From: a virus
Direction: 5' to 3' (one strand)
DNA length: 64,000 bases
IMG/VR virus record: IMGVR_UViG_3300036846_001134
Coordinates: 1-64,000 of that record
Below are positions 1-64,000 of the stretch, piece by piece. The first letter of the stretch is position 1; every line of letters starts with the position of its first letter. The notes below the pieces were generated by a model. The model was not told the origin of the DNA and did not search any database. It was given only the letters and a program-made list of their open reading frames with translations. The position numbers and the translations under genes were made by a program.

Positions 1-1
1 G

Positions 2-175
2 AGCTACTACGTGGTCTACGACGCCGACAAGTGCATCGAGCTCTTGCTCGCCGACAGCGACATGACCACCGACGACGCCTGGGAGTACTTCGAGTTCAAT
101 GTCGAGGGCGCCTGGGTGGGCGAGGGCACGCCGGTGTTCATGCGGCGAATCAGTAAAGAGGACCTGGAGGACTGA
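2..175 (+). CDS. C-terminal fragment of an unknown protein (5' end outside window)
   Basis: The frame is open from the first bases to a TGA at 173-175 and gives 57 residues, acidic and aromatic-rich (DDAWEYFEFNVEGAWVGEG). The next gene starts one base later, so it lies in the same rightward operon. No family is recognised, and the true start lies before the window. Confidence 0.6.
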   Translation, partial: SYYVVYDADKCIELLLADSDMTTDDAWEYFEFNVEGAWVGEGTPVFMRRISKEDLED

Positions 176-176
176 T

Positions 177-602
177 ATGCCGGTTAAGAAACGATCCACC
201 AACAGCAACCGGGGGCGCCTGGCAGGCGACACGGCGATGACCGAGCGGCTCAGGCAGTGCCTGCAAGCGGGCAACGTCGAGAACCTGTTCCCGCTGCTCA
301 AGGAGTGGCCGGCCGAGGAGCTGAACCAGGTGGGGCTCGACATCAACCGCTACCGCAAGCTTGCGCGGCGCATGATGCGCGGGCGCTTCGCCCAGTTCGT
401 GCGCGAGAAGGACCTGGCCCATAACGCGAGCCCCGAGACTCTGCGCCAGCTGGAGATGGTGTGCGACCGCGAGATCCTGTCGATTGAGCTGGTGCTCGCC
501 GAGATCCACGGCGTGGTGCTCTACTACCAGGGCGTGCATCAGCTCCCGCCCCAGCCGCCCAAGCCGCGCCAGGCGCCGCCGGGGATACCCAAGGTCAACT
601 GA
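177..602 (+). CDS. Unknown small helical protein, 141 aa
   Basis: ATG 177 was chosen because it follows the upstream TGA by one base; an in-frame ATG at 99 would overlap the previous gene. The protein has a basic N-terminus, a helical middle (LRQCLQAGNVENLFPLLKEW) and a proline-rich tail (QLPPQPPKPRQAPPG). No known domain is recognised. It sits second in a tightly packed rightward operon with the coiled-coil and HNH genes that follow. Confidence 0.6.
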   Translation: MPVKKRSTNSNRGRLAGDTAMTERLRQCLQAGNVENLFPLLKEWPAEELNQVGLDINRYRKLARRMMRGRFAQFVREKDLAHNASPETLRQLEMVCDREILSIELVLAEIHGVVLYYQGVHQLPPQPPKPRQAPPGIPKVN

Positions 603-618
603 AGGACAGGGCCGCTCG

Positions 619-1320
619 ATGGAGAGCGAATACCAAAAGACCATTCGGGAACGGCTGGATCAGGCGCTTCACGAGCGCCTGATCTGGGAGGCCCGGTGGG
701 CGCAGGCCCAGTGGGAAAAAGAGCGGCCCGAACGGGAGCGCCGGGAGCGTGAGCTCGCGATCTACGAGAAGTATGCGGCGGACATGCGGGTGCGCCTGGC
801 GGAGCGCAAGCGGCGGGAGGCCGAAGCCGAGGCGCGGGCGCAGCTGGAGCGGGAAGCGCGCCAGAAGGAACGCCTGGCGCGGGAGGCGCGCGAACAGGCC
901 GAGCGCGAGGCGCGCCAGGGGGAGCAGCTCGCGCGGGAAGCACGCGAGCAGGCCGAGCGCGACGCGCGCCGGAAGCAACGCCTGGAGCAGGAGGAGCGCG
1001 AGCGGCCCGCGCGGGAAGAGCGCCAGCGGCAGGCGCGGGAAAAACAGGAGAAGCGCGAGCTAGAGGCCGAGCGCGAGCGCGCGGAGCGGCGCGCCAGCCA
1101 CCACCGGGCCAGGCAGCGCGAGCCCTTCGTGCTGGCCCTGGGCGAGGAGGCGTTCGGCCAGCGGCGCCTGATGCTCGCCGCCTGTGGCTACGCCGCGCGC
1201 CTGATCGAGCGCGCTATACCGATCACTCCCTTCCACGAGATGGAGGAGATTCTCTGCCGGGGCGAACGCTCGGGCAACTGGGTCGGGCGCCGGTGGGACC
1301 GGCCGGGGGAAGATCTATGA
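619..1320 (+). CDS. Long charged coiled-coil protein, 233 aa
   Basis: ATG 619 follows the previous stop with a GAAGGACAGGG-like ribosome site. Residues about 35-175 are an almost unbroken run of Glu, Arg, Lys, Ala and Gln with repeated LAREAREQAERE blocks, predicting one long helix or coiled coil. The C-terminal 60 residues look globular (FVLALGEEAFGQRRLMLAACGYAARLIERA). Function is unknown. The gene overlaps the HNH nuclease by ATGA. Confidence 0.65.
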   Translation: MESEYQKTIRERLDQALHERLIWEARWAQAQWEKERPERERRERELAIYEKYAADMRVRLAERKRREAEAEARAQLEREARQKERLAREAREQAEREARQGEQLAREAREQAERDARRKQRLEQEERERPAREERQRQAREKQEKRELEAERERAERRASHHRARQREPFVLALGEEAFGQRRLMLAACGYAARLIERAIPITPFHEMEEILCRGERSGNWVGRRWDRPGEDL

Positions 1321-1802
1321 TTTTCTACCGCGCGAACGACCACCAGTTCGGCCCCGGCAAGTCGCACCTCGTGGACGACGCCGATCCCCTGAAGCTGTAC
1401 TGCGGCCGGTGGATCAGGGACGTTCCGGGCAGCCTGGAGCCCGCTGGCCCCACGCGCGCCCTCTGCCAGAACTGCGTGCAGGCGGTCGAAAGGCGTGAGC
1501 AGCACCGGGTGGAGCAGCAACGCCAGCGCGAGTTCGCCGAGCAACGGCGGGCGGAACGCGCGCGGCAGGACGCCGAGTGGCACGCGCGCTACGCCGAATA
1601 TCTGGAAAGCCCCGAGTGGGCCGAGCGGCGTGAGCGGGTAATGCGGCGCGCCGGCTGGATCTGCGAGGGCTGCGGCGCGCGGCGGGCAACCGAGGTGCAC
1701 CACCTCACCTACGAGCACGTCCGCAAGGAATTTCTGTGGGAGCTGCGGGCGGTCTGCCGCGACTGCCACGAGCGCTTCCATGATGTCGATGACGACGATT
1801 GA
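1317..1802 (+). CDS. HNH endonuclease
   Basis: A 161-residue protein whose C-terminal third is a zinc-binding HNH nuclease module: CEGC near residue 120, then EVHHLTYEH, then CRDCHERFH. HNH enzymes cut DNA with a beta-beta-alpha-metal active site; in phages they serve packaging, homing or defence. A CxxC pair near residue 57 and a charged helical linker precede the domain. ATG 1317 overlaps the upstream TGA. The terminase lies 17 kb away, so a packaging role cannot be assumed. The family call is firm; the role is open. Confidence 0.85.
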   Translation: MIFYRANDHQFGPGKSHLVDDADPLKLYCGRWIRDVPGSLEPAGPTRALCQNCVQAVERREQHRVEQQRQREFAEQRRAERARQDAEWHARYAEYLESPEWAERRERVMRRAGWICEGCGARRATEVHHLTYEHVRKEFLWELRAVCRDCHERFHDVDDDD

Positions 1803-1803
1803 G

Positions 1804-2139
1804 TTACGTCTTGGGCGTGGCCACCAGGGTCTTGACCGCCGGCCCCAGGCGCTGCTGCTGGAAGTCCAGCCCGCCGGCCTCGGCGGCGGCGGTGTAGACC
1901 GCCCAGGAGGGCTCGTCGCCCAGCTGCTGGCCGTAGGAGGGGCTCTCCTTCAGCTGCGTCTCATACTCCTCCACGAGCACGATATTCTGATTCCAGGCCT
2001 TGTCCTGGGCTTTGGTCAACAACCACGGATCGAGCGCGTTGCCGCTCGCGTCCACCACCGCGCCGGGATTCCTCGCGGTCTCGGCGGTCTCTTTCTTGGC
2101 GGGAAAAACATCTCCCACGTTCGCCACGATTGCACCCAC
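1804..2139 (-). CDS. Unknown protein, 111 aa, GTG start
   Basis: GTG at 2139 was chosen because AAAGGAGG lies six bases upstream; the longer open frame to 2232 runs through a terminator hairpin. The sequence (GAIVANVGDVFPAKKETAETARNPGAVVD) is not recognised. It is convergent with the HNH gene, with one base between the stops. A strong minus-strand terminator lies just upstream, so it must have a separate promoter or depend on read-through. Confidence 0.6.
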   Translation of the reverse strand: MGAIVANVGDVFPAKKETAETARNPGAVVDASGNALDPWLLTKAQDKAWNQNIVLVEEYETQLKESPSYGQQLGDEPSWAVYTAAAEAGGLDFQQQRLGPAVKTLVATPKT

Positions 2140-2170
2140 GTTTTGCCTCCTTTGAAGTCGCACGCTTGCA

Positions 2171-2225
2171 TAAAAAACGCCCGCCCGCATCCCCTGGCAC
2201 AGGCATAGCGGGGCGCGGACGGGCA
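2171..2225 (-). terminator. Rho-independent terminator, leftward
   Basis: Read on the minus strand, a GC-rich hairpin of about 15 base pairs (arms starting GCCCGTCCGCGCCCC) with a roughly 15-base loop is followed by six T. It would end transcription of the 2304-2723 gene. Its T-run is only about 20 bases from the ribosome site of the next leftward gene. Confidence 0.8.
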
Positions 2226-2303
2226 TCGCCAATTCCCAAAACCCAAAAGGCAGGTGTTATGTCCAGGTGCATTATAGCACCGGGCGCGGCCGCTCGCGGG
2301 CGG

Positions 2304-2723
2304 CTACCGCTTCGGCTGGGCGTCGGGCGGCTTGCCGCCGCCGTCGGGCGGCTTGTCGGGCGGCGGGATCGGCTTGTCGGTCACGATCCAGCGGTACGCC
2401 CTGCGGCCGCCGCCCACCACGATGACCAATAACAGGCCCTTGCCGGTGATCCCGTCGGAGGGATCGAGCGGCGGCCAGACGGTGCCGGGCGGCGGCCAGG
2501 TGCCCGGCGGGTTGGGGTCGGGAACGAAGACCGGGAAGTCCGGGGGCCAGACTGTCGGCGGAAGCTCGTTGTCGATTCCGGGCGGCAGCGGGGGCAGCCC
2601 GTGCCACACATAAGGCGGCAGCCCCTGGTCGGGGTGCTCGCCGCCGGGTACTCCGTAATCTGGATCGACCGGACCCTTGCCGCCCTCGATCACCGTTCCA
2701 TACACTAGAGCTTTTTCTGCCAT
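2304..2723 (-). CDS. Proline-rich unknown protein, 139 aa
   Basis: ATG 2723 was chosen over a longer frame because a GAGGAAA ribosome site precedes it and the upstream residues are non-protein-like. The middle is rich in Pro, Gly and Trp (GTWPPPGTVWPPLDP). One short hydrophobic stretch (GLLLVIVVGGG) could be a membrane or buried segment. The C-terminus is again Pro/Lys-rich. It is transcribed divergently from the HTH gene at 2953. Confidence 0.55.
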   Translation of the reverse strand: MAEKALVYGTVIEGGKGPVDPDYGVPGGEHPDQGLPPYVWHGLPPLPPGIDNELPPTVWPPDFPVFVPDPNPPGTWPPPGTVWPPLDPSDGITGKGLLLVIVVGGGRRAYRWIVTDKPIPPPDKPPDGGGKPPDAQPKR

Positions 2724-2851
2724 GTTGGTTTTTCCTCGCTTTCGTTGAATACCGCCATGATTTTCTCGCTTTCGCCTTGGAGCCCGCCGCGTGTGAGCGC
2801 GACGGCACGGGACGATCATAACCCACGGCGGTAAACCATAGATGACAAACA

Positions 2852-2939
2852 ATTCGCGCATTTCTTGCAACACTTGCACGAAGTGTACGCGCGGAACATT
2901 TCAAACCTTGCGTTCCTAGCAATTCACATATTTCACATA
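2852..2939. repeat. 9-bp degenerate repeat array in divergent promoter region
   Basis: Between the divergent genes at 2723 and 2953, an AT-rich stretch reads in 9-base steps: ATTCGCGCA, TTTCTTGCA, ACACTTGCA at 2852-2878, weaker units, then ATTCACATA and TTTCACATA at 2922-2939. The same motif recurs in other intergenic regions of this genome, so it is probably a binding array for a phage regulator. This is inference from position and recurrence. Confidence 0.55.
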
Positions 2940-2952
2940 TAGAATCTTGGGC

Positions 2953-3432
2953 ATGAGTCCACGCCATCTCTACACCCGAGAGCAGATCAAGCGCCGCATG
3001 GTGCTCGATCTGTTCACTACCACACCACTAGCCGGCGACGCCGAGATCGGGCGCGCCGCCGGGGTCAGCGAGAGCACCGTCAGCCGCATCCGCAAACGCG
3101 TCAACGACGGCTGGAGCCGGGAGGAAATCATCCTCGGCCACAAACGCGGCCCCCGTCCGGGACGGCGGGCGCTCGACCGGCTGCGCCAGATATTCGTCTC
3201 CCATCCGTTTAGTAAAACCAACCACCTAGTCGAGTGGCTGAACAGCAGCACCGCCTGGGCGGAAGCCTTTCAGTCCGCCGGAATCCTGGGAACGGACCAG
3301 GCGGTGGACGCTTCCGGCGTGGACGCCGACATCCGCGAACGCATCAAAAATTGCAACCGGCGGTGGTGCATTCAATTCAAGCGCCACCACGACCAGGACA
3401 TCCTCGCTAAACCGTGGAAACTGGAGGACTAA
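2953..3432 (+). CDS. Helix-turn-helix DNA-binding protein, 159 aa
   Basis: Residues about 25-50 (DAEIGRAAGVSESTVSRIRKRV) form a clear HTH of the resolvase/transposase type with a good recognition helix. The rest (KRGPRPGRRALDRLRQIF...) is basic then mixed. ATG 2953 is preferred to TTG 2947; neither has a good Shine-Dalgarno sequence. The gene lies directly after the 9-bp repeat array and is convergent with a VRR-NUC nuclease, stops overlapping. It is plausibly a transcription regulator of the phage; target unknown. Confidence 0.7.
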   Translation: MSPRHLYTREQIKRRMVLDLFTTTPLAGDAEIGRAAGVSESTVSRIRKRVNDGWSREEIILGHKRGPRPGRRALDRLRQIFVSHPFSKTNHLVEWLNSSTAWAEAFQSAGILGTDQAVDASGVDADIRERIKNCNRRWCIQFKRHHDQDILAKPWKLED

Positions 3433-3755
3433 GCGGCGGCCGCCGCCGGCAGCACCCCCTCGGCCGCCAGCCCCGCGAGGAACGCGGCCGCTTCCTGGGA
3501 GGAATGAATCACCGCCACCTGGGCACCCGCCCTTTGCCAGGCGAGGAGGCGCGCCTTCTGGAGCGGGGTAGCATCCTCGCCCGGCACCTTGAGCTCCAGC
3601 TCCAGGTGACATCCCTGTATCAACGCATACAAGTCCGGGTCGCCGGCCTGGGAGAAGGCCGTCCCGTGCCGCTTGCGAACGACCGCGCCGGGATACTGTG
3701 CGCAAATTAACTTGACGACAGTCTGTGTGATCGAACTCTCTCGGGGTCTGGGCAT
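3429..3755 (-). CDS. VRR-NUC domain nuclease
   Basis: The 108-residue product matches the stand-alone VRR-NUC fold, a PD-(D/E)XK nuclease: conserved GDPDLYA, then ELELKVPG carrying the E-x-K pair, then TPLQKARLLAWQRAGAQVAV. Phage members are single-domain, Holliday-junction-resolvase-like enzymes used in recombination or replication. ATG 3755 (MPRPRESS) gives the usual family length; the frame is open upstream to 3857. All expected catalytic residues are present. Confidence 0.85.
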   Translation of the reverse strand: MPRPRESSITQTVVKLICAQYPGAVVRKRHGTAFSQAGDPDLYALIQGCHLELELKVPGEDATPLQKARLLAWQRAGAQVAVIHSSQEAAAFLAGLAAEGVLPAAAAA

Positions 3756-3890
3756 GGCTTGCAAAGGCGACCGGGTTGAGTTACGATTGTCGCGCAGATT
3801 TCCCACCATGCGGCAGAAATTCCTCAAGCCGTACTCTTCCACACACAAAACAACCACCCCGGCCCCAAAAGGGGGCTCATCGGGGGCTCA

Positions 3891-4106
3891 TGGGGGTTCA
3901 AAAGTTACACTTTAAGACCCCCGGCCCAACTTGCTGACCCCTCACGGTTTATGAAGCGAGGGGGTTCAGGGGGTTCAAAAGTTTGTATCCTTAGCGTGAG
4001 ACAAATTTATCATCTTTATTGATACAAAGTTTAGACCCCCCAAGACCCCCCGCCCTCAAAACAAGCAACTTAGCTCCACCCCCCCTTTGAACCCCCCTGA
4101 ACCCCC
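3891..4106. repeat. G/C-tract inverted repeats around an AT-rich centre (origin-like)
   Basis: GGGGGTTCA occurs at 3892-3900, 3960-3968 and 3969-3977; its complement TGAACCCCC occurs at 4088-4096 and 4098-4106. TTTGTATC (3982-3989) and GATACAAA (4021-4028) flank an AT-rich 31-base centre. Together they form a long imperfect inverted repeat with arms of about 32 bases. No gene is visible. The layout resembles a replication origin or a multi-site operator, but there is no direct proof. Confidence 0.5.
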
Positions 4107-4109
4107 TAT

Positions 4110-4570
4110 GGAGCCCTTTTAATCTTTGGCCAAATTGGGGTGGCTCACCTGGCGAGCTATCGGGAATTTACCCGATATGGGTTCCAAACTCGCCCGCGTC
4201 GCCTAATAGACTCGCGCGCGCGTCGTCTCGTGCTTCGAAGCTGGCGGCTGGTGCTTGGGACCCCCGGACCACGAGGCCGACGCCGATGGAACCGGGATGG
4301 GACCCGCTCGGGGAATATACCCCCAGGCCGGATGGGACCCCCGTGGGCAGAACCTCGAATCGTGCGGGGGGAATAATAACCACACCAGGCCTCGCGCGCG
4401 TAGCCTACAGAGAGGCCCTGGGTACGGGGTAGGTCTTGGCCCTGGCGTAGCCCACGGCAAGCCGTCGGTACGAGCCCACGGCCAGCACCACAGCCACGTG
4501 TTGTCGCCTAGCTTCCGATAAGCAGCATTATGTCAACTCCTGAGTGTTGCAAGCAAAGGACTTAGCTGCA
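4110..4570. other. Non-coding GC-rich stretch, possibly structured RNA
   Basis: No open frame here looks like protein. The sequence is rich in short inverted repeats, for example CGGG(AATTTA)CCCG at 4159-4172, and in internal duplications: GGATGGGACCC occurs twice (about 4293 and 4328) and GCCCACGGC twice (about 4449 and 4474). With the hairpin at 4627-4696 it could be a structured RNA gene or a control region. Its nature is unresolved. Confidence 0.3.
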
Positions 4571-4591
4571 AATCGGGGTGAAACTACTCGC

Positions 4592-4618
4592 ATTTCGCAT
4601 ATTTCCCACTTTTCGGGC
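4592..4618. repeat. Three 9-bp repeat units
   Basis: ATTTCGCAT, ATTTCCCAC and TTTTCGGGC follow one another at exact 9-base steps and match the dispersed 9-bp motif. An inverted GGGGTGAAA box (complement of TTTCACCCC) lies just upstream at 4575-4583. Confidence 0.4.
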
Positions 4619-4626
4619 AGGGAAAA

Positions 4627-4696
4627 GCCCTAGGACGCGTCGCAGACGAGGGGGTCTCTAGACCATCACCCAGCCTCCGGCGACGCAGTCTAGGGC
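4627..4696. repeat. Strong imperfect hairpin, 17-base arms
   Basis: The arm at 4627-4643 pairs with 4680-4696 at 14 of 17 positions, the three mismatches forming one internal loop. A smaller GTCTC-TAGAC element lies inside. No T-run follows on either strand, so it is not a simple terminator. It may be the core of a structured RNA or a DNA cruciform. About 200 bases to the first promoter hold nothing else I can identify. Confidence 0.55.
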
Positions 4697-4833
4697 CATC
4701 CCCGCCCCAGCCAGGGCCATTTGGAAACCCCTCCAGAATTCACTCTCCCGAGGTCTATCCCCAGGCTTTGTTAAGACTTCGTACTATTCCTCACCCATCC
4801 TATTCGCGCCATTTTCGCGTCTGCCCTGGTGCG

Positions 4834-4946
4834 TTTCACCCCAAGAATTTCAAATTTCACCCCAAAGTTTTTTGGCCGCTAAGTGCCTTTCTTTGCAACG
4901 TTTCACCCCAAGAAAATTGACAAAAAACCGTCTGCCGTTGCATTCT
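4834..4946 (+). promoter_or_regulatory. Promoter P1 with three TTTCACCCC boxes
   Basis: TTGACA at 4917-4922 and a weak -10 (CATTCT, 4941-4946, 18-base spacer) lie upstream of the first small gene. TTTCACCCC boxes stand at 4834-4842, 4855-4863 and 4901-4909; the last ends seven bases before the -35, the same geometry as the other promoters of this set. P1 is the most divergent and has the most boxes. Confidence 0.65.
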
Positions 4947-4989
4947 GGGATCACGGCAGCCGAGACGGCAGCCGACAAGGACTTACCCC

Positions 4990-5583
4990 ATGACGACGAC
5001 GACAGCAACACCGACAGCAACACCCTCCGCCCAGGACATAGCCCGCAAGCTACAGCATGCCCTAGTCTTGGCCGGGCTCCACGTGACCGAGGGCAAGAGC
5101 GAGCAGGCCAAGGACTTACGCCTGGCCTTGAAGCTCATCACCGAGTGCCTTACCCCTGCCCAGGTGGACCAGGCCAGGGCCACGCTGAAGGCCATGAAGG
5201 CGCCCAAAGCCCCCACGGTTACCCCCGTGACCATCACCCACGTGCCCATGCAGACTGGCCGCGCCCCGCAAGCCCCTCCCAGGCTAGCGGCAGCGCCGCC
5301 AGCGCCTAAGCCGACCAGCCTTGAGTCCGCGATTAGCAGCTTTCCCCCTGTGTTCGGCTTCCGGCATTTCGCCGATTCGATCCGGTTTCGGATTAGCCCC
5401 TCCGAAAGCCTGGTTACCCCCGAGGGTAAGATCCTGCTCGCCGTCCACCGCCTGGCCAAGGGCTCGACCACGGAGAGCGCCTTGTTCGGGAAAGTCAGCC
5501 CGGAAGGACTGCGGAGTCAGGTCGCGGCATGGGCCGCGACTAAGACCGGAGAGATAAGCTATGACCAAAGAGATAAGCTATGA
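4990..5583 (+). CDS. Unknown protein, 197 aa, first gene of the small-gene cluster
   Basis: ATG 4990 follows the leader AAGGACTTACCCC. The N-terminus is Thr-rich, residues 15-70 look helical, residues 70-110 form a Pro/Ala-rich linker, and residues 110-190 look globular (FGFRHFADSIRFRISPSESL...GKILLAVHRLAKG). No family is recognised. The last codons lie in a 19-base tandem duplication that also creates the start of the next gene, so the two overlap. Confidence 0.65.
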   Translation: MTTTTATPTATPSAQDIARKLQHALVLAGLHVTEGKSEQAKDLRLALKLITECLTPAQVDQARATLKAMKAPKAPTVTPVTITHVPMQTGRAPQAPPRLAAAPPAPKPTSLESAISSFPPVFGFRHFADSIRFRISPSESLVTPEGKILLAVHRLAKGSTTESALFGKVSPEGLRSQVAAWAATKTGEISYDQRDKL

Positions 5584-5588
5584 CCAAA
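5551..5588 (+). repeat. Perfect 19-bp tandem duplication
   Basis: GAGATAAGCTATGACCAAA occurs twice in direct contact (5551-5569, 5570-5588), followed by GAG. The duplication adds codons to the end of the upstream gene and gives a second copy of the downstream start. Only the second ATG (5580) opens the small membrane-protein frame. Confidence 0.85.
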
Positions 5589-5678
5589 GAGTTACTCCAG
5601 AACGTCGCCATCGCGCTACTGATTGTAGCCCTCTGGCTAGGCTTCGCGGCTGTGGTCGCCGAATCGCTCACGCCGTGA
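5580..5678 (+). CDS. Single-pass membrane peptide, 32 aa
   Basis: ATG 5580 to TGA 5678. The product is MTKELLQNVAIALLIVALW followed by LGFAAVVAESLTP: one strongly hydrophobic helix with short polar ends. It overlaps the end of the preceding gene, suggesting translational coupling. Tiny inner-membrane peptides like this are common in phage early regions; the role is unknown. Confidence 0.5.
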   Translation: MTKELLQNVAIALLIVALWLGFAAVVAESLTP

Positions 5679-5725
5679 TGGCGCTGGCGACGGGAGATCC
5701 ACCGGGCATGGCATAACCCATGCGA

Positions 5726-5770
5726 TTTCACCCCCACTCGCTTGACAAAAATCGAGCGATGCGGCAAACT
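5726..5770 (+). promoter_or_regulatory. Promoter P2 (TTTCACCCC box, TTGACA, CAAACT)
   Basis: TTTCACCCC at 5726-5734, a seven-base gap, TTGACA at 5742-5747, a 17-base spacer containing TCGAGCGAT, and CAAACT at 5765-5770. It belongs to the set of six near-identical promoters and drives the 48-residue gene at 5819. Confidence 0.75.
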
Positions 5771-5818
5771 GGTTTCAGTGGCGCGAGAAACGCCCAGGAC
5801 TTAGAGGAGACTTACCCC

Positions 5819-5965
5819 ATGACGAACGCTAACTTCAACGCCGATGACTTTGACCTGATGGAACAGACCGACACCTACCTGGCCAGCCTGGACCTGGAGA
5901 TGGTCTGGGAATATGCGGACGCCCATGACGACCTGGCCAACTGGCTCAAGGCGGACCTGGACTAA
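5819..5965 (+). CDS. Acidic small protein, 48 aa
   Basis: ATG 5819 is preceded by AGAGGAGACTTACCCC, a strong ribosome site with the ACCCC-ATG context shared by this cluster. The product is very acidic (NADDFDLMEQTDTYL...DAHDDLANWLKADLD). No family is recognised. The stop TAA overlaps the first base of ribozyme HHR1's stem I. Confidence 0.65.
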   Translation: MTNANFNADDFDLMEQTDTYLASLDLEMVWEYADAHDDLANWLKADLD

Positions 5966-6020
5966 ATCCCCTGACGATGGCCCACTGGGAAGGGGCCGAA
6001 ATGCCGCGAGGCATCGGGAT
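5966..6020 (+). ncRNA. Hammerhead ribozyme HHR1 (type I)
   Basis: Core CTGACGA 5971-5977, one extra U (5978), stem II GGCCC 5979-5983 with GGGCC 5993-5997, GAA 5998-6000, stem III 6001-6005 with 6010-6014 closed by a GCGA tetraloop, cleavage nucleotide C6015. Stem I is AUCCC 5966-5970 with GGGAU 6016-6020, five perfect pairs. Predicted cut: 6015|6016. The released 3' RNA begins GGGAUAUUUCCC, itself a 4-bp hairpin. Confidence 0.85.
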
Positions 6021-6046
6021 ATTTCCCACAGAGAGAAACACACACC

Positions 6047-6313
6047 ATGACGACCACACAGACCATCGACACCGACGCCTTGCTGGCCCAGCTGGAGGCC
6101 CTCCGGGCGGAGAACGACAAGCTGCGCACGCAGCCCAGGACGGCATCGCCGCTAACCCTGCGGGTAAGCGAGAAGGGCGCCTTGAGCGTCTACGGCATGG
6201 GCCGCTTCCCGGTCACGCTGTACCGCGAGCAGTGGACCAAGCTGCTCGGCTACGCCGACCAGATCCGCGAGTTCATCCGGGTGAACGACGCCAGCCTCGC
6301 GACCAAGCAGTAA
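6047..6313 (+). CDS. Small conserved-looking phage protein, 88 aa
   Basis: ATG 6047 lies 32 bases after the predicted HHR1 cut. A leucine-rich helix (DALLAQLEALRAENDKL) is followed by a compact domain SPLTLRVSEKGALSVYGMGR and FPVTLYREQWTKLLGYADQI. The second half reads like a small DNA-associated or hypothetical phage domain, but I cannot name it. Its stop is followed immediately by HHR2. Confidence 0.65.
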   Translation: MTTTQTIDTDALLAQLEALRAENDKLRTQPRTASPLTLRVSEKGALSVYGMGRFPVTLYREQWTKLLGYADQIREFIRVNDASLATKQ

Positions 6314-6379
6314 CTCCCCTGACGATGGCCTATGGGGATAGGCCGAATGGCTCATGCCGGGAGGCATTGGCCACGGGAG
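6314..6379 (+). ncRNA. Hammerhead ribozyme HHR2 (variant, long stem III)
   Basis: Stem I CUCCC 6314-6318 with GGGAG 6375-6379; core CTGACGA 6319-6325 plus extra U6326; stem II GGCCUAU 6327-6333 with AUAGGCC 6338-6344, loop GGGG; GAA 6345-6347; stem III 6348-6358 with 6363-6373 (10 of 11 pairs, GGGA loop). The site is C6374. The pair next to the site is U-A, reversed from the canonical A15.1-U16.1, so activity needs testing. Stem II and stem III covary with the other copies. Confidence 0.7.
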
Positions 6380-6390
6380 ATACCCACACC

Positions 6391-6558
6391 ATGACGACGA
6401 CTTACAACGGCCTGATTCAGGCCATGACCATCATCCATGCGGCCAAGAGCGAAGTTACCCGCGAGGAAGGCATGATGATTACCCCGCACTGGCGCATGCT
6501 GCTGCATGCCGGGGAGTACCTGAACAGGCAGGCCACTGACTTACTCCGAGGTGAGTAA
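6391..6558 (+). CDS. Small unknown protein, 55 aa
   Basis: ATG 6391 lies only 16 bases after the predicted HHR2 cut. The only Shine-Dalgarno-like sequence is the GGGAG that forms the 3' strand of ribozyme stem I. The product is helical (NGLIQAMTIIHAAKSEVTRE, then MMLHAG-like ends); no family is recognised. A hairpin and promoter P3 follow. Confidence 0.6.
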   Translation: MTTTYNGLIQAMTIIHAAKSEVTREEGMMITPHWRMLLHAGEYLNRQATDLLRGE

Positions 6559-6568
6559 GTCGCAACCG

Positions 6569-6598
6569 GGTGGGCTAAGTCTAGCGGCTAGGCCCACC
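6569..6598 (+). terminator. Terminator-like hairpin without T-run
   Basis: GGTGGGC at 6569-6575 pairs with GGCCCACC at 6591-6598 around a TA-containing loop, nine to ten pairs with one bulge. It separates the HHR2-linked gene from promoter P3. No U-tract follows, so it may be a 3' stabiliser or a Rho-assisted stop rather than an intrinsic terminator. Confidence 0.45.
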
Positions 6599-6601
6599 GC
6601 G

Positions 6602-6646
6602 TTTCACCCCAAGTTGCTTGACAATTTTCGAGCGATTTGAGAAACT
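6602..6646 (+). promoter_or_regulatory. Promoter P3 (TTTCACCCC box, TTGACA, GAAACT)
   Basis: TTTCACCCC 6602-6610, seven-base gap, TTGACA 6618-6623, 17-base spacer with TCGAGCGATTT, GAAACT 6641-6646. It drives the gene at 6673 and probably the genes after HHR3. Confidence 0.8.
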
Positions 6647-6672
6647 GGAAATCGAGCGAGGAGATACACCCC

Positions 6673-6888
6673 ATGAGTAAGACGAAAGACAAGACGGTAA
6701 CCTGGAGCGAAAGCTCAAGCGCCTACTGGTTCGACTGCGGCTACCGCACGGCGTGCTGCGGCGACGGCGTGGATATGTTCTTCACCGAGGACGGTGAGGC
6801 TATCAGTCCTGGCACGCCGGAATTCGAGGCGTGCATGGACGCGGCATGCCTGGACCCGGAGACGTGGGAGGCTTACTTTGGCAGTTAG
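6673..6888 (+). CDS. Cysteine-containing unknown protein, 71 aa
   Basis: ATG 6673 has GAGGAGATACACCCC in front. The acidic product holds Cys residues (DCGYRTACCGDGVDMFF, then ACMDAACLD) that could bind metal but form no standard zinc-ribbon spacing. Function unknown. HHR3 starts four bases after its TAG stop. Confidence 0.65.
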   Translation: MSKTKDKTVTWSESSSAYWFDCGYRTACCGDGVDMFFTEDGEAISPGTPEFEACMDAACLDPETWEAYFGS

Positions 6889-6892
6889 CTAA

Positions 6893-6946
6893 CTCCCCTG
6901 ACGATGGCCCACGGGGGTGGGCCGAATCGCCGCGAGGCGACGGGAG
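6893..6946 (+). ncRNA. Hammerhead ribozyme HHR3 (variant)
   Basis: Stem I CUCCC 6893-6897 with GGGAG 6942-6946; core CTGACGA 6898-6904 plus U6905; stem II GGCCCAC 6906-6912 with GUGGGCC 6917-6923 (seven pairs, GGGG loop); GAA 6924-6926; stem III UCGCC 6927-6931 with GGCGA 6936-6940, GCGA loop; site C6941. Stem II differs from HHR2 by compensatory changes (CAC/GUG for UAU/AUA). As in HHR2 the 15.1-16.1 pair is U-A. Confidence 0.75.
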
Positions 6947-6969
6947 ATACCCACAAGGAGAGTAACCCC

Positions 6970-7230
6970 ATGACGAACACTAACGAACCAATCCGTAGGG
7001 CGACCTACGCCAAGATGCGTGCCGCGCTCAAAGCCGCGCTTGAGGACCTGGAGATCCTGAGCGGCGACAAGGTCGGCCCGAGCGGCGTAAGCTGGCAGGA
7101 CGTGGCCGGAACCTGCGCCACTAACTTCCAGGTGCTGGTCTGGAACCTGGAACGGGCGCGGCAAGGCTATGCCGAGCCTAACATCACCTTCCCGTCGCCT
7201 GCCGAATGCCTGGAGGAGAGCCATGAGTAA
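6970..7230 (+). CDS. Small unknown protein, 86 aa
   Basis: ATG 6970 follows AAGGAGAGTAACCCC, 28 bases after the predicted HHR3 cut. The product is largely helical (ATYAKMRAALKAALEDLEIL...ATNFQVLVWNLERARQGY). No family is recognised. The next gene overlaps its end by eight bases, indicating translational coupling within the processed mRNA. Confidence 0.65.
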   Translation: MTNTNEPIRRATYAKMRAALKAALEDLEILSGDKVGPSGVSWQDVAGTCATNFQVLVWNLERARQGYAEPNITFPSPAECLEESHE

Positions 7231-7375
7231 CGGCGCCTGGTACGACTACACCTTGCAGGCCTGGGTGGTGGACGGGCGCTATGTCCCCTGCGGCCACCCG
7301 GCCAGCATGAACTGCGCCTGCTACGGCAGGCTGCATGCCGGGGAGACGGCGACCGAGCGGGAGGAGGGCCAGTGA
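7223..7375 (+). CDS. Small Cys/His protein, 50 aa
   Basis: ATG 7223 lies behind TGGAGGAGAGCC inside the previous gene. The product contains CGHPASMNCACYGRLHAGE, a possible metal-binding patch. It overlaps the next gene by its TGA. Function unknown. Confidence 0.55.
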   Translation: MSNGAWYDYTLQAWVVDGRYVPCGHPASMNCACYGRLHAGETATEREEGQ

Positions 7376-7530
7376 TCCGCGACTCTATCGCCTCCGCTTG
7401 CACATGGCTATGGGTCGCCTCCCTGATAGTAGCGGCGTTCCTGCCGCACGGCCATTGGACCTTCGACTACGCCTGCTATGCGAGCTTCGTCGGTTTCATG
7501 GGCTGGATTGTCGCTATGTTGAGCCGCTAA
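7372..7530 (+). CDS. Two-helix membrane protein, 52 aa, GTG start
   Basis: GTG 7372 overlaps the preceding TGA and has GGAGGAGGGCCA upstream. Two hydrophobic segments (CTWLWVASLIVAAFL and YASFVGFMGWIVAML) flank a short polar loop, predicting a small inner-membrane hairpin protein. The coding spacing and coupling support it despite its length. The TAA is followed at once by HHR4. Confidence 0.6.
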   Translation: MIRDSIASACTWLWVASLIVAAFLPHGHWTFDYACYASFVGFMGWIVAMLSR

Positions 7531-7580
7531 CCCCCTGACGAGGCCGTGCGAGTCGGCCGAAACGCCGTGAGGCGTAGGGA
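7531..7580 (+). ncRNA. Hammerhead ribozyme HHR4 (GUA site)
   Basis: Core CTGACGA 7535-7541; stem II GGCCG 7542-7546 with CGGCC 7554-7558, loop UGCGAGU; GAA 7559-7561; stem III ACGCC 7562-7566 with GGCGU 7571-7575, GUGA loop; site A7576 (GUA is an allowed NUH triplet). Stem I is three pairs (CCC 7532-7534 with GGG 7577-7579). No gene follows directly; promoter P4 does, so this copy would trim the 3' end of the upstream transcript. Confidence 0.85.
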
Positions 7581-7594
7581 GAAAACCGGACCCG

Positions 7595-7639
7595 TTTCAC
7601 CCCAAATTGCTTGACAAAAATCGAGCGATTTGCGATACT
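7595..7639 (+). promoter_or_regulatory. Promoter P4 (TTTCACCCC box, TTGACA, GATACT)
   Basis: TTTCACCCC 7595-7603, TTGACA 7611-7616, 17-base spacer, GATACT 7634-7639, the best -10 of the set. The spacer holds a perfect inverted repeat AAATCG-AG-CGATTT, a candidate repressor site between the -35 and -10. Confidence 0.85.
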
Positions 7640-7698
7640 GGGTTCAACGGCGCGAACAAGCGCCGCCAACGTTCAGACGAGAGATAAGGATACACCCC

Positions 7699-8532
7699 AT
7701 GAATACGATCAACATGCGTCACAGCGTCCGTTCCATGACGGCGCTCTCTAACGACCAGCTTAGGGCGGTTGCCCCGAGCGTGTTTGCCATGGAGCCATGG
7801 CACCGGATGAGCGACAAGTACGCCTTCATCCCCACCATCGCGGTCATCGAGCGGATGCGGGAAGAGGGCTTCCAGCCCGTGCAGGCCATGCAGTCGAGGA
7901 CCCGCATCGAGGGCAAGGGGGACTTCACCAAGCACCTGATCCGCTTCCGCGACATGCGCCAGGGGGACCAGCCCTTGACCCGCCAGCTGGGCGTGGTCTA
8001 CCCCGAGCTGGTCCTGACCAACAGCCACGACGGGGCCAGCGCCTATAAGCTCGATAGCGGGCTGTTCCGCCTGGTCTGCACCAACGGCATGGTGGTCGGC
8101 GACGGCGTGGTCAATCACATCAGCGTGCGCCACACCGGAAGCCCGGACGGCGTGATCAACGCGAGCTTTGAGGTCATCGACCAGATGCCCAAGGTGATCG
8201 ACAGCGTGGAGAACTTCCAGCGGCTGCGGCTAGAGGCGCCGCAGGCCGAGGTGTTCGCCACCGCCGCGCTTCAACTGCGCTACGACGAGGGGGAGGCGCC
8301 TATCACTCCCGCCCAGGTGCTGCAACCGCGCCGCATGGAGGACTCTACGCCCACCCTGTGGAACACCTTCAACCGCGCCCAGGAAGCCCTGGTCGGCGGC
8401 GGTATCCGGGGCCGCAGCGCCGAGACGCGCCGTCGCCTGCGGACGCGCCCGGTGGAAGGCATCACCGAGAACACCAAGCTGAACAAGGCCCTCTGGACCT
8501 TGGCCGAGGAGATGCGCAAGCTGATGAGCTAA
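7699..8532 (+). CDS. DUF932-family protein
   Basis: A 277-residue protein from ATG 7699 (leader AAGGATACACCCC). It shows the hallmark of DUF932 phage/plasmid proteins: a stretch like LVLTNSHDGASAYKLDSGLF followed by RLVCTNGMVV. Members are encoded by many phages and conjugative plasmids; the biochemical role is not established. It is the largest gene of the cluster and has the strongest promoter. The C-terminal 60 residues are Arg-rich and may contact nucleic acid. Confidence 0.8.
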   Translation: MNTINMRHSVRSMTALSNDQLRAVAPSVFAMEPWHRMSDKYAFIPTIAVIERMREEGFQPVQAMQSRTRIEGKGDFTKHLIRFRDMRQGDQPLTRQLGVVYPELVLTNSHDGASAYKLDSGLFRLVCTNGMVVGDGVVNHISVRHTGSPDGVINASFEVIDQMPKVIDSVENFQRLRLEAPQAEVFATAALQLRYDEGEAPITPAQVLQPRRMEDSTPTLWNTFNRAQEALVGGGIRGRSAETRRRLRTRPVEGITENTKLNKALWTLAEEMRKLMS

Positions 8533-8539
8533 CCGGGAA

Positions 8540-8557
8540 GGGGGCCGCGAGGCCCCC
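8540..8557 (+). terminator. 7-bp GC hairpin with GNRA loop after DUF932 gene
   Basis: GGGGGCC 8540-8546 pairs with GGCCCCC 8551-8557 around GCGA. No U-run follows. It may block 3' exonucleases or attenuate transcription before the next gene. It has no hammerhead core. Confidence 0.5.
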
Positions 8558-8580
8558 ACGCCCAACCTAAAGGAAAACCC

Positions 8581-8880
8581 ATGGAACAAATTAAACCCTA
8601 CGAACTAAGCCTGGGCATCGAGCACCTGATGACGGGCGCGGAATTGGTCAGCGAGACTGGGCGCAGCTTTCACTTCGAGTACGAGAGCCCGAGCGTGGTG
8701 CGCGTCACCTGCCGGGAGCCCTTCGCCTGCTACTGGAGGCCGCAAGGCCAGGACAGTGCGCCCATCAAGCTGAATGCCACCTTGGCCGACCACGGCCTGA
8801 CCCTGGAGTTCAGCGAGAGCGAGGTGCGATTCTTCGCCCGCGACATGGCCGAGGCCATGCGGGCCAAGTTCAACAGCTAA
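8581..8880 (+). CDS. Small unknown protein, 99 aa
   Basis: ATG 8581 has AAAGGAAAACCC upstream. A mixed alpha/beta product (ELVSETGRSFHFEYESPSVV, then a C-terminal helix FFARDMAEAMRAKF). It resembles small phage accessory proteins but no family can be named. The TAA directly abuts HHR5. Confidence 0.65.
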   Translation: MEQIKPYELSLGIEHLMTGAELVSETGRSFHFEYESPSVVRVTCREPFACYWRPQGQDSAPIKLNATLADHGLTLEFSESEVRFFARDMAEAMRAKFNS

Positions 8881-8930
8881 CCCCCTGACGAGGCCGTGCG
8901 AGTCGGCCGAAACGCCGCGAGGCGTCGGGA
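8881..8930 (+). ncRNA. Hammerhead ribozyme HHR5
   Basis: Core CTGACGA 8885-8891; stem II GGCCG 8892-8896 with CGGCC 8904-8908, loop UGCGAGU; GAA then stem III ACGCC/GGCGU with GCGA loop; site C8926 (GUC). Stem I CCC 8882-8884 with GGG 8927-8929. The 3' product starts GGGA(CAUAU)UCCC, a hairpin at 8927-8939 directly followed by AAGGA and ACCCC-ATG. Confidence 0.9.
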
Positions 8931-8952
8931 CATATTCCCAAGGACCAACCCC

Positions 8953-9249
8953 ATGACGACGACGATAGAACTCACCCCGAGCCTGACCTCCATGCGGATC
9001 ATCGCCTGGACCGACGAGGCCGTATACCTGAGACTGCCGCTCGAACTACAGCGCGACTGCGGCGGCTGTAGCTGCGAGCAATGCAAGAAAAATCCGAAAC
9101 TCGCGAAATGGGACACGCTGGCGGTGCCCGTCAAGGGCAAGCCGCGCGGATCGTACAGCGAGAACCACTCCTGGACCGTCCACATGCCGGACGGCGCGGT
9201 GGCGGGCTTCATGGAGTACATGAAGAACAAGGCCAAGGAGAAAGCCTGA
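8953..9249 (+). CDS. Cys-rich small protein, 98 aa
   Basis: ATG 8953, ribosome site AAGGA 8 bases upstream, right after the HHR5 product hairpin. The product has a CGGCSCEQC cluster near residue 40, probably a metal site, then a beta-rich stretch (DTLAVPVKGKPRGSYSENHS) and a basic helical tail. Not recognised. It overlaps the next gene (TGATG). Confidence 0.65.
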   Translation: MTTTIELTPSLTSMRIIAWTDEAVYLRLPLELQRDCGGCSCEQCKKNPKLAKWDTLAVPVKGKPRGSYSENHSWTVHMPDGAVAGFMEYMKNKAKEKA

Positions 9250-9368
9250 TGGCCGACAGCGATAGCGGCTGCGCACTGGTGGGCTGCGGCATCGTGGGCT
9301 ACTTCGCGTTCTGGGCCGTGGTGATCGTTGCCGCAACCTTGCTCGTGAAGTTCGTCTGGACCTGGTAG
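9249..9368 (+). CDS. Single-pass membrane protein, 39 aa
   Basis: ATG 9249 overlaps the preceding stop and lies close behind AAGGAGAAAGCC. One long hydrophobic segment (IVGYFAFWAVVIVAATLLV) with a Cys/Gly-rich N-terminus. The size and coupling are like the other membrane peptides in this cluster. Role unknown. Confidence 0.55.
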   Translation: MADSDSGCALVGCGIVGYFAFWAVVIVAATLLVKFVWTW

Positions 9369-9376
9369 CCCATCAA

Positions 9377-9427
9377 CCCCCTGACGAGGCCGTGAGAGTC
9401 GGCCGAAACGCCGCGAGGCGTCGGGAG
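9377..9427 (+). ncRNA. Hammerhead ribozyme HHR6
   Basis: Core CTGACGA 9381-9387; stem II GGCCG 9388-9392 with CGGCC 9400-9404, loop UGAGAGU; stem III with GCGA loop; site C9422 (GUC). Stem I CCC 9378-9380 with GGG 9423-9425. In the 3' product GGGA pairs with UCCC about ten bases later, placing AAGGA, the likely ribosome site, in the loop. Confidence 0.88.
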
Positions 9428-9448
9428 AGAAAGGAATCCCATTACCCC

Positions 9449-9688
9449 ATGACCGCAAACAAAACCTACGCGCTTACCGATACCTTGCGCACGCCGGCAC
9501 GCGAGCTTCACCCCTTCCCCGGCCTGTTCTACTACTCGGGCTTTGGCATGGGCCACTACTACTCGACCGACGGCACGGCCCACTGGGCGGCATCGAGCGA
9601 GGCCAAGGACCTGGCCGCGAGCGAGGGCGTCAAGTACGTCTACGTGGACGCGCTCGAAGGCTACCAGGCCGTCTACCTGGGCGACTAG
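9449..9688 (+). CDS. Small Tyr/Gly-rich protein, 79 aa
   Basis: ATG 9449 in the ACCCC-ATG context. Aromatic-rich product (PFPGLFYYSGFGMGHYYSTD, then AASEGVKYVYVDALEGYQAV). No family recognised. It ends the transcription unit before promoter P5. Confidence 0.6.
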   Translation: MTANKTYALTDTLRTPARELHPFPGLFYYSGFGMGHYYSTDGTAHWAASSEAKDLAASEGVKYVYVDALEGYQAVYLGD

Positions 9689-9693
9689 GCGCA

Positions 9694-9737
9694 TTTCACC
9701 CCAAGCACTTGACAAAATTCGAGCAACGTGAGAAACT
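9694..9737 (+). promoter_or_regulatory. Promoter P5 (TTTCACCCC box, TTGACA, GAAACT)
   Basis: TTTCACCCC 9694-9702, six-base gap, TTGACA 9709-9714, 17-base spacer, GAAACT 9732-9737. It drives the gene at 9760 and the units released by HHR7 and HHR8. Confidence 0.8.
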
Positions 9738-9759
9738 GGAAATCGAAAGGAAACACCCC

Positions 9760-10050
9760 ATGAACTGGAGCGTACCCGCTACCGACTACGCGGTAATCGT
9801 CAAGATTGCCCAACGCGCCACGGCCCTCGCCAGGCGCTACAACGTGAACTACCCGCAGGGCACCGCCCTGATGGACCTGACGGCCTGCCACGCCAATGCC
9901 TTCCGCCTGCGCGTGGAGGAGTTGCTCAAGGCCGATGACTCTAACTTCGCCCATGACGTGTTCGGCATCCGCCGCCACCTCGACCGCGAGACGGGCAAGC
10001 TCGCGGATTGCTTCGTGCCGCGCTTCGCGAGCAAGGAGGCGGTGAACTAG
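9760..10050 (+). CDS. DUF6874-like protein, 96 aa
   Basis: ATG 9760 with GAAAGGAAACACCCC upstream. The order of motifs (an initial VPATDYAVIVKIAQRATALA, then LMDLTACHANAFRLRVEELL and FAHDVFGIRRHLDRETGKLA) resembles the DUF6874 family, small proteins of phages and bacteria with unknown function. The family name is from memory and moderate in certainty. A second small gene follows three bases later. Confidence 0.65.
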   Translation: MNWSVPATDYAVIVKIAQRATALARRYNVNYPQGTALMDLTACHANAFRLRVEELLKADDSNFAHDVFGIRRHLDRETGKLADCFVPRFASKEAVN

Positions 10051-10052
10051 CC

Positions 10053-10220
10053 ATGCGGAAGTACATCATCGTGCGCAACACCGACCGTCCCGGTCACTGC
10101 CATGTCGAGATCCACAAGTACATCGGCCAGGAGGAAGGCATCCCGTGCTATGAGCACTACCGGACGATGAAGAACTTCCCCGAGGCGGCGGACCTGATCC
10201 GGCGTCTGGAAGCCGCCTAA
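10053..10220 (+). CDS. Small unknown protein, 55 aa
   Basis: ATG 10053 starts two bases after the previous TAG, so translation is probably coupled. The product (MRKYIIVRNTDRPGHCHVEI, ending FPEAADLIRRLEAA) has one predicted beta hairpin and a C-terminal helix. Not recognised. TAA abuts HHR7. Confidence 0.6.
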   Translation: MRKYIIVRNTDRPGHCHVEIHKYIGQEEGIPCYEHYRTMKNFPEAADLIRRLEAA

Positions 10221-10282
10221 CCCCCTGACGAGCCCGTGAAAGTCGGCGCGAAACGCCCCGTCGAGATGACGGCGCGTCGGGA
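10221..10282 (+). ncRNA. Hammerhead ribozyme HHR7 (extended stem III)
   Basis: Core CTGACGA 10225-10231; stem II GC-CCG with CGG-GC and one bulged C, loop UGAAAGU; GAA followed by a 10-position stem III (nine pairs, one C-C mismatch, GAGAU loop); site C10278 (GUC). Stem III is twice the usual length yet closes at the same place, which is strong structural support. The 3' product hairpin GGGA(CAUUA)UCCC lies at 10279-10291, then AAGGA. Confidence 0.9.
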
Positions 10283-10304
10283 CATTATCCCAAGGACATA
10301 CCCC

Positions 10305-10691
10305 ATGACAGAACGATTCTTTATCGACAGGCCCGTACAGACGGGCGCAATGAGCCAGCCGCGCGACCTGGACGACGCCGTCTTCCCCACTTACGCGGAG
10401 ATGGACGGCAACCTGCTCAAGTGGAGCGGCAGCTTCCCCCTGCCCGAGGTGGGCGCCCACGTCTACATCACCATGAACAACATCGGCTGGGCCTACGTGG
10501 AAGGCTACTTTGCGAGCGCTGGCTACCTGGGCGTGATGACTCGTGCCACCAACCCGCCCGCGTGGCTGCGCAGGCAGCAGCGCGAGCGCGCCAACTGCCC
10601 CAACTCGCCCGAGTGGGTGCGCAAGGGCATCGGCTGCGAGTTCGGGACCGAGATCGCGCTGACCAAACCCAGGCGCAAGGAGGTGGCATAG
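10305..10691 (+). CDS. Unknown protein, 128 aa
   Basis: ATG 10305, eight bases after AAGGA. The middle is beta-rich (VGAHVYITMNNIGWAYVEGY, then SAGYLGVMTRATNPPAWLRR) and could be a small nucleic-acid or modulator fold; no family recognised. The C-terminus is basic. First of four overlapping genes before HHR8. Confidence 0.65.
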   Translation: MTERFFIDRPVQTGAMSQPRDLDDAVFPTYAEMDGNLLKWSGSFPLPEVGAHVYITMNNIGWAYVEGYFASAGYLGVMTRATNPPAWLRRQQRERANCPNSPEWVRKGIGCEFGTEIALTKPRRKEVA

Positions 10692-10693
10692 CC

Positions 10694-10957
10694 ATGACGA
10701 TAGACCAAGCCTGCGAGAGAGCCCGCCAGCTGCGCGGCAAGCAATTCCTGATGCCCCAGGACCGGGACGCGCTGGATAGCCTGATGGGCGCGGCGCTGGT
10801 GGCCCAGCGCCTGATGGCCCGCCTGGAAACCCTGGAGTCGCTGACGGGCGCGCTCCAGGATACCAACGAAAGCTCCGACGGTGGCGAGAGCTACATGGTG
10901 ATGGGCAATGTGGACACGGCCCTATTGATCGAGGTTGGGCTGCGGAGGGCGAAATGA
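10694..10957 (+). CDS. Small helical protein, 87 aa
   Basis: ATG 10694 starts two bases after the previous TAG. Mostly helical (DQACERARQLRGKQFL...LMGAALVAQRLMARLETLES). It overlaps the next start by four bases (ATGA). Function unknown. Confidence 0.6.
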   Translation: MTIDQACERARQLRGKQFLMPQDRDALDSLMGAALVAQRLMARLETLESLTGALQDTNESSDGGESYMVMGNVDTALLIEVGLRRAK

Positions 10958-11268
10958 CCAAGACCATCGACATCACCCCCAACTTCGCGCATCTGTTCGC
11001 GATGTTCATAGAGCAGGCCCGCACCCAGGGCCTGCACATCACCCGCTACCTGCCGCTAGAGGAGGTGGTCAACAAGCCCGCCACGCTCGCGGCCGTGCTG
11101 CGCGGCTTTGAAGGCCCTATCGTGGCGCTCAACATCGCCGCGAGCGCCATGACCACGGCCGAGGAGGTCGAGCAGCTGCGCAGCGTGCTGAGCGAGTTGG
11201 CGAGCTACCTCGACCAGACCGCAGGCCGCCTGGAGAAGCAGGCCGAGGGGGAGGACGGCAAGCGATGA
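10954..11268 (+). CDS. Helical protein, 104 aa
   Basis: ATG 10954 overlaps the preceding stop; GGAGGGCGAA lies just upstream. The sequence is amphipathic helix throughout with a C-terminal coiled-coil stretch (EEVEQLRSVLSELASYLDQT). No family recognised. It overlaps the next gene by four bases. Confidence 0.6.
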   Translation: MTKTIDITPNFAHLFAMFIEQARTQGLHITRYLPLEEVVNKPATLAAVLRGFEGPIVALNIAASAMTTAEEVEQLRSVLSELASYLDQTAGRLEKQAEGEDGKR

Positions 11269-11411
11269 GTTGGTGCATGTATTGCTGCCTCGCGCTTCAT
11301 CCAACGATGTTGACTGGGTATTGCCTGACCCGGTGCAAGTGCGACAACTGTGGCCGTACGGCGGATCTGGCGATGGTGAAACCTAAGATGAGCACCGAGG
11401 AAAAGCAGTAA
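11265..11411 (+). CDS. Cys-rich zinc-ribbon-like peptide, 48 aa
   Basis: ATG 11265 is coupled to the preceding gene (ATGA). The product carries CMYCC near its start and CKCDNC about 25 residues later, spacing fit for a small zinc ribbon, and a charged tail. The TAA is followed at once by HHR8. Probably a small protein- or nucleic-acid-binding factor; inference only. Confidence 0.55.
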   Translation: MSWCMYCCLALHPTMLTGYCLTRCKCDNCGRTADLAMVKPKMSTEEKQ

Positions 11412-11462
11412 CCCCCTGACGAGGCCGTGAAAGTCGCGCCGAAACGCCGTGAGGCGTCGGGA
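11412..11462 (+). ncRNA. Hammerhead ribozyme HHR8
   Basis: Core CTGACGA 11416-11422; stem II GGC-CG with CG-GCC and a bulged C, loop UGAAAGU; stem III ACGCC/GGCGU with GUGA loop; site C11458 (GUC). Stem I CCC/GGG. The 3' product hairpin GGGA(CACAU)UCCC at 11459-11471 precedes AAGGA. Confidence 0.88.
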
Positions 11463-11486
11463 CACATTCCCAAGGAAACAAACCCC

Positions 11487-11666
11487 ATGACAACGACAAC
11501 CTACGTGGCCGTGCAGCAGACCGGAAAGCGCACGACCTTCGAGCGCGAGGAGGAGGCCAGGACCTTCGCCGAGCGCTGCCGGAGAGACGACATGTTCACC
11601 TACATCCTGGAAGTCAAGACGCGGTTCCTGGCGAGCTATTGCCCCGAGCCGGCGGAGGTGAAATAG
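11487..11666 (+). CDS. Small unknown protein, 59 aa
   Basis: ATG 11487 after AAGGAAACAAACCCC. A beta-alpha-beta-like sequence (TYVAVQQTGKRTTFEREEEA, then FTYILEVKTRFLASYC). Not recognised. First of four genes in the unit between HHR8 and HHR9. Confidence 0.6.
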   Translation: MTTTTYVAVQQTGKRTTFEREEEARTFAERCRRDDMFTYILEVKTRFLASYCPEPAEVK

Positions 11667-11668
11667 CC

Positions 11669-11923
11669 ATGCCAAAACCCAAGGACCTGATTGCCTACAT
11701 CGTCGCCAAGGTGCGGATCGCGCCGCGCGATGGCGAAAAGTACGACTTCGACCATGTGGCCGGGTATATCGAGGGCGCGCTCTCGCGGGCCATGCGGGAG
11801 AACGATCCCGAGGACGACGTGGTGGACCTGATTACATTCCACCAGAACCGCGCGCCGCTTGAAACCGCCGCGCTCGACAGGCTGTTGAGCACCGGGATGA
11901 TCGACGAGGAGACGAAATCATGA
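11669..11923 (+). CDS. Small acidic protein, 84 aa
   Basis: ATG 11669, two bases after the previous stop, with GGAGG about 12 bases upstream. Helical, acidic in the second half (RENDPEDDVVDLITFHQ). Overlaps the next gene by four bases. Function unknown. Confidence 0.6.
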   Translation: MPKPKDLIAYIVAKVRIAPRDGEKYDFDHVAGYIEGALSRAMRENDPEDDVVDLITFHQNRAPLETAALDRLLSTGMIDEETKS

Positions 11924-12153
11924 CCACCACCGAGAAACTGATCCAGTCCCAGGTCAAGCGCCTGGGCGAGAGCTTCGAGCGCCTCAAGGTCTGGACCGAC
12001 TTCAACTATCAGGCCACGCGCGCCTGTCCCGCCAACCCCGAGCAGATCCTGCGCGAGAGCAACCGCGTCGCGCAGCTGGCCGAGGGTATCGAGCACCTGA
12101 TCGAGCGCCGCGCCAAGGAGATAGCGGCGGCCAAGAAGGTGAAGCAGCCATGA
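11920..12153 (+). CDS. Helical protein, 77 aa
   Basis: ATG 11920 overlaps the preceding stop (ATGA) behind GAGGAGACGAAATC. Predicted all-helical with a basic end (HLIERRAKEIAAAKKVKQP). No family recognised; coupled to the next gene by a four-base overlap. Confidence 0.6.
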   Translation: MTTTEKLIQSQVKRLGESFERLKVWTDFNYQATRACPANPEQILRESNRVAQLAEGIEHLIERRAKEIAAAKKVKQP

Positions 12154-12479
12154 GCAAACTGATTGGCAAGCGCTTCCGCACCCTGATTCCTGATTACGAG
12201 GAGGACGAGGAGTACGGCGAGGTGACGCATCCCATAGGCAGCGAGTTCATTGTCGTCGCCAACCTGGACTACCAGTGGGGCGAGCCGGGGGACAAGGGCT
12301 ACGGCTACGCGCACAGCGTGTCCTGGCAGGGGACCGCCCTGCCGGGAAGCTGGCAGGGCGGCAAGAAGAAGCTGTTCGTCGTCACCGGGACGCCCGTGCC
12401 AGCCGAGGGTATGTGGTGCATCTGGACCGACGTCGAGATTGCCCGCGACGCCGTGGAGGTGACGGAACCAACCCCCTGA
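12150..12479 (+). CDS. Unknown protein, 109 aa, stop codon inside HHR9 core
   Basis: ATG 12150 is coupled to the preceding gene. A beta-rich product (FRTLIPDYEEDEEYGEVTHP...GSEFIVVANLDYQWGE). The reading frame ends ACC CCC TGA, and this TGA is part of the CUGACGA core of HHR9, so ribosome termination and ribozyme folding share the same bases. Function unknown. Confidence 0.65.
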   Translation: MSKLIGKRFRTLIPDYEEDEEYGEVTHPIGSEFIVVANLDYQWGEPGDKGYGYAHSVSWQGTALPGSWQGGKKKLFVVTGTPVPAEGMWCIWTDVEIARDAVEVTEPTP

Positions 12480-12523
12480 CGAGCCCGTGAAAGTCGGTGC
12501 GAAACGCCGTGAGGCGTCGGGAG
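12472..12523 (+). ncRNA. Hammerhead ribozyme HHR9
   Basis: Core CTGACGA 12476-12482; stem II GC-CCG with CGG-GC and a bulged U (C in HHR7), loop UGAAAGU; stem III ACGCC/GGCGU with GUGA loop; site C12518 (GUC). Stem I CCC/GGG overlaps the end of the upstream gene. Promoter P6 follows, so like HHR4 this copy would define a 3' end. Confidence 0.88.
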
Positions 12524-12525
12524 CA

Positions 12526-12570
12526 TTTCACCCCGCTGCGCTTGACAAAATTCAAGCGCAATGCGAAACT
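12526..12570 (+). promoter_or_regulatory. Promoter P6 (TTTCACCCC box, TTGACA, GAAACT)
   Basis: TTTCACCCC 12526-12534, seven-base gap, TTGACA 12542-12547, 17-base spacer, GAAACT 12565-12570. It drives the last part of the cluster, from 12593 on, which contains no ribozyme. Confidence 0.8.
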
Positions 12571-12592
12571 GATTATTGAAAGGCAATACCCC

Positions 12593-12922
12593 ATGACAAA
12601 CACGCAACGAAGACGCAACGGCGCAGTCGCGTTCAAAGCTTACGCCGACCGTATGAAGCTGGACGCCATCGAGCGCAAGCAGGACTACTCGATCACCGAC
12701 TGCATCACCGACCTGCTGCACTACGCGCGTGCCCGTAAGCACGACACGAACAGCATCCTGCGTAGCGCGGACAATCATTTCTCGGCCGAAACCCTAGCCG
12801 TGGAGCACTGCGCCGTCTGCGGCGCTGGAATCAGCATGGCCGAGTTGGAGGAGGGCACGCTCGTTTCCAAGAGCGGGAATAAGTTTTACTGCTCGGCGAA
12901 GTGCGAGGAGAAGAACGCATGA
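12593..12922 (+). CDS. Small protein with C-terminal zinc finger, 109 aa
   Basis: ATG 12593 in ACCCC-ATG context with AAGGCA upstream. The N-terminal 70 residues are helical and basic. The C-terminal 40 hold CAVCG and later FYCSAKCEEK, a four-Cys zinc ribbon. Likely a nucleic-acid- or protein-binding factor. Overlaps the next gene by four bases. Confidence 0.65.
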   Translation: MTNTQRRRNGAVAFKAYADRMKLDAIERKQDYSITDCITDLLHYARARKHDTNSILRSADNHFSAETLAVEHCAVCGAGISMAELEEGTLVSKSGNKFYCSAKCEEKNA

Positions 12923-13311
12923 AGACCACCGACAACCCACGCGCCCACGGCCGCACGCCGCGAGTGCTCGTGCCCGTGACGACGCTCGACTTCGCCGCCC
13001 GCGCCTTCACCACTGCCGTGCGCAAGCTCGACGGGCCGCACGCGGACACGGAGTTGATCCGCGAGCTGCTCATGATCCGCGAGCGTCTTTCCCTGCTGGC
13101 CGCCCAGAAACCCGCGCGGCCCCGCGCCCCCAAGGGCCATGCCATCGTGCCCAAAGCGCTACTGCATGAGGCTATCGGCGACATCCTGGATGGAGCCAAT
13201 GAGTTCGAGGACGCTGCGGGCTACTGCAACGACACGGACGCGGAGTCCTGCGAGTCCCACGGCGACGGCATGCGCCAGACGGCGAGCAAGCTACGGAGGT
13301 ACGCGAGATGA
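12919..13311 (+). CDS. Unknown protein, 130 aa
   Basis: ATG 12919 overlaps the preceding stop. Helical, with a basic linker (AAQKPARPRAPKGHAIVPKA) between two halves and a C-terminal acidic segment. Not recognised. A tiny 11-codon frame (13308-13343) sits between it and the next gene and may only serve coupling. Confidence 0.6.
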   Translation: MKTTDNPRAHGRTPRVLVPVTTLDFAARAFTTAVRKLDGPHADTELIRELLMIRERLSLLAAQKPARPRAPKGHAIVPKALLHEAIGDILDGANEFEDAAGYCNDTDAESCESHGDGMRQTASKLRRYAR

Positions 13312-13344
13312 GCAAATACTCGCGGGCGGTGGAGGGCAAATAAG

Positions 13345-13590
13345 ATGACGAAATTGCGTTTCAAGCAGAATCACGTCTTCGTGATGGGACAGGGGAGAGT
13401 GCTGCGCGGCGAGGTGCGCCTGCCGAATCCCTTCACGGAAAAGCGCAGCAGAATCTGGGAGCAGGAGGTGGAGGTTGAACTGGAAGGACCTCACGCCCGC
13501 GTGAGCATGGTCCTGCGCCGCGACGCCGCGCTTCAGCTTGCCGATGCAATCCGCGCATTGGCGGAAAGGTTGCCGGAATGCCAACCCTGA
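13345..13590 (+). CDS. Small unknown protein, 81 aa
   Basis: ATG 13345 has GGAGGGCAAATAAG upstream. Beta-rich (VMGQGRVLRGEVRLPNPFTE, EVEVELEGPHARVSMVL) with a C-terminal helix (ALQLADAIRALAERL). Similar in build to other small phage beta proteins; family not recognised. Overlaps the next start by 13 bases. Confidence 0.6.
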   Translation: MTKLRFKQNHVFVMGQGRVLRGEVRLPNPFTEKRSRIWEQEVEVELEGPHARVSMVLRRDAALQLADAIRALAERLPECQP

Positions 13591-13814
13591 TCAACCCCGC
13601 GCGCACCGTCAAGCGCGAGACGGCCTCGACCTACCGGGGCATCCCGCTGATCGTGGAACTCCACCCCGGCTACCTGACCCTGCGCCAGAAGGGCAGGCGC
13701 CGCAGTGTCTCAATCGAGTACGGGGCCGTGCTCGACCTGGGCTATAAGATCCTGGCCAGGGCCGAGCGCGCCGAGAAGCTGGCCAGTAAGGCCGAGAAGA
13801 GGAAACCACGATGA
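13578..13814 (+). CDS. Small basic protein, 78 aa
   Basis: ATG 13578 lies within the end of the previous gene. A beta sheet segment (YRGIPLIVELHPGYLTLRQK) and a basic helical tail (LARAERAEKLASKAEKRKPR). Possibly nucleic-acid binding by charge; not recognised. Overlaps the next gene by four bases. Confidence 0.6.
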   Translation: MPTLINPARTVKRETASTYRGIPLIVELHPGYLTLRQKGRRRSVSIEYGAVLDLGYKILARAERAEKLASKAEKRKPR

Positions 13815-14170
13815 ACCGAAAGAAGCCGAAGAAGCCGAAAGCGCTCACCCACTGGAAGAACGCGCCGCCCGAGGCGCGCAGCGCGCACGCCCGCATGATG
13901 GGCCAGCTGCGCTGGAAGGACGTGCCGGTCGAGGACCGCAAGCAGCAGATGAGCGAGCTGGGCCAGCTGGGCCTGGGCATCAAGCGCCCGCACCAGGGCA
14001 AGGACCACTGCCCCTGCGGCGCGATGACGCTCAAGCGCGCCCAGACCAGGGCCGGCAAGGACGGCAAGGGCTGGGGCCACAAACCCAAGTGCCGGTTTTA
14101 CAAGCCCGAGCCGGTGAACCGCGTGATCAAGCGGCGCAACATGGGGCCGCGCCAGGAGAACGCCGCTTGA
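13811..14170 (+). CDS. Basic protein, 119 aa
   Basis: ATG 13811 overlaps the preceding stop. Lys/Arg-rich at both ends, with a helical middle and CPCG plus a distant KCRFYK (possible zinc site). Looks nucleic-acid binding. It is the last gene before a 107-base AT-rich gap. Confidence 0.6.
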   Translation: MNRKKPKKPKALTHWKNAPPEARSAHARMMGQLRWKDVPVEDRKQQMSELGQLGLGIKRPHQGKDHCPCGAMTLKRAQTRAGKDGKGWGHKPKCRFYKPEPVNRVIKRRNMGPRQENAA

Positions 14171-14277
14171 ATTGTGTAAATTTTAACTGTCACCTGAATT
14201 AGCAGAAACAAAAAGAAATAGCCAAATACGAGCTATGCGAATATGATTAGGGCTTAAATCCAAAAGGAAAACCTGAA
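14171..14277 (+). promoter_or_regulatory. AT-rich leader before 14278 gene
   Basis: The segment is distinctly AT-rich compared with its surroundings and ends in AAAAGGAAAACCTGAA before ATG 14278. No TTGACA/TTTCACCCC promoter of the P1-P6 type is present, so this operon is probably controlled differently. Confidence 0.35.
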
Positions 14278-14820
14278 ATGTCAAACCGAAAACCCAAGAA
14301 GCGGCGCATCTGGACCGAGCAGGAGAAGCGCATGCTGATTGCCGCATTCGAGGCGCAGTCTGTCAACACGAGAATGCAGTATCTCAAAACGCGCGGCGTC
14401 TCTAGCGGCTGGTTCTACGGCATGCGCAGGAAGATGAACGCGACGCCAGCGACGCCCGCGCCCGTAGCTGAAGGCGGCTCGCTCGATTCCATCCTGGCCG
14501 ACTACGTCGCCGCGCCCCGGACGGGCAGGGAGAAGTCGGTCATCCTCAAGCAGTACGGCATCAACCACCAGCAGATGTGGGACTGGCGGCACCTGGGCCG
14601 CATTCCCCCGAACTTGCGGCACCTGGCCAATGGCCACTCCAAGGCGCTGGTGACGGTGCCGCGCGGACGCCCCAGGCGGCAAGCCATCGACATCCCCGTG
14701 TTCCATCTCGAACCGGCGGCCGAGCGCGCGGTGACGCTCGACGATGCCATCAATGTCATCCAGGTCAAGCGCGATGTCTACACCGAGGTCATCGAGCTCC
14801 TGAAACACCTAAAACAATAG
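14278..14820 (+). CDS. DNA-binding protein with two HTH-like segments, 180 aa
   Basis: ATG 14278 behind AAAAGGAAAACCTGAA. Residues about 10-55 resemble a SANT/transposase-type HTH (WTEQEKRMLIAAFEAQ...VSSGWFYGMRRKM), and residues about 85-115 a second one (KQYGINHQQMWDWRHLGRIP). A basic linker and a C-terminal helix follow. Probable regulator; targets unknown. Confidence 0.6.
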   Translation: MSNRKPKKRRIWTEQEKRMLIAAFEAQSVNTRMQYLKTRGVSSGWFYGMRRKMNATPATPAPVAEGGSLDSILADYVAAPRTGREKSVILKQYGINHQQMWDWRHLGRIPPNLRHLANGHSKALVTVPRGRPRRQAIDIPVFHLEPAAERAVTLDDAINVIQVKRDVYTEVIELLKHLKQ

Positions 14821-14834
14821 AGAGGAGAAAAGCA

Positions 14835-15155
14835 TTGCCAGAACCGCCTAAACTACGCAATCTGTCGCGCCACCAGTACGGCACGCTGAAGTTCATCCAC
14901 GAGCACAACGTCACGCTGAGTTACCTCGGGCGGGCGCACGCCAACACGCTCGGCTCGCTCGCCTACCACGGCTGGATACGCCGCGTGGGCACGGGCGAAA
15001 GCGCGCTGATCATGCTGACCGCGAGGGGCGAGGAGGAGCTACAGAGCTACGTGCTCGGCGGCATGAACGAGCGCCAGAAAGCAGGCGAGCTGACCGAGCG
15101 CGTGCGGCGCCTGCTGCACGTCTCGCGCGTGATCGCCATGAAGGGAGCGGCGTGA
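14835..15155 (+). CDS. Winged-helix-like protein, 106 aa, TTG start
   Basis: TTG 14835 was chosen because GAGGAGAAAAGCA precedes it and it clears the upstream gene by 14 bases. The layout (LSRHQYGTLKFIHEHNVTLS, LGSLAYHGWIRRV, LIMLTARGEEEL) matches a winged helix with a final wing and helix. Likely DNA binding. Overlaps the next gene. Confidence 0.55.
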   Translation: MPEPPKLRNLSRHQYGTLKFIHEHNVTLSYLGRAHANTLGSLAYHGWIRRVGTGESALIMLTARGEEELQSYVLGGMNERQKAGELTERVRRLLHVSRVIAMKGAA

Positions 15156-15361
15156 TGACTCCCGATACCTGGAAGCTAATCGCATCCATCGGTGGGGTGC
15201 TCCTCACCGTCGTGACCGGCCCCATCATCTGGGCCATTCGCGCAGAAGCCGGCAAACTGCGGACGGAGATGAAGCTCCTTCAGGCAGAACTAGAAGTGCA
15301 CCTGACCTTAATGGAAAAGCGTCTCAATGAGCGTATCGATACCCGGTTGGTGCATAGGTAA
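15155..15361 (+). CDS. Membrane-anchored coiled-coil protein, 68 aa
   Basis: ATG 15155 (GTG 15152 also possible) behind AAGGGAGCGGC. One N-terminal membrane helix (LIASIGGVLLTVVTGPIIWA) then a charged coiled coil. The build resembles small phage proteins near lysis or superinfection genes, and is like the two proteins at 30706-31073. No firm role. Confidence 0.55.
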   Translation: MTPDTWKLIASIGGVLLTVVTGPIIWAIRAEAGKLRTEMKLLQAELEVHLTLMEKRLNERIDTRLVHR

Positions 15362-15363
15362 AA

Positions 15364-16302
15364 ATGCCCCGCCTGATCGACCGCATCCGCAGCGAGCGCG
15401 CCTTCCAGATGCCCGTCTGGGTGGCGCCGTACTTCGAGAAGGCCTGGGAGCGGCAGGTCCACAATCTCATGCCCCTGATCGAGGACCCCCAGCTGCCCGT
15501 GCTATTGATCGACAACGTGGCGGATTACTACTATTTCGGCAGCGACCAGGAGTACTGGGATCTGAAGCACGACTTCCCCAACCTCGCGCCGCCCTTCCCC
15601 GCGTTCTGGGCCGAGCACCGCATGGTCACGCGCATCCACAGCAAGGACGCGGGCGACACCGACATGAGCTCGCTCGTGGGCCACAACGGCAAGATCGGCG
15701 CGCTAGTCCACGCCATCGACCCCGCCGACGCCACGTTCGACCACGGCGACGGGCCGCCCGAGGGCACCAGGTGGATTCTGTGGTGCGAGCTGTTCATCGA
15801 CTACGGGAACAGGACCGACCGCCCCACCGGGCCGCACGGCAGCACCTTCCTCTGTATCGACGCCGAGGGCCGCTGCCTGGACCGCCCTTGGATGCGCGGC
15901 TTTGCGAGCGACTCTGACGCCGATAGCATGCGCGCGCTGATGACCTACTTCTACCCCACGCTGTTGACCATCTGTTTTTTGCACTGCAAGAACGTCGAGG
16001 TCGCCGAGGAGCGCGTGGACAAGCCGCTCGCCAAGAAGTACCACGCCAAGACCGGCAAGTGGCCCGTGCGCTACAAGACCCTGGTGATCGAGCCGCTCAA
16101 GAAGATCCTGCGGCACCAGGGCAATAGCGACAGCGTGGGCGTGGCCAAGGCCATGCACATCTGCCGGGGCCACTTCAGGGACTATAGGGAAGGGCGCGGG
16201 CTGTTTGGGAAATACAAGCAGCTGGTGTGGACGCCCATGACCGTGCGCGGCACCAGGGGCAAGCAGGCGCCGCCCGCGCGCGAGATCGAGGTGAGGATAT
16301 GA
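15364..16302 (+). CDS. Unknown phage protein, 312 aa
   Basis: ATG 15364 follows the previous stop by two bases. The C-terminal third (KAMHICRGHFRDYREGRGLF and GKYKQLVWTPMTVRGTR) is a motif I recognise from hypothetical proteins of phages and plasmids, without an assigned activity. Tyr/Asp-rich N-terminal half (VADYYYFGSDQEYWDLKHDF). Overlaps the next gene by four bases. Confidence 0.6.
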   Translation: MPRLIDRIRSERAFQMPVWVAPYFEKAWERQVHNLMPLIEDPQLPVLLIDNVADYYYFGSDQEYWDLKHDFPNLAPPFPAFWAEHRMVTRIHSKDAGDTDMSSLVGHNGKIGALVHAIDPADATFDHGDGPPEGTRWILWCELFIDYGNRTDRPTGPHGSTFLCIDAEGRCLDRPWMRGFASDSDADSMRALMTYFYPTLLTICFLHCKNVEVAEERVDKPLAKKYHAKTGKWPVRYKTLVIEPLKKILRHQGNSDSVGVAKAMHICRGHFRDYREGRGLFGKYKQLVWTPMTVRGTRGKQAPPAREIEVRI

Positions 16303-17309
16303 GAAAACGAAGGAAGAAGCAGGCAACTCCAACTCCCAGGCCGCCCCGTATCTTTCAGTCGGTGGCCGCCGATCCGAAAGACGACCTGAATCAGTGGTTG
16401 AACGATCTGGTCGATCCAGCCAAGTGCCGCATTGATCCGGCCATCGCCAAGGCCCTGGTGCGCTGGGTCACGCCGGAGGACGCCGAGGAATGGATTGCGC
16501 GGCTGCCCCCTTACCAGCGCAACATCAAGTCGCGCAGCATGGAAGAATTCGTGACGGACATGCAGGAAGGGTACTGGATCGACGGCGTGCCCGTCATCGC
16601 CTTCAATCGCGATGGAGAACTCATCAACGGACATCACGTCCTGGGGGCATTTCTTAAGGCTAAGCTGGCAAAAATTCTCTGCATCGTGGTGGTCAATTGC
16701 GACCCCAATGCCTACCTGGGATACGACCTGGGGATCAAGCGCTCGCTCGCCGACAACCTCAAGGGGGAAACCGATTCACCGGCGCAAGTGGGTAAGGTTC
16801 TCAACGTCCTGCGCCAATGGGATCTCAATGAATATGAGGGGAGGGGGTACATGACCGCGCGCGAGGGCACCATGCATCTCCAGGGCCGGCGCGGCCGCGA
16901 GTTTCTGGCAAAGCACCCCGGCATTGAGGGTCACCTGTTTCCGAATCCGTTTCGGACCAATGCGGGCTATCGCTCCGTCGCCGCCATGCATGCCGCATCG
17001 TACCGCCTGCACCAGATCGACCCGGAAACAGCCCAGAAGTTCTTTCACTGTTTCGTCAGCGGAGCCGATATGCCCGCAGGCCATCCCGTGCTGGTGCTGC
17101 GCGGCGTGTTCCAGAATATGGACAAGGACATGCGGTGGCGCAGCGGGCCGACGCTCGCGCACGTCATCACCGCCTGGAACCTGTTTGTGGCCAAATCGAA
17201 AGTCGCGGCTGGCAGGTGGCCTTTCCGCATGGGCCAGAGCAGCTTCCCAGAGATAGCCGTCCCACTGCCAGTGCCGGAATCCTCGCGGTCGGGTAAGGGA
17301 GTGAATTAA
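16299..17309 (+). CDS. ParB/Srx-fold-like protein, 336 aa
   Basis: ATG 16299 behind GAGGTGAGGAT. Residues about 70-130 (RNIKSRSMEEFVTDMQEGYW...GELINGHHVLGAFLKAKLAK) follow the ParB-like pattern in which a loop resembling DGQHR closes the active site; here it reads NGHHVL, so the usual Gln-His-Arg is altered. The remainder matches phage ParB-like proteins with a long helical C-terminus. Possible DNA modulator or nuclease; the altered motif leaves activity uncertain. Confidence 0.65.
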   Translation: MRKRRKKQATPTPRPPRIFQSVAADPKDDLNQWLNDLVDPAKCRIDPAIAKALVRWVTPEDAEEWIARLPPYQRNIKSRSMEEFVTDMQEGYWIDGVPVIAFNRDGELINGHHVLGAFLKAKLAKILCIVVVNCDPNAYLGYDLGIKRSLADNLKGETDSPAQVGKVLNVLRQWDLNEYEGRGYMTAREGTMHLQGRRGREFLAKHPGIEGHLFPNPFRTNAGYRSVAAMHAASYRLHQIDPETAQKFFHCFVSGADMPAGHPVLVLRGVFQNMDKDMRWRSGPTLAHVITAWNLFVAKSKVAAGRWPFRMGQSSFPEIAVPLPVPESSRSGKGVN

Positions 17310-17765
17310 ATGAGCGACCGGGAAGTTATGACCATCCATGATGCCATGCGCGCCATAAACGACGAGTACAACGCCGAGACCATGCGGGCGCGGCGGGACC
17401 CGGCCTTCAACCGGCTGATGTCTGCGCAAATCCTGGAAGAGTACCTGGAAATCGACCGGGAACTGCCGGGATACGTCGGCGACATAGCGGCAATGTCAGG
17501 AGTAAAAAAGGGCACGATCCTGCCGGATTACGTCTACCAGATGGCGCGCATGTGCTTCCGCCTGGGCATGCGGACGCAGCGCAAGCTGGATCACCCTGAC
17601 CAGGCCAGCTCGATCTTCATGACGCCCGAGCCCCTGCGCCTCTACACGGTCTACGACCACCCAAGCGATTTCCCTGATTGGTACGTGGTGCGCGAGTTCA
17701 ATTATGATCAGCCAGGGGAGATCGTCGCCGCCGCGCCGGACCTGGAAGAAGGCGGGCGCTATTGA
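17310..17765 (+). CDS. Unknown protein, 151 aa
   Basis: ATG 17310 directly follows the preceding TAA, behind AAGGGAGTGAATTAA. Helical N-terminal half (IHDAMRAINDEYNAETMRAR) and an aromatic C-terminal half. No family recognised. Part of the same rightward operon. Confidence 0.6.
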   Translation: MSDREVMTIHDAMRAINDEYNAETMRARRDPAFNRLMSAQILEEYLEIDRELPGYVGDIAAMSGVKKGTILPDYVYQMARMCFRLGMRTQRKLDHPDQASSIFMTPEPLRLYTVYDHPSDFPDWYVVREFNYDQPGEIVAAAPDLEEGGRY

Positions 17766-17770
17766 CCCAC

Positions 17771-17836
17771 ATGGGTCTGACCTGCATCCCGCGCCACGCC
17801 GATGACGACCCGGTGATTGTGGAGGTCTGGGTGTGA
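17771..17836 (+). CDS. Possible 21-aa peptide
   Basis: ATG 17771 to TGA 17836 gives a 21-residue peptide that ends one base into the next ATG (TGATG). There is no good ribosome site. It may be a coupling leader rather than a functional product. Confidence 0.25.
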   Translation: MGLTCIPRHADDDPVIVEVWV

Positions 17837-18504
17837 TGCCGGACATCGAAGTCTTAAAGCGCCAGAAGCGCTGGCGCGAGCAGGAACGCGCACAAGAGCG
17901 AAAGCTCGCGCGGTTCCACCCGGTGACCGGCCGGCTCCTGCCCAAGGACAGCCGCAACCGCCTGATCTCTGACGACGCCCTGGCGCGCGAGCCCATTGGC
18001 AAGCACGGCGCGGAATTGTGGATTACCTACACGCCAGGGCGCGAGGAGTTTTTGCGCGTCCGCAGACTTTATCCCGAGCTTGATAGCACGTTGAAGTTCT
18101 GCGACCCTGACGCGCTCAATGGCTACGTCGCCTTCCCCAAGCGGCACGCGCCGCGCCTGCCCATGGACATCGGTAACATCGTGCAGTACATTCCAGTTCA
18201 CGGCGGCGTGAGTTATGCCCACAAGGACGCGACCGCAGCGGTATGGGGCTTCGACACCATGCATGCCGGCAGCGAGGATGTGCCGCGCACCGACCGCGAC
18301 TGGATGCGCCACCAGTGCCACATCCTGCACCATGGCCTGGAAATCGCCGCAGGGCTCTGGCCTGAGTTCCGCCGCGCGGGCCAGGCCCGGCGCATCGAGA
18401 TGGCGCAGGGCCTGTTCGACATCGACCCGGCGGCGGAAGGCGGGCTCGACAAGCGGCTGGGCTTCCAGGCACTGGTTAATTTGATGTGCGGGAGGATCGG
18501 ATGA
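17836..18504 (+). CDS. Unknown protein, 222 aa
   Basis: ATG 17836 with GGAGG ten bases upstream. Charged N-terminal helix, then a domain with YIPVHGGVSYAHKDATAAVW and GFDTMHAGSEDVPRTDRDWM. Proteins with this second motif occur in phages and actinobacterial elements as hypotheticals; no activity known to me. Overlaps the next gene by four bases. Confidence 0.6.
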   Translation: MPDIEVLKRQKRWREQERAQERKLARFHPVTGRLLPKDSRNRLISDDALAREPIGKHGAELWITYTPGREEFLRVRRLYPELDSTLKFCDPDALNGYVAFPKRHAPRLPMDIGNIVQYIPVHGGVSYAHKDATAAVWGFDTMHAGSEDVPRTDRDWMRHQCHILHHGLEIAAGLWPEFRRAGQARRIEMAQGLFDIDPAAEGGLDKRLGFQALVNLMCGRIG

Positions 18505-19091
18505 CCGTACCCGCGCGCATCGCCCGCTTACCGCGCGACAAACGCGGCTACCCGATCCCGTGGAACGTGCTGCGCGCCGACGATGGCACGCCGTTCTTCA
18601 CGGTCAATGACGACCGCAAGGCATGGCGCGCGGTTCGCGAAGGCCTCTGCCCGGTCTGCGGCGAGCGCCTGGGGCACTGGTGCTGGCTCGTCGGCGGGCC
18701 GCGCAGCGCGTTCGATTCCCACGGCGCTTACATAGATCTGCCGCTGCATCGCGAGTGCGCCGAATTCGCCCTGGCGACCTGCCCGTATCTCGCATTGCCG
18801 AAATACCTGGGCCGCATCGATGTGGCCAATCCAGAGAAGCTGCCGCCCGAGGCGCGCATCCTGCTGGATGAAACCATGATCCCCGAGCGCCCCGAGCTGT
18901 TCGTCGCCGTTCTCAGCGAGAAGATCCAATTGCTGGACAACAGCCCGCTGGTCCCGCATTTCAGGCCGGTGCCGCCGTTCGTGGAGTGGACTTTCTGGCG
19001 GCACGGGCAGCAGATCCCGCAGCATCGCGCGATGCCGATCCTGCGCGGCATCTTCGGAGCGGACTGGGAGCTTCCCAGGAGGGCAGCGTAG
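18501..19091 (+). CDS. Unknown protein with zinc-type CPVCG motif, 196 aa
   Basis: ATG 18501 behind GGGAGGATCGG. The start LPRDKRGYPIPWNV and the CPVCGERLGHWCWLVGGPRS segment are shared by hypothetical proteins of phages and high-GC bacteria. A Cys-His site (HRECAEFALATCPYL) follows. Last rightward gene before the convergent terminase. Confidence 0.6.
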   Translation: MTVPARIARLPRDKRGYPIPWNVLRADDGTPFFTVNDDRKAWRAVREGLCPVCGERLGHWCWLVGGPRSAFDSHGAYIDLPLHRECAEFALATCPYLALPKYLGRIDVANPEKLPPEARILLDETMIPERPELFVAVLSEKIQLLDNSPLVPHFRPVPPFVEWTFWRHGQQIPQHRAMPILRGIFGADWELPRRAA

Positions 19092-19105
19092 GAGAGGCGG
19101 AAGGT

Positions 19106-20647
19106 TCAGTAGTACGCGCGCGGCGCGGGCGGCTCGTACTCTTCCTCGCTCTCGTCGCTCGCGATGCGGATCAGCCCGCCCTGGCGCAGCCGCGCGAGGC
19201 CGTGGACCGCCGCATCGTGCAGGTCGTCATACTGGCCGTTGGGAAACGAGGCCATCTCCTCCCGCACCTCTTCCACCCAGCGCCGCCCGAGCGGCGCCCA
19301 GATGGTCCCGGTGCTGAACAGGTCAGCCACGGCGTTGGTCCGGGTGATCTTGTCACTGCCCCGCACCGGCACGGTGTCGCTCACCGGGATACCCATGCGC
19401 CAGAGCTCCTGTTGCAGGGGCTTGCCGGTGGCCCGGCCCTCGACCAGCAGGCAGTCCGGCGCCCACTGCTCGTAGAGGCGGCGCGCCTGCTGCTTGAGCT
19501 CGGGGAAATTCATGCGGCCCGCCCAGGCGTCGAGCAGCATGATGCCGGTCATGATGCGCGGCGGGTCGCTGCGGTTCTTGTAGCGGAAGAGGCCCCAGGT
19601 AATGCAGGCGCTGCGGTTGGAATTCTGCTTGTCGCTGAAGGCCGTGTCCCAGGACTGCACGATGAACTCGCAGGCCGGCGGGTCGGGCTCGCGCCAGTCC
19701 ATCCACCACTCGCGCTTGATGATGGCGCCCTCTTCCGAGGTAGGCGACTGCTGGTATTGCGCCATCCAGCGGCCGATGGGCAAGGTCGCCTTGGTGCGCA
19801 AGAGCTCTTCAATCGGCCAGTACTCGGGCCACAGCGGCTCGCCGCTTGGCAGGATGGCCGGCAGCTCGATCACCTCCCACTGCTCGCCCGAGTCCTCCTC
19901 GATGGCCTGTTGCAGCAGCATGCCGGTGAGGTCGCGCACGCCCCACCGGGTCATCACGATCAGGATGGCGGCGCCGGGTTGCAGGCGCTGGCGGGGGCCG
20001 GCCAGGTACCACTCCCACACCTTGGTGAAATTCTGGTCGGCGTTCTTGAGCACGTCCTGCTCGCTGTGGGGGTCGTCCAGGATTACCAGGTCGCCTCCGC
20101 GCCCGGCCGCGCCGCCGGTGGTGCCGATGGCGAAGAACTCCCCGCCCTGCTGGGTGCTCCAGCGGTGGGTCGCCTTACTGTCCTTCGATAGCGTGATGCC
20201 GGGGAAGATCTCCTGGTACTCGGGCGACATGATCAGATTGCGCATCTTGCGGCCGAAGCCGCTCGACAACTCGACCTTGTGACTGCCCTCCAGAATCTTG
20301 GTCCTGGGGTGGCGGCCCAGGTACCAGGTGGGCAGCAGGAACGATGTGAACTCGCTCTTGGTGTGGCGCGGCGCCATGTTGATGATGCAACGCTTGAGCT
20401 CTCCCCGGTCAATCCGTTCAAAAGTCTCGGCCATCACCTGGTGGTGGCGCCCGCTGATGAAGTCCGGCCAGACGCGCTTGACGAACGCAAGGAAGCTCGT
20501 GCGCGCGCTCTCCACGTCCGTGCCCGTGCCGCCGAACAGCTTGGCCATGTAGCCGCGCATGGCCCGCTGTTTCTCGGGCGGCAGATCGGGGAAATAGCGC
20601 TCCAGAAATTCGATCTCCTGCGCGGGCGTGGGCTTGGTGACGGGCAT
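19106..20647 (-). CDS. terL: Terminase large subunit (packaging ATPase/nuclease)
   Basis: A 513-residue DNA-packaging motor. Walker A-like loop MAPRHTKSE near residue 92 (the APRHxKSE variant usual in this TerL class), Walker B with catalytic acid LVILDDPHSE near 185, coupling motif MTRWGVRDLTG, then an RNase-H-like nuclease domain with SWDTAF near 340, LVEGRATGK near 400 and YDDLHDAAVHG near 480. It cuts concatemers and pumps DNA through the portal. It is transcribed opposite to both neighbours. No small terminase is evident next to it. Confidence 0.95.
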   Translation of the reverse strand: MPVTKPTPAQEIEFLERYFPDLPPEKQRAMRGYMAKLFGGTGTDVESARTSFLAFVKRVWPDFISGRHHQVMAETFERIDRGELKRCIINMAPRHTKSEFTSFLLPTWYLGRHPRTKILEGSHKVELSSGFGRKMRNLIMSPEYQEIFPGITLSKDSKATHRWSTQQGGEFFAIGTTGGAAGRGGDLVILDDPHSEQDVLKNADQNFTKVWEWYLAGPRQRLQPGAAILIVMTRWGVRDLTGMLLQQAIEEDSGEQWEVIELPAILPSGEPLWPEYWPIEELLRTKATLPIGRWMAQYQQSPTSEEGAIIKREWWMDWREPDPPACEFIVQSWDTAFSDKQNSNRSACITWGLFRYKNRSDPPRIMTGIMLLDAWAGRMNFPELKQQARRLYEQWAPDCLLVEGRATGKPLQQELWRMGIPVSDTVPVRGSDKITRTNAVADLFSTGTIWAPLGRRWVEEVREEMASFPNGQYDDLHDAAVHGLARLRQGGLIRIASDESEEEYEPPAPRAYY

Positions 20648-20685
20648 CCTTAACCAGCTCTAGCACATGCGCGGCGCGCGGTTGA

Positions 20686-20720
20686 ATTTCACACTTCAAG
20701 TAATACTTGCAATTCGAGCG
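20686..20720. repeat. 9-bp repeat array upstream of terL and 20779 gene
   Basis: ATTTCACAC, TTCAAGTAA, TACTTGCA and ATTCGAGCG follow at 8-9-base steps between divergent genes, matching the dispersed motif. Confidence 0.4.
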
Positions 20721-20778
20721 TGGTAGAATGGTTTCGGGTGAGGTGTGAGCCACCCCGGCGGCCGCCGTTTCTCTCGTC

Positions 20779-21048
20779 ATGGGGTGTGGCGGCGGTCGCC
20801 CTAAAAACCAAATGCTGACAGACGAAGACAAGCAGTGGATCACCGACCAGCTGGAGCGCAGGGAGCACGCGCTGACCGAGCGCATGCGCGACATGCAGAC
20901 CGAGCTGCTCAAGGCCTTCCTGCCCTTCCGCGAACAGGTTTCCCTGCGCGAGCAGGCGCTTGAAGCGCGCCAGCACACGCTCGATGCCCGCCAAGGGGTG
21001 CTCGAACACCGCCTGGGCGAGATCGAGAAGAAGCTGTTACTCCCTTAA
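20779..21048 (+). CDS. Small coiled-coil protein, 89 aa
   Basis: ATG 20779 (MGCGGGRPKNQ) or ATG 20812 could start it; neither has a good ribosome site. A long charged helix follows (ITDQLERREHALTERMRDMQ...REQALEARQHTLDARQGVLE). Position at the head of the ejection-protein block suggests a virion or assembly role; inference. Confidence 0.5.
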   Translation: MGCGGGRPKNQMLTDEDKQWITDQLERREHALTERMRDMQTELLKAFLPFREQVSLREQALEARQHTLDARQGVLEHRLGEIEKKLLLP

Positions 21049-21072
21049 AAAATCGGCGGTAATCTGGTAGGC

Positions 21073-21588
21073 GTGAAAGAGGTTGCACTCTCACGCCGCG
21101 ACCAGTGGGAAGTCCACTTCGACTGGCCCCAGATCGTCAAAGCGCTTACCCGCTGGCAAAGCAACGGCAAGGGCAGGCACGGCAGCGGTCCCGGCCTTAA
21201 GCTGGCCCAATTGCGTGCCCGATGTCTTGCGGGAACCTACGACCTCTGGGTCGCCCCCCATCCTGACTTCCCCGCGCGCCTCGGGAGTGTTATCGTTACA
21301 ACAATCGTGGCAATCCCTAAGATTAGGGCTGCGCGGGCGGAAATTAAAGCCTTGCAGGTGGAACTCTTAGCCTGCCGCGATATCGGGTCGTGGCTCAAGA
21401 GCGCGGCCTGCACTCTCAGCGCGTTTGCACTGGCGAACGGCTGCACGCATTTGATCCTGGTTGGCCGGGCGTGGCGATACGAATACGAACGCCTCTTTGG
21501 CCTTCCAATCATCTGGGAGGAAAAGCAGCTTGCCCACTACAACCACCACCAGTTCCAGCAACGCCACCACACAGAACATCCCAAGTAA
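21073..21588 (+). CDS. Unknown protein, 171 aa, GTG start
   Basis: GTG 21073, weak ribosome site. Mixed alpha/beta with a hydrophobic strand (LGSVIVTTIVAIPKI) and a C-terminal stretch LSAFALANGCTHLILVGRAW that has the feel of an acyltransferase or small enzyme fold, but no diagnostic motif is present. It overlaps the likely start of the next gene by about 60 bases. Confidence 0.5.
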   Translation: MKEVALSRRDQWEVHFDWPQIVKALTRWQSNGKGRHGSGPGLKLAQLRARCLAGTYDLWVAPHPDFPARLGSVIVTTIVAIPKIRAARAEIKALQVELLACRDIGSWLKSAACTLSAFALANGCTHLILVGRAWRYEYERLFGLPIIWEEKQLAHYNHHQFQQRHHTEHPK

Positions 21589-23581
21589 TCTTCAGCAGGA
21601 CCTGTGGGGCGGGATCGTCGGCGCGGGCACCGGGCTGATCTGGCCGAACGGCAACTTCCTCCAGACCCCGGAATATCCCGGCGGCGGCGCGGGACTGACC
21701 GCGCCCATGTCGCCCGCCATGCTGGCCTACCTGAAGCAGGCGGGCGGCCTGCCGGGCATGAATCCCGACTACTCGGGCGTGATGGGCAACGCCAACGTGA
21801 TGGCGCAGCAGGCGAGCGCGGGGATCGCCAACCCCAACGACATCAACTTCAACGGGGGCTATCAAAACCAGCAGTTCAACGTTAACCCGTTCTCCATGAC
21901 CGACCCCTTCGCCGGGTACAACGGCGGCGGGCCGGGGATGCAGGTGCAGCCTGGCCAGGGCGTGGGCGGGACGGCGGCCGACTACCAGACCAAGGTGGAC
22001 CAGGTGCAGGCCCCGCAGGGCGTGGGCTACGACCGCATCAGCGGCCTGCCGCAGATCTCCGGGCCGAACCTCCAGCAGTACCAGATGGGACCGGCGCAGC
22101 AGGTGCAGGCGCCGGGCGGCCTGTCGAGCTACCAGATCGCGGCCGCGCCCATGGCGGTGCAGACCGGCACGGTGGGCACCCAGTCGTGGACCCAGCCGGG
22201 CACGGCGCAGCAGTACATGAGCCCCTACACCCAGCAGGTGCTCGACGCCCAGAAAGCCAACGTCAACGCCGACTACGCGGCGCAGCAGGTCCAGTCTCAC
22301 GCCCAGGCGGCCCAGGCCGGCGCCTTTGGCGGCTCCAGGCAAGCGGTACAGGACGCCGAGAACCAGCGCAATCAAAACCTCCAGTTGCAAAACATCGAGG
22401 CGCAGGGGCTCCAGGGGGCCTACCAGCAGGGCGCGCAGCAGTTCAATACCGAGCAGGGCCTGGGGATGCAGAGCCAGCAGTTCAACGTGCAGACCGGCAT
22501 GCAGGCGGGCCTGGCCAACCAGCAGGCGCAGATGCAGACCGCGCTCGCTAACCAGCAGGCGGCGCTCGCCGCGCAGGGCCTGGGCACCAACACCAACATG
22601 CAGGCCCAGCTGGCCAACCAGCAGGCGGGCCTGACGGTCGGCGGCCAGAACCTCCAGAGCTACCTCCAGACCCAGGGCCTGGGCGCCAACCTGGGCCAGC
22701 AGGCGCAGATCGCCAACCAGCAGATGGCGTACAATCAGCAGCTGGCCAACCAGCAGGCGGGGATCAACACCGGCGAGTTCAACAACCAGCAGCAGATGCA
22801 GGCCTCGCTCGCCAACCAGGGAGCCAACCTCCAAGCCGGGCTGAACGCCACCAACCTGGGCGCGCAGGGCGCGCAGTTCAATGCCTCTCAGCAGATGCAG
22901 GCGCAGCTCGCCAACCAGCAGGCTCAGCAGGCCCAGTACCAGCGGCAGTACGGCGCCATGACCACGCAGTACGGCGGCAACCTCCAGGCGGGCTTGCAGA
23001 CCCAGAACCTGGGCATGACCGCGCAGCAACTGGCCATGCAGTCGGCGCAGTACGGCGCGGGCCTCAACCTGCAATCGCAGGTCGCCCAGCAGCAGGCGCG
23101 CAACGCCCAGCAGGGCATGAACCTGGGCTACCTGAACTTCGAGGGCACCCAGAACCAGAACATCGGCAACTGGCAGACCCAGGGCTTCAACAACCAGATG
23201 GCGACCACCGGGGCCATGGGCCAGGCGGCGGGGATGCAGCAGGGCTACGACCAGAGCGCGGCCGACAGGGCCTACCAATACTGGCAGTATCAGCAGAACT
23301 ACCCCTTCCAGAGCGTGGACTGGCTGGCTAACCTCGCGACCAAGCTGCCGGCGCAGGGTTCGACCACCACCGCGCAGCAGGGTGTCAACTACCAGAACAC
23401 CCCCAACCCGTCGATCTGGAACACCCTCATCGGCGGCCTGGCGACGGTGGCGGGCGGGGCCGCCAAGGGGTTTGCCTCCGGCCGGAAGGGCGGCCTGGCG
23501 GCCATCGATACCGCCAAGGCCCCGCGCCTGCGCCGCCCCAACTACACCGCCGGCCTGACGGCCTACCGCAAGGCCGCGTAG
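21530..23581 (+). CDS. Gln/Asn/Ala-rich internal virion (ejection) protein, 683 aa
   Basis: TTG 21530 is preferred because GGGAGG lies nine bases upstream; the frame is open from 21461. Contains YMSPYTQQVLDAQ and GAFGGSRQAVQD, motifs typical of phage ejection/tail proteins, then about 250 residues of imperfect repeats around LANQQA and GLGxNxxxQ. Such proteins are ejected from podovirus heads to form a DNA channel. It heads a run of three very large genes (to 30500) that together look like the T7 gp14-15-16 set. Function by position and composition. Confidence 0.65.
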   Translation: MPTTTTTSSSNATTQNIPSNLQQDLWGGIVGAGTGLIWPNGNFLQTPEYPGGGAGLTAPMSPAMLAYLKQAGGLPGMNPDYSGVMGNANVMAQQASAGIANPNDINFNGGYQNQQFNVNPFSMTDPFAGYNGGGPGMQVQPGQGVGGTAADYQTKVDQVQAPQGVGYDRISGLPQISGPNLQQYQMGPAQQVQAPGGLSSYQIAAAPMAVQTGTVGTQSWTQPGTAQQYMSPYTQQVLDAQKANVNADYAAQQVQSHAQAAQAGAFGGSRQAVQDAENQRNQNLQLQNIEAQGLQGAYQQGAQQFNTEQGLGMQSQQFNVQTGMQAGLANQQAQMQTALANQQAALAAQGLGTNTNMQAQLANQQAGLTVGGQNLQSYLQTQGLGANLGQQAQIANQQMAYNQQLANQQAGINTGEFNNQQQMQASLANQGANLQAGLNATNLGAQGAQFNASQQMQAQLANQQAQQAQYQRQYGAMTTQYGGNLQAGLQTQNLGMTAQQLAMQSAQYGAGLNLQSQVAQQQARNAQQGMNLGYLNFEGTQNQNIGNWQTQGFNNQMATTGAMGQAAGMQQGYDQSAADRAYQYWQYQQNYPFQSVDWLANLATKLPAQGSTTTAQQGVNYQNTPNPSIWNTLIGGLATVAGGAAKGFASGRKGGLAAIDTAKAPRLRRPNYTAGLTAYRKAA

Positions 23582-23590
23582 GAGCAAAGC

Positions 23591-25705
23591 ATGCCCGATC
23601 TGATTCAGGTCGCCGACGATCTCAAGAACATGCCCGACCAGTGGCTGGGCATGCAGGCCCAGAACCCGACCGGCGTGGTCCCGCCCTACCTGGTGGTGGC
23701 CGAGATCCAGCGCCGCCAGAAGCTGCGTAGTGGGGCCAGCAAGGCCCAGGCCCCGCAGTCGTCGGTCAGTCAGGACCTGATCCGCTCGCTCCAGGCGCGC
23801 ATGCCGCCCGCGCAGGGATTGCCGCCGGGCTCTGTGCCGCCCGAGGCGGTCCCGCCCGGCATGCCGCCGCCCAACCTCTCGGGCAGCCCCGGTTCTCTCG
23901 GCCCCTCGGCCCCCGGCACCCCGCCGGCCAGCATGCGGATGCCGGGACGGATGGCTGCCGGCGGTTCGGTAGACGACGATAATAATCAGGACGACTACAC
24001 GTCGAGCGACCCCGGTGGTGACAGCAGTCAGGATGATCCCAACGCGATCTATAACCTGGCCCTGCAACGCAACCCCTCGCGCGACCAGATGCTGGCCCAG
24101 CTGTACTCGGTCAACAACATCCCCGCCATCCGGCGCAGCGACCCGCGCTTTCAGCCGATGGACCCCTGGGCTCCGGGGGCGGCCGGCAAGGACGTGTACG
24201 GCCGTAGCGTCGCCCTGCCCGCGCAGCCGCAGCCGCCCGACGTTTCCTCCCTGCTGGCCGAGCAGGAGCGCGCCGAGGAGGCGGCCAACCAGAAACCCGA
24301 GGACATGACCTCGGACGAGAATGTGGCGAAAGCCCGCAACCTGGCCGAGCAGGTTTCGGGCGGCGAGCCGGACACGGGTGCGTTCCAGAAGGAGGCCGAC
24401 TACCTGCATAGCGAGGCGCTCAAGGCCAAGCCCACCTGGCAGAACGCGCTGATGGAGTGGGGCATGCGCCTGATGTCGAGCAAGGAGCACAATTTTGGCG
24501 TGGCCGCCGGACAGGCCGGCGTGGGCACGCTCACCTGGGCCGACCAGCAAAGGCAGCAGGCGCGGCAACTGGAGCTCGCGCGGCTCAAGACCCAGGCCGC
24601 CATGGTGGACAAGCTCGCCAACTACAAGGAGAAGGTGGGCGCGGAAACCGTCTCCATCATGAACACCCGGCAGCGCCAGCAGGAAGCGGGCCAGAACGCC
24701 AACCTGCAACACCTTTACAAAGTCTACGGCTCGGTGGACAAGCAGGCGCAGGACTGGGAGAAGCGGCAGGACGCGGCCAACAAGGCGCTCAACGCCGAGC
24801 TGGTGAAGTCGCAGGACAGGCACATGACGTTCGATATCGCGCTCGCCGGCAAGAACAACCCGGACGCAGCCATCAGCGGGCCGAGCCAGCGTTTCCTGGA
24901 CGATAAGGCGCATTGGGACGAGGCGGCGGCCAACGCCAAAGAGGAGGACCGGGCCGCCATTCGGAAGGAGCAGTTCGACTACGAGGAAGAGGTAAAGCAG
25001 CGCAACCGGATCACCACCAAGCAGACGCCGGGCGCGAGCGCCACCGGCAGCGGCAAGGAGCGGGCCTGGACCGACGCCGACCGGCGCACCGCCGGGCTCT
25101 CCATGATCACCGACGAGCTGGGTAAGTTCACCAAAATCGGCGGCACCTACTACAACCAGGACGGATACCCGGTGAAGGACGCGGCTGGCAACGATGTCAA
25201 GGCCCCGCAGCAGCTCTACCAGATCGCCAAGGAGATCGCCGCCGGCCACGTGATGGACCCGAACCTCTACGCCGACCATCCGCACTTCGGCGATGCCAAT
25301 CCCAACGGCGCCGCCGAGCGGGAGCGCGTGCATAACCGCATCCGCGCCGCCATCGCCCCCAAGGACCTGAGCAACGTGCTGGTGGGGCGCCACTTCCATC
25401 CCACGCCCGAGGGCATCACCAGGGTCCCGGCGCTCAAGGACGCCGAGGCCAAGGAGCCGCCGCAGCAGCAAGTGCAGCCGCAGCAGCCCAAGCCGGCAGC
25501 AGCGCCGCAGCACCCCACGGCGCAGGGCCAGCAGGCGCCCGCCGGATGGGCCGCGCCAGGCACCCCCGGCGTGCCTCTGGTGCCGTACCAGATGGCCGCC
25601 AGGGAACCCGGCTCCAAACCCATACGCATCAAGAGCACGGGCGACATCTGGTGGAAGGACCCCAACGGCAATATCTTGTACCGGAAAGAAAATGCCGTTC
25701 AATGA
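23591..25705 (+). CDS. Internal virion protein, 704 aa
   Basis: ATG 23591 behind GGAGCAAAGC. Pro/Gly-rich N-terminal 110 residues with GRMAAGGSVDDD, a motif frequent in phage ejection proteins, a long helical middle (QQRQQARQLELARLKTQAAM) and a C-terminal Pro/Gln linker. It overlaps the transglycosylase gene by 14 bases. Likely gp15-like partner of the flanking ejection proteins; inference from context. Confidence 0.6.
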   Translation: MPDLIQVADDLKNMPDQWLGMQAQNPTGVVPPYLVVAEIQRRQKLRSGASKAQAPQSSVSQDLIRSLQARMPPAQGLPPGSVPPEAVPPGMPPPNLSGSPGSLGPSAPGTPPASMRMPGRMAAGGSVDDDNNQDDYTSSDPGGDSSQDDPNAIYNLALQRNPSRDQMLAQLYSVNNIPAIRRSDPRFQPMDPWAPGAAGKDVYGRSVALPAQPQPPDVSSLLAEQERAEEAANQKPEDMTSDENVAKARNLAEQVSGGEPDTGAFQKEADYLHSEALKAKPTWQNALMEWGMRLMSSKEHNFGVAAGQAGVGTLTWADQQRQQARQLELARLKTQAAMVDKLANYKEKVGAETVSIMNTRQRQQEAGQNANLQHLYKVYGSVDKQAQDWEKRQDAANKALNAELVKSQDRHMTFDIALAGKNNPDAAISGPSQRFLDDKAHWDEAAANAKEEDRAAIRKEQFDYEEEVKQRNRITTKQTPGASATGSGKERAWTDADRRTAGLSMITDELGKFTKIGGTYYNQDGYPVKDAAGNDVKAPQQLYQIAKEIAAGHVMDPNLYADHPHFGDANPNGAAERERVHNRIRAAIAPKDLSNVLVGRHFHPTPEGITRVPALKDAEAKEPPQQQVQPQQPKPAAAPQHPTAQGQQAPAGWAAPGTPGVPLVPYQMAAREPGSKPIRIKSTGDIWWKDPNGNILYRKENAVQ

Positions 25706-28700
25706 TTATTCCGACCCCGAGCCAGACATCCCGGCGCTGCTCGACCAGGCCGCCGAGAAGTACGGTTTAGACCCGGCCCTGGTCCACACTGTCGCCGGGA
25801 TCGAGAGCAACTACAACCCGAATGCGATCTCGCCCAAGGGCGCCAGAGGCGTGATGCAGGTGATGCCCGCCACCGCCAAGAGCTACGGCGTGACCGACCC
25901 CAAGAGTGTGGCGCAGAACATCGACGCGGGCGCCCGCTACCTGCGCGATCTGAACCAGAAGTACGGCGGCGACCCGGCGTCCATCCTGGGAGCCTACAAT
26001 GCGGGCGAACCTCGCTTCGACGCCTGGAAGGGCCACGTCCCCTACAAGGAAACCCGCGAGTACGTGGCCAAGGGAATGAAGCGCCTGCGTGAGCTGGGAC
26101 CCAAGGACGACGACATCGAAGAAGTCAACGACGCCCCTCGGTACGACACCTCGATCAAGGATAGCGACCTGGAGGAGTTGCCGATGGCCGCGCCCCAAAA
26201 GCCCCAGGCGGCGGCGCCATCGGGGAAGGTCGGCCCGCCTTCGCCCGAGGGGGTGTACCAGATCCCGGCTGGCTTCGGCGAGAAGCTGCGCGGCTTCAAC
26301 TACTTCGGCCCCGGCGACGCCACCCAGCTGAGCACGGAAGAGGAGAAGAAGCACCAGCGGTGGGCGCAGAACCAGCCGCAGCCCGCCGCCCCCGCGCCGG
26401 TACGCGGCATGGAGCAATTGGGTCCGCTGCCAGGGGCGCCCCAGACCCCGGCCCTGCCCCTGCCTATCGAGCAGCGAATCCAGCAGACCACCCCCGGCAA
26501 CGTCCCCGAGGTGGGGTCGTTCCTGCATAAGCTGGTAAACACCAAGGACATCCCGCAGGCCATCCTCGACACCACGACCGGCGCTGCGGGCCAGTTCGCG
26601 CAGGGGGTGGAGAACTTCGCGACCGTTCCCAACAAGGCCGCCATCGCGCGCGCCCTGACCAAGGTGGTGATCAACCCGCGCGACCCGAGCGCCTACACCG
26701 AGCTCGGCGCGCAGGAGCCGGGTCTGCGCCAGACCGCCGAGGCCGGGCACCAGGCGGTATCCGGCGCCTTCGGCATAGCCGCGCCCTTCATGCTGGGGGC
26801 GGGGGCCGCCGCGCCGGTCACCACCGCCGTCACCCTGGGCGCCGGCATCGAGAGCCAGCAGCTGGTGGAGGATGGCCTGGTGCGCCTGGGCCTGCCCAAG
26901 GAATACGCGGCCGTGGCCGGCGACCTGACCGCGCTGATTGTGGGCCACTACTCGATGGAAGGCATGGCGGCGCTGCGCGCCAAGATCGCGCCCATCCTGC
27001 AAGCCCGCATGCAAACCGGGACCCCGCCGCCGGCCGAGGCTCCCATCGAGGGCCGGGTACGCGCCACCACCGCCGATGGCACGGTGGTCGAGGGCGAGCA
27101 TGCGCCTCACCTGGCGCAGTTCTCCGGTCAGCATGTGGGACCGGATGAAACCGCCATCCTAACCGGCGAGGGCGACGACACCAATATCGTCATCGTGCCA
27201 AAGAAGAGCGTTACACCTGTCGAAGAGACCCCCGCCGCAACGTCGGAAGCCCCCGCTGCAACAACTCCGCCCCAAACTGCAACACCGGAAGCCCCGTCTG
27301 CAACGGCCTTGCCCACAACTGCAACAACTCCGCCCGAAACTGCAACAACCGGGACCAATCTTGCAGCCCAGCTCGAAGCCATGCGGGCCGAGAACGAGCG
27401 GCTCAAGGCGCAGCAGCAGGAGGCGGCGCCCCCGGAGCCAGAGGCGCCCAAGCTGCCCAAGGAATTGAGCGGCGCCAGGCCGAAGTTCGGCTACGGGCCG
27501 GACAACTACACGCTCAAGTTCGACAGCGACCTCGACAAGGCGGCCTACATCACCGCGCAGAAGGTGCTGAACAAGCGGCATGGCGACTATCTCAAATTTG
27601 TGATGGACAACACGGGCCTCGACGAGGCCGGCGCCATTCAGCACGGCAACCGGGTTAAGGAGACGATTAAGTACCTGATCGAGCACGGTGGGGGCGACGA
27701 GAACGGGGTGATCCAGGTGCCGGACCTGACCCAGTTCTCGGAGGTCTCGCTGGGCGAGGAGGCCGCACCTGCCGCACCTGCCGCGCCTGCTACCGAAACG
27801 GTTCGCCTATACCGTGGGCAGCCGGCTGGGGAATTCCCGCCGGCCAATGACCGCTCGGACGCGGGGAGATGGTTCACTCCAGACAGAGACCAGACCCTTT
27901 TTTACGGAGGCGACACTCACCATGTTGACATCCCGCGCGCCCAATACGAGCAGCTGCTGAGTGACGAAGCTGAACACTCGCGTACCGCGCCGGGGTCCAA
28001 CCCGCTCCGGGGCGCGGGCGGCGTCTTGCTGCCTCCCGAGGACGCAAACCGGGCCGTCCTGAGCCCCGAGGCGCCAGCACTCCCCGAAACAGGACAAGCC
28101 ACCGCGCCCCCCGGCGTCAACGTGGGGGACCTGCCGCCCGCCGCGCCGCCCGAGCCGTCCGCCGCCGGCTCTACCTACATGGGCAGCCTGTTCGGCGCCT
28201 TGCAGCCGGTGTTCGACAAGGTGACGGCGCAGCTCAAGGAGGCCAAGGACCTCTGGAACGAACGCCAGCAGAGCCTGGCGGCGATAGCGCGGGCCACCAC
28301 CCCGCCCATGCTGAAAGAGGTCGGCAAGCTGCTCTTGCAGGACTACACCGGCGAGCGCGACTCCTGGGTGGCCTCGGTCAACCAGGTGATCAGTGAGTTG
28401 CGCAAGACCGTGCCCAACAAGCTCGACCAGGAAGCCATCTCGCTGATGCGCGACTTCCGCAACAACCCGCAGGAGCTGACCGCCTGGCGCAACGGGGTCC
28501 ACCCGGCGATCTCGCAGGACCCCGTGGTCCGCGCCAAGACGCTCAAGTTCCTGAACAACCTCAAGCCGGTGATCGACCGCGCGCTCAACCCCACGCCCGC
28601 CATGCAGCAGGCCGACGTGGCGCTTACCGCCATCGCCGCCCAGTCGCTCGCCGAGGGCCGGGCGCGCGGCTTCCTCGATAGCTCCATCGACCCGCACGAC

Positions 28701-30500
28701 TACGTGCCCCACATGTTCTTCAAGGAAGGCGACCTGCCCTTGAGCGACAAGTCGCGCGCGCACGGGGACATCGGCCGAAACTTCGCCTTCGGCCAGGAGC
28801 GCTTCTACCCCACCATGCTCGACGCGGTGGCGGCCGGCGGCAACGAGCTGCGTACCATGAACGCGTTCGACGCGTTTAATATCCACGCCAAGAAGTTCGC
28901 CACCGCGCGCGCCACCCGCATGATGGGCGACCAGCTGAGCGCGGGCGGCATCGGCAAGTGGGCCATGAGCTCGCAGAACGTGCCGCGCGGCTGGCAGGTG
29001 CTCGCCCCGCAGACGCGCCTGTTCCACAAGCTCGGCGCCTACACCGACCAGGCGGGCGTGGCGCACCCTGTCGATTACGGCTACTACGTGCATCCGTTCG
29101 TGGCCGAGGCCATGCGCCCGGTGACCGACGCCTATAACCCCGGCAAGGTCACCCAGTGGTTCAGGGACCTGCAACGCAAGAGCAAGGCCATCGAGCTCTC
29201 GGTCTCGCTCTTCCACCTGGGCGCGGAGACCCATATGGCGGTCGCCAACATGGGCTGGAAGTTCCCCAAGGCCATCGTTAATGCCGTCAAGAGCGACTGG
29301 AACAACCCCGTCAACCGGGGCAACGAGCTCGACCTGATTCACCACGGCGGCACCACCTCGGTGCAGGGCGAGACCTACGAGGCCTTCAAGAACCTGCGGC
29401 CGAGCGCCACGCCCGGCTGGGACCGCATCCTCAACAAGGTCCCCGGCCCGCGCCAGGTCAACCAGCTGGCCGAGGGGATCACCAAACTCACTTTCGACCG
29501 CGTGCAGCGCTGGTACAAGGTCACCGACTACGCCATGAAGCGCGACGCCTGGCTTAAGGACAACCCCAATGCCACGCCCTTTGAGATTACCCAGGCCAAG
29601 CGCAGTATCGCCAAGCAGATCAATTCCACCTACGGCGGCCTGCACTGGGAGAACCTGGGGTGGAACCGCTCCAACGTGGAGACCGCGCGCCTGCTGCTAC
29701 TGGCCCCTGACTGGCTGTTCAGCAACGTGCAGAGCGTGAAGAATATCTGGGACCCGCGCAACCTCGGCTACGCCGGCGCCAAGGCCATGCGCGAGCGCTT
29801 CGCCGGCTCGCCCGCCGCGCGCGCGCAGCGCGCCTTCTGGGTCAAGACCGCCGTTTACGGCGCGGCCTCTACGCAGGCCCTGAGCCTGATGTACACCGGG
29901 CAGCCCTCCGACCGGCCGACCGAGGTCTACATGGGCGAGGACTCGCTCGGCCGCAAGATCTACCAGAACGTGTTTTTCAAGGGCGCGCCCGGCGACCTGG
30001 TGACGCTCGTCGGCGACATGCACGACTACGGCGCGCTGGTCGGGACGATGCGTTTCATGGCCAACAAGATGGCCCCGCTGATCCGCGCCGCGCCGCGCTT
30101 TGCGAGCGGCGTGGACTACACCGGCCGCAAGCTGATCGACCCCAACATCAGCCCCACCGCCAAGAACCTGCGCGGCCTCGGCATCCTGGCGCGGGAAACC
30201 CTGCCGGTGCCCTTCGTCGGGCAGACCATCGTGCTGCCCACCCTGCGCAAGACCGCCGAGGCGCTCGGCATGGAGCGCACCGCCGAAGCCATCGGACTGG
30301 ACATGTCGCCTGCGGGCGAGCGCCAGTGGAAGGAGATCCTGCAAAGCGTGATCGCGGGACAAGCCCCCAAGCACATCGCGCCCGAGGGAATGCGGCTGTC
30401 ATCGGATAAGGACAGCCTGGTCACCGCGCCGCCCAAGCCCGAGCCGACCTGGGACGACTGGAGCCAGGCCTACTACAACCGGCCCACGCCGCCGCGCTAA
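25692..30500 (+). CDS. Giant ejection protein with N-terminal lytic transglycosylase, 1602 aa
   Basis: Residues about 12-150 form a soluble lytic transglycosylase: catalytic Glu38 in VAGIESNYNP, then GARGVMQVMPATA and ILGAYNAGE. It would cut peptidoglycan glycan strands as the genome enters the cell, like T7 gp16. Pro/Thr-rich linkers follow. Residues about 700-790 (VRLYRGQPAGEFP...GRWFTPDRDQTLFYGG) resemble an ADP-ribosyltransferase-like fold. The C-terminal half is long and helical, like large polyvalent phage proteins. Domain calls are firm for the lysozyme part, tentative beyond it. Confidence 0.8.
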   Translation: MPFNDYSDPEPDIPALLDQAAEKYGLDPALVHTVAGIESNYNPNAISPKGARGVMQVMPATAKSYGVTDPKSVAQNIDAGARYLRDLNQKYGGDPASILGAYNAGEPRFDAWKGHVPYKETREYVAKGMKRLRELGPKDDDIEEVNDAPRYDTSIKDSDLEELPMAAPQKPQAAAPSGKVGPPSPEGVYQIPAGFGEKLRGFNYFGPGDATQLSTEEEKKHQRWAQNQPQPAAPAPVRGMEQLGPLPGAPQTPALPLPIEQRIQQTTPGNVPEVGSFLHKLVNTKDIPQAILDTTTGAAGQFAQGVENFATVPNKAAIARALTKVVINPRDPSAYTELGAQEPGLRQTAEAGHQAVSGAFGIAAPFMLGAGAAAPVTTAVTLGAGIESQQLVEDGLVRLGLPKEYAAVAGDLTALIVGHYSMEGMAALRAKIAPILQARMQTGTPPPAEAPIEGRVRATTADGTVVEGEHAPHLAQFSGQHVGPDETAILTGEGDDTNIVIVPKKSVTPVEETPAATSEAPAATTPPQTATPEAPSATALPTTATTPPETATTGTNLAAQLEAMRAENERLKAQQQEAAPPEPEAPKLPKELSGARPKFGYGPDNYTLKFDSDLDKAAYITAQKVLNKRHGDYLKFVMDNTGLDEAGAIQHGNRVKETIKYLIEHGGGDENGVIQVPDLTQFSEVSLGEEAAPAAPAAPATETVRLYRGQPAGEFPPANDRSDAGRWFTPDRDQTLFYGGDTHHVDIPRAQYEQLLSDEAEHSRTAPGSNPLRGAGGVLLPPEDANRAVLSPEAPALPETGQATAPPGVNVGDLPPAAPPEPSAAGSTYMGSLFGALQPVFDKVTAQLKEAKDLWNERQQSLAAIARATTPPMLKEVGKLLLQDYTGERDSWVASVNQVISELRKTVPNKLDQEAISLMRDFRNNPQELTAWRNGVHPAISQDPVVRAKTLKFLNNLKPVIDRALNPTPAMQQADVALTAIAAQSLAEGRARGFLDSSIDPHDYVPHMFFKEGDLPLSDKSRAHGDIGRNFAFGQERFYPTMLDAVAAGGNELRTMNAFDAFNIHAKKFATARATRMMGDQLSAGGIGKWAMSSQNVPRGWQVLAPQTRLFHKLGAYTDQAGVAHPVDYGYYVHPFVAEAMRPVTDAYNPGKVTQWFRDLQRKSKAIELSVSLFHLGAETHMAVANMGWKFPKAIVNAVKSDWNNPVNRGNELDLIHHGGTTSVQGETYEAFKNLRPSATPGWDRILNKVPGPRQVNQLAEGITKLTFDRVQRWYKVTDYAMKRDAWLKDNPNATPFEITQAKRSIAKQINSTYGGLHWENLGWNRSNVETARLLLLAPDWLFSNVQSVKNIWDPRNLGYAGAKAMRERFAGSPAARAQRAFWVKTAVYGAASTQALSLMYTGQPSDRPTEVYMGEDSLGRKIYQNVFFKGAPGDLVTLVGDMHDYGALVGTMRFMANKMAPLIRAAPRFASGVDYTGRKLIDPNISPTAKNLRGLGILARETLPVPFVGQTIVLPTLRKTAEALGMERTAEAIGLDMSPAGERQWKEILQSVIAGQAPKHIAPEGMRLSSDKDSLVTAPPKPEPTWDDWSQAYYNRPTPPR

Positions 30501-30709
30501 TTGAAGATGGAGAGGATCGACATCAGGGCCTGACATCCAAACCAGATCAGGAACAGGACGCCCGTGAGCTTGATGGTAAGCTCGGGAAACTCATGCAGGA
30601 GAAATTTGCCGAGGCTTGAAAGGAACGGCTCGTTGGCCGAGAGTTGGCCGATGCCGCCCACCAGGACAAAAAGGGCCACGCCAGCGGGGATGACAATCAG
30701 CAGGTTCAA
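30497..30709 (-). CDS. Two-helix membrane protein, holin-like, 70 aa
   Basis: TTG 30709 overlaps the upstream TGA. Two hydrophobic helices (LLIVIPAGVALFVLVGGIGQ and LTGVLFLIWFGCQALMSIL) separated by a polar loop, the build of a class II holin. It is the last of three small membrane genes; the stop overlaps that of the convergent ejection gene. A holin role is plausible but unproven. Confidence 0.55.
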   Translation of the reverse strand: MNLLIVIPAGVALFVLVGGIGQLSANEPFLSSLGKFLLHEFPELTIKLTGVLFLIWFGCQALMSILSIFN

Positions 30710-30879
30710 TGTTTTTGCCCCATCATCTCGTAGATCTTGCCGGTCAACAGTTTCATGTCGCCACGGATCTCGCGGATGTCCTCGCGGATGCCGGAGATCT
30801 GAAACAGGCTAATAGCCAACGAGGCCAAGACCACGATGACCGGCAGCCCCACGGCGATCCAGAGTTGCGTGTTGCTCAT
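30706..30879 (-). CDS. Membrane plus coiled-coil protein, 57 aa
   Basis: ATG 30879 (ATGA overlap with the upstream gene). One N-terminal membrane helix (WIAVGLPVIVVLASLAISLF) and a charged coiled coil (IREDIREIRGDMKLLTGKIY). It is a paralogue of its upstream neighbour: both share the VGLPVxV start and a LLTGK motif. Candidate holin or spanin-like lysis component. Confidence 0.6.
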   Translation of the reverse strand: MSNTQLWIAVGLPVIVVLASLAISLFQISGIREDIREIRGDMKLLTGKIYEMMGQKH

Positions 30880-31073
30880 CGTGGTACGATCCCCAGCTTG
30901 TCTTCAATCCGAATCACCCGGTTGTCTACTTCGGCCACCTTGCCGGTGAGTAAGTCAAGTTTGTCCTCAACACGGTTGATGCGCTGGAAAGCCACCAGGA
31001 AGAGCAGCCCGTTGAACAGCAGGTTGACCACAACGGGCAGGCCGACCGCGAGATACATCTGAGCGTCTGTCAC
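30876..31073 (-). CDS. Membrane plus coiled-coil protein, 65 aa, GTG start
   Basis: GTG 31073. Membrane helix (MYLAVGLPVVVNLLFNGLLF) then coiled coil (INRVEDKLDLLTGKVAEVDN). The shared VGLPV and LLTGK segments with the next gene suggest a tandem duplication. Probably part of the lysis or superinfection cassette; inference. Confidence 0.6.
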   Translation of the reverse strand: MTDAQMYLAVGLPVVVNLLFNGLLFLVAFQRINRVEDKLDLLTGKVAEVDNRVIRIEDKLGIVPR

Positions 31074-31090
31074 AAATCCATTTTAAACCA

Positions 31091-31118
31091 ATTCCTCGCA
31101 ATTCGCGCGATTCGAGCA
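31091..31118. repeat. 9-bp repeat units upstream of membrane-protein genes
   Basis: ATTCCTCGCA, ATTCGCGCG and ATTCGAGCA follow one another between two leftward genes, matching the dispersed motif. Confidence 0.4.
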
Positions 31119-31120
31119 GG

Positions 31121-31585
31121 TTACTCCTCGGGGATCACAATCGGCCCGGCAATCGCCCGCACGTCGATGGGGTCGTTCTGCCCGTCGTCCTCCAGCACCA
31201 GCCGGTCGTTGGGCAGCTCCTCGATCTTCGAGTAGAACTTGCGCAGATTCTGGAGCACCTGGCGCTCCTCGTTGACGCTCAAGTTCGGGTCGGCCGCGCG
31301 CTCGGTCTTCTCGGCCAGCTGGAGCAGGGCCATGGCGCACTTGAACCTCATCTCCTCGTTCTTGGCGAAGCGCGAGAGGTCCGTGATCACGCGCACGGCG
31401 TGGCCGCGCATGCCGGCGATGTCTCCGAGCGGCGGGCAGGAGAGCCAGGTCTCGGCGCGGATCAGGGCGACCTGCTCCTTGAGGCCGAGCTTGCCGGTCT
31501 CCTTCTGGTTGAGCGCGCGGGCGATCCGCGCGGCCAGCATGGCGTCGTCGCCCTTGAGCGGTGGTTTTGGTTTTGAAGCGGGCAC
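31121..31585 (-). CDS. Unknown helical protein, 154 aa
   Basis: The product is helical and charged (DDAMLAARIARALNQKETGK...FKCAMALLQLAEKTERAA). Its size and helix content would fit a small-terminase-like or regulatory protein, but no HTH signature is clear. One base separates it from the upstream gene. Confidence 0.55.
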   Translation of the reverse strand: MPASKPKPPLKGDDAMLAARIARALNQKETGKLGLKEQVALIRAETWLSCPPLGDIAGMRGHAVRVITDLSRFAKNEEMRFKCAMALLQLAEKTERAADPNLSVNEERQVLQNLRKFYSKIEELPNDRLVLEDDGQNDPIDVRAIAGPIVIPEE

Positions 31586-31586
31586 C

Positions 31587-32087
31587 TTACTGCGGGAAGA
31601 CTAGCGCGGGCACGCTGTAGTTGATCATCACCGTCGCCTTGCCCTGGGTCACGGTGCCGAGGGCGACCGTCAAAAAGAAAGTCCAGTTGCTGGTCAGGTT
31701 GCCGGTGATGGGCGTGGTGACCAGGCCGGGCGCCGCACTCAGGTCGATGTTGGCGCACAGGGTCGCGCCGCCCTGGGTGACCTCGATCTTGAGCGTGGGC
31801 GTCAGGCCATTGAAGCTCTGCTGGATCTGGGTGTAGACCGCGAGCGGGATGGCGCTCGCCGGCAGCACGATGGGGATCGAGAAGCTGCCGTTGGCGCTGG
31901 TAAACTTGGCACGCTTCTGCAAGACCGCGATGCCGGCCGCCTGGTCCATGGGGCCGCTTAGGAGCGGGCCAGTCCAGCGCGCGCCCTGCACGGCGTCGGG
32001 GTCGATCAGCTGGCCTAGGCTAGTGGGCGCGGCGGCGAGAGATACTACCGGCGGCGCGGTATCAAGATCGTCAGTGGTGGTCGGCAT
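31587..32087 (-). CDS. Unknown beta-rich protein, 166 aa
   Basis: Ser/Thr/Ala-rich with alternating hydrophobic residues (FSIPIVLPASAIPLAVYTQI, TLKIEVTQGGATLCANIDLS), the look of a virion surface or decoration protein. Divergent from the Acb2 gene at 32140. Not recognised. Confidence 0.5.
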   Translation of the reverse strand: MPTTTDDLDTAPPVVSLAAAPTSLGQLIDPDAVQGARWTGPLLSGPMDQAAGIAVLQKRAKFTSANGSFSIPIVLPASAIPLAVYTQIQQSFNGLTPTLKIEVTQGGATLCANIDLSAAPGLVTTPITGNLTSNWTFFLTVALGTVTQGKATVMINYSVPALVFPQ

Positions 32088-32139
32088 CAGTGGCCCTCCC
32101 TTACAAGCGCGATTCTACCGCGTTTAGTAGGATGGTGGC

Positions 32140-32373
32140 ATGCCGCTCGACGCCACCGATAAGATCGTGATGGAAGACCTGAACAACCGCTTCACCTACC
32201 ACGCGCCCGAAGGCGACCAGGTCAAATCCTATCAGGCCATCCGCTCTGGGGCGCTCGACTTCGCGCGGCTGATTGTCAACGCCTGCCCGTCGTCGCCCGA
32301 GAGATCGACCGCGCTGACGCATCTGGACGCCGCCGTCTTCTTTGCCAACGCGGCAATTGCGCGCAACGGGTGA
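32140..32373 (+). CDS. acb2: Acb2-type anti-CBASS cyclic-nucleotide sponge
   Basis: A 77-residue protein with the pattern of the Acb2 family: NRFTYHAP near the start, a middle helix around AIRSGALDFARLIVNACPSS, and a final ALTHLDAAVFFANAAIARNG. Family members are small hexamers that bind the cyclic di- and trinucleotides made by bacterial CBASS and keep the defence effectors off. Length matches the family. It lies next to a virion-style beta gene and the GH18 enzyme. The assignment rests on motif recognition, not alignment. Confidence 0.8.
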   Translation: MPLDATDKIVMEDLNNRFTYHAPEGDQVKSYQAIRSGALDFARLIVNACPSSPERSTALTHLDAAVFFANAAIARNG

Positions 32374-32385
32374 TATGCTTTCGGC

Positions 32386-32661
32386 ATGCCCGCTCTCGGC
32401 ACTTACAACACCGTTACGCTCGGGGCCAACACGGCCACGCAGCTTACTCCGCCCGGCCCCGGCAACTACGTGCTGTACCTGTTGAACAGCGTGGCCGCCG
32501 GCAAGCTGTATATCTCTGACAAGAACACCGTGGGCGCCAACGCGACCAGCTTCATGCTGCCCACCGGCGTGTATGCGCCCGCCATCCCGGTGCAAGGCTC
32601 GGTCTGGGTGAACAGCGACACCGCAGGCCCCATCTCGGTGCTCTGCGTGGCGGCGCGCTAG
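32386..32661 (+). CDS. Small beta-sandwich protein, homologous to the C-terminus of the GH18 protein
   Basis: 91 residues with the motif run LYLLNS...GKLYISDKNTVGANATSF...PAIPVQGSVWVNSDTAGPIS. The last about 85 residues of the next gene repeat this pattern (VYLLNTGPGKLYASATATPG...FWISADADGGVS). It is therefore a stand-alone copy of a virion-type module, perhaps a decoration or anchoring domain. AGGAGGAAGCC after it serves the next gene. Confidence 0.65.
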   Translation: MPALGTYNTVTLGANTATQLTPPGPGNYVLYLLNSVAAGKLYISDKNTVGANATSFMLPTGVYAPAIPVQGSVWVNSDTAGPISVLCVAAR

Positions 32662-32670
32662 GAGGAAGCC

Positions 32671-34593
32671 ATGGCCATCTGGCGCGTCGCCTTCAAGACT
32701 CCCTATGCCCCGGTCGCGCCCATCTCCTCCATCCCGTGGGCCAACCTGACGCACGTGATTCACGTCGGCTACCAGCCGCAGACCTCGGGCGCCATCACCG
32801 ACTTCACCGGCGGTAACCAGGCCGCGCTGGTCAGTGCTGCGCACGCGAGCGGCGTCAAGATCCTGGTCGATCTCAGTGACGCGACCGGCGGCGACTTCGC
32901 GGGAGCGGTATCCGGCAACCAGGCGACGCTCGTGACTAACCTGGCGAACGTGGTCAACTCCTTCGGGTACGACGGTATCGACATCGACGCCGAGCACAGT
33001 GGCACGGTGGCGCAAATGGCCTCGCTCGCGGGCGCGCTGCGCACCGCGTTGCCATCGAAACTGATCACCATCTGCGCGCTGATCAATACCTATGCCAGCT
33101 GGAGCGCGGCCAACGTGGCGAACATCGACCGCCTCAATGTGTTGACCTACGACATGAGCGGCACCTTCGACCCGTACAGCTGGTTCCACAGCGCGCTCTA
33201 CGGGCCGACGCCGGTCACCGTCAATTCGATGGAGTTGACCAGGACGCGCTTTATCGGCGCGGGCGTGCCGGCGGCGAAGATCAACCTGGGGATTCCCTTC
33301 TACGGCTATCGCAGCCTCGGGGGCAGCCCGGTGATCAACGGCCCACGGCAAAGCTACACCGCGACCTTGCCGACGTTCACGCAGATGGACTACCCCACGC
33401 TGCTCGGCAACTGGGACCTCTCCACGCCCACCGTGGACCTGCCTTCTGGCGGCGCGCCGTGGATCGCGATCAGTGGTGGCTGGGTCTACTGGGACACGGC
33501 GGCGTTCATCGCCGCCAAGGTGAACTACGTCATCAACCAGGGCCTGGGCGGTTTTGTCTGCTGGTCGATTGAGAAGGACTACATCTCTACCGGCGTGACG
33601 CTCGCGCAGAAGCACCCGCTGCTCGCCGCCACGGCGGTGGGCGCGAGTACGCCCAGCCTGCTGGTCTCTCCAGGCGACATCACCAATGCGGCCTGGCAGA
33701 GCGCGGGCACGGGCTGCGCCAAAACCAACGCGACGACCTACACCACGGTCTCGGCCGTGTGCTCGCTCTGGCAGGTGGTCACGGTCGCCGCCAACACCAC
33801 CTACGTCGCGACCATCACGCTGAACCAGACCAGCGGCGCGCCGCAGCCCATCACCTTCTCGATCAGTACCACCGGCTTCGCGCAATTATGCAGCGCCGCG
33901 TTCAATTTGGTCTTGGGCACGCCGCACACGTTTACGTGCAGCGTGTCGAGCGGTGCCAATACGCAACTCCAGCTGGAGATCGATTCGGGCGCCGCCACGG
34001 CCTCGTCGATCACCATCAGTGGCGCGAGCTTCCAGGCGGTGCAGGCCGCCGCCCCCACCGTGGATAAGCCGGCCGGCAGTTACTCGGGCAGCGTCACCGT
34101 GGCCATCACGAGCGCCACCTCTGGCGCGGCCATCTGCTACCGCACCGACGGCACCGACCCCACGGCGAGCGCGCCGGGGACCTGCGGCGCGGGGTCCACC
34201 ACCTACGGCGCGCCGGTGACGTTGAGCGCCAACGCCACGCTCAAGGCCATCGCCACCAAGGCGGGCCTGGCGACCAGCGACGAGCTGACGCAGGCCTACA
34301 CCGTGACCGCCGCGCCGCCCGCCGGCCCCATCGCGGTCCCGCCGCCCTACCAGACGCTCGCGCTCAGTGCCGGCGTCGCGGTGCAAATTGTGAGCTCCGG
34401 CTACCTGGTATATTTGCTCAATACCGGCCCCGGTAAATTGTACGCCTCGGCAACTGCGACACCGGGCGCCAATGCGCAAAGCATCCTGGTCCCCCCAGGC
34501 AGCTTTCTACCGGCGCCGGTAGGGGCCAAGTCGTCGTTCTGGATCAGTGCCGATGCCGACGGCGGGGTGAGCCTCGCCGCCGTCCCGCGCTAG
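32671..34593 (+). CDS. GH18 chitinase-like glycoside hydrolase, 640 aa
   Basis: ATG 32671 with AGGAGG upstream. Residues 1-310 form a GH18 TIM barrel with the full motif DGIDIDAE (101-108, catalytic Glu108), LNVLTYDMSG, KINLGIPFYGY and GGFVCWSIEKDY. GH18 enzymes cleave beta-1,4 GlcNAc linkages. Residues about 325-450 look like a jelly-roll carbohydrate-binding module, about 455-545 a CHB_HEX_C_1-type domain, and the last 85 match the previous gene. No signal peptide. Likely a virion-borne polysaccharide depolymerase or lysis enzyme. Confidence 0.85.
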   Translation: MAIWRVAFKTPYAPVAPISSIPWANLTHVIHVGYQPQTSGAITDFTGGNQAALVSAAHASGVKILVDLSDATGGDFAGAVSGNQATLVTNLANVVNSFGYDGIDIDAEHSGTVAQMASLAGALRTALPSKLITICALINTYASWSAANVANIDRLNVLTYDMSGTFDPYSWFHSALYGPTPVTVNSMELTRTRFIGAGVPAAKINLGIPFYGYRSLGGSPVINGPRQSYTATLPTFTQMDYPTLLGNWDLSTPTVDLPSGGAPWIAISGGWVYWDTAAFIAAKVNYVINQGLGGFVCWSIEKDYISTGVTLAQKHPLLAATAVGASTPSLLVSPGDITNAAWQSAGTGCAKTNATTYTTVSAVCSLWQVVTVAANTTYVATITLNQTSGAPQPITFSISTTGFAQLCSAAFNLVLGTPHTFTCSVSSGANTQLQLEIDSGAATASSITISGASFQAVQAAAPTVDKPAGSYSGSVTVAITSATSGAAICYRTDGTDPTASAPGTCGAGSTTYGAPVTLSANATLKAIATKAGLATSDELTQAYTVTAAPPAGPIAVPPPYQTLALSAGVAVQIVSSGYLVYLLNTGPGKLYASATATPGANAQSILVPPGSFLPAPVGAKSSFWISADADGGVSLAAVPR

Positions 34594-34787
34594 AGCTTCC
34601 AGGTCTCATCCGGGTAGACGACCGTTTCCACCACTGCGGGGTCGAGCGACACTAGCCTCATCCAGGCAAAACAAGCCGAGCAGTGGTTGACATTGAAAAG
34701 GGTGCCAATGCAGGCTCGCTGCATGAAGCTGGCCGCGCCGCATTTCGGACAAAACACTTCCACGTAATCAGGCGACTCAGGCATCAC
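34590..34787 (-). CDS. Zinc-ribbon protein, 65 aa
   Basis: CPKCG near residue 14 and HCSAC near residue 35 form a four-Cys/His zinc ribbon. ATG 34787 (or 34784) overlaps the upstream gene. Second of the leftward small-gene row before attP. Confidence 0.6.
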   Translation of the reverse strand: MMPESPDYVEVFCPKCGAASFMQRACIGTLFNVNHCSACFAWMRLVSLDPAVVETVVYPDETWKL

Positions 34788-34977
34788 TCACCATGATAAA
34801 CTTTTCCGGGTCGAGCGAGTCACTCTCGCCCCACACGCAGGGGGCGCAGGCGGTCCAGCGCAGCGCCACCGAGAGCTCCCCGTCGGCCGGGTTGTCGCAT
34901 ACATCGCAGAGGACCAGGCCGTCCTTGATCCGGCCCTCCCGTTTGGCGCGGGCGATGATTTTCTCAATGGTCATGGG
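34777..34977 (-). CDS. Zinc-ribbon protein, 66 aa
   Basis: ATG 34977 begins MTIEKIIARAKREGRIKDG; CDVCDNPADG and CAPCVWGE give two CxxC pairs. Overlaps both neighbours by about 11-14 bases, so it is translationally coupled. Confidence 0.6.
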   Translation of the reverse strand, partial: PMTIEKIIARAKREGRIKDGLVLCDVCDNPADGELSVALRWTACAPCVWGESDSLDPEKFIMVSDA

Positions 34978-35227
34978 AGGGGTCGAACTTACAGGCGACC
35001 TTGACACTGGTCGGGTCATCGGGACGGCCGGCGGCGGTCACCGCCATGCGCAGATCACACAGCTCGCAGGCGACCAGAAAATACCCGCACTCGGGCGCCG
35101 GGTAGGGCAGCGTGGCCGTGCAGGATGCCCGGCCCTGCGCGAAGTCGATGGCGATGCCGTGGGGATAGTCGGGGTCGGGCGGGCACTGCGCCTTGCCGCG
35201 ACCGGAGGGGTGGAAGGTGACGGTCAT
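34964..35227 (-). CDS. Conserved small phage protein, 87 aa
   Basis: ATG 35227 has AAAGGAG five bases upstream. The beginning MTVTFHPSGRGKAQCPPDPD and the DLRMAVTAAGRPDDPTSVKV stretch belong to a family I have seen in many phages; metal binding by CPP/CELC cysteines is likely. Function unknown. Confidence 0.65.
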   Translation of the reverse strand: MTVTFHPSGRGKAQCPPDPDYPHGIAIDFAQGRASCTATLPYPAPECGYFLVACELCDLRMAVTAAGRPDDPTSVKVACKFDPSHDH

Positions 35228-35245
35228 GGGGCTCCTTTCGGATTT

Positions 35246-35524
35246 TGTACCCCTTACTGTACCCAAAGCCCTCAACCCCGCGCCAATGTGCGGGTTCGTG
35301 TTTAGCTCCAGGGGGTACATTAAGGGTACAAAAAAAGCTCAAATCACATGTTCTGAGGGCAGTTTCGTACTGCCCTCTCTTTTTTGCTTGTTGATTCTTA
35401 AGGGGTTCTGGTGAGCCGGGCGGGACTCGAACCCGCGACCCTGTGATTAAAAGTTGTAGGGTCACTGAAACTAACCTACTAAGAATCAATCAGTTACAAA
35501 CCATCTGGGTACAATAAGGGAACA
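35246..35524. other. attP: attP-like region: tRNA-Lys 3' half plus integrase arm sites
   Basis: On the minus strand 35454-35409 reads as the anticodon loop (CTTTTAATC), variable region, T-arm and acceptor with CCA of tRNA-Lys(UUU); the 5' half of the tRNA is absent. Arm-type repeats TGTACCC(C)TTAnTGTACCC lie at 35246-35264 (plus), 35311-35330 and 35505-35524 (minus). A 10-bp inverted repeat TTGATTCTTA flanks the core (35391-35400, 35480-35489). The integrase ends 13 bases beyond the last arm site. This predicts integration in a host tRNA-Lys gene and restoration of its 3' half. Confidence 0.8.
35355..35386 (+). terminator. Rho-independent terminator, rightward
   Basis: GAGGGCAGT 35355-35363 pairs perfectly with ACTGCCCTC 35369-35377 around TTCGT, followed by TCTTTTTT. 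It would stop rightward transcription before the attachment core. Confidence 0.85.
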
Positions 35525-35536
35525 GAAAACGCATTT

Positions 35537-36871
35537 TTAGTTCACCGGCCCCTGCGGCTTTTGCCCCAAAAGCTGGTCATCCAACTGGTTCACCAGGACG
35601 CGGCGGCGGTCCAAACTCGTCTTGGTGTACTTCATGGTCATGGCCGCGTCGCCATGGCCCATCATCGCCACGCGGTCGCTAAGCTCCATGCCCATTTCAT
35701 CCAAAATGGTGGTGTGAGTTCTCCGCAAAACATGCCATGACAACCACGGCATGTCGAGCTTTTTGCCGATTGTTTTCAGCTTGCGATTCGCGAGGTTGTG
35801 CGCGTCAACCGGCGTCCCCTTGCGCGACACCAGCACGTAGTCATCTGGCGACGTGTACTTTTCGCGCTGCTTCAGCTCGGCGAGAATCGAGAGCATAATC
35901 GGCGGAATGGGCAACGCCCGCTTGCGGCTTTTGCGCTTGGTCGTATCGAGCTTGCCCAGGTTCCACTGCTTCCGCACCAGGACCGTGAAAGGCGGAAGCG
36001 TCTCGCCGTCCACCGTCGCGAAGCGATCCGTAATATTCACGCGCTTCCATTGCAGCCCGCAAATTTCTGCGATGTTCATCGAGGTCAGAATCGAGATGAC
36101 GGAAATGTGGTATTCGGGATACTGCATCTGCCCGAGTACCGTCTTCGCCTCTTCGAGAGTGAGCGCGCGCAGGTCCTTCACCGGCTCAACCGCAGGCGTG
36201 CGTACCGACTCAGCCGGATTGTCGCCTCTAAAAAAGCGCTTCTCTTTGGCATAGGTGACAATCGCCGAACAAACCGTTCGGATGTGATTCACCGTCGCCG
36301 GAGAATAATCGCGCCCCATCGCGGCGGCGATCACCCGCTGCACATGGCTCTGGTCCAGATCGCGAAGACGAACGTCATCCAGGTAAGGCCACCCTTTAAT
36401 TTCGACGCGCGCATTCTTGTACTTCTTGGCGTAGCCCTCGCTCTTTTTTCCAAACGCACGCACGACCCGGTCTGGAGTCAGCACGTCCTTCAGCCGGCTC
36501 CGGTAAAAAAGCCGCGTGTGCGCCTTCTTCATCATGACGTGCTCGGGAATAAAAAACTGTTCCACAAACTGCGCCACGGTCATGACGCTTTGCGGCGTGG
36601 TCGTGTTCTGATCGAGCTTCGATAGGTAGTCTTCCCACCCGATGCGCTTGGCCTCTTTCTGCGTCAGCCTCTCCGGCCCGGTACATGGACCGATACGCAC
36701 GCGCGGCGCCCACTCGCGTGCGAGGCTGCCGTCCGGCTTGATGACCTCCTCGCGCCAGCGCAGCATCCACCAGTCGCCGCGCTTCTCCAAATTCCCACTC
36801 TGTTGCAATCGTCGTCTGCCCAAGTTTTCTACCTCGGGCCACATCGTAACAGGTTCAAATATATTTTTCAT
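35537..36871 (-). CDS. int: Tyrosine recombinase integrase
   Basis: A 444-residue integrase: N-terminal arm-binding and core-binding regions to about residue 220, then the catalytic domain with TKRKSRKRALPIPP (Lys), WHVLRRTHTT (His-x-x-Arg), MMGHGDAAMTMKYTK (His and nucleophile Tyr). The first catalytic Arg position reads TSMNIAEICGLQW, with Asn where most families have Arg. Adjacent to the attP-like site, as usual for temperate phages. ATG 36871 was taken as start; the upstream gap holds 9-bp repeats. Confidence 0.9.
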   Translation of the reverse strand: MKNIFEPVTMWPEVENLGRRRLQQSGNLEKRGDWWMLRWREEVIKPDGSLAREWAPRVRIGPCTGPERLTQKEAKRIGWEDYLSKLDQNTTTPQSVMTVAQFVEQFFIPEHVMMKKAHTRLFYRSRLKDVLTPDRVVRAFGKKSEGYAKKYKNARVEIKGWPYLDDVRLRDLDQSHVQRVIAAAMGRDYSPATVNHIRTVCSAIVTYAKEKRFFRGDNPAESVRTPAVEPVKDLRALTLEEAKTVLGQMQYPEYHISVISILTSMNIAEICGLQWKRVNITDRFATVDGETLPPFTVLVRKQWNLGKLDTTKRKSRKRALPIPPIMLSILAELKQREKYTSPDDYVLVSRKGTPVDAHNLANRKLKTIGKKLDMPWLSWHVLRRTHTTILDEMGMELSDRVAMMGHGDAAMTMKYTKTSLDRRRVLVNQLDDQLLGQKPQGPVN

Positions 36872-36884
36872 CAGTTAAACCGCA

Positions 36885-36915
36885 ATTCGCACATTTCGTG
36901 CAATTTATATTTTTC
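36885..36915. repeat. 9-bp repeat array upstream of integrase
   Basis: ATTCGCACA, TTTCGTGCA and ATTTATATT at exact 9-base steps, 14 bases upstream of the integrase start. Likely operator for the integrase. Confidence 0.5.
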
Positions 36916-36991
36916 TTTAACGGTGGCGGGAGCGCCCGTATAGCGCACTTATGGGTGCTGCTCCCCTTACCGCGCGCGCGGCCACCGATTT

Positions 36992-37174
36992 TTATTGGGG
37001 CGGCTTTTCCCAGCGCTTGGCCCAAAGCTCCACCAGCCTATCGGCCATCTGGGAGGCAATCTCCGGGCTCGAACCCGATTGCCTGTCAGAGGCCATGGCC
37101 CCGCCCAGCGCCGCTACCGCCGCCTTCTCCCAGAAGTCCTTCTTCCTCAAGCGAGCCGCCTCTTCGTCATACAT
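36992..37174 (-). CDS. Small helical protein, 60 aa
   Basis: ATG 37174 behind GAGGTGAAAGTC, inside the end of the upstream gene. Product MYDEEAARLRKKDFWEKAAV, then an Ala/Gly helix and a C-terminal helix (ASQMADRLVELWAKRW). Not recognised. Confidence 0.55.
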   Translation of the reverse strand: MYDEEAARLRKKDFWEKAAVAALGGAMASDRQSGSSPEIASQMADRLVELWAKRWEKPPQ

Positions 37175-37826
37175 GACTTTCACCTCGCTGGACTGCCGGC
37201 TGCTCCGCCGGCTGCTGCCGCGCGGCGCGCGCCGCCGCCTTCTCGGCCTTGCGCTGGGCCTCCTCGGCCCGCTCAACCTGCCGCTGGGCCTTGCGCTCGG
37301 CCTTGCGGTGGGCCTCCTCGGCCCGCTCAACCTTCCGCCTGGCCCGCTCGATCTTCCGCTCGGCCTTCTCCCGAGCCTCCCGTTCCTTCTCCTCCCTGAT
37401 CGCCTTCAGCGCCTCGGCCCCTTTGAGCTTCACCGCCTGAATGGCGTCGTCGCCGAGCGGCGCGCCGTCGCTAAAGATCAGCGACTTCCAGCGCCGCTCT
37501 GGCTTACCGTGCGTTGCCGGGCGCTGGCTCGGCCGGGAATCGTCGGGCACGAGCTCGATCACGAACTCATTGGAGGCGACCTGCATAATCGGCCCCATGC
37601 CGCTGCCGTTGTCGCGCCCGCCCAGGTGCAGGTCGCCCACCGCGCCCCGGATTTTCCAGATCTGGTCCACGGTGAAGTAGGGATGCCGGCGGGCGGCATC
37701 CACGATGGCCTCGTAGTATTCCTGCTTGCGGGCTTCATCGGTGAGAAATGTCGCCCGGTAGATCGCGTCCCCGGTGACCGCACTGGTCATCGCCGGGTCG
37801 AGAATGGGACTCTGTCCGTTGCTCAC
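37167..37826 (-). CDS. Unknown protein with C-terminal coiled coil, 219 aa
   Basis: N-terminal 130 residues look globular (ARRHPYFTVDQIWKIRGAVG), the last 80 are a highly charged helix built from KVERAEEAHRKAERKA-like repeats. Overlaps neighbours on both sides by a few bases. Function unknown. Confidence 0.6.
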   Translation of the reverse strand: MSNGQSPILDPAMTSAVTGDAIYRATFLTDEARKQEYYEAIVDAARRHPYFTVDQIWKIRGAVGDLHLGGRDNGSGMGPIMQVASNEFVIELVPDDSRPSQRPATHGKPERRWKSLIFSDGAPLGDDAIQAVKLKGAEALKAIREEKEREAREKAERKIERARRKVERAEEAHRKAERKAQRQVERAEEAQRKAEKAAARAARQQPAEQPAVQRGESHV

Positions 37827-38119
37827 GTTACCTCCTCGGCCACAATCCGCGCCTTGGGGATGAGCGCGATCTGCTGCTCGACCATCCCATAAATATTGAC
37901 CACCGAGCCGTCCGCCGCCCCCTTCAAAACCTCCCCGGCCCAGCGGCTCATCTCGTCGTAGTTGTTGCCCAGAACCTGGAGCGGCCGCTCCCGCTTGCTG
38001 CCAGGCTCGATCAACTTGGCGCGATATTTCATGTCCTCTCCTCCCGGCGGGTACAGCTCCGTCAGAACCCTCGACACCGCTTCCCAGTTGCTAGGGTGGT
38101 TCAGGTCATACGCCAGCAT
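37823..38119 (-). CDS. Unknown protein, 98 aa
   Basis: Starts MLAYDLNHPSNWEAVSRVLT. Mixed alpha/beta; second half DEMSRWAGEVLKGAADGSVV. Overlaps the downstream gene by four bases (ATGA type coupling). Not recognised. Confidence 0.55.
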   Translation of the reverse strand: MLAYDLNHPSNWEAVSRVLTELYPPGGEDMKYRAKLIEPGSKRERPLQVLGNNYDEMSRWAGEVLKGAADGSVVNIYGMVEQQIALIPKARIVAEEVT

Positions 38120-38122
38120 CCT

Positions 38123-38395
38123 TCACAACTCCATGGCGATCTCGCCGTCCTCGCTAAACTCGTCGCGCGCCGGGATAGCCAGCCACGCGGGATCAAGAAA
38201 CTCCATCTCCACCGGCGTGAGCGAGCGCCGCATATGCAGCGCCGCTTTCCTCAACGTCCCCACGGTCGGCGCCTGCCCCACGCCATCGAGAGCGCGGCCC
38301 AGCTGCCGCTTGGCTTCCCGCATCACGCCCTCGCCCCAGCGCCCGGTCATAATCAGCCCTGCCTTTGAGAGCCTTGCAATTGAGGCGTGCCACAC
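38123..38395 (-). CDS. Unknown protein, 90 aa
   Basis: Helical, basic N-terminal half (MTGRWGEGVMREAKRQLGRA may be the true start at an internal ATG) and acidic C-terminus. First gene of this leftward row, downstream of an inverted repeat. Confidence 0.45.
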   Translation of the reverse strand: MWHASIARLSKAGLIMTGRWGEGVMREAKRQLGRALDGVGQAPTVGTLRKAALHMRRSLTPVEMEFLDPAWLAIPARDEFSEDGEIAMEL

Positions 38396-38408
38396 GGGCC
38401 GCCCGCTG

Positions 38409-38437
38409 TTGACGGTCAGTCATTTATTGACCGTCAA
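38409..38437. promoter_or_regulatory. Perfect 10-bp inverted repeat, operator-like
   Basis: TTGACGGTCA (38409-38418) and TGACCGTCAA (38428-38437) are exact complements around a nine-base spacer, just upstream of the 38123-38395 gene. TTGACGGTCA also contains a -35-like TTGACG. A dimeric repressor site fits; no T-run for a terminator. Confidence 0.5.
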
Positions 38438-38532
38438 GATAATCGACCAGGGAGGATCGAAGAGACGAAACTCCTGGGCATCGGCATTAGCCCTAGCCAA
38501 CGGGTTGGCGAGAGCGTGTATCTGCATCCGGT

Positions 38533-38670
38533 TCATTGAAGGAGAATGGCGAGGGACCAGAAGGACAGGCCCAGCCACCCCAGGCTCACGCGCGGCGCGC
38601 TCACATTCAGCGCCGCGAGCAGCAGACAGAAAAATCCCAAAAGCATCAGAACCAAACGTAGACTAATCAT
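38533..38670 (-). CDS. Small two-helix membrane protein, 45 aa
   Basis: ATG 38670 behind GGAGAGAGTCGC. MISLRLVLMLLGFFCLLLAA and VSLGWLGLSFWSLAILLQ form two membrane helices with a short loop. Small phage proteins of this pattern are common; role unknown. Coupled to the upstream gene (ATGA). Confidence 0.6.
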   Translation of the reverse strand: MISLRLVLMLLGFFCLLLAALNVSAPRVSLGWLGLSFWSLAILLQ

Positions 38671-39026
38671 GCGACTCTCTCCTTAAACTTTTGAATGGTC
38701 TTGCCGAAGCGCCCGAGGCACAGCGAGCAGACGCCGGGCGGCATGTCCCTCACCAGGAAGCGCTGGCGCTTCATGGGCGTCCTGACCGGGCGGATGCCGC
38801 AGTAGGCCAGCTCGTGGTCGCCCAGCAGCGCAATGTGGCGCACGTGCTTTTTGTCCTGCGCCACTTCGATCTTGAGCGTGTCCAGATCGCTGATCAGGTC
38901 GCCTTCATGCGCCAGCGTCTCTTCCATGTAGACCTGGTTGCAGCAGTTGACGCACAGGGTCACGAGCGAACGCTCGGGCAGCACGTCGCTGCAACGCGGA
39001 CACCGCAGATAGCTGTCCGGGGACAT
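38667..39026 (-). CDS. Zinc-ribbon protein, 119 aa
   Basis: N-terminal CPRCSDVLPERSLVTLCVNC and C-terminal CSLCLGRFG give two metal-binding knots. The middle is helical and acidic. Possibly a nucleic-acid-binding accessory protein. Confidence 0.6.
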   Translation of the reverse strand: MSPDSYLRCPRCSDVLPERSLVTLCVNCCNQVYMEETLAHEGDLISDLDTLKIEVAQDKKHVRHIALLGDHELAYCGIRPVRTPMKRQRFLVRDMPPGVCSLCLGRFGKTIQKFKERVA

Positions 39027-39059
39027 ATCATTATTCCTTCAGTTACAAATCAATGAATA

Positions 39060-39341
39060 TTATTTCTGGCGCCGGCCGGACAGGATCGCCGGACGCACCA
39101 GGGCCAGGCCGTCCAGGTGCTTCTGGAACAGGCCGTCAGAGTCCAGGCCGAGCACCCAGTCGAGCGCGTCGAGCACGCCGCTCTCGTAAGTCAGCGACGG
39201 CATGATGGTGCGCCCGCTGGTGGCCACGTTGCCCTTCAAAAACTGGACCGCCGCCCGCACGTCGAAGCGCGCCTTGATGAGGCGCGCCGGGTCGGCGCCG
39301 CAGAACGCGCAACGATCCAGCTCCACCTCACACGGCAACAC
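39060..39341 (-). CDS. Unknown protein with CxxC, 93 aa, GTG start
   Basis: GTG 39341 overlaps the upstream gene by 14 bases. CAFCGADPARLIK near the start, then a helical region (YESGVLDALDWVLGLDSDGL). Not recognised. Confidence 0.55.
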   Translation of the reverse strand: MLPCEVELDRCAFCGADPARLIKARFDVRAAVQFLKGNVATSGRTIMPSLTYESGVLDALDWVLGLDSDGLFQKHLDGLALVRPAILSGRRQK

Positions 39342-39663
39342 TGAGCATCATTGGATCGATCCCGCTTTCAATCAGGTAATCGACCAATGCCTCTTGAGAG
39401 ATCAGCATGCTTTTCTGCGAATCGCCGCGCGGCGGCTCGATCACCCCGCTGCGCCCCCGGAAGCGCCGCACCACCGTGGTCGGATGGACGCGCAGGCGCT
39501 TGGCCACCTCGCTGACCTTCCAATAGTAGGGGAGATCCTCGATGGCGCTGATGGGGACCTTGGGCTTGGGCTTGACCTTGGGCTTCGCCCCGTTAGCAGA
39601 GCTGGCCGTGCCGGGCCGTTTCTTGGACACACGTAGAGCCGGGCGCTTGATTTTAGTCGCCAT
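39328..39663 (-). CDS. Excisionase/MerR-like DNA-binding protein, 111 aa
   Basis: Basic N-terminal 35 residues, then a winged HTH of the excisionase type (YYWKVSEVAKRLRVHPTTVVRRFRG), then a helical tail. Near the integrase it could be a recombination directionality factor, but it may also be a general regulator. No homologue named. Confidence 0.65.
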   Translation of the reverse strand: MATKIKRPALRVSKKRPGTASSANGAKPKVKPKPKVPISAIEDLPYYWKVSEVAKRLRVHPTTVVRRFRGRSGVIEPPRGDSQKSMLISQEALVDYLIESGIDPMMLSVAV

Positions 39664-40036
39664 TAGTAACTCCCTTACTTCCGGTAGTTACCCTTGACCG
39701 CGCTCAGAATCCGCTGCCGCTCCTCTGACTGAGTGGCATATACTTCGGGCGTGTGGGAGGGTCTTATGTTGGTACAGAAAGAATTCTATATACGAAAGAT
39801 ACGAAGCGCAAGAAAAATCTGCATTACTTAGATTGCAAGCGATAGAGGCTGTGGTCGATTCAGAACAGTGCGTGCAATTTATTGCAGGATCTATTGATTT
39901 TGTAAAAATCCGAACTGGGTAAAAGGGGCCATAGCCGAAAGATAGTCCGATAAAAACGCGGGGCCGCGCGCACCGCGCGAGGCTCCCCCACGCGCCCGGC
40001 GGCGCGTGAGAGAATTTGAAACGACAGGTGGAAGCA
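39664..40036. other. Intergenic region with AT-rich insert, divergent starts
   Basis: 373 bases between the divergent HTH and portal genes. From about 39770 to 39935 composition turns sharply AT-rich. It contains only broken frames: on the plus strand a start-less frame ending EAVVDSEQCVQFIAGSIDF plus a few residues, on the minus strand one ending SEERQRILSAVKGNYRK. A GC hairpin (GGGGCC...) lies near 39960-39990 in the portal leader. Confidence 0.4.
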
Positions 40037-42595
40037 ATGATTGACCGCGCCCTCCCCAACGACATCGGGCTGCCGCCAAGCGGCCTCATGGCGCTCGACT
40101 CGCCCCAGGATGAAGGCTATGCCGTCGAGATGGACGACGGCGGGGTTGAGATCCGCTATGGCACCAAGCACGCCGCCCCCATCGACACGCCCTTCGACGC
40201 CAACCTGGCCGACTACCTGGACTACCAGACCTTGCAGAAGCTGGCGAGCGACCTGCGCCAGGCGGTCGAGGAAGACCTCAACTCGCGCAAGGAATGGGAA
40301 AGCGCGCTGGTCGCCGGCTTGGATTTGCTGGGCATCCGCACCGAGGAACGGACCATACCCTGGCCGGGCGCGTGCGGCGTCGTCCACCCGATGATCCTGG
40401 AAGCCGCCGTCCGCTTCCAGAGTAAGTCGATTACCAGACTATTTCCCCCCGAGGGGCCGGCCAACGTGAAAGTTGTGGGCGAGGCCACCCACGCCAAACT
40501 CCAGCAGGCCGGGCGGGTCAAAGACGACCTGAATCACTGGCTCAATGAAAAAATGCCGGAGTATCGGGATGAGACCGAGCAGCTGTTGTTCGCCCTCCCG
40601 GTGGACGGGAGCGCGTTCCGCAAGACCTACTTCGACCCGCTGTTGAAGCGGCCGGTGGCGCAGTTCGTGCCGGCGAGCGACTTCGTGATGCCCTACGGGT
40701 TCCCCTCGCTAGAGACCTGCCCGCGCTACTGCCACCTGATGCGCCAGGCCTACGGCGACGTGATGAAGTTACAGGGGCGTGGCTTCTACCGCAGTGACGT
40801 GCGGATCAGCGAGGCCCCCATCGAACTCAGCCGCTCCGACGAGAAGGTGGCGCGGTTGGGCGGCGTGCAGCCCAGTTACTCGCGCAACGAGCTGTTGACG
40901 TTGCGCGAGATCCACGCCGACCTGCACTTTAGCGAGCTCGACGACGGCGACGAGAGCGCGCCCTATATCGTGACCATCGAGCAGTCGAGCAACGAGGTGC
41001 TCGCGGTGCGCCGCAACTGGCGCGAGGGCGACCCCGACAAGAAGAAGATCGCCTACTACACCCACTATCGCTACGTGCCCTGGAAGGGGGCGTATGGGTT
41101 GGGGCTGATCCACCTGATCGGCGGCATCGGCAAGGGGACCACCAGCATCCTGCGCCAGCTGGTGGACGCCGGCACCCTGGCTAACTTGCCGGGGGGCTTG
41201 AAGACGCGCGGCATGCGGATCAAGGGCGACAACGACCCCATCATGCCGGGGGAGTGGCGGGATGTCGATATCTCGACCAGCAAGATCGCCGACAGCGTGT
41301 TTCCGCTGCCTTACAAGGAACCAAGCGCGGTCCTGTTCCAGCTGCTACAGCTGCTAGTAAGCGAGGGTAAGTCGTTCGCCTCGATTGCCGACCTGGACAT
41401 CAACGCGAGTAGCCAGAACGCGCCGGTCGGCACCATGCTGGCTTTGATTGAGCGGGCGACGGAAGTCATCACCGCCGTGCAGGCGCGGCTGCACCAGGCG
41501 CTCGGCCACGAGCTGAGTATCCTGGGGGAGATCGTTCGGGACCACACGCCGGAAGAGTACGACTACGATCCGGTCAACGCGCCGCGCACCGCCAAGAGTG
41601 ACGACTATGATCAGCAGCTCTCCATCGTGCCCATCAGCGACCCGGCGAGCGCCACCATGGCGCAGCGCGTGATGGAATACCAGGCGGCGCTGCAACTGAG
41701 CGCCACCGCGCCCCAGCTCTATAACCTGCCGCTCCTGCACCGCAGCATGCTGGAGGTTCTGGGCATCGACAACGCCGACCAGATTGTGCCCGACAAGGGC
41801 GACATCGACCCGGCCGACCCGGTGACCGAGAACATGAACATCCTGTGCGCCAAGCCGGTCAAGGTCTTTGAGTGGCAGGACCACGACGCGCATTTGCAAT
41901 GCCACCAGACCTTCCTGCAAGATCCCAAGATCCAGCAGGGCCTGGGACAGACGCCGCTGGCGGCGAGCATTATGTCGAGCGCCCAGGCGCACATCGCCGA
42001 GCACCTGGCCTACCAGTACCGCAAGAACATCGAGGCCCAGATCGGCGTGCCCCTGCCCGCCACCGGCACCAAGCTGCCGCCCGAGATCGAGGACCAGATG
42101 GCGGGCCTGGAGGCGCAGGCCGCGCAGAAGCTCTTGCAGCAAAGCCAGGCGCAGGCCCAGCAGGCGCAGAACCAGCAGCAGCAGCAGGACCCCATGGTCC
42201 AGCTTCAGCAGCAGGAGCTTCAGATCAAGCAACAGGCCAACCAGCAGAGGGCGCAGAACGACGCCCAGAAGCTGCAACTGGATCAGGCCAAGCTCACCCA
42301 GAAGGCACAGAGCGACCAGGCCAAACTGGAGAGCGAGGACCGCCGCGCCGCCGCCAAGATCCAGGGCGATCAGACGCGCACTTTAATTACCGCCGGGGCC
42401 AACCGGGCGGCGACCGAGAGCGGCGAGCGCCAGGCCGGCCTCGCGCACATCCTCGGCCACGCCAAGCTGGCGAGCGGCGAACGTCAATCCGCGCTCGAAC
42501 ATCTGGTTAATATGCAGGAGAGCCAGACGGATCGGGACGCACAACTGCCCATGGCGCCCGAGGCGGCGCCACCGGGCGAGGGTCTGCCACAATGA
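40037..42595 (+). CDS. Portal protein, 852 aa
   Basis: ATG 40037 behind AGGTGGAAGCA. The sequence follows P22-like portals: WPGACGVVHPMILEAAVRFQ, the block with KMPEYRDETEQLLFALPVDG and SAFRKTYFDP, FVPASDFVMPYGFPSLETCP, and a long helical C-terminal barrel rich in Gln/Ala (LLQQSQAQAQQAQNQQQQQD). Twelve copies form the ring through which terminase pumps DNA. It is on the opposite strand to capsid and scaffold, which is unusual. Confidence 0.9.
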   Translation: MIDRALPNDIGLPPSGLMALDSPQDEGYAVEMDDGGVEIRYGTKHAAPIDTPFDANLADYLDYQTLQKLASDLRQAVEEDLNSRKEWESALVAGLDLLGIRTEERTIPWPGACGVVHPMILEAAVRFQSKSITRLFPPEGPANVKVVGEATHAKLQQAGRVKDDLNHWLNEKMPEYRDETEQLLFALPVDGSAFRKTYFDPLLKRPVAQFVPASDFVMPYGFPSLETCPRYCHLMRQAYGDVMKLQGRGFYRSDVRISEAPIELSRSDEKVARLGGVQPSYSRNELLTLREIHADLHFSELDDGDESAPYIVTIEQSSNEVLAVRRNWREGDPDKKKIAYYTHYRYVPWKGAYGLGLIHLIGGIGKGTTSILRQLVDAGTLANLPGGLKTRGMRIKGDNDPIMPGEWRDVDISTSKIADSVFPLPYKEPSAVLFQLLQLLVSEGKSFASIADLDINASSQNAPVGTMLALIERATEVITAVQARLHQALGHELSILGEIVRDHTPEEYDYDPVNAPRTAKSDDYDQQLSIVPISDPASATMAQRVMEYQAALQLSATAPQLYNLPLLHRSMLEVLGIDNADQIVPDKGDIDPADPVTENMNILCAKPVKVFEWQDHDAHLQCHQTFLQDPKIQQGLGQTPLAASIMSSAQAHIAEHLAYQYRKNIEAQIGVPLPATGTKLPPEIEDQMAGLEAQAAQKLLQQSQAQAQQAQNQQQQQDPMVQLQQQELQIKQQANQQRAQNDAQKLQLDQAKLTQKAQSDQAKLESEDRRAAAKIQGDQTRTLITAGANRAATESGERQAGLAHILGHAKLASGERQSALEHLVNMQESQTDRDAQLPMAPEAAPPGEGLPQ

Positions 42596-42759
42596 AAAAA
42601 GTGAAGTTGCTGAAAGGATTCACGCACGACGGCCGGGTCTACCAGATCGACGGGGAGTTCGAGGGATGGCCCTACGAGATCGATACGTTGGCGCGGCAGG
42701 GCTACTGCAAACAGCCAGACGAGGAAACGGCGGACGAGAATGAAAGCCAAGCTGCTTAA
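42592..42759 (+). CDS. Small portal-linked protein, 55 aa
   Basis: ATG 42592 overlaps the portal stop. MKKVKLLKGFTHDGRVYQID then FEGWPYEIDTLARQGYC: a small beta unit. It is a paralogue of the next gene. Confidence 0.65.
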   Translation: MKKVKLLKGFTHDGRVYQIDGEFEGWPYEIDTLARQGYCKQPDEETADENESQAA

Positions 42760-43066
42760 AGCGTTCGCCCACGACGGCCAGGTCTACCAGGTGGGCGACG
42801 AGTACGAGGGGACGCCGCTAGAGATCGAGATCCTGACGCGGCAGGGCTACTGCGCGACGCCGGCCCCGGCACCCGAGCCCAAGCCTGATCCCGAGCCGGA
42901 ACCCGAGTCCAAGGCCAAGCCAGAACCCAAATTCAAGCCGCCGGAAACCCACGCCGATCCCGCCAAGGCCGCGAGCACTCACGCGCCGAAGCATCGGCCC
43001 CCGGCCATGGAGCCCAACCCGCACCGGGTGCCGCCGCCCAAGGCGGGGACATCGCGCCGCCGGTAA
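42740..43066 (+). CDS. Paralogue of 42592 gene with Pro/Lys tail, 108 aa
   Basis: Overlaps the previous gene by 20 bases. The first 38 residues (MKAKLLKAFAHDGQVYQVGD...EIEILTRQGYC) align with the previous protein at most positions, showing tandem duplication; a 65-residue Pro/Glu/Lys tail was added. Probably a structural accessory of the portal vertex. Confidence 0.65.
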   Translation: MKAKLLKAFAHDGQVYQVGDEYEGTPLEIEILTRQGYCATPAPAPEPKPDPEPEPESKAKPEPKFKPPETHADPAKAASTHAPKHRPPAMEPNPHRVPPPKAGTSRRR

Positions 43067-43073
43067 ACATAAA

Positions 43074-43152
43074 AGGCCGGACGCTCTATCCACCGCAAGC
43101 TCCTGATCTCCCCCGAGATTTTAGAACCGCAGCTTCAGGAGGCGTCCGGCCT
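43074..43152 (-). terminator. Terminator between convergent portal and capsid operons
   Basis: AGGCCGGACGC (43074-43084) and GCGTCCGGCCT (43142-43152) are perfect arms; inside, CTCCTGA/TCAGGAG and GATCTC/GAGATT nest further. On the minus strand the stem ends GGCCTTTTATG, giving a short U-run after the capsid gene. On the plus strand the T-run is weak. Confidence 0.75.
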
Positions 43153-43180
43153 CTTACTCCGAAAGCATACCCGGTGACTA

Positions 43181-44092
43181 TTATGCTCCAGGCGAGCCGT
43201 AAATGCCAAGCGGATCGCTGGCCCCGAACGAGTACCGTTCCCTTGCCTTATATCTCACGTTGCCGGTATCGAAGTCGCCGTCGTTGTCGGTCTTCAACGC
43301 CACGCGGACAAAATGCTTCAGCCCGTTGGGGATGTCGGTGATGATGAAGAAGGCATCGGGATCGGTCAGGTAGTGATTCACGAAGTACCCGTCGGGGATG
43401 GTCCCGTTGGTGTAGATCGCGTTCACGTCGTTGTCGCTGGTGCCGGGCCGGTACTGCGAACGCAAGGTACGCGTCGCCGTAAAGACCAGGCCGGCCGGGA
43501 TGATCAGCTTCCTCGGCTTGGCCGCGACCAGCAGGCCCCGGTCGTCCACCCACTGCGAGATGGTCGTCGCCGCATTCTCTAGCGAGGTCTCGTTGAGATC
43601 GGCCGGCGTGGCCGGGGTATTGGCGTTCTGCACGCCGCCCATCACCAGCGGATGGTTGAGCGAGCAAAGCGAGACACCGTCCCCCATCGGGTAGAGCGGA
43701 TCGAAGGCCCGGTTGAGCACCGCCGCGCCCTTGGTTTGTTTCGTGTGCGCCATGCTCCTGGCGAGCGCCTTGGTATAGCGCGCGCTCAAGCTGTCGTAGA
43801 GGTTATCCTCGACCGCTTCCTCGGTGATGCTGAAGCCCACCGCAATGGTCTCGTGGGTGTACCGCGCGACGTAGCTCTCCTGCGCGTCGTCGTAGTGGAG
43901 GGCTTCGCCTTCCGGCTTGACCGGCGCGGGGCCGAAGCCGGTGATTTTCACTTCTTCCTCGAAGGAACGTTCGGAATTTTCAACCGCGAAAATTTCCTTG
44001 TGCTCCTCGGGGTAGCGTTTGTATTCGAGCCCGAACAGAGCGTTCAGTCCGGGCATTAATTCTTTGAGAAGTTGTGCTCTTGAAATCGCCAT
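43181..44092 (-). CDS. Major capsid protein, 303 aa
   Basis: The pattern (LLKELMPGLNALFGLEYKRY, EVKITGFGPAPVKPEGEALH, AVGFSITEEAVEDNLYDSLS, VNHYLTDPDAFFIITDIPNG, VRYKARERYSFGASDPLGIY) matches HK97-fold major capsid proteins of this phage type, with FEEEVKITGFGP in the N-arm/E-loop area. It assembles on the scaffold encoded upstream on the same strand. Terminal gene of the late leftward operon. Confidence 0.9.
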   Translation of the reverse strand: MAISRAQLLKELMPGLNALFGLEYKRYPEEHKEIFAVENSERSFEEEVKITGFGPAPVKPEGEALHYDDAQESYVARYTHETIAVGFSITEEAVEDNLYDSLSARYTKALARSMAHTKQTKGAAVLNRAFDPLYPMGDGVSLCSLNHPLVMGGVQNANTPATPADLNETSLENAATTISQWVDDRGLLVAAKPRKLIIPAGLVFTATRTLRSQYRPGTSDNDVNAIYTNGTIPDGYFVNHYLTDPDAFFIITDIPNGLKHFVRVALKTDNDGDFDTGNVRYKARERYSFGASDPLGIYGSPGA

Positions 44093-44104
44093 GACTGAAT
44101 CTCC

Positions 44105-44701
44105 TTAGAAGCCCGCCTGCGCGTTCCAGCGGTGGACGCCCTGGTTCCAGATGACAAGTAAATCGGTAAAAGGATCGCCCACCTGACTGCCGGGCTGATC
44201 CGCGAAACCGATAATTTTGACGGCCAAAGTGGCCGTCAACGCCACGCCCGCATCCGCGCTCACCAGGCTGTTGCCGGTGGACGCGTTGCCCGTGCCGACG
44301 CCGAGCAGGTCGGTATTGGCGCCGAGCGCGGTGGCCGCGACCGTCCCATTGGCCTGAACCATGAAAACGCAGATGGGGCTGTCGATGATCTTGAACTTGA
44401 CCTTGGTGGCCCCGTTCGAGATCCCGTTCGCCGCAAAGGACTGCGCGTTAACGAACCCGCGAATCGGGTCCTGATATTCGCAGCCCAGAAAGACGCCCAC
44501 CGGCGAGTTCGCGTTCACGGTCGTGATCGGACTCGCGGTAAGCACCGTCGGTTGCCCGTTAACCAAGGCGACCGGATCACCGTAGAAAAAGCCCTTGGCC
44601 GAGTTGAGAGTCATCGGGAAGGAACGGATCGCCCCAGCAAAGGGCAGGCCTCCCAGTAACTGCACCGGCCTCAAGCCGTAGGGACTGGCGGTTTGCGCCA
44701 T
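44105..44701 (-). CDS. Head decoration-type protein, 198 aa
   Basis: Begins MAQTASPYGLRPVQLLGGLP with FAGAIRSFPM, the start typical of a small capsid-associated protein next to the major capsid gene in many phages. Beta-rich, Gly/Ala/Thr-rich. Probable head decoration or vertex protein. Confidence 0.7.
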   Translation of the reverse strand: MAQTASPYGLRPVQLLGGLPFAGAIRSFPMTLNSAKGFFYGDPVALVNGQPTVLTASPITTVNANSPVGVFLGCEYQDPIRGFVNAQSFAANGISNGATKVKFKIIDSPICVFMVQANGTVAATALGANTDLLGVGTGNASTGNSLVSADAGVALTATLAVKIIGFADQPGSQVGDPFTDLLVIWNQGVHRWNAQAGF

Positions 44702-44821
44702 GAATTTCCTCCCCCATGCTTAAAGACAAGTTGATGGAACGCGGTATCTCGCATCCTGTGCAGTCCGCGCGGCGAACTCGCTCGGGTTTTAGTCGCCCGG
44801 TAGCTTCAGCGAAGGGTGCAG

Positions 44822-45322
44822 TTACGGCTTCGCGAGAGAGGGCAGTTGCGCGCTTGCGCCGGGATCGCGGCGTGCGTCCGGGCCAAAGCGGGTGGTCGAG
44901 CTCGCCTTCCTGTACATCGTCCTGAGCCGGGGATCTTCCTCGGCCATCAGTTGCGAGTTTACCGCCTGCATCTGATCCTGGTTCTGATTGCGGTAATACT
45001 CGTTGCGCGCCCGAACGTTTTCGTCGGGCGTAACACATAGTAACAGTCCCCCGACCTCAATGGAATCGGGGAAGCGGCTGTCGCGGTCGGTCATGATTTG
45101 CAGCTCGGGATATTCGGCGAACTTCACCGGGACCCATCCCTCCCTGAGACGGCGCGATACGTTGGTCGCGTCGGGTTGACCGCCAGCCGAAGTGCGAATC
45201 CAGCGGAATCTCTTCCCTGGCCGTTGGTGCGGATCAGGCAGTGAATTGGACGGCGCCCATGCCGCCACTCGCGCCTCCGAAGCGCGGGTAGTTTCCTCAC
45301 GCGGTGTACGATTGTCAGCCAT
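44822..45322 (-). CDS. Unknown virion-operon protein, 166 aa
   Basis: Contains FRWIRTSAGGQPDATNVSRR and EVGGLLLCVTPDENVRARNE, found in hypothetical proteins between scaffold and capsid genes. Basic C-terminal tail. Function unknown. About 120 bases without a gene separate it from the decoration gene. Confidence 0.6.
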   Translation of the reverse strand: MADNRTPREETTRASEARVAAWAPSNSLPDPHQRPGKRFRWIRTSAGGQPDATNVSRRLREGWVPVKFAEYPELQIMTDRDSRFPDSIEVGGLLLCVTPDENVRARNEYYRNQNQDQMQAVNSQLMAEEDPRLRTMYRKASSTTRFGPDARRDPGASAQLPSLAKP

Positions 45323-45323
45323 G

Positions 45324-46274
45324 TTACGAGGCCTCGCTTTCTATTGCAACCTGGTTGGCGTACTGCTCGGGCGTGAGACCCAGGCGGCGCGCCAGCCGCA
45401 CCTGCGACTCTGATAACCGGATCACGCGGGTGCGGCTGGTGGACGTAGCTCCGGTATTGCTACGCGTACCGCCCGCCACTGCCAGCGGGCGGGAGCCTGA
45501 AGGTTCCTTTTCCTCGGCGTGCTCCTCGGCGTGAGGGGCGTTCCCGTTGGTGCCGTTGCGCTCGGGGAAGACCGCCTGGAGGCGCTCGTCGATGGTGCGC
45601 CAGTAAACCTCGGGATTACTGATCGGGCCGATGCCCCGCGCCACCAGGTTATTATGCACCCCCATGGCGAAGGCGGAGCGCTCCTCCTCGCCCGGTTTGT
45701 TGTACCAGGTGTTCTTGGCGAACCATTTTTTGGTGTGCTCGTCGGCCTCGGGTTGGGGCGCGGGCGGCTTCTCGCCAGCCGGCGGCTCGGCGGCCGGCGG
45801 CTCCTTGAGCATGGAGAGGCGGTCCTTCTCGGCCACGGCGCGCGAGAGCTCCTCGTGCGAGCTCACGATGTCGTCGGCCACGCCGCTCTCGTGCGCCGCC
45901 TTGGCCTTGGCCTTGGCCTGCGCAATCTCGGCGTCGGCGCGAGAGATCGCCTGGTGGACCACGGCCTGCTCGCCCGCGCGCACATTTTTGCGCAGCTCGG
46001 CGTTCTCCCGGAACATGCGCTGCGCGTAGTCGCTCGTGACTTGCAGGTCGCGTTCCTTCTGCTCGCGCTGGCGTTTTTCCTCATGGAAGGCGAAGCGCAG
46101 CTTCTTGATGCGGTCCTGCACGCCCTTGCCGTAGCCCGCGATCTCGTCGTCCTTCACGTCCAGATTGCTGGTGTCGCCACTACGCAAGCGCGGCTTCTGC
46201 TCCTCCGGCTCGGGATCGATCTGAACCTCGATCTCCTCCGGCTCCTCCACCATGGTGTCTTTTTCTTCTGCCAT
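45324..46274 (-). CDS. Scaffolding protein, 316 aa
   Basis: Acidic N-terminus, long helical middle (VQDRIKKLRFAFHEEKRQRE...FRENAELRKNVRAGEQAVVH), Pro-rich linker and C-terminal basic helix (VIRLSESQVRLARRLGLTPE QYAN-type). This is the layout of procapsid scaffolds that sit upstream of the major capsid gene. AAGGGGATCTT precedes the ATG at 46274. Confidence 0.85.
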   Translation of the reverse strand: MAEEKDTMVEEPEEIEVQIDPEPEEQKPRLRSGDTSNLDVKDDEIAGYGKGVQDRIKKLRFAFHEEKRQREQKERDLQVTSDYAQRMFRENAELRKNVRAGEQAVVHQAISRADAEIAQAKAKAKAAHESGVADDIVSSHEELSRAVAEKDRLSMLKEPPAAEPPAGEKPPAPQPEADEHTKKWFAKNTWYNKPGEEERSAFAMGVHNNLVARGIGPISNPEVYWRTIDERLQAVFPERNGTNGNAPHAEEHAEEKEPSGSRPLAVAGGTRSNTGATSTSRTRVIRLSESQVRLARRLGLTPEQYANQVAIESEAS

Positions 46275-46283
46275 AAGATCCCC

Positions 46284-46637
46284 TTACAAACTGCGCGAGA
46301 CGCGGTCGGGCTGGCCTACCACCGCCTCCACCGTGTCGTCGTTGATTAAGCGGTATTCCTCGCCATCGATCTTGAACGAGGTTCCCGAGTAGGAACGCAT
46401 CATGATGTGGTCACCCGTCTGGCACCAGGCCCCATCGGGAAACTTCTCCGCGTCCAGGTAGGCCATCGAGCCGCAGGCCACGACCTCGCCCAGCTGCGAT
46501 GCAATCTCTTCGGCCTTGCGTGTCGCCTCGGGCAGAATTACCCCACCCTTGGTCTTCTCGCTGGCCACCAGCAGTCGCACCAGCAGCCGGTAGCCGACCG
46601 GCCGCACGGCGGAAAGAACATCGGTTGCTGTCGTCAT
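46284..46637 (-). CDS. groES: GroES-like co-chaperonin
   Basis: 117 residues with Cpn10 features: VRPVGYRLLVRLLVASEKTK, the mobile loop GGVILPEATRKAEE, GEVVACG, and a C-terminal FKIDGEEYRLINDDTVEAVV. Co-chaperonins cap GroEL; phage versions help fold large or unusual capsid proteins (T4 gp31 is the known case). Its place directly upstream of the scaffold and capsid genes supports that role. Confidence 0.9.
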   Translation of the reverse strand: MTTATDVLSAVRPVGYRLLVRLLVASEKTKGGVILPEATRKAEEIASQLGEVVACGSMAYLDAEKFPDGAWCQTGDHIMMRSYSGTSFKIDGEEYRLINDDTVEAVVGQPDRVSRSL

Positions 46638-46828
46638 TCCTGATCCCCATCCTGGCCGAGGCGCTTGCGGGCCTCGACGATCAGATCCATTGCAAAACGT
46701 ATACCACGAATTTCGCCGACCTTCTCGCGATAGGTGCTGTAGTCCTCGGCGGTGCCGCGCGATATGCCGTCTTGTAAGACCATCAAATGCTCCTCTAACC
46801 CCCGGCTCAAGATATAGTCGAGGTTCAT
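46634..46828 (-). CDS. Small conserved phage protein, 64 aa
   Basis: Helical (YILSRGLEEHLMVLQDGISR, IRGIRFAMDLIVEARKRLG). Proteins of this pattern are found in phage head operons; activity unknown. Overlaps both neighbours (ATGA). Confidence 0.65.
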   Translation of the reverse strand: MNLDYILSRGLEEHLMVLQDGISRGTAEDYSTYREKVGEIRGIRFAMDLIVEARKRLGQDGDQE

Positions 46829-47643
46829 TGGTTCAGGGCGGCGAACTTCAGCGCCCTGCCGCCCCCCTTCATCGGCTTCGCCTGCTGGTCATGGCCATAG
46901 GACAGACGCCGCACTTCCTTGCGCAGGGCATCCAGGCGCTTGGCGCCCGCGTTGGTCGAGCCGTCGCCCAGCGCGGCGACAGTGGGCGCATCGACCACGT
47001 ACTCCCCATCGCTCAACAGCACCCGGCGGCCGGCCGGCGTGGTCGCCTCGATCTCGTCGCTCTGGCCCGAGCCCGGCCCATGCAACAGGCCGCCCACCTG
47101 CATGCCGGCGGGCGGGGGAGCCGCAGGCGGCTGGCCGGGAGGGGGTCCCACTGGCGCCCCGCCCGGCTCGGCCGAAGGCTCGTCGTCCTCTTCCTCATCC
47201 GGCTCCTTCCCCTGCGAGAGCACCATCTGGCGCAGCTCGCGGAACTGCTCCTCGCCGAAGGTATCGATGAAGCGCTTGACGGCTTCCTTGGGGTTGGGAT
47301 GCTCCCCGCGTAGCGCCATCATGGCCTCGCCAACAATCTTCTGCAGACCAGCGTCGTGCGGCGAGAGATCGTCGGGCGAGCCTTTCAGGTCGCCGGGGTC
47401 GGGGGTGTCCACTTCCCCGCCCTCCGCCATGCCGAAGAGGCCGGTCTTGGCAAGCGTCTTGATCTTGGGCAAGGCCTTCTCCTTGGGCATGCTGACGCGC
47501 ACCACGGTGGCGCGCCGCACCGGGTAGTTGTGCGGCTCGTGCCGCGCCGGGCTCGGTCCCCTGTCGGAGGGAATGTCCAGGCCGCGCTCGGGGCCTCCCG
47601 GCCCCATCATGCGCTCGATATTGCGAATCGGGTTATCGGGCAT
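46825..47643 (-). CDS. Virion protein with DGEYVVDAPTVAALG motif, 272 aa
   Basis: ATG 47643 was chosen behind GGAGATCC; the longer frame to 47958 is out of context. The C-terminal GPGSGQSDEIEATTPAGRRV and LLSDGEYVVDAPTVAALGDG motif is common in phage structural proteins upstream of capsid genes. Pro-rich linker in the middle. Role not defined. Confidence 0.65.
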   Translation of the reverse strand: MPDNPIRNIERMMGPGGPERGLDIPSDRGPSPARHEPHNYPVRRATVVRVSMPKEKALPKIKTLAKTGLFGMAEGGEVDTPDPGDLKGSPDDLSPHDAGLQKIVGEAMMALRGEHPNPKEAVKRFIDTFGEEQFRELRQMVLSQGKEPDEEEDDEPSAEPGGAPVGPPPGQPPAAPPPAGMQVGGLLHGPGSGQSDEIEATTPAGRRVLLSDGEYVVDAPTVAALGDGSTNAGAKRLDALRKEVRRLSYGHDQQAKPMKGGGRALKFAALNQ

Positions 47644-47645
47644 AT

Positions 47646-47894
47646 CTATGGATCTCCTTCCTGCACGATACTGATCACCGGCGCGCCGCTCACGGTACGC
47701 ACATACAACGTCCCGACCTTCAGACCTACCGTACTGGTCGGCTGGTCGGTCATGATGTAGCGCGCCGCAGTGACTTCCGCCAGCGCCTGGGCCTGGCCCA
47801 TGTAATGGTTCACCGAGCGCACCAGCGCGGCAATATACTCCTGATTGTAAGTCGGCGGTGGATCGGGCAGCGTCTGTCTGACTTGTCGCGCCAT
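47646..47894 (-). CDS. Small unknown protein, 82 aa
   Basis: ATG 47894. Helical start (NQEYIAALVRSVNHYMGQAQ), then short beta strands (VGTLYVRTVSGAPVISIVQE). Sits between connector and structural genes; probably virion associated. Confidence 0.55.
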   Translation of the reverse strand: MARQVRQTLPDPPPTYNQEYIAALVRSVNHYMGQAQALAEVTAARYIMTDQPTSTVGLKVGTLYVRTVSGAPVISIVQEGDP

Positions 47895-47896
47895 GG

Positions 47897-49807
47897 TTAC
47901 CTCTTCCCGTCCGCTTGCAGGTCGGCGCGCAGCTCGCCCAACCGCCAGCCCACGCCAATGTCGTCGCTCTCGATCCGCACCGAGAGCTGCCGCGCCCGCA
48001 CCCGAATCCAGGCCTGCTGGGTCACCGGCGTCACAGTGAAGCGCGCGGCCACTTCCTTGTTGCCCAATGCCGCATTGCGCTTCAGGACGCTGACGCCCAC
48101 CGTCTGCGTGGACGAGCTTCCGCGAAACTGCACGTCGGGAATCATGCGCCCCAGAAACAAAAAGTGATCGCCGCCGTTCTGGTCGAGATCGCTCGACTCC
48201 ACCCAGGCCGGCAGGGCCGCGCCGTCGTTGTCGGTCCCGAGCTCGTGGTAGTAAAGCAGCTTGCTGGTGGTGCTCGCCGCAATCGGGTAGGCCGAGCGGC
48301 CCATATCCAGCCAGGCGGTGCGTTCCAGGTTGCCGATGGACCAGTTCTGATCCACGTAGTTATAAATCACGTACTTGTCGATCTCGTCCGACGACGACGA
48401 GGGATAGAACCAGATGACCTCGCTGAATGCGTGATTATGGCCCACGCAGATCTTATACTGCTGGGTGTAGTTGAGGTCGCTAAAAACATAGTCCTTCACC
48501 GCGCATGGCAGCTCCTGGACCTGGCCCGTATAAGCGTAAAAAATGCCCCTGTCCATCCAGAACAGCATGTTGCCCGCATTGACCGCCGCGTTGGGGCCGA
48601 TGATACTCAAGCCCTCGGCCACCACGTCAAAGCCGAAGATATAGGGCGTGCCGATGTATTTCATCGACCACAGACCCAGGTCGGTCCAGATCAGAATCTC
48701 CTGGCGCGTGCGCAGGGAGCTGATAATGTAAGACCCGCAAGACAGGCGCTGGCCGCCGGCCGAGGTGTCGCGGCGCGGCTCCCACTCGTAGGCATCTTCC
48801 TCGTTCGACCAGCGGACCAGCAATGGGTCCGGCTCGGTCGCCCCAATGTCGTCGCAGCCAAACGCGATCAGGTGGCGGTCATTGGGCGAGACCAAAATCT
48901 GCGCCGCGAAATTGGGCACCAGGTGGGGCGTGAAAGTAATGCTGCCTATGGTGATCGCCTGGTTGAGCGGCACGGCGGGGCTGCCCACTGTGGTCGCCTG
49001 GTGCCAGTAGTAGATCGGGCCGTGGCGGATGTTGGCCACCAGGTCCTCGCCAAAATTGTCCATGTCCCAGAGGCGCAATTGAGATACGTCGAAGCCCACC
49101 GGATATAAGAGACGCGGATCGAAGCTCGCGCCCCAGCCGGTCCATTTAGTGCTTGGGTCCGGCGGAAGGGGGCCGGGAATCAGATTATTGCCGCCGTTCC
49201 AGGGCGGGATGCCCCAGCCGGTGCCGACCACCGCGTTGTCCGGCCCCACCGGGACCTGGAAGGTGGCCGTAACCGCAGGCCCGCCGCCATTGACACCACT
49301 CCCCACCACGCCTGGCGCGGTGACCGTGAAATAGTTCGGATCGACAATCGAGACCACCTGGTATTGCTGATTCAGCTGAGCGGCGGTGATCGCGCCGACC
49401 GGGGTGGTCGCGCCCGAGAACGTCACAAAATCGCCAGGGGTGGTCATGCCGTGGAGGGGGCAATGGACCAGCAGGGTATCGGTGCCGTGAGTCTGGAACG
49501 GATCGGCGCCCATGACAATCACCGCCCGCACCGGCGTGATGTCATAGTAAGTGTTGCCCCAATAGATATAGAGCTTCGCGTTGGTCCCCATTCCCACGTA
49601 GCGGTCAAATTCCACGCTCGACCACTGGTGCAGGCAGCGGCAGCTGCCCTGATAGGTCGCACGCGACACCGCCTCCCAGCCGCCGATCTTCTCCGGGAAG
49701 CCGGCGCGGAAGCGGATTTTGTCGGCGTCGTACCAGCCGCCCGAGTTGGCATACTCAGTCAACTCGCGCACGATCCCCGGCTTGAAGGTCAGCTTCTGAA
49801 GACTCAT
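47897..49807 (-). CDS. Packaged-DNA stabilisation/connector protein (P22 gp10-like), 636 aa
   Basis: ATG 49807 is preferred (MSLQKLTFKPGIVRELTEYA), since this start matches the family. SGGWYDADKIRFRAGFPEKI and the beta-propeller-like Trp/Asp-rich repeats are typical of the gp10-type protein that plugs the head-tail channel. It follows the gp4-like adaptor and the tail-fibre genes in the same operon. Confidence 0.75.
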   Translation of the reverse strand: MSLQKLTFKPGIVRELTEYANSGGWYDADKIRFRAGFPEKIGGWEAVSRATYQGSCRCLHQWSSVEFDRYVGMGTNAKLYIYWGNTYYDITPVRAVIVMGADPFQTHGTDTLLVHCPLHGMTTPGDFVTFSGATTPVGAITAAQLNQQYQVVSIVDPNYFTVTAPGVVGSGVNGGGPAVTATFQVPVGPDNAVVGTGWGIPPWNGGNNLIPGPLPPDPSTKWTGWGASFDPRLLYPVGFDVSQLRLWDMDNFGEDLVANIRHGPIYYWHQATTVGSPAVPLNQAITIGSITFTPHLVPNFAAQILVSPNDRHLIAFGCDDIGATEPDPLLVRWSNEEDAYEWEPRRDTSAGGQRLSCGSYIISSLRTRQEILIWTDLGLWSMKYIGTPYIFGFDVVAEGLSIIGPNAAVNAGNMLFWMDRGIFYAYTGQVQELPCAVKDYVFSDLNYTQQYKICVGHNHAFSEVIWFYPSSSSDEIDKYVIYNYVDQNWSIGNLERTAWLDMGRSAYPIAASTTSKLLYYHELGTDNDGAALPAWVESSDLDQNGGDHFLFLGRMIPDVQFRGSSSTQTVGVSVLKRNAALGNKEVAARFTVTPVTQQAWIRVRARQLSVRIESDDIGVGWRLGELRADLQADGKR

Positions 49808-50154
49808 TTGGGCACGTTGACGTTGGCTAACTGCTCTAGGATCGGCTCCAGCCACTTACGGTCAGTCGCCGTGAAAAACTGCGGCCAGTCATCGATGCAT
49901 TTTTGGATGCGCGTCGTCTCAGCCTCAGAGAAGTCGAACCCCTTGACCGGCAGAGTTTTCGCCTGGTTCCAGGAAGGGATCTCAACCCCGTTCTGTGAGG
50001 CGATGCGGTATTCGATGGCCTCCTTCTCTTCGTCAGTCAATTCCAGCCGGTCCTGCATCTTCCAGAACATCCGCATCTCGGCGACATTGGCGCGCTGCGC
50101 GCCCAACAGGGCAATCAGGTTCAGGCGTTGCTGGTGATCTAAAAACAGAGTCAT
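49804..50154 (-). CDS. Unknown small virion-operon protein, 116 aa
   Basis: Helical (LDHQQRLNLIALLGAQRANV, LTDEEKEAIEYRIASQNGVE), ending in a Trp-containing stretch. Overlaps the gp10-like gene by four bases (ATGA). Not recognised. Confidence 0.6.
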   Translation of the reverse strand: MTLFLDHQQRLNLIALLGAQRANVAEMRMFWKMQDRLELTDEEKEAIEYRIASQNGVEIPSWNQAKTLPVKGFDFSEAETTRIQKCIDDWPQFFTATDRKWLEPILEQLANVNVPK

Positions 50155-50162
50155 AGGTCTCC

Positions 50163-50450
50163 TTACATCAACTTATTGACGACAGCCTCAACACTGCCTT
50201 GCAGCGCCGCATCGGTAATTTCCGCACCATCAGCCTGCACCGCAGAATCCATCACCACGGGCGGCTGGATTTGCATGGCGGCCTGATCGGGCTGCTGTAA
50301 TGTGCTCGTCGCCCAGCGCAGGCGCGTGTTGTGCGCGGCGGTGCCCGTCGGCTCGCCGATGATACTGTCCGCATACTTGAGGGCGGCCACCTTGACCCTG
50401 CCCCGGAATTCCATATCCGTCATCAGCGCCGCGCTTTCTGTGTAAGTCAT
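50163..50450 (-). CDS. Unknown small virion-operon protein, 95 aa
   Basis: MTYTESAALMTDMEFRGRVK is a start shared by small phage proteins near tail genes. Helical with an acidic C-terminus. Function unknown. Confidence 0.6.
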   Translation of the reverse strand: MTYTESAALMTDMEFRGRVKVAALKYADSIIGEPTGTAAHNTRLRWATSTLQQPDQAAMQIQPPVVMDSAVQADGAEITDAALQGSVEAVVNKLM

Positions 50451-50463
50451 AATTCGCTTCCTT

Positions 50464-53400
50464 CTAACTTGCGTTGAGAGTTACAGTCTTGACCGTGCCG
50501 TTGGAGTATTTCAGGTAGATGAACATGACATTGGTGCTGGTGTTAATGTCAAAACTAATGGTTTGGTTGGGCTGGCCAGCCGGGATGGTCTGATTCTCCA
50601 TCATCGTCAGATAGACGGTTGAGTCATCAGCCGACAGCATTGAATGGCCAGAAGTAGTGTTAAAGATAGAGAACTTGCCCGAGCCGACGACCCCGCCTGG
50701 GTTAATCCCCAGCTTCCATCTTCTGACAGAGTCCCAGACGATCAGTCCGGTGTCCTGCGTCCCGTTGGCGTTCTGTATATAGGCTTCGGTGTACCCCGAA
50801 ATCGCATAAACATGGAGCAGGCCGGAAGGGCTTACCGTTCCGAGGCCCATGTAACCGTTCGACTGGATGATGGTGACAAGGTTGGCTGCGAAGGCCCCGG
50901 CGTCAGTGAGCCCCTGAAAGATCCAGCCGCCGCCAGTTATATTTTGTCCGCCATCGTAGACTAGCCTTCCTCGTTGATGAGTAGCCACTCCGCTCGGGCT
51001 ATAAAAGCCTAAACCGGGCTGCGTTTGGCTAAGCTCCAAAATCGTCTGCGGGCTTGCCGTGCCTATGCCGACTAGGCCCGACGAATTAATCCTCATCACC
51101 TCAGTCCACGCGGCAGCGTTCTGGCGCATCCCGAAAGCGAGATCGCTGGCCGCGCCGACCAGGGAGGCGATCTTCCAGCCGTACCCCGTTCCACCCGCGT
51201 ACGCGAACTCCAGTCCACCGACCCCCGCCAAAGCGCCAATGGCCGCGCCCGCAATTTGCACCACCCCCGGATTCGTCGCCGCGCCAGAACCGCCGGTAGT
51301 AGCGCCTGCCTGCAAGAGGGCTGCGGGTGCTGCCGTCCCGATGCCCACGTTACCGCCCTGTTCACACAGTGTGATATTTCGGAATGAAACACCCTGCTCG
51401 ACGCAGCTTATCGCAAGCCTGCGGTTTCCAGCCGTGGGATCACACTGAAGAGAGAAGAAAGCCTGCAACTGGTTGGAAGCATCCGAACTGGAAATGGAAT
51501 ATGGATAATTTCCTGAGGTAGCCTTCGCGCCTCCAGTAATGATCACGCCATTCAGCGCCCCGATCTGGCCAGACACATCGAGCTTTTGCGCGGGGCTTGT
51601 CGTCCCGATGCCCACGTTACCCCCCGCCGCGTTGAGCATTATGTCCATGCCGACTGGCGCGGCGTCACCGTTGACGGCCTGAATGTAAGCACGGTTTTGC
51701 GCTGAGTCCATGCCCAGAATCAGCCGCCGGTTAGAGTCATTGTTCTGGCCGAGAGTAAGCGTGCCAGCGATGCCCGTATAGGGATAGTTTGTCGCGCTAT
51801 AGACATGCAATGGTCCTGCGGGACTTGCCCCCGTCCCGATGCCCACCAGGCCCGCCGCCGTGACCCGCATCCGTTCGCCCCAGTTACCTGCATTGCAGGT
51901 CCAGAAGGCTATCTCAGAAGCGCTGCCATTGCCAGGGTTAGACACAATCGTGCCTACAGGATTACTACCTGCGGTGTCATACCCCAACAGGATGCCTCGA
52001 TAATTAGTGTGGTCCTGCAAAAATGCGGCATTGGTATAGCAGGTGCCGCCAGGACCATGCTGAGTGCCGACTCCTACCACCTCAAACTGCCGCACGGGGC
52101 TTGCCGTCCCCACGCCCAGCCGGTGATTCGTCGCATCCCAAACGAAGAGCCCCGTATCTGCCGTGAACGCGCCGCTTGACCCGCGAAATTGTACGTCGCC
52201 GGTAGCACCAGCCGCAGTGCCGCCGCCAGCAGGCACCGCCCACGTCGCATCCTCGCGCAGGAAGCGCGTCGTACCGGCCGTCGCGCCAGGGTCGGGAACC
52301 ATGCCCGCCGCGTGAGACGCGCCACTGGCACCCATCAGAACCGTGGTGAACGTGCGATCCGCGCTCAGGTCGCCACCGCCGCTAAAACCGGGGCCGCTGG
52401 CAAGTACCTGGCGAGTGGCCGGCACGGCGCCGATGGAACCCACCGTAACCACCGCCCAGCTTGCATCCTCACGCAGGAAACGCGTGGCGCCGGCACTGGC
52501 GCCAGGGTCGGGCACCATACCCACTGCGTGCGACGCCCCGGAGGCGACAAACATAACCCCGGTGATGGTGCGATCCGCGCTCAGGTCGCCACCGCCCGTC
52601 AGACCGTTGGCCGTCAGGATCTGACGGGTCGGCGGTACGGTGGCGGGAGCGCCCGTGATCTTGCCATAGGCGAGTGCGGTGATCCAGGCCGGATTTGCAT
52701 AGGAACCCGTGGAGTCCACCGCGTTGGTCACCTGTGCGGCGCTGTAATCGCCGGTCACCTGAACCACCGCGCCGGTGCGGCCGAAGACCGTGGTTACATT
52801 GCCCGCGCCGCCGCCCACCGCGACCCACTTTATGCCGAGTGCTTGCGTACTGTCGGCGGTCAGCACAAAGCCATCCGTACCGACCGGCAGGCGGGCCGCC
52901 GGGGCCGGGAGCGCCGCCCCGCGCGTGATCAGATCGCCTTTCGTCGTCGTCGGATCATCCATCCCGCCGCCGCTACCGCCAGGGGGCACCGCCCAGCTCG
53001 CGTCCTCACGCAGGTAGCGTGTGGCGCCCGCAGTCGCGCCAGGATCAGGGACCAGGCCTACTCCGTGCGGCGCGCCGGAGGCGCCCATCAGAACCGCATC
53101 AAGCGTAATGCTGGTTCCAGCAAGGGTTCCGCCACCGACCAGGCCCACGCCCGCAATCACCTGGAAGGTAGTCGGCACCACGCCGAGAGAGCTGGGAGTG
53201 ACCGCGATCCACATCGCGTCCTCGCGCAGGTAGCGCGTGTTTCCCGCCGTCGATCCCGGATCGGGCGCGAGGCCCGCCGCGTGCGTGGCTCCAGACTTGA
53301 CCATCACGGGCGCGGAGAGTGTCACATCCCCCGTGAGCGCACCGCCACCAGTGAGGCCGGGGCCGGCCAGCACCTGGCGCGCCACCGGCACGTAGGAGTT

Positions 53401-54063
53401 AGCCGGCAAAGTCACACTGCCGGTAACCGTCAAGCTGCCGATGGTGGCCGTGCCGGGAATGCTCACGCTGCCGCTGAAGGTCTTATTGCCGGCGAAAGTC
53501 TGCGCGGCCGTGGTGACCACACCGCGCGAGACCGGCCCCGCGTCGGGGACGTTGATCGTGGCCGCGTTGCCGAAGATCACCGGCGAGCCCACGATGTTCA
53601 CGTCGTTGCCCGAGCCTCCCGCCGCAAGCGAGATGAAGTTCGGGTTCATGTTGAACGTGCTCGGGTAGGCGGGAATCCACTTGGTGCCGTCCCACTCCAG
53701 GAACATGCCGGGCTGGCCGCCAAGCGAGGAAAGCTGCAAGGGCGAGATGATTACCGAAGGCGATGGCGGGAAAGAGACCCGCACCTGTCCCAGGGTCGCC
53801 GTGACCACGTTGGGAATGATCCAGTACTCCAACTGGACCGCGCCGTTTTCCAGCTCGTACTTGGCGGTGTAGTAGCTGCCCAGCGGCTGCGCGTAGGCGT
53901 TAGCCTGAAGCGAAACACTTAGCTGGCCGGCGACGATATCGGTCTCCACCTGACCGCCGACGAACGAGACACCACTTACAGTGAACGGCTGCCAGCTAAT
54001 CACCAGCCGGCCGTTGGCCAGGCTGCCATCTGCGTAATAAACCGTGTCCTGAATCGTCGTCAT
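50464..54063 (-). CDS. Tail fibre protein, 1199 aa
   Basis: N-terminal virion-attachment part (TTIQDTVYYADGSLANGRLV, beta-rich), then repeated modules with HAxGMVPDPGAxAGxTRFLRE (residues about 230-620), then many NVGIGTxSPxxKLDV-type trimer-forming repeats to the end. Such GIGT repeats are typical of long trimeric fibres. Likely receptor-binding. It lies in the same operon as the second fibre gene. Confidence 0.8.
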   Translation of the reverse strand: MTTIQDTVYYADGSLANGRLVISWQPFTVSGVSFVGGQVETDIVAGQLSVSLQANAYAQPLGSYYTAKYELENGAVQLEYWIIPNVVTATLGQVRVSFPPSPSVIISPLQLSSLGGQPGMFLEWDGTKWIPAYPSTFNMNPNFISLAAGGSGNDVNIVGSPVIFGNAATINVPDAGPVSRGVVTTAAQTFAGNKTFSGSVSIPGTATIGSLTVTGSVTLPANSYVPVARQVLAGPGLTGGGALTGDVTLSAPVMVKSGATHAAGLAPDPGSTAGNTRYLREDAMWIAVTPSSLGVVPTTFQVIAGVGLVGGGTLAGTSITLDAVLMGASGAPHGVGLVPDPGATAGATRYLREDASWAVPPGGSGGGMDDPTTTKGDLITRGAALPAPAARLPVGTDGFVLTADSTQALGIKWVAVGGGAGNVTTVFGRTGAVVQVTGDYSAAQVTNAVDSTGSYANPAWITALAYGKITGAPATVPPTRQILTANGLTGGGDLSADRTITGVMFVASGASHAVGMVPDPGASAGATRFLREDASWAVVTVGSIGAVPATRQVLASGPGFSGGGDLSADRTFTTVLMGASGASHAAGMVPDPGATAGTTRFLREDATWAVPAGGGTAAGATGDVQFRGSSGAFTADTGLFVWDATNHRLGVGTASPVRQFEVVGVGTQHGPGGTCYTNAAFLQDHTNYRGILLGYDTAGSNPVGTIVSNPGNGSASEIAFWTCNAGNWGERMRVTAAGLVGIGTGASPAGPLHVYSATNYPYTGIAGTLTLGQNNDSNRRLILGMDSAQNRAYIQAVNGDAAPVGMDIMLNAAGGNVGIGTTSPAQKLDVSGQIGALNGVIITGGAKATSGNYPYSISSSDASNQLQAFFSLQCDPTAGNRRLAISCVEQGVSFRNITLCEQGGNVGIGTAAPAALLQAGATTGGSGAATNPGVVQIAGAAIGALAGVGGLEFAYAGGTGYGWKIASLVGAASDLAFGMRQNAAAWTEVMRINSSGLVGIGTASPQTILELSQTQPGLGFYSPSGVATHQRGRLVYDGGQNITGGGWIFQGLTDAGAFAANLVTIIQSNGYMGLGTVSPSGLLHVYAISGYTEAYIQNANGTQDTGLIVWDSVRRWKLGINPGGVVGSGKFSIFNTTSGHSMLSADDSTVYLTMMENQTIPAGQPNQTISFDINTSTNVMFIYLKYSNGTVKTVTLNAS

Positions 54064-54066
54064 GGG

Positions 54067-55509
54067 TCACTGGACGATAATGCCGTGCCAGACAGTGAGT
54101 GGACCGCTCGGCGAGGAGACCTGCCCGCTAAAGCCGTTGTGCGCAATGTGGCTACTGTCATAAGCGGCGAAATTGCCGCAAAGGATTGTGCCCTGCGAAG
54201 TGATATTGCCTGGTGTTGTGATACTTGCCGGACTGAACGCCCCGCTCACACTAAGGGAGCCACCCACGGTAGCGCCGCCAGCAAGCGTCAGACTGCCTAC
54301 TGGATCAAGGCTCGCCATAATCTGGGCTGCTGAATTTTGCCACTGTTGCAGATCGCCGGTCTGGCCGACGGCTCCGCGTAGAATCAGAATCGGCGCGCTC
54401 ACCGCCATCGGCGATCCCGCATTGGCCACATTGAGAACGCCCCCGAAATCGACGGCCAGGCCAATCGCAGTATGTCCGGTATTGCGAAAGCCAAGCAGGT
54501 GGGTCCAGCCAACCGAGTTGTCATCGAACTGCGTGCCGATAAAGAGATTGCCTCCCACATTACTACCCGATTCCGCAGCATTAGTGACACCAAAACTCGC
54601 GCGAAGCAGGCCAGCAGTCGCGCAAACCACCCGCTTGGCGGTCCCGCTCGGGCCGTCGAACCAAGCCTCTGGCGCCAGGCCGCCGCCGACGTGGAGGGGA
54701 TGCGCCGGCGTCACACCGATTCCCAGGCCTTGCCCCGGCCCCCAGTGGAAGGTTGTATCCTGCGCCAGGTTGCCGGACCCGTCCGCAAAGAAAACCCGAT
54801 TGGCAACGGCCGAAACAATCGGCGCACCAATGCCGATAGAGGTATTGATCGTGGCCCACACTGGGCCGGCCGCAGTTGCCTCCAGGAACTGACCGACGGC
54901 GCCATTCGCCAGGCGCGCCACCCCGCCGGCCGCCGAGCGGTAATACATGTCGTATGGCGCGTCGCTGCCCAGGTTCAGAGCCAACGAGGGCGAGATGGTC
55001 ACTCCGTTTGCGAAAGCCGCCGCGCCAGAAAAGGTCTGCGAGCCCTGCACTATAAGCGAAGTAATCACCAGCAAGGTGTCAGTTTGTAAGTCGCTGGTGA
55101 AACCCTTGACTACCGCGCCCGCGCCTCCCCCATCGGCGTAGACAATCGCGGAATGCCCAGCCTGAAGAGTGAATGACCCGCCGCTCCCCTGCTGAATCAC
55201 CAGGCTGAATCCACCCGTTGTGTGGTTGCGGATGTAGTAAATTTTTTGCGCCGTGTTGGGCGTGATGTTGATGGTGGCATCGGCGCTCAAGGCGCCGGTA
55301 AATTCAATGACCTTGTTGCGGCCGGTGCTCGGCACGCCCTGGCTGGTGGCGAGTGAGTAGCTGCTGGACGACAGCGCAATGATAAGATTGCCGTCGGTTG
55401 CCATGTCCAGAAAGTCATAGCTGCTGTTGGCCGTGACTCCCCAGGTGCCGGCCTGCTCGCCGGTGGCGGGTTTCTCCAGTCCAAGATTATTCGTATAAGT
55501 GGACGGCAT
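54067..55509 (-). CDS. Second tail fibre protein, 480 aa
   Basis: ATG 55509 (MPSTYTNNLGLEKPATGEQA) has GGGGAGAC upstream. The start with EKPATGEQAGTWG is a phage fibre N-terminal module that recurs in many phages; the rest is beta-helix-like with GIGVTPAHPLHVGGG. It ends four bases from the large fibre gene and may form a branched fibre with it. Confidence 0.75.
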   Translation of the reverse strand: MPSTYTNNLGLEKPATGEQAGTWGVTANSSYDFLDMATDGNLIIALSSSSYSLATSQGVPSTGRNKVIEFTGALSADATINITPNTAQKIYYIRNHTTGGFSLVIQQGSGGSFTLQAGHSAIVYADGGGAGAVVKGFTSDLQTDTLLVITSLIVQGSQTFSGAAAFANGVTISPSLALNLGSDAPYDMYYRSAAGGVARLANGAVGQFLEATAAGPVWATINTSIGIGAPIVSAVANRVFFADGSGNLAQDTTFHWGPGQGLGIGVTPAHPLHVGGGLAPEAWFDGPSGTAKRVVCATAGLLRASFGVTNAAESGSNVGGNLFIGTQFDDNSVGWTHLLGFRNTGHTAIGLAVDFGGVLNVANAGSPMAVSAPILILRGAVGQTGDLQQWQNSAAQIMASLDPVGSLTLAGGATVGGSLSVSGAFSPASITTPGNITSQGTILCGNFAAYDSSHIAHNGFSGQVSSPSGPLTVWHGIIVQ

Positions 55510-55510
55510 G

Positions 55511-55708
55511 TTATTCGGTCTCCCCAAACCGCCAGAGCGGCGGCTCCGACCGCCAGGTCCCGCGCGGCACCGATTTCACACTCCAGCGCGCGGAAGGCGG
55601 ACGCTGCTCGTGCCACAGGTTGGCCACCATGACCTGACCAACCGCGCCCAGCAAGGCGGGCGTGTAAGCCTGCGCGACGACGGTGATCTTTGCATTCGGG
55701 TCGGTCAT
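55511..55708 (-). CDS. Small unknown protein, 65 aa
   Basis: Begins MTDPNAKITVVAQAYTPALL; the C-terminus is basic and Trp-rich. Overlaps the upstream gene by four bases and ends just ahead of the fibre start. Possible fibre-chaperone or adaptor; no evidence beyond position. Confidence 0.5.
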   Translation of the reverse strand: MTDPNAKITVVAQAYTPALLGAVGQVMVANLWHEQRPPSARWSVKSVPRGTWRSEPPLWRFGETE

Positions 55709-56130
55709 GAGAATCGAATCAGCGCCGTGTTCACTCCAGCCGGCGGGAACAGAACGTGGAAATCTCCCAGGTTGCTCACCTGGTCGCTGCCGAAATTAAT
55801 CACCGCCACCGCGCGCTGCTGCTTGGTCTGGTTGTAGAGCAGGGCGCCATACGCGGTAATCTGCGAGTTGGACCAGATGGGATCGTTGAAGGTGACGAAC
55901 GCGACCCGCGCGCCCGGATCGAGCAGCACCTGCGGGCCAGTCAGGATCTTACCGCCCGCCACGTAACCGGCCGCCACGGCCTCGCCGTCGGGCACGTAGA
56001 TAATCGTGTTCGGGCCGATTGTCGCCGCCGAGGTGTAGAGCGCGAGCTTGAACTGATCGTTCATGAAATCGTGAATTGCGAGCAGGGTTTCCTGCTTGAA
56101 GCTGGAGCACAAAACCGAGGTGGAGATCAT
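55705..56130 (-). CDS. Beta-rich virion protein, 141 aa
   Basis: KLALYTSAATIGPNTIIYVP and VLLDPGARVAFVTFNDPIW are of the type seen in tail-needle or tail-accessory proteins. Overlaps both neighbours. Probable short-tail component by position. Confidence 0.6.
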   Translation of the reverse strand: MISTSVLCSSFKQETLLAIHDFMNDQFKLALYTSAATIGPNTIIYVPDGEAVAAGYVAGGKILTGPQVLLDPGARVAFVTFNDPIWSNSQITAYGALLYNQTKQQRAVAVINFGSDQVSNLGDFHVLFPPAGVNTALIRFS

Positions 56131-56759
56131 ACCTTCACCCTTATATCTGGCTCGGTGTAGGTATCCTTCTTGGCGCGGCCCTTGGCATACTGCTGATCCA
56201 TCGCCAGGTCTTTCTCGAACGCGCTGTTATAGCGCTGGTACAAGTTGTCCTCGGTTTTCATGTAAGTGCAGGCTTCGACCAGCGCGCCCGTGACCAGCGC
56301 GTGGGCGAAGTGATCACCCATCCAGCTAACACCAGTGACGATGATGGACGGCGGCTGAAAGTAGTAAGCCATATCGAGCGTACAATCGTTTTCCGGCACC
56401 GGCCCGAACAGCATGGCGCTCTCGTTGATCATGGCGTAGAAGCGCGGCATGCCAAGCTCTGACAACGGGTAGCACTCACGAATGAACTCGGGGTCCTTGG
56501 GAAGCAGGAGCTCCCTCTCCAAGGTGACCAGGTCGGTGACGCGCATCGAATCCGGCGACAGGAAGTCGCCCGGCATGGCCAGCTGATCGGTACCGAGCGG
56601 CAGCGAGCCGGTGGCTTCCTTCCTGAAGTTCGGCAGCCTCACGCGCAGGAGGACGCGGCTCTCCGCCAGCTGAATGAACAGGTCCACATTGTCCACGAAG
56701 CTGGCCTCGAAGTTCTCGCTGTACTCCTGAATGGCGGCCCGCAGCTCGACGTAGTTCAT
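56127..56759 (-). CDS. Head-tail adaptor (P22 gp4-like), 210 aa
   Basis: MNYVELRAAIQEYSENFEAS and FIQLAESRVLLRVRLPNFRK match phage adaptor proteins that dock under the portal; MAYYFQPPSIIVTGVSWMGD and a helical tail complete it. Ordered before the fibres and the gp10-like protein on the same strand, as in P22-type clusters. Confidence 0.75.
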   Translation of the reverse strand: MNYVELRAAIQEYSENFEASFVDNVDLFIQLAESRVLLRVRLPNFRKEATGSLPLGTDQLAMPGDFLSPDSMRVTDLVTLERELLLPKDPEFIRECYPLSELGMPRFYAMINESAMLFGPVPENDCTLDMAYYFQPPSIIVTGVSWMGDHFAHALVTGALVEACTYMKTEDNLYQRYNSAFEKDLAMDQQYAKGRAKKDTYTEPDIRVKV

Positions 56760-58657
56760 CAGTAAACGCCCGAGAAATTCTTTCCCTTGGTGGCCACCCC
56801 GCAGCCGCGCACGCTGCCGCCGCTCTTGAACTTCTTCGGCTTGGCGAGGGTCTTCGGGAAACCGTGCCTGACCTTAGCCACGCCGCCCGCCGCCATCTTG
56901 TCGCAGCTGCCGCCTTTGTTCATGCCAGGAGGCGGCCCGCCGGGCGGCGGAGCAGCTACCGGCGCCACGCCCGGAGGCGGGCCGCCCGCCATCGCGGCCA
57001 TCGACGGCGGCGGGGGCGCATCCATGTCCTCGTCGGTCACCATGGGCGGCGGTACCTTGGGCTTGGCCGCTTTCTTCGACCCGGCCGGACGGCGGTGCTT
57101 GACCGTGCCGCCCTTGGCTTTCTTTACCGGCGGCAGGTCCTCGGCGGCCTCTTCCTTGGCTCCGAACTTGCGGCCCCGCTTGGGCGACTCGCCCTCGGCT
57201 CTTTCCTCGGCGGCATCGTTCACTTTGCCGCCGCGCGCCATCCCCGGAGGCCGGCCCTGCTGCGCCTGCTGCTGCGCCTGCTGCATGGCGAGCTGCTGCA
57301 ATACAGCTGGAGGAATCTGCTGACCACCGCCCGGCGGCATGGCTCCAGAGGGAGGCCCACCAGGCGACGGACCAGGGGGTGGACCCGGCGGCATCGCACC
57401 CAAGCTCCCGCCCATTGCGGGCGGCGGACCACCCGGCGGCGGACCACCCAGCGGCGGACCCGGCGGCATGGCGCCAGGAGGCGGACCAGGAGGCATCGCG
57501 CCCATCGGCGGCCCGCCCGGAGGCGGACCCATGGGAGGCGGACCCGGCGGCGGACCAGGAGGCATCGCACCCAAGCTCGCGCCGCCTGGCGGCGGTCCAG
57601 GCGGCGGTCCCTGCGGTGGTCCAATTACCCCGCCAGGGGCGCCACCACCAGGAAATTGTGCCGGCGCCGCGAGCGGAGCCGGTGCCACGCCGGCACCAGC
57701 CGGCGGCCGCATCGGCCGCACGCCGCGCCCGCGAAAACCAGTTCGTGAATTGTCGGATGGTGTCGGTGACATGTTTCCTCCTTCTGCTTTCTTGATTGGC
57801 GGCAGATCCCACAAGGGCTTGCCCACATCGCCCCACTGACGCTCGCAATCCTCCGCCTTGACTCGCGGGCTGTCGCCGTCGGCGGCTACATCGCCTCCCT
57901 GGCTGTACTCACCGCCGAAGTCGCCGCTCAAATCGAAGCTGCCGGCGGGACGCGATAACTGAGGTTCGTTCGCGTCGGTAGAAGTGTTCGATGGGTTGTA
58001 GGTGTCGGTGTCCGTGCCCCGGCGCCCGGTCAAGCCACGCGGCGAGGTCGCCACATTGTTCTCGGAGCGCTTGCCCTTCAGGTACTGGCCGAGCAGATTG
58101 CCCGCCACGCCGCCGAGCACTCCCACACCGCCAAGGCCGCTCGCCGCACCGGCGGCAGCGACCTGCTTCCAGTCGATTGGCTTTGCAGCCGCTGGCGAAT
58201 TGGATAACGACGACTGGCTGGCCGTATTGGGCGCCGTGGCGGGCGAGCTCCCGGCGGCCACGCCACCGGAAGGAGGCGGAGGCGCGGAAGCAACGGTCGG
58301 AGTCGTCGCCGCCGCCGGGGCCGTCGTGGGCGTCACCGTCGGCCGCACCGCCGCTCCCGACGGGGCCGGAGCCGGAGTGGACGGCGTGGGATTGGGGATG
58401 GCCGGCGCGGGAAGGGGCGCCGCCCGTTGCGCCGCATCCACCGGCCGCGTCATGGATTCCAAGGGGTCAAAGCCGTAGGCCGCGATCCGCAGGGCGCTAT
58501 CCTCCTCGGGCGAGCGGCGGCGCGTCGGCAGATCGTTGAGCTCACCACCGTCGGCCATGCGCGCGGCCAGCTGACTCGTGCTCGCCGCATCGTCGGCGAA
58601 CTTGCGTTTCGGAAAAGCGCGCCGGTGCGACGCGACCGTTATGAAGTTGTCACTCAT
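56759..58657 (-). CDS. Low-complexity Pro/Gly-rich virion protein, 632 aa
   Basis: ATG 58657 overlaps the upstream gene (ATGA). The first 100 residues are Ala/Arg-rich, then a long Pro/Ala/Thr region, then collagen-like GPPPG/MPPG repeats at about residues 400-500, and a basic Gly-rich C-terminus (GGSVRGCGVATKGKNFSGVY). Probably a flexible virion protein. Composition alone cannot give a function. Confidence 0.55.
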   Translation of the reverse strand: MSDNFITVASHRRAFPKRKFADDAASTSQLAARMADGGELNDLPTRRRSPEEDSALRIAAYGFDPLESMTRPVDAAQRAAPLPAPAIPNPTPSTPAPAPSGAAVRPTVTPTTAPAAATTPTVASAPPPPSGGVAAGSSPATAPNTASQSSLSNSPAAAKPIDWKQVAAAGAASGLGGVGVLGGVAGNLLGQYLKGKRSENNVATSPRGLTGRRGTDTDTYNPSNTSTDANEPQLSRPAGSFDLSGDFGGEYSQGGDVAADGDSPRVKAEDCERQWGDVGKPLWDLPPIKKAEGGNMSPTPSDNSRTGFRGRGVRPMRPPAGAGVAPAPLAAPAQFPGGGAPGGVIGPPQGPPPGPPPGGASLGAMPPGPPPGPPPMGPPPGGPPMGAMPPGPPPGAMPPGPPLGGPPPGGPPPAMGGSLGAMPPGPPPGPSPGGPPSGAMPPGGGQQIPPAVLQQLAMQQAQQQAQQGRPPGMARGGKVNDAAEERAEGESPKRGRKFGAKEEAAEDLPPVKKAKGGTVKHRRPAGSKKAAKPKVPPPMVTDEDMDAPPPPSMAAMAGGPPPGVAPVAAPPPGGPPPGMNKGGSCDKMAAGGVAKVRHGFPKTLAKPKKFKSGGSVRGCGVATKGKNFSGVY

Positions 58658-58971
58658 GTCACTGTCACCTCCACGCTCCCCACGGAGAATGTCGCCACGA
58701 TGGAATCGGTCTCGAACACGCACACCATCGCGCGGCTCGGGCCAAAGTCTTCCGGCCGCGCGACGCGCAACGCCTCGGCGTCCACGGTGAGCGCGAACGG
58801 CAGGAAGTTCTGCGGATGATCGGGGTCCCAGCAGATGGGACACGCCAAGATCCCGGTGGGCTTGCCCCGGATGGTGGTGCCGCGCAGCTCGTTGAGCATG
58901 TAGGCCACACCGCACACGTCACAGATCCCCTTGGCGTATTTGCCGGTCGCGAATTTAGCGAAGGTCGGCAT
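58654..58971 (-). CDS. Zinc-ribbon virion-operon protein, 105 aa
   Basis: ATG 58971 (MPTFAKFATGKYAKGICDVC) fits the family start. CDVCG near residue 16 and CPICWDPDHPQ near 43 give the zinc site. Known from phage head operons as a hypothetical. Overlaps both neighbours. Confidence 0.65.
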   Translation of the reverse strand: MPTFAKFATGKYAKGICDVCGVAYMLNELRGTTIRGKPTGILACPICWDPDHPQNFLPFALTVDAEALRVARPEDFGPSRAMVCVFETDSIVATFSVGSVEVTVT

Positions 58972-59648
58972 CAGTATCGATAGCCCCAGGGCACCCACTT
59001 GACGCTCGCGCGATCCCGGTCCTCGTCGCCCGCGAGCGTGAACTGTTCCTCATACGCGGCCTTCAGCATGGGCACGCGCTGCAAGACATCCTGGTCCTTC
59101 GACTTGGCCGCCAGGTAGTAGGCCAGGCCCGCCACCATGGCGGGAATGAAACGGAAGGGGATCTCGGGCGTTCCAGTCCCGCCCTGCCCCACGCTCGCCA
59201 TGCGCCGCAGGCGTAAATAGGCGACCGAATAAGGCGCGGTGGTATTGGGCGGCACCTGCCACACCACGAAACTCGGCGTGATCTTGCGCACGACGTGGAT
59301 TAGGGTCGGCCGGCCCTGACTCAGCTTTGAGGGGATCGCGGCGTACTCGGAGATGGTGAAGCGCGTCAGCGGGTAGTCTATCGGGTCGCCCTGTGAATCA
59401 TAACCGCGCAGGTTGTGCTCGATCAGATCGATGGTGTCGTCGGGCAGGAAGTACTCTCCAACCCCCGGCACGAGGTCCATGCTCTCCCGCTCGATGGTCC
59501 AGAGATTGAGCCCCCGGTTGCCCCACTCAATACTGAGCAGCTCGATAGAGCGGCGCGCCGTGCGCAGCGCGTAGCCAGCGCGAAACTCAATACCCGCGCG
59601 CTCGGCGGCCTCTTCAGCGATCTCCGCCACATCGAAAACCGGGAACAC
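58971..59648 (-). CDS. Connector/stopper-type protein, 225 aa
   Basis: Begins MFPVFDVAEIAEEAAERAGI; WTIERESMDLVPGVGEYFLP and IPFRFIPAMVAGLAYYLAAK recur in phage head-tail connector proteins. First large gene of the leftward operon after the small DUF6496 gene. Confidence 0.65.
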   Translation of the reverse strand: MFPVFDVAEIAEEAAERAGIEFRAGYALRTARRSIELLSIEWGNRGLNLWTIERESMDLVPGVGEYFLPDDTIDLIEHNLRGYDSQGDPIDYPLTRFTISEYAAIPSKLSQGRPTLIHVVRKITPSFVVWQVPPNTTAPYSVAYLRLRRMASVGQGGTGTPEIPFRFIPAMVAGLAYYLAAKSKDQDVLQRVPMLKAAYEEQFTLAGDEDRDRASVKWVPWGYRY

Positions 59649-59800
59649 TATTTTTCCTTTCGCGCCTGGTTGAGGGCTATCGCGATGGCCTGTTTTTGGT
59701 TGCCTACCTTGGGGCCTTTCTTGCTACCGCTGTGAAGCGTTCCGCGTTTAAATTCCCCCATAACCTTGGCCACTTTTTCGTTGCGCCGCTGCTTGTTCAT
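59648..59800 (-). CDS. DUF6496-like small basic protein, 50 aa
   Basis: ATG 59800 (MNKQRRNEKVAKVMGEFKRG); the following TLHSGSKKGPKVGNQKQAIA segment is the core of DUF6496, small basic phage proteins of unknown use. First gene of the late leftward operon, so its upstream region is the promoter of that operon. Confidence 0.75.
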   Translation of the reverse strand: MNKQRRNEKVAKVMGEFKRGTLHSGSKKGPKVGNQKQAIAIALNQARKEK

Positions 59801-59882
59801 AACACACTCCGGGCCACTCTCGGTAGTTGCATTATACAAATCCGCCGGAGTCAAGTTACCCGCTACCCGCCAGCTCCCGCTA

Positions 59883-60026
59883 GTTATGCGAGTATTCCAA
59901 GAATTGCAAGAAATGCTAGCTTTGCAAGAAATGCGAGAATTACTCAAATTGTAAGTTATGCGAGATAAGTTCGAATTGCAAGAATTGAAGATAACTTGCA
60001 GATTCTGCACGAGTTGTGAAGAATCA
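59883..60026. repeat. Longest 9-bp repeat array in divergent promoter region
   Basis: Sixteen consecutive 9-base units with consensus GAATTGCAA/GAAATGCGA run from 59883 to 60026: GTTATGCGA, GTATTCCAA, GAATTGCAA, GAAATGCTA, GCTTTGCAA, GAAATGCGA and so on, losing similarity toward the right. It separates the leftward late operon from the rightward replication operon. Its complement equals the TTGCAATTC/TCGCATTTC motif of the other arrays. Confidence 0.7.
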
Positions 60027-60176
60027 TCCAGGCTAACACTTGTCCTCCAGAAAAAGGTTGACTTTTGCTTGTAACCCTATCAAACTCGATTCTTCCGACC
60101 AGACAATTTCAGTCAGGCCGGCCATAAAAGCGAGCGGCTCCCCGGAGCACGTTGGCGGATAGGCCATAGGCTAGTT

Positions 60177-61604
60177 ATGTCTGCACTTAGTAGCGAAGTC
60201 CATCCCGCGATCCCCCACGAGAAACACCCCTCCTGGAACCATCAACGCGCCGCCTATTGGTTTGTCTCGCGGCTATGGCTCGCAGGGATGAATGGGGCCA
60301 TGCTCGCCATGGACATGGGCACCGGCAAGACCAAGGTGGCCATCGACCTGGCGGGCTCTCTCGGCCCATCAGCGATGCTGGTGGTCTGTCCCCTGCGCGT
60401 GGTGGGCGTGTGGGAAGCACAACTCCGGCAGCACGCGAGCTTCCCCTACGTCTTTGCCGCGCTCGACGACCGGGTGCGCGGCACCGACCGCAAGGCCCTG
60501 CTCGCGCGCGACATGCTGGCCGGCGCCCGGCAGGCGCGGCGCACCGCCGTGATCTGCGTGAACTACGAGAGCATGTGGCTAGAGCCCTTCGCTTCACTCG
60601 CGCTCAACACCGCCTGGGGCCTGGTGATCGCCGATGAAAGCCACCGTTGCAAGCAGGCTTCCGGCAAGGCGTCGCGTTTCCTCGGCAAACTCGCGCTGCG
60701 CGCGCAGAAGCGCCTATGCCTCACCGGAACGCCTTTTCCCTACTCGCCGCACGATATCTGGGCGCAGTACCGCTTCCTCGACCGTTCAATCTTCGATGAG
60801 ACCTATACGGGTTTTAAAACCCGCTACGCCATTTTCGGCGGCTTTGAGAACCGCGTAGTCAAAGCCTGGCGCGACCTGGACGACTTGAACCGCAAGTTCT
60901 ACCAGATTGCTTTCCGCGTGGAGGCCAAGGACGTGCTCGACCTGCCGCCCGAGATGGACCAGCCGCTCTACTGCACGCTCTCCACCAAGGCGCAGCGCAT
61001 CTACGACGAGCTGGAACGCGACTTCATCACCTGGCTCGACGGCCCGGAAGATCAGCTCACTATCGCGAACGCCATGGTGCTGTTGCTCCGCCTGCAACAG
61101 CTCACCGGCGGCGTGCTCCGGGACGATAACAAAGTCGAACACCGGATCGATACCGCCAAGGAAGACCTGCTCGCCGACTGGCTGGAGGACGTGGACCCCG
61201 CCGAAAGCGTGGTGGTCTTCGCACTGTTTCACGCCGACCTCGACGCCATCGCGCGGGTCTGCGAGAAGCTGGGGCGCCCGTACTTCGAGTGCAGCGGGCG
61301 CGTCAGCCAGGTCGATCAGTGGAAGGCCGCCAGGGGCGCGGTCCTGATTGCCCAGATTCAGGCGGCCGGCGAGGGGCAGGACTTCACGCTCGCGCGCCTG
61401 GTCTGCTACTACTCGACCGGCTTCCGCCTCGGCAACTATCTGCAATCCCGCAAGCGCGTCCACCGGCCAGGCCAAACCCGCCCGGTCGTCTACTATCACC
61501 TGCTAGCCAAGGACACCATCGACGAGATCGTCCTCCGCGCCATCGAGGCGCGGTGGGACCTGGTCGAGAGCGTCATGAAGGAGCTCAAACGACATGGAAT
61601 CTGA
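60177..61604 (+). CDS. SNF2-family DNA helicase/translocase, 475 aa
   Basis: Walker A MDMGTGKTK near residue 52, DEAD-like box IADESHRCK near 158, motif III LCLTGTPF, and the C-terminal motifs SRKRVHRPGQTRPVVYYHLL of the SNF2 type. An ATP-driven DNA translocase used in replication or recombination; no fused nuclease is seen. First gene of the rightward replication operon. Confidence 0.9.
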   Translation: MSALSSEVHPAIPHEKHPSWNHQRAAYWFVSRLWLAGMNGAMLAMDMGTGKTKVAIDLAGSLGPSAMLVVCPLRVVGVWEAQLRQHASFPYVFAALDDRVRGTDRKALLARDMLAGARQARRTAVICVNYESMWLEPFASLALNTAWGLVIADESHRCKQASGKASRFLGKLALRAQKRLCLTGTPFPYSPHDIWAQYRFLDRSIFDETYTGFKTRYAIFGGFENRVVKAWRDLDDLNRKFYQIAFRVEAKDVLDLPPEMDQPLYCTLSTKAQRIYDELERDFITWLDGPEDQLTIANAMVLLLRLQQLTGGVLRDDNKVEHRIDTAKEDLLADWLEDVDPAESVVVFALFHADLDAIARVCEKLGRPYFECSGRVSQVDQWKAARGAVLIAQIQAAGEGQDFTLARLVCYYSTGFRLGNYLQSRKRVHRPGQTRPVVYYHLLAKDTIDEIVLRAIEARWDLVESVMKELKRHGI

Positions 61605-62085
61605 AATCATCCCCTCCGGTGAAGTTGCATTGACCGACACCGAAAGCAGCGCGTTTAAGGACTTCGCCGCCTACGCCGCGATGATCGACGAACGCAAGGA
61701 CCTCTCCACCCGCCTGAAGGCCATCGAGATCCAGATCGACAAGATCACGCCGCGCCTGATGAATTACTTCGAGACCAGCGGGATCACCTCGGTGCGCGTC
61801 AACCGCGTGACCATCTTTCTGCGACGCGAACTCTGGGCAAGACCCAAACTCAGCGGCGACCGAAACCGCGTCTGCCTCGCCCTCCAGGCCGCCGGTATGG
61901 GCCATTTTGTTGAGCCCAACTACAACGCGCAGACGCTCTCGGCGTGGGTCCGAAACCTCGAAGACCAGCACATCGAGGAGATCACCGAGCAAGGCAAAAC
62001 CGTAGCCGACTTCCTGCCGCCAGGCGTGGCCGCCGTATTGAGCGTCGAGCCCACCTGGAAAATTCAAGGCCGTAAAACCGCCTAA
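61594..62085 (+). CDS. Unknown replication-operon protein, 163 aa
   Basis: Overlaps the helicase by 11 bases. Helical first half (AYAAMIDERKDLSTRLKAIE), then VRVNRVTIFLRRELWARP, then a mixed region. Its place between helicase and a CxxC protein suggests a DNA-metabolism role; family not named. Confidence 0.6.
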   Translation: MESEIIPSGEVALTDTESSAFKDFAAYAAMIDERKDLSTRLKAIEIQIDKITPRLMNYFETSGITSVRVNRVTIFLRRELWARPKLSGDRNRVCLALQAAGMGHFVEPNYNAQTLSAWVRNLEDQHIEEITEQGKTVADFLPPGVAAVLSVEPTWKIQGRKTA

Positions 62086-62108
62086 CCTTCAACCCCAAGT
62101 CAAACCCA

Positions 62109-62127
62109 CTCCGCTTTTTTGGCGGAG
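62109..62127 (+). other. Hairpin with T6 loop before 62145 gene
   Basis: CTCCGC (62109-62114) pairs with GCGGAG (62122-62127) around a T-rich loop; AAAGGAG follows. It may tune translation of the next gene. Confidence 0.4.
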
Positions 62128-62144
62128 CTAAAGGAGCACGTCCC

Positions 62145-62888
62145 ATGGAAAGAAACACTGCCACCGAAGTCATGACGCTGCACGAGCGTTTCCCCATCAT
62201 TGACCCCCTGACCAACAAGGAAATCCTCGCCCTGAGCAACGCCAACATGGGCACGCGCGGCGTGGATCTCACCCAGCTCGACCGGGTGCTTTGCCCGACC
62301 GGCGGCGGGCAGAGCTTCGAGCTGCCCACGCTCGACGGCACTACCAGCGTCAAGCATATTTCCGGTTTCATCGTCGCCTGGCGCGAAAGCCGCCTGTACT
62401 ACGACACTCCCTACGGCGAGGGCGGCATCAAGAAAATTCCCAAATGCAAAAGCCAGGACGGCGTCTGGGGCGTGGGCGACCCCGGCGGCGACTGCGAACA
62501 GTGCCCCTACTCGCAATTCGGCTCCGATCCCAAGGGCGGCCGGGGCCAGGCCTGCAAGCAGATCCGCCAGATGCTGTTCCTGCGCGACGGCGAAATCGTC
62601 CCCAACCTGATCAACATCCCGCCCACCTCGCTCAAAAACGCGCGCCAGTATTTTTTGCGCCTGCTGAGCGCGCGCGTGCCCCACTGGGCAATCCTCACCA
62701 ACCTCTCGCTCGAACGCACGCAGAACAGCGACGGCATCAACTACGCGCGCATTGTCTTCTCTAGCGGCCAGCGCCTCAAGCCCGAGGAACGGGCTCTGAT
62801 GCAGCCCTTCGCCGAGAAGATGGCCGGCCTGCTCCAGCCAATGGAGGTCGAAACCGACAGCTACGAAATCCGCGACGACGAGCGTTAG
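62145..62888 (+). CDS. Phage DNA-metabolism protein with Cys cluster, 247 aa
   Basis: ATG 62145 behind AAAGGAGCACGTCCC. Contains HISGFIVAWRESRLYYDTPY, GGDCEQCPYSQFGSDP and GRGQACKQIRQMLFL. This combination is known from phage hypotheticals next to primase and helicase genes. The Cys spacing may bind metal. Confidence 0.6.
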   Translation: MERNTATEVMTLHERFPIIDPLTNKEILALSNANMGTRGVDLTQLDRVLCPTGGGQSFELPTLDGTTSVKHISGFIVAWRESRLYYDTPYGEGGIKKIPKCKSQDGVWGVGDPGGDCEQCPYSQFGSDPKGGRGQACKQIRQMLFLRDGEIVPNLINIPPTSLKNARQYFLRLLSARVPHWAILTNLSLERTQNSDGINYARIVFSSGQRLKPEERALMQPFAEKMAGLLQPMEVETDSYEIRDDER

Positions 62889-62904
62889 CAAAAGGAGCGG
62901 CGCC

Positions 62905-64000
62905 ATGATCTTCCCCGCGCACGGCGCATTCCAGCCCACGATCTCCGAGTCGGAGCGCTTCTTCAAGCACGAGTGCCCGGACGCGCGCGCCATCGGCAGG
63001 GACTGCATGGAGAGTCCCTGCACGATGCACGGCGGCGACAACCCGCGCGCGCTCGCCATCGACAACCGCCAGGGGATCGCCCACTGCCACACCAAATGCG
63101 GGCGCGGGTGGGGCATGTACCAATGGGTCGAGCAACGCCACGGCCTGCACGGCGAGGAAGCCTGGCAGTACATCTACGACATCATCGGCCGGCCCACCGA
63201 GTCGCCCTGGAACCTGCCCTTCCGCGCGCCCACGGAAATCACCACCCAGCCCTGGCGCCTGCGGCTGCTCGCCAAAAACATCGAGGAGGGCCGCGCCTGG
63301 CTGGCCGTCAAAGCCAAGGGCGGCACCTGGCAGCCGCGCGCGCTCTACGTCTACGGGCAGCGCATCAAGGTGCGCTTCGACAACACCGAGAAACCCGGCG
63401 ACAAACAGATGCTCTGGTACGAGCCCGGCCCCAACAAGGGCTGGGCGCGCAAGCTCAACCGCGAAAAGCTGACGCCGCTCTACCACGAGGGCGAGGTGGT
63501 GGCCGCCGCGCAGAATCACGGCGTGATCGTGCTCGCCAACGGCGAGAAGGCGCGCGACCGCGTCAAGAGTAGCGGCTGGCCGGTGGCCGTGACCTGCCTG
63601 CCCAACGGCGAGAAGAGCTGGAACGATCAGTACGCCGAGCGCTTCCGGGGCGCCGAGATGGTCTATGTCTGCTGCGACAACGACCTGGTGGGCGCGGGCT
63701 GCGGGCGCAAGAACGCGGGCTCACTGATCGCGGCCGGCATCCCGGCCCGCGTGGTCACCCTGCCCGGCCTGCCCGAATCGGGCGACCTGTGGGACTGGGA
63801 TGAGCTCGGCCACAGCTTCGAGGAATTTCTCGCCATCGCCAAGGACAGCCCGCTGGGCGATCCGGCCGACGCCAAACGAACGCGCAACAGCGCTCCGTCG
63901 AACGGCGGGTCGAACGGCCAGCCGGCCCGCGAAGAAGTGCCGCCGGGCGGAGAGCCGCCCGCGCCGCCGTCCGATGCCGAAGCGGAAACCGGCGAGCCGG
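62905..64000 (+). CDS. CHC2/TOPRIM primase, 3' end outside window
   Basis: ATG 62905 has AAAGGAG upstream. CHC2-type zinc finger residues at C-x-SPC...HCHTKC (about 33-61), then a TOPRIM region: LANGEKARDRV near 215 with the conserved Glu, and VCCDNDLVGAG near 255 with the DxD. The end of the frame is Pro/Glu-rich and open at the window edge; a helicase domain may follow. It would make RNA primers for phage replication. Confidence 0.8.
   Translation, partial: MIFPAHGAFQPTISESERFFKHECPDARAIGRDCMESPCTMHGGDNPRALAIDNRQGIAHCHTKCGRGWGMYQWVEQRHGLHGEEAWQYIYDIIGRPTESPWNLPFRAPTEITTQPWRLRLLAKNIEEGRAWLAVKAKGGTWQPRALYVYGQRIKVRFDNTEKPGDKQMLWYEPGPNKGWARKLNREKLTPLYHEGEVVAAAQNHGVIVLANGEKARDRVKSSGWPVAVTCLPNGEKSWNDQYAERFRGAEMVYVCCDNDLVGAGCGRKNAGSLIAAGIPARVVTLPGLPESGDLWDWDELGHSFEEFLAIAKDSPLGDPADAKRTRNSAPSNGGSNGQPAREEVPPGGEPPAPPSDAEAETGEP

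Follow-up and report, generated by a model that had tools for sequence, protein, structure and literature searches.

Why would a phage place nine candidate self-cleaving ribozymes within 6.6 kb, between small open reading frames and all on one strand? The question is raised by the viral record IMGVR_UViG_3300036846_001134, of which positions 1 to 64,000 were analysed (this whole 64,000-nucleotide stretch is called the window); the role of phage hammerheads in general has been listed as an open question (PMC6155905). In our main reading, to which we assign a probability of roughly 0.7, type I hammerhead ribozymes (HHRs) would cut the phage transcript into coupled blocks with protected ends, in a manner resembling the synthetic insulator RiboJ. 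The array probably serves to slice long messages, so that each gene block is protected separately.

Identity and structure of the nine elements

Nine occurrences of the motif CCCCTGACGA were counted in the record of 66,378 bases, always on the plus strand and from 5968 to 12482; the minus strand contained none, and the reversed control gave none. A covariance model (R1), built from 13 sequences that all came from other records, was run with filters off on the whole window and returned exactly nine matches, on the gene strand only (E 6e-15 to 3e-4), the tenth reaching 12.7 bits (E 0.37). The preliminary description had placed nine elements here and had suggested such a search; both the motif and R1 confirmed the positions. 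The core and the three-helix junction are those of the Rfam families Hammerhead_1 and Hammerhead_3, but unlike R1 these families gave no call on any of the nine elements at the gathering score, and under permissive settings Hammerhead_3 alone responded, with about 20 bits. Each element consists of three helices, stems II and III being closed and stem I open; CUGACGA and GAA are present in all nine copies, and N7 is C, T or A among relatives. Sequence and structure strongly support the assignment of all nine to the type I hammerheads.

HHR1 (5965-6021, plus strand as all the following; 35.5 bits) has an additional U inserted between A9 and stem II, together with the A15.1-U16.1 pair and an AUC triplet. 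The same extra U is found in HHR2 (6313-6380; 25.4 bits), which has a long, two-part stem III, and in HHR3 (6892-6947; 29.9 bits); both are type I core variants, in which U15.1-A16.1 replaces A15.1-U16.1, so that the triplets are CAC and GAC respectively and not NUH. The combination of A15.1-U16.1 with an NUH triplet, absent from these two, is present in copy 1 and in copies 4-9: HHR4 (7529-7582; 63.8 bits) has GUA, and GUC is found in HHR5 (8879-8932; 67.7 bits), HHR6 (9375-9428; 68.5 bits), HHR7 (10219-10284; 64.9 bits; bulged C in stem II, extended stem III), HHR8 (11410-11464; 59.9 bits; bulged stem II) and HHR9 (12470-12524; 61.0 bits; bulged U in stem II). Almost no sequence difference exists among copies 4-6, and stem I has 5 bp in copies 1-3 and only 3 bp in copies 4-9. 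According to the structural parse, cleavage is predicted before 6016, 6375, 6942, 7577, 8927, 9423, 10279, 11459 and 12519 in copies 1 to 9, in agreement with the 5' ends proposed earlier; stem II had likewise been read correctly as CAC/GUG in copy 3 and UAU/AUA in copy 2, as had the differing bulges of copies 7 and 9, to which copy 8 has to be added.

The core differs from the consensus in three of the nine copies, in two by U15.1-A16.1, which also appears in L066 and L161, every time with the extra U after A9. The identical swap is described by Perreault et al. 2011 (PMC3088659), where the variant was active and cleaved less efficiently; unlike in that case, it recurs in the window in two copies of one array. 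Because of these core changes (extra U in copies 1-3, U15.1-A16.1 in copies 2 and 3) the three variant copies may cut slowly. The loop II sequence UGNRAGU is conserved in copies 4-9 and in a sister phage (L001), other loops being found in copies 1-3, and this conservation suggests a tertiary contact with stem I in copies 4-9 and in L001. For copies 4-9 a fold other than the hammerhead is predicted as the minimum free energy (MFE) structure, owing to the possible pairing of CCUGAC with GUCGGG; that structure is better by 1.4-1.9 kcal/mol, and by 5.3 kcal/mol in copy 7. The MFE z-scores of these copies (-0.75 to -1.67) do not stand out, so that folding energy by itself does not speak for them.

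Covariation and viral relatives

The sister phage L001 contains eight hammerhead copies. In an alignment of 38 sequences, which was fitted to the model, 10 of the 13 pairs had changes on both sides, and paired cells made up 92.3%, the corresponding values being 71.6% for shuffled and 23-46% for slid alignments; the covariation score was 0.496, against 0.118 for shuffled and at most 0.072 for slid alignments. A first, loose DNA pattern had given mainly chance matches, from which the true ones were then separated by a structural filter. Core conservation among the fetched relatives was partly imposed by the search patterns, and the NUH test was based on positions outside them: in a set fetched without any condition on N17, the pair 15.1-16.1 or stems I and III, all 99 complete viral elements had C, A or U, not once G, at N17, just before the cut, and A-U at 15.1-16.1. 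When the downstream sequence was shuffled, a complete element was obtained in only 1 of 133. Compensatory stem changes were found in L001 and about 100 other viral elements, and the ribozyme reading of the preliminary description has thereby gained covariance support in related phages. The identity of the elements is shown by sequence and covariation; their placement and the presence of the hairpin motif treated below are shown as well.

Further arrays of 3-8 copies each were detected in IMG/VR, and in all 16 multi-copy records every array copy lies on one strand. Single elements compared by BLAST with named phages gave chance matches only, so no cultured phage with the same array was found in this way. 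HHRs are absent from related phages that encode a 70% identical DUF932 protein, therefore the array is dispensable to the DUF932 gene, a point against the main reading.

The comparison with L001 bears also on another explanation, namely that the elements are mainly recombination linkers or selfish repeats, whose ribozyme activity is incidental or the reason why the insertions are tolerated. L001 and the window have at least 10 genes in common, several of them reordered (g13/g14 and g16/g20 are exchanged), and HHRs are located at the borders of blocks that are not the same in L001 and the window; the near-identity of copies 4-6 and the patchy distribution of the family among related phages point in the same direction. 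Selection on the RNA is, however, shown by the compensation within the stems and by the strict adherence to NUH, and at the orthologous sites (HHR4 with L001 copy a, and HHR6 with L001 copy c, where stem II differs by compensatory pairs) the copies have diverged in sequence with the fold kept. We regard this explanation as unlikely.

Gene blocks, promoters and the product hairpin

Between genes g2 and g24 there are 12 gaps of at least 48 nt: nine contain an HHR, two a promoter only, and one of 48 nt, without HHR or promoter, a strong hairpin read from the sequence (GGGGGCC/GGCCCCC; 8543-8560, plus strand). The remaining 10 junctions overlap or measure 2 nt, and the HHRs bound translationally coupled blocks of 1-4 genes. 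The sole large gene of the cluster encodes the DUF932 protein (7699-8532, plus strand; PF06067, E 6.8e-38). In every one of the nine copies the upstream stop codon is close to the core (distance -4 to 12 nt, overlap included), and in HHR9 the UGA within the CUGA core is itself the stop codon (12477-12479). The distance from the predicted cut site to the next start codon is 16-31 nt, except where a promoter comes next; in HHR2 the stem I sequence GGGAG may double as the Shine-Dalgarno of the next gene. A terminator reading of the elements was rejected, there being neither U-tracts nor a surplus of terminator-like sites.

Five near-identical sigma-70-like phage promoters are interspersed in the cluster, all on the plus strand: P1 (5742-5771; TTGACA ... 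CAAACT), P2 (6618-6647), P3 (7611-7640), which adjoins HHR4 on its 3' side, P4 (9709-9738) and P5 (12542-12571), which adjoins HHR9 on its 3' side. It was proposed previously that the array would cut a polycistronic early mRNA into gene units, where "early" is an inference. A single unit is contradicted by the five promoters; transcript processing stands as the most likely role, with coupled blocks of 1-4 genes as the units. The interspersed promoters alone would divide much of the region, an observation that counts against a processing role.

Fourteen copies of the window and L001 stand directly before a gene, and their products start with GGGA-N-UCCC or GGG-N-CCC, a hairpin in which the 3' strand of stem I is reused. 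UCCC follows GGGA at 4-14 nt in 12 of 17 window and L001 products (shuffled mean 1.5, 0/5000), and the three promoter-followed copies are all among the five products without it (p 0.015). A 4-bp 5' hairpin ahead of the ribosome-binding site is predicted after copies 1 (GGGA-UAUU-UCCC, 6016-6027), 5 (8927-8939, with the Shine-Dalgarno immediately 3'), 6 (9423-9440, with an AAGGA Shine-Dalgarno in the loop), 7 (10279-10291) and 8 (11459-11471), on the plus strand as the elements; these hairpins are short, with predicted energies of -3.7 to -6.3 kcal/mol. HHR2 is followed by a 3-bp GGG/CCC hairpin (6375-6385, plus strand) and HHR3 by a GGG/CCC motif (6942-6952, plus strand) that is not the predicted MFE. 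The 5' hairpin is enriched in the unrelated arrays L233 (6/7) and L243 (4/4), with 0/2000 shuffles each and stem I sequences unlike those of the window, and it is missing from many other arrays (0/8 in L269); the product hairpin is a property of particular arrays. A general occurrence in type I viral hammerheads was considered and discarded (22%, compared with 14.5% in shuffled sequences and 16% in tail-swaps).

In the mechanism that we propose, each HHR would cleave the nascent phage transcript just 3' of a stop codon. The upstream mRNA would then carry stems II and III as two terminal hairpins, with a 2',3'-cyclic phosphate predicted at its end, and the downstream mRNA would start with a 5'-OH at GGGA. 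The freed GGGA, formerly a strand of stem I, would pair with UCCC or CCC 4-10 nt downstream; this refolding would break stem I, favour product release and oppose re-ligation, and the new mRNA would gain a hairpin at its 5' end, next to the Shine-Dalgarno or enclosing it. Messages would be divided into blocks of 1-4 translationally coupled genes whose ends are protected, and the array would be nature's counterpart of RiboJ. Cleavage of the copies, stabilisation of both ends and block-by-block adjustment of expression are inferred.

Cleavage could instead be regulated and not constitutive, the cutting being dependent on translation or timing. With the stop codon so close to the core in every copy a terminating ribosome would block folding, the pairing of CCUGAC with GUCGGG is a predicted alternative, and GGGA is common to two mutually exclusive helices, stem I and the UCCC hairpin. 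Nevertheless UCCC is transcribed only after stem I and the core, the mispairing does not occur in copies 1-3, and cleavage is fast in natural hammerheads that have tertiary contacts, which makes regulation improbable. It is also quite doubtful that the purpose of cleavage is circular or re-ligated RNA, block ends being joined by the ribozyme or by the host ligase RtcB. The CCC/GGG of stem I is common to all nine copies, so that the ends of every block are compatible and the GGG end of a block between two HHRs could pair with the CCC of the HHR at its opposite end, and 5'-OH and 2',3'-cyclic phosphate ends suit the chemistry of RtcB; on the other hand, the downstream UCCC would mask the GGG required for ligation, stem I is not common to the copies of the seven-copy array L220, and Perreault et al. 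report that spliced or circular products of phage arrays were sought and none found (PMC3088659). That the elements are not ribozymes but repeated hairpins serving as terminator, protein-binding site or RNase processing site is hardly credible: Rfam reported nothing above threshold, but the unpaired core is conserved where paired positions vary, NUH is obeyed throughout the unbiased set, and U-tracts are lacking.

Returning to transcript processing, a tentative extension, held with rather less than even confidence, is that a ribozyme-plus-hairpin cassette has evolved repeatedly in some phages at uncoupled gene borders, where the stem I strand would refold as a cap-like 5' hairpin, block re-ligation and set block stability and ribosome access. 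If so, the early genes would be separately tuned units despite a common transcript. The nine-copy array and its eight-copy sister, with defined predicted cut sites, make the processing idea directly testable, and natural variants are built in: three promoter-followed copies without the hairpin and two with the slow-type core.

Comparison with known systems

The preliminary description knew of no account of such an array, but clustered hammerheads of prophages, with the same proposed role, were reported by Perreault et al. in 2011. These clustered hammerheads flank prophage genes and the processing of long transcripts was proposed for them, three clustered arrangements cleaving in vitro and one in E. 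coli (PMC3088659); the idea was repeated in a 2017 review (PMC6155905). As in the window, several hammerheads on one strand flank single genes or short phage blocks there. The window differs in having nine copies, compared with three in the tested A. tumefaciens case, in that all of them are type I and two share one core variant, and in the 5' product hairpin, of which no mention was found in the accessible portion of that paper (PMC3088659). Phage hammerhead clusters have been known since 2011, and the window array is unusually long.

Pseudomonas phage PaP3 (NC_004466) likewise has a type I hammerhead at 44106 on the minus strand, immediately behind a TAA stop and surrounded by small genes of the early region, but by our scan it is a single copy, with a stem I unrelated to that of the window. 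The order hammerhead, hairpin at the mRNA 5' end and ribosome-binding site is shared with RiboJ (PMC6206723, citing Lou et al. 2012), an HHR plus hairpin that raises mRNA about twofold (PMC6206723). RiboJ was engineered from sTRSV with a separate 23-nt hairpin, whereas in the window the 3' strand of stem I is reused. If the product hairpin matters, phages reached the RiboJ design ahead of the engineers, and the cassettes would be ready parts for separating genes in bacterial operons.

Identity of the nine elements

In the 66,378-base record CCCCTGACGA occurs nine times, always on the plus strand and never on the minus strand, and the reversed CCCCTGACGA used as control gave no match in the same record. 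Relatives were gathered from IMG/VR by DNA pattern, which yielded eight copies in L001, a sister phage contig of 63,568 bases, and one or two copies each in L121, L122, L038, L047 and L075. As the preliminary description had suggested, a covariance model was run; trained on the relatives alone, with the window sequence excluded, and scanned over the window with filters off, it matched the nine copies, with E between 6e-15 and 2.7e-4, and nothing else, the next match having an E of 0.37. By motif count and covariance model all nine previously claimed elements (HHR1-HHR9, plus strand, about 5965-12524) are present as described, and each of their nine predicted 5' ends agrees with the structural parse.

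The layout is C3-U-G-A-N-G-A9, stem II, G12-A-A14, stem III starting with the 15.1-16.1 pair, N17 and stem I. In 38 aligned sequences 10 of the 13 pairs varied on both sides with pairing preserved, and the covariation score was 0.496 vs 0.118 for shuffled and at most 0.072 for slid alignments, figures that are biased in the model's favour since the alignment was fitted to it. A less biased test employed the pattern CTGANGAGNNNNTGNNANNNNNNCGAAA, which leaves stem I, stem III and positions 16.1 and 17 free: both stems were completed in 99 of 116 distinct matches, and in 1 of 133 when the downstream sequence was shuffled. The 15.1-16.1 pair was A-U in all 99 complete elements, while N17 was C in 82, A in 17 and G in none; U at N17 was seen once, in L001. 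This pattern is the NUH cleavage triplet rule of the hammerhead. Membership of the elements can be regarded, on sequence grounds, as settled as far as is possible without a cleavage assay, and the original identification was correct.

In copies 1-3 one extra U separates A9 from stem II, and in copies 2 and 3 A15.1-U16.1 is also replaced by U15.1-A16.1. This combination recurs in L066 and in one of the two L161 copies; the extra U accompanies a normal 15.1-16.1 pair in L158 and in the other L161 copy. A U15.1-A16.1 hammerhead assayed by Perreault et al. was active with less efficient cleavage (PMC3088659), therefore copies 2 and 3 are by analogy probably slower rather than dead. By eye, the same extra U after A9 was recognized (CUGACGAUGGCC) in the type III hammerheads of L159, L160, L162, L163, L164 and L165.

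Type I hammerheads of this form were also observed in many Nitrososphaeria (Thaumarchaeota) genomes, including the Nitrosotalea devanaterra chromosome. They are located just upstream of GGAGGUGA, in L191 (35-84) and in L171-L173, L175, L176, L178, L180, L184-L188, L190, L192-L194, L196, L198, L199, L201 and L202. At the six archaeal loci inspected in detail the hammerhead also precedes a set of related proteins, predicted to be secreted and about 210-230 aa long (FAWADTG...KATDAIKNDP...), which fall into no clear Pfam family. Such conservation of a chromosomal hammerhead in the 5' leader of an archaeal gene seems to merit separate study.

Position among the genes

Start codons of g2-g24, the small genes of the cluster carrying the array, were picked by Shine-Dalgarno and overlap, giving 22 junctions. 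Ten are overlaps or gaps of 2 nt; the other 12 are at least 48 nt long, and nine of these contain a hammerhead (two together with a promoter), two a promoter only and one a strong hairpin. The hammerheads thus divide the cluster into blocks, each with one to four coupled genes. There are five promoters in all, nearly identical to each other, at 5742, 6618, 7611, 9709 and 12542 (expected 0). In every copy the distance from the upstream stop codon to the core start is -4 to 12 nt, and in HHR9 the core UGA doubles as the stop codon. Most of the cluster genes, which are small, belong to no family; one encodes a DUF932 (PF06067) and one a DUF6874 protein.

At 6375-6390, the sole purine-rich stretch ahead of the gene at 6391 is GGGAG, the 3' strand of HHR2 stem I, hence HHR2 cleavage and translation start of this gene may interfere with each other. 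The gene at 4990 has at its end an 18-base tandem duplication (GACCAAAGAGATAAGCTAT, 5561-5590), which spans the start of the next gene. A tyrosine-recombinase-like ORF recognized by eye on the minus strand (35537-36871; R...HVLRRTHTT...MGHGDAAMTMKYT) suggests a temperate phage.

L001 and the window cluster have at least 10 genes in common, several in changed order, with hammerheads at the block borders; a role as recombination linkers is a less likely rival explanation. At the two orthologous places, after g8 (HHR4 and L001 copy a) and after g12 (HHR6 and L001 copy c), the fold is maintained and the sequence has diverged. More distant DUF932 relatives (identity up to 70%) have no hammerhead.

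Hairpin of the downstream product

The downstream product starts with GGGA, which is the 3' strand of stem I before the cut. UCCC follows 4-14 nt past GGGA in 12 of the 17 window and L001 copies (shuffles: mean 1.5, 0 of 5000 reaching 12), and each of the 17 has CCC downstream (shuffles: mean 6.9, maximum 14). The five copies lacking UCCC include all three that have a promoter instead of a gene next (p 0.015); the remaining two are copies 2 and 3, where GGGAGAUACCC is found. The Shine-Dalgarno sequence is positioned within the hairpin loop (GGGAGAGAAAGGAAUCCC) or directly 3' of the hairpin. Predicted energies are -3.7 to -6.3 kcal/mol, the hairpin of copy 3 differing from the predicted MFE. 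L121 shows a matching change, GGGU paired with ACCC.

In unrelated arrays 5' hairpins of other sequences were detected in L233 (6 of 7) and L243 (4 of 4), with 0 of 2000 shuffles as high; eleven other records tested, the eight-copy L269 among them, did not show this, and among the 125 type I elements as a whole the hairpin was slightly commoner than in shuffles (22% vs 14.5%). On these grounds the product hairpin belongs to some arrays and was gained more than once.

Proposed processing and known systems

Cleavage would be co-transcriptional; stems II and III would stay on the upstream message as a 3' barrier, and the downstream message would acquire a 5'-OH and a terminal hairpin. RNA with a 5'-OH is a poor substrate for 5'-end-dependent decay (RNase E, RppH). 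Hairpin and stem I being mutually exclusive, the cut would be irreversible. Regulated cleavage is a rival to such processing. A point of caution is that in copies 4-9 the predicted minimum-energy fold is mispaired and lies 1.4-5.3 kcal/mol below the hammerhead, in energies that take no account of stacking in the core, of tertiary contacts or of co-transcriptional folding. Circular RNA is another rival; in Perreault et al. 2011 (PMC3088659) three clustered arrangements cleave, and circles were sought and not found.

The preliminary description knew of no published array of this kind, but there is a precedent: that paper reports multiple prophage hammerheads beside genes or short blocks and proposes processing to operon- or gene-length mRNAs. 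Phage PaP3 (L170) has a type I hammerhead at 44106 (minus strand), directly after a TAA stop in a small-gene region. Viral contigs unrelated to the window with 4-8 type I hammerheads were also observed (L269, L225, L233, L301, L220, L240, L243, L309, L205, L242, L317); IMG/VR holds arrays of eight (L269 and L225, which seem to belong to a single kind of phage), seven (L233 and L301; L220), five (L309) and four (several), every array on a single strand. The nine-copy array is a large addition to the known clustered phage hammerheads. Among open-licence papers no description of the recurrent product hairpin or of the paired core change was found. The role of phage hammerheads is open according to a 2017 review (PMC6155905), and the added structural feature, the product hairpin, renders this long-standing question testable. 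The same arrangement of ribozyme and hairpin is present in RiboJ, a synthetic insulator, where it increases mRNA roughly twofold and protein by a factor of two to ten (PMC6206723).
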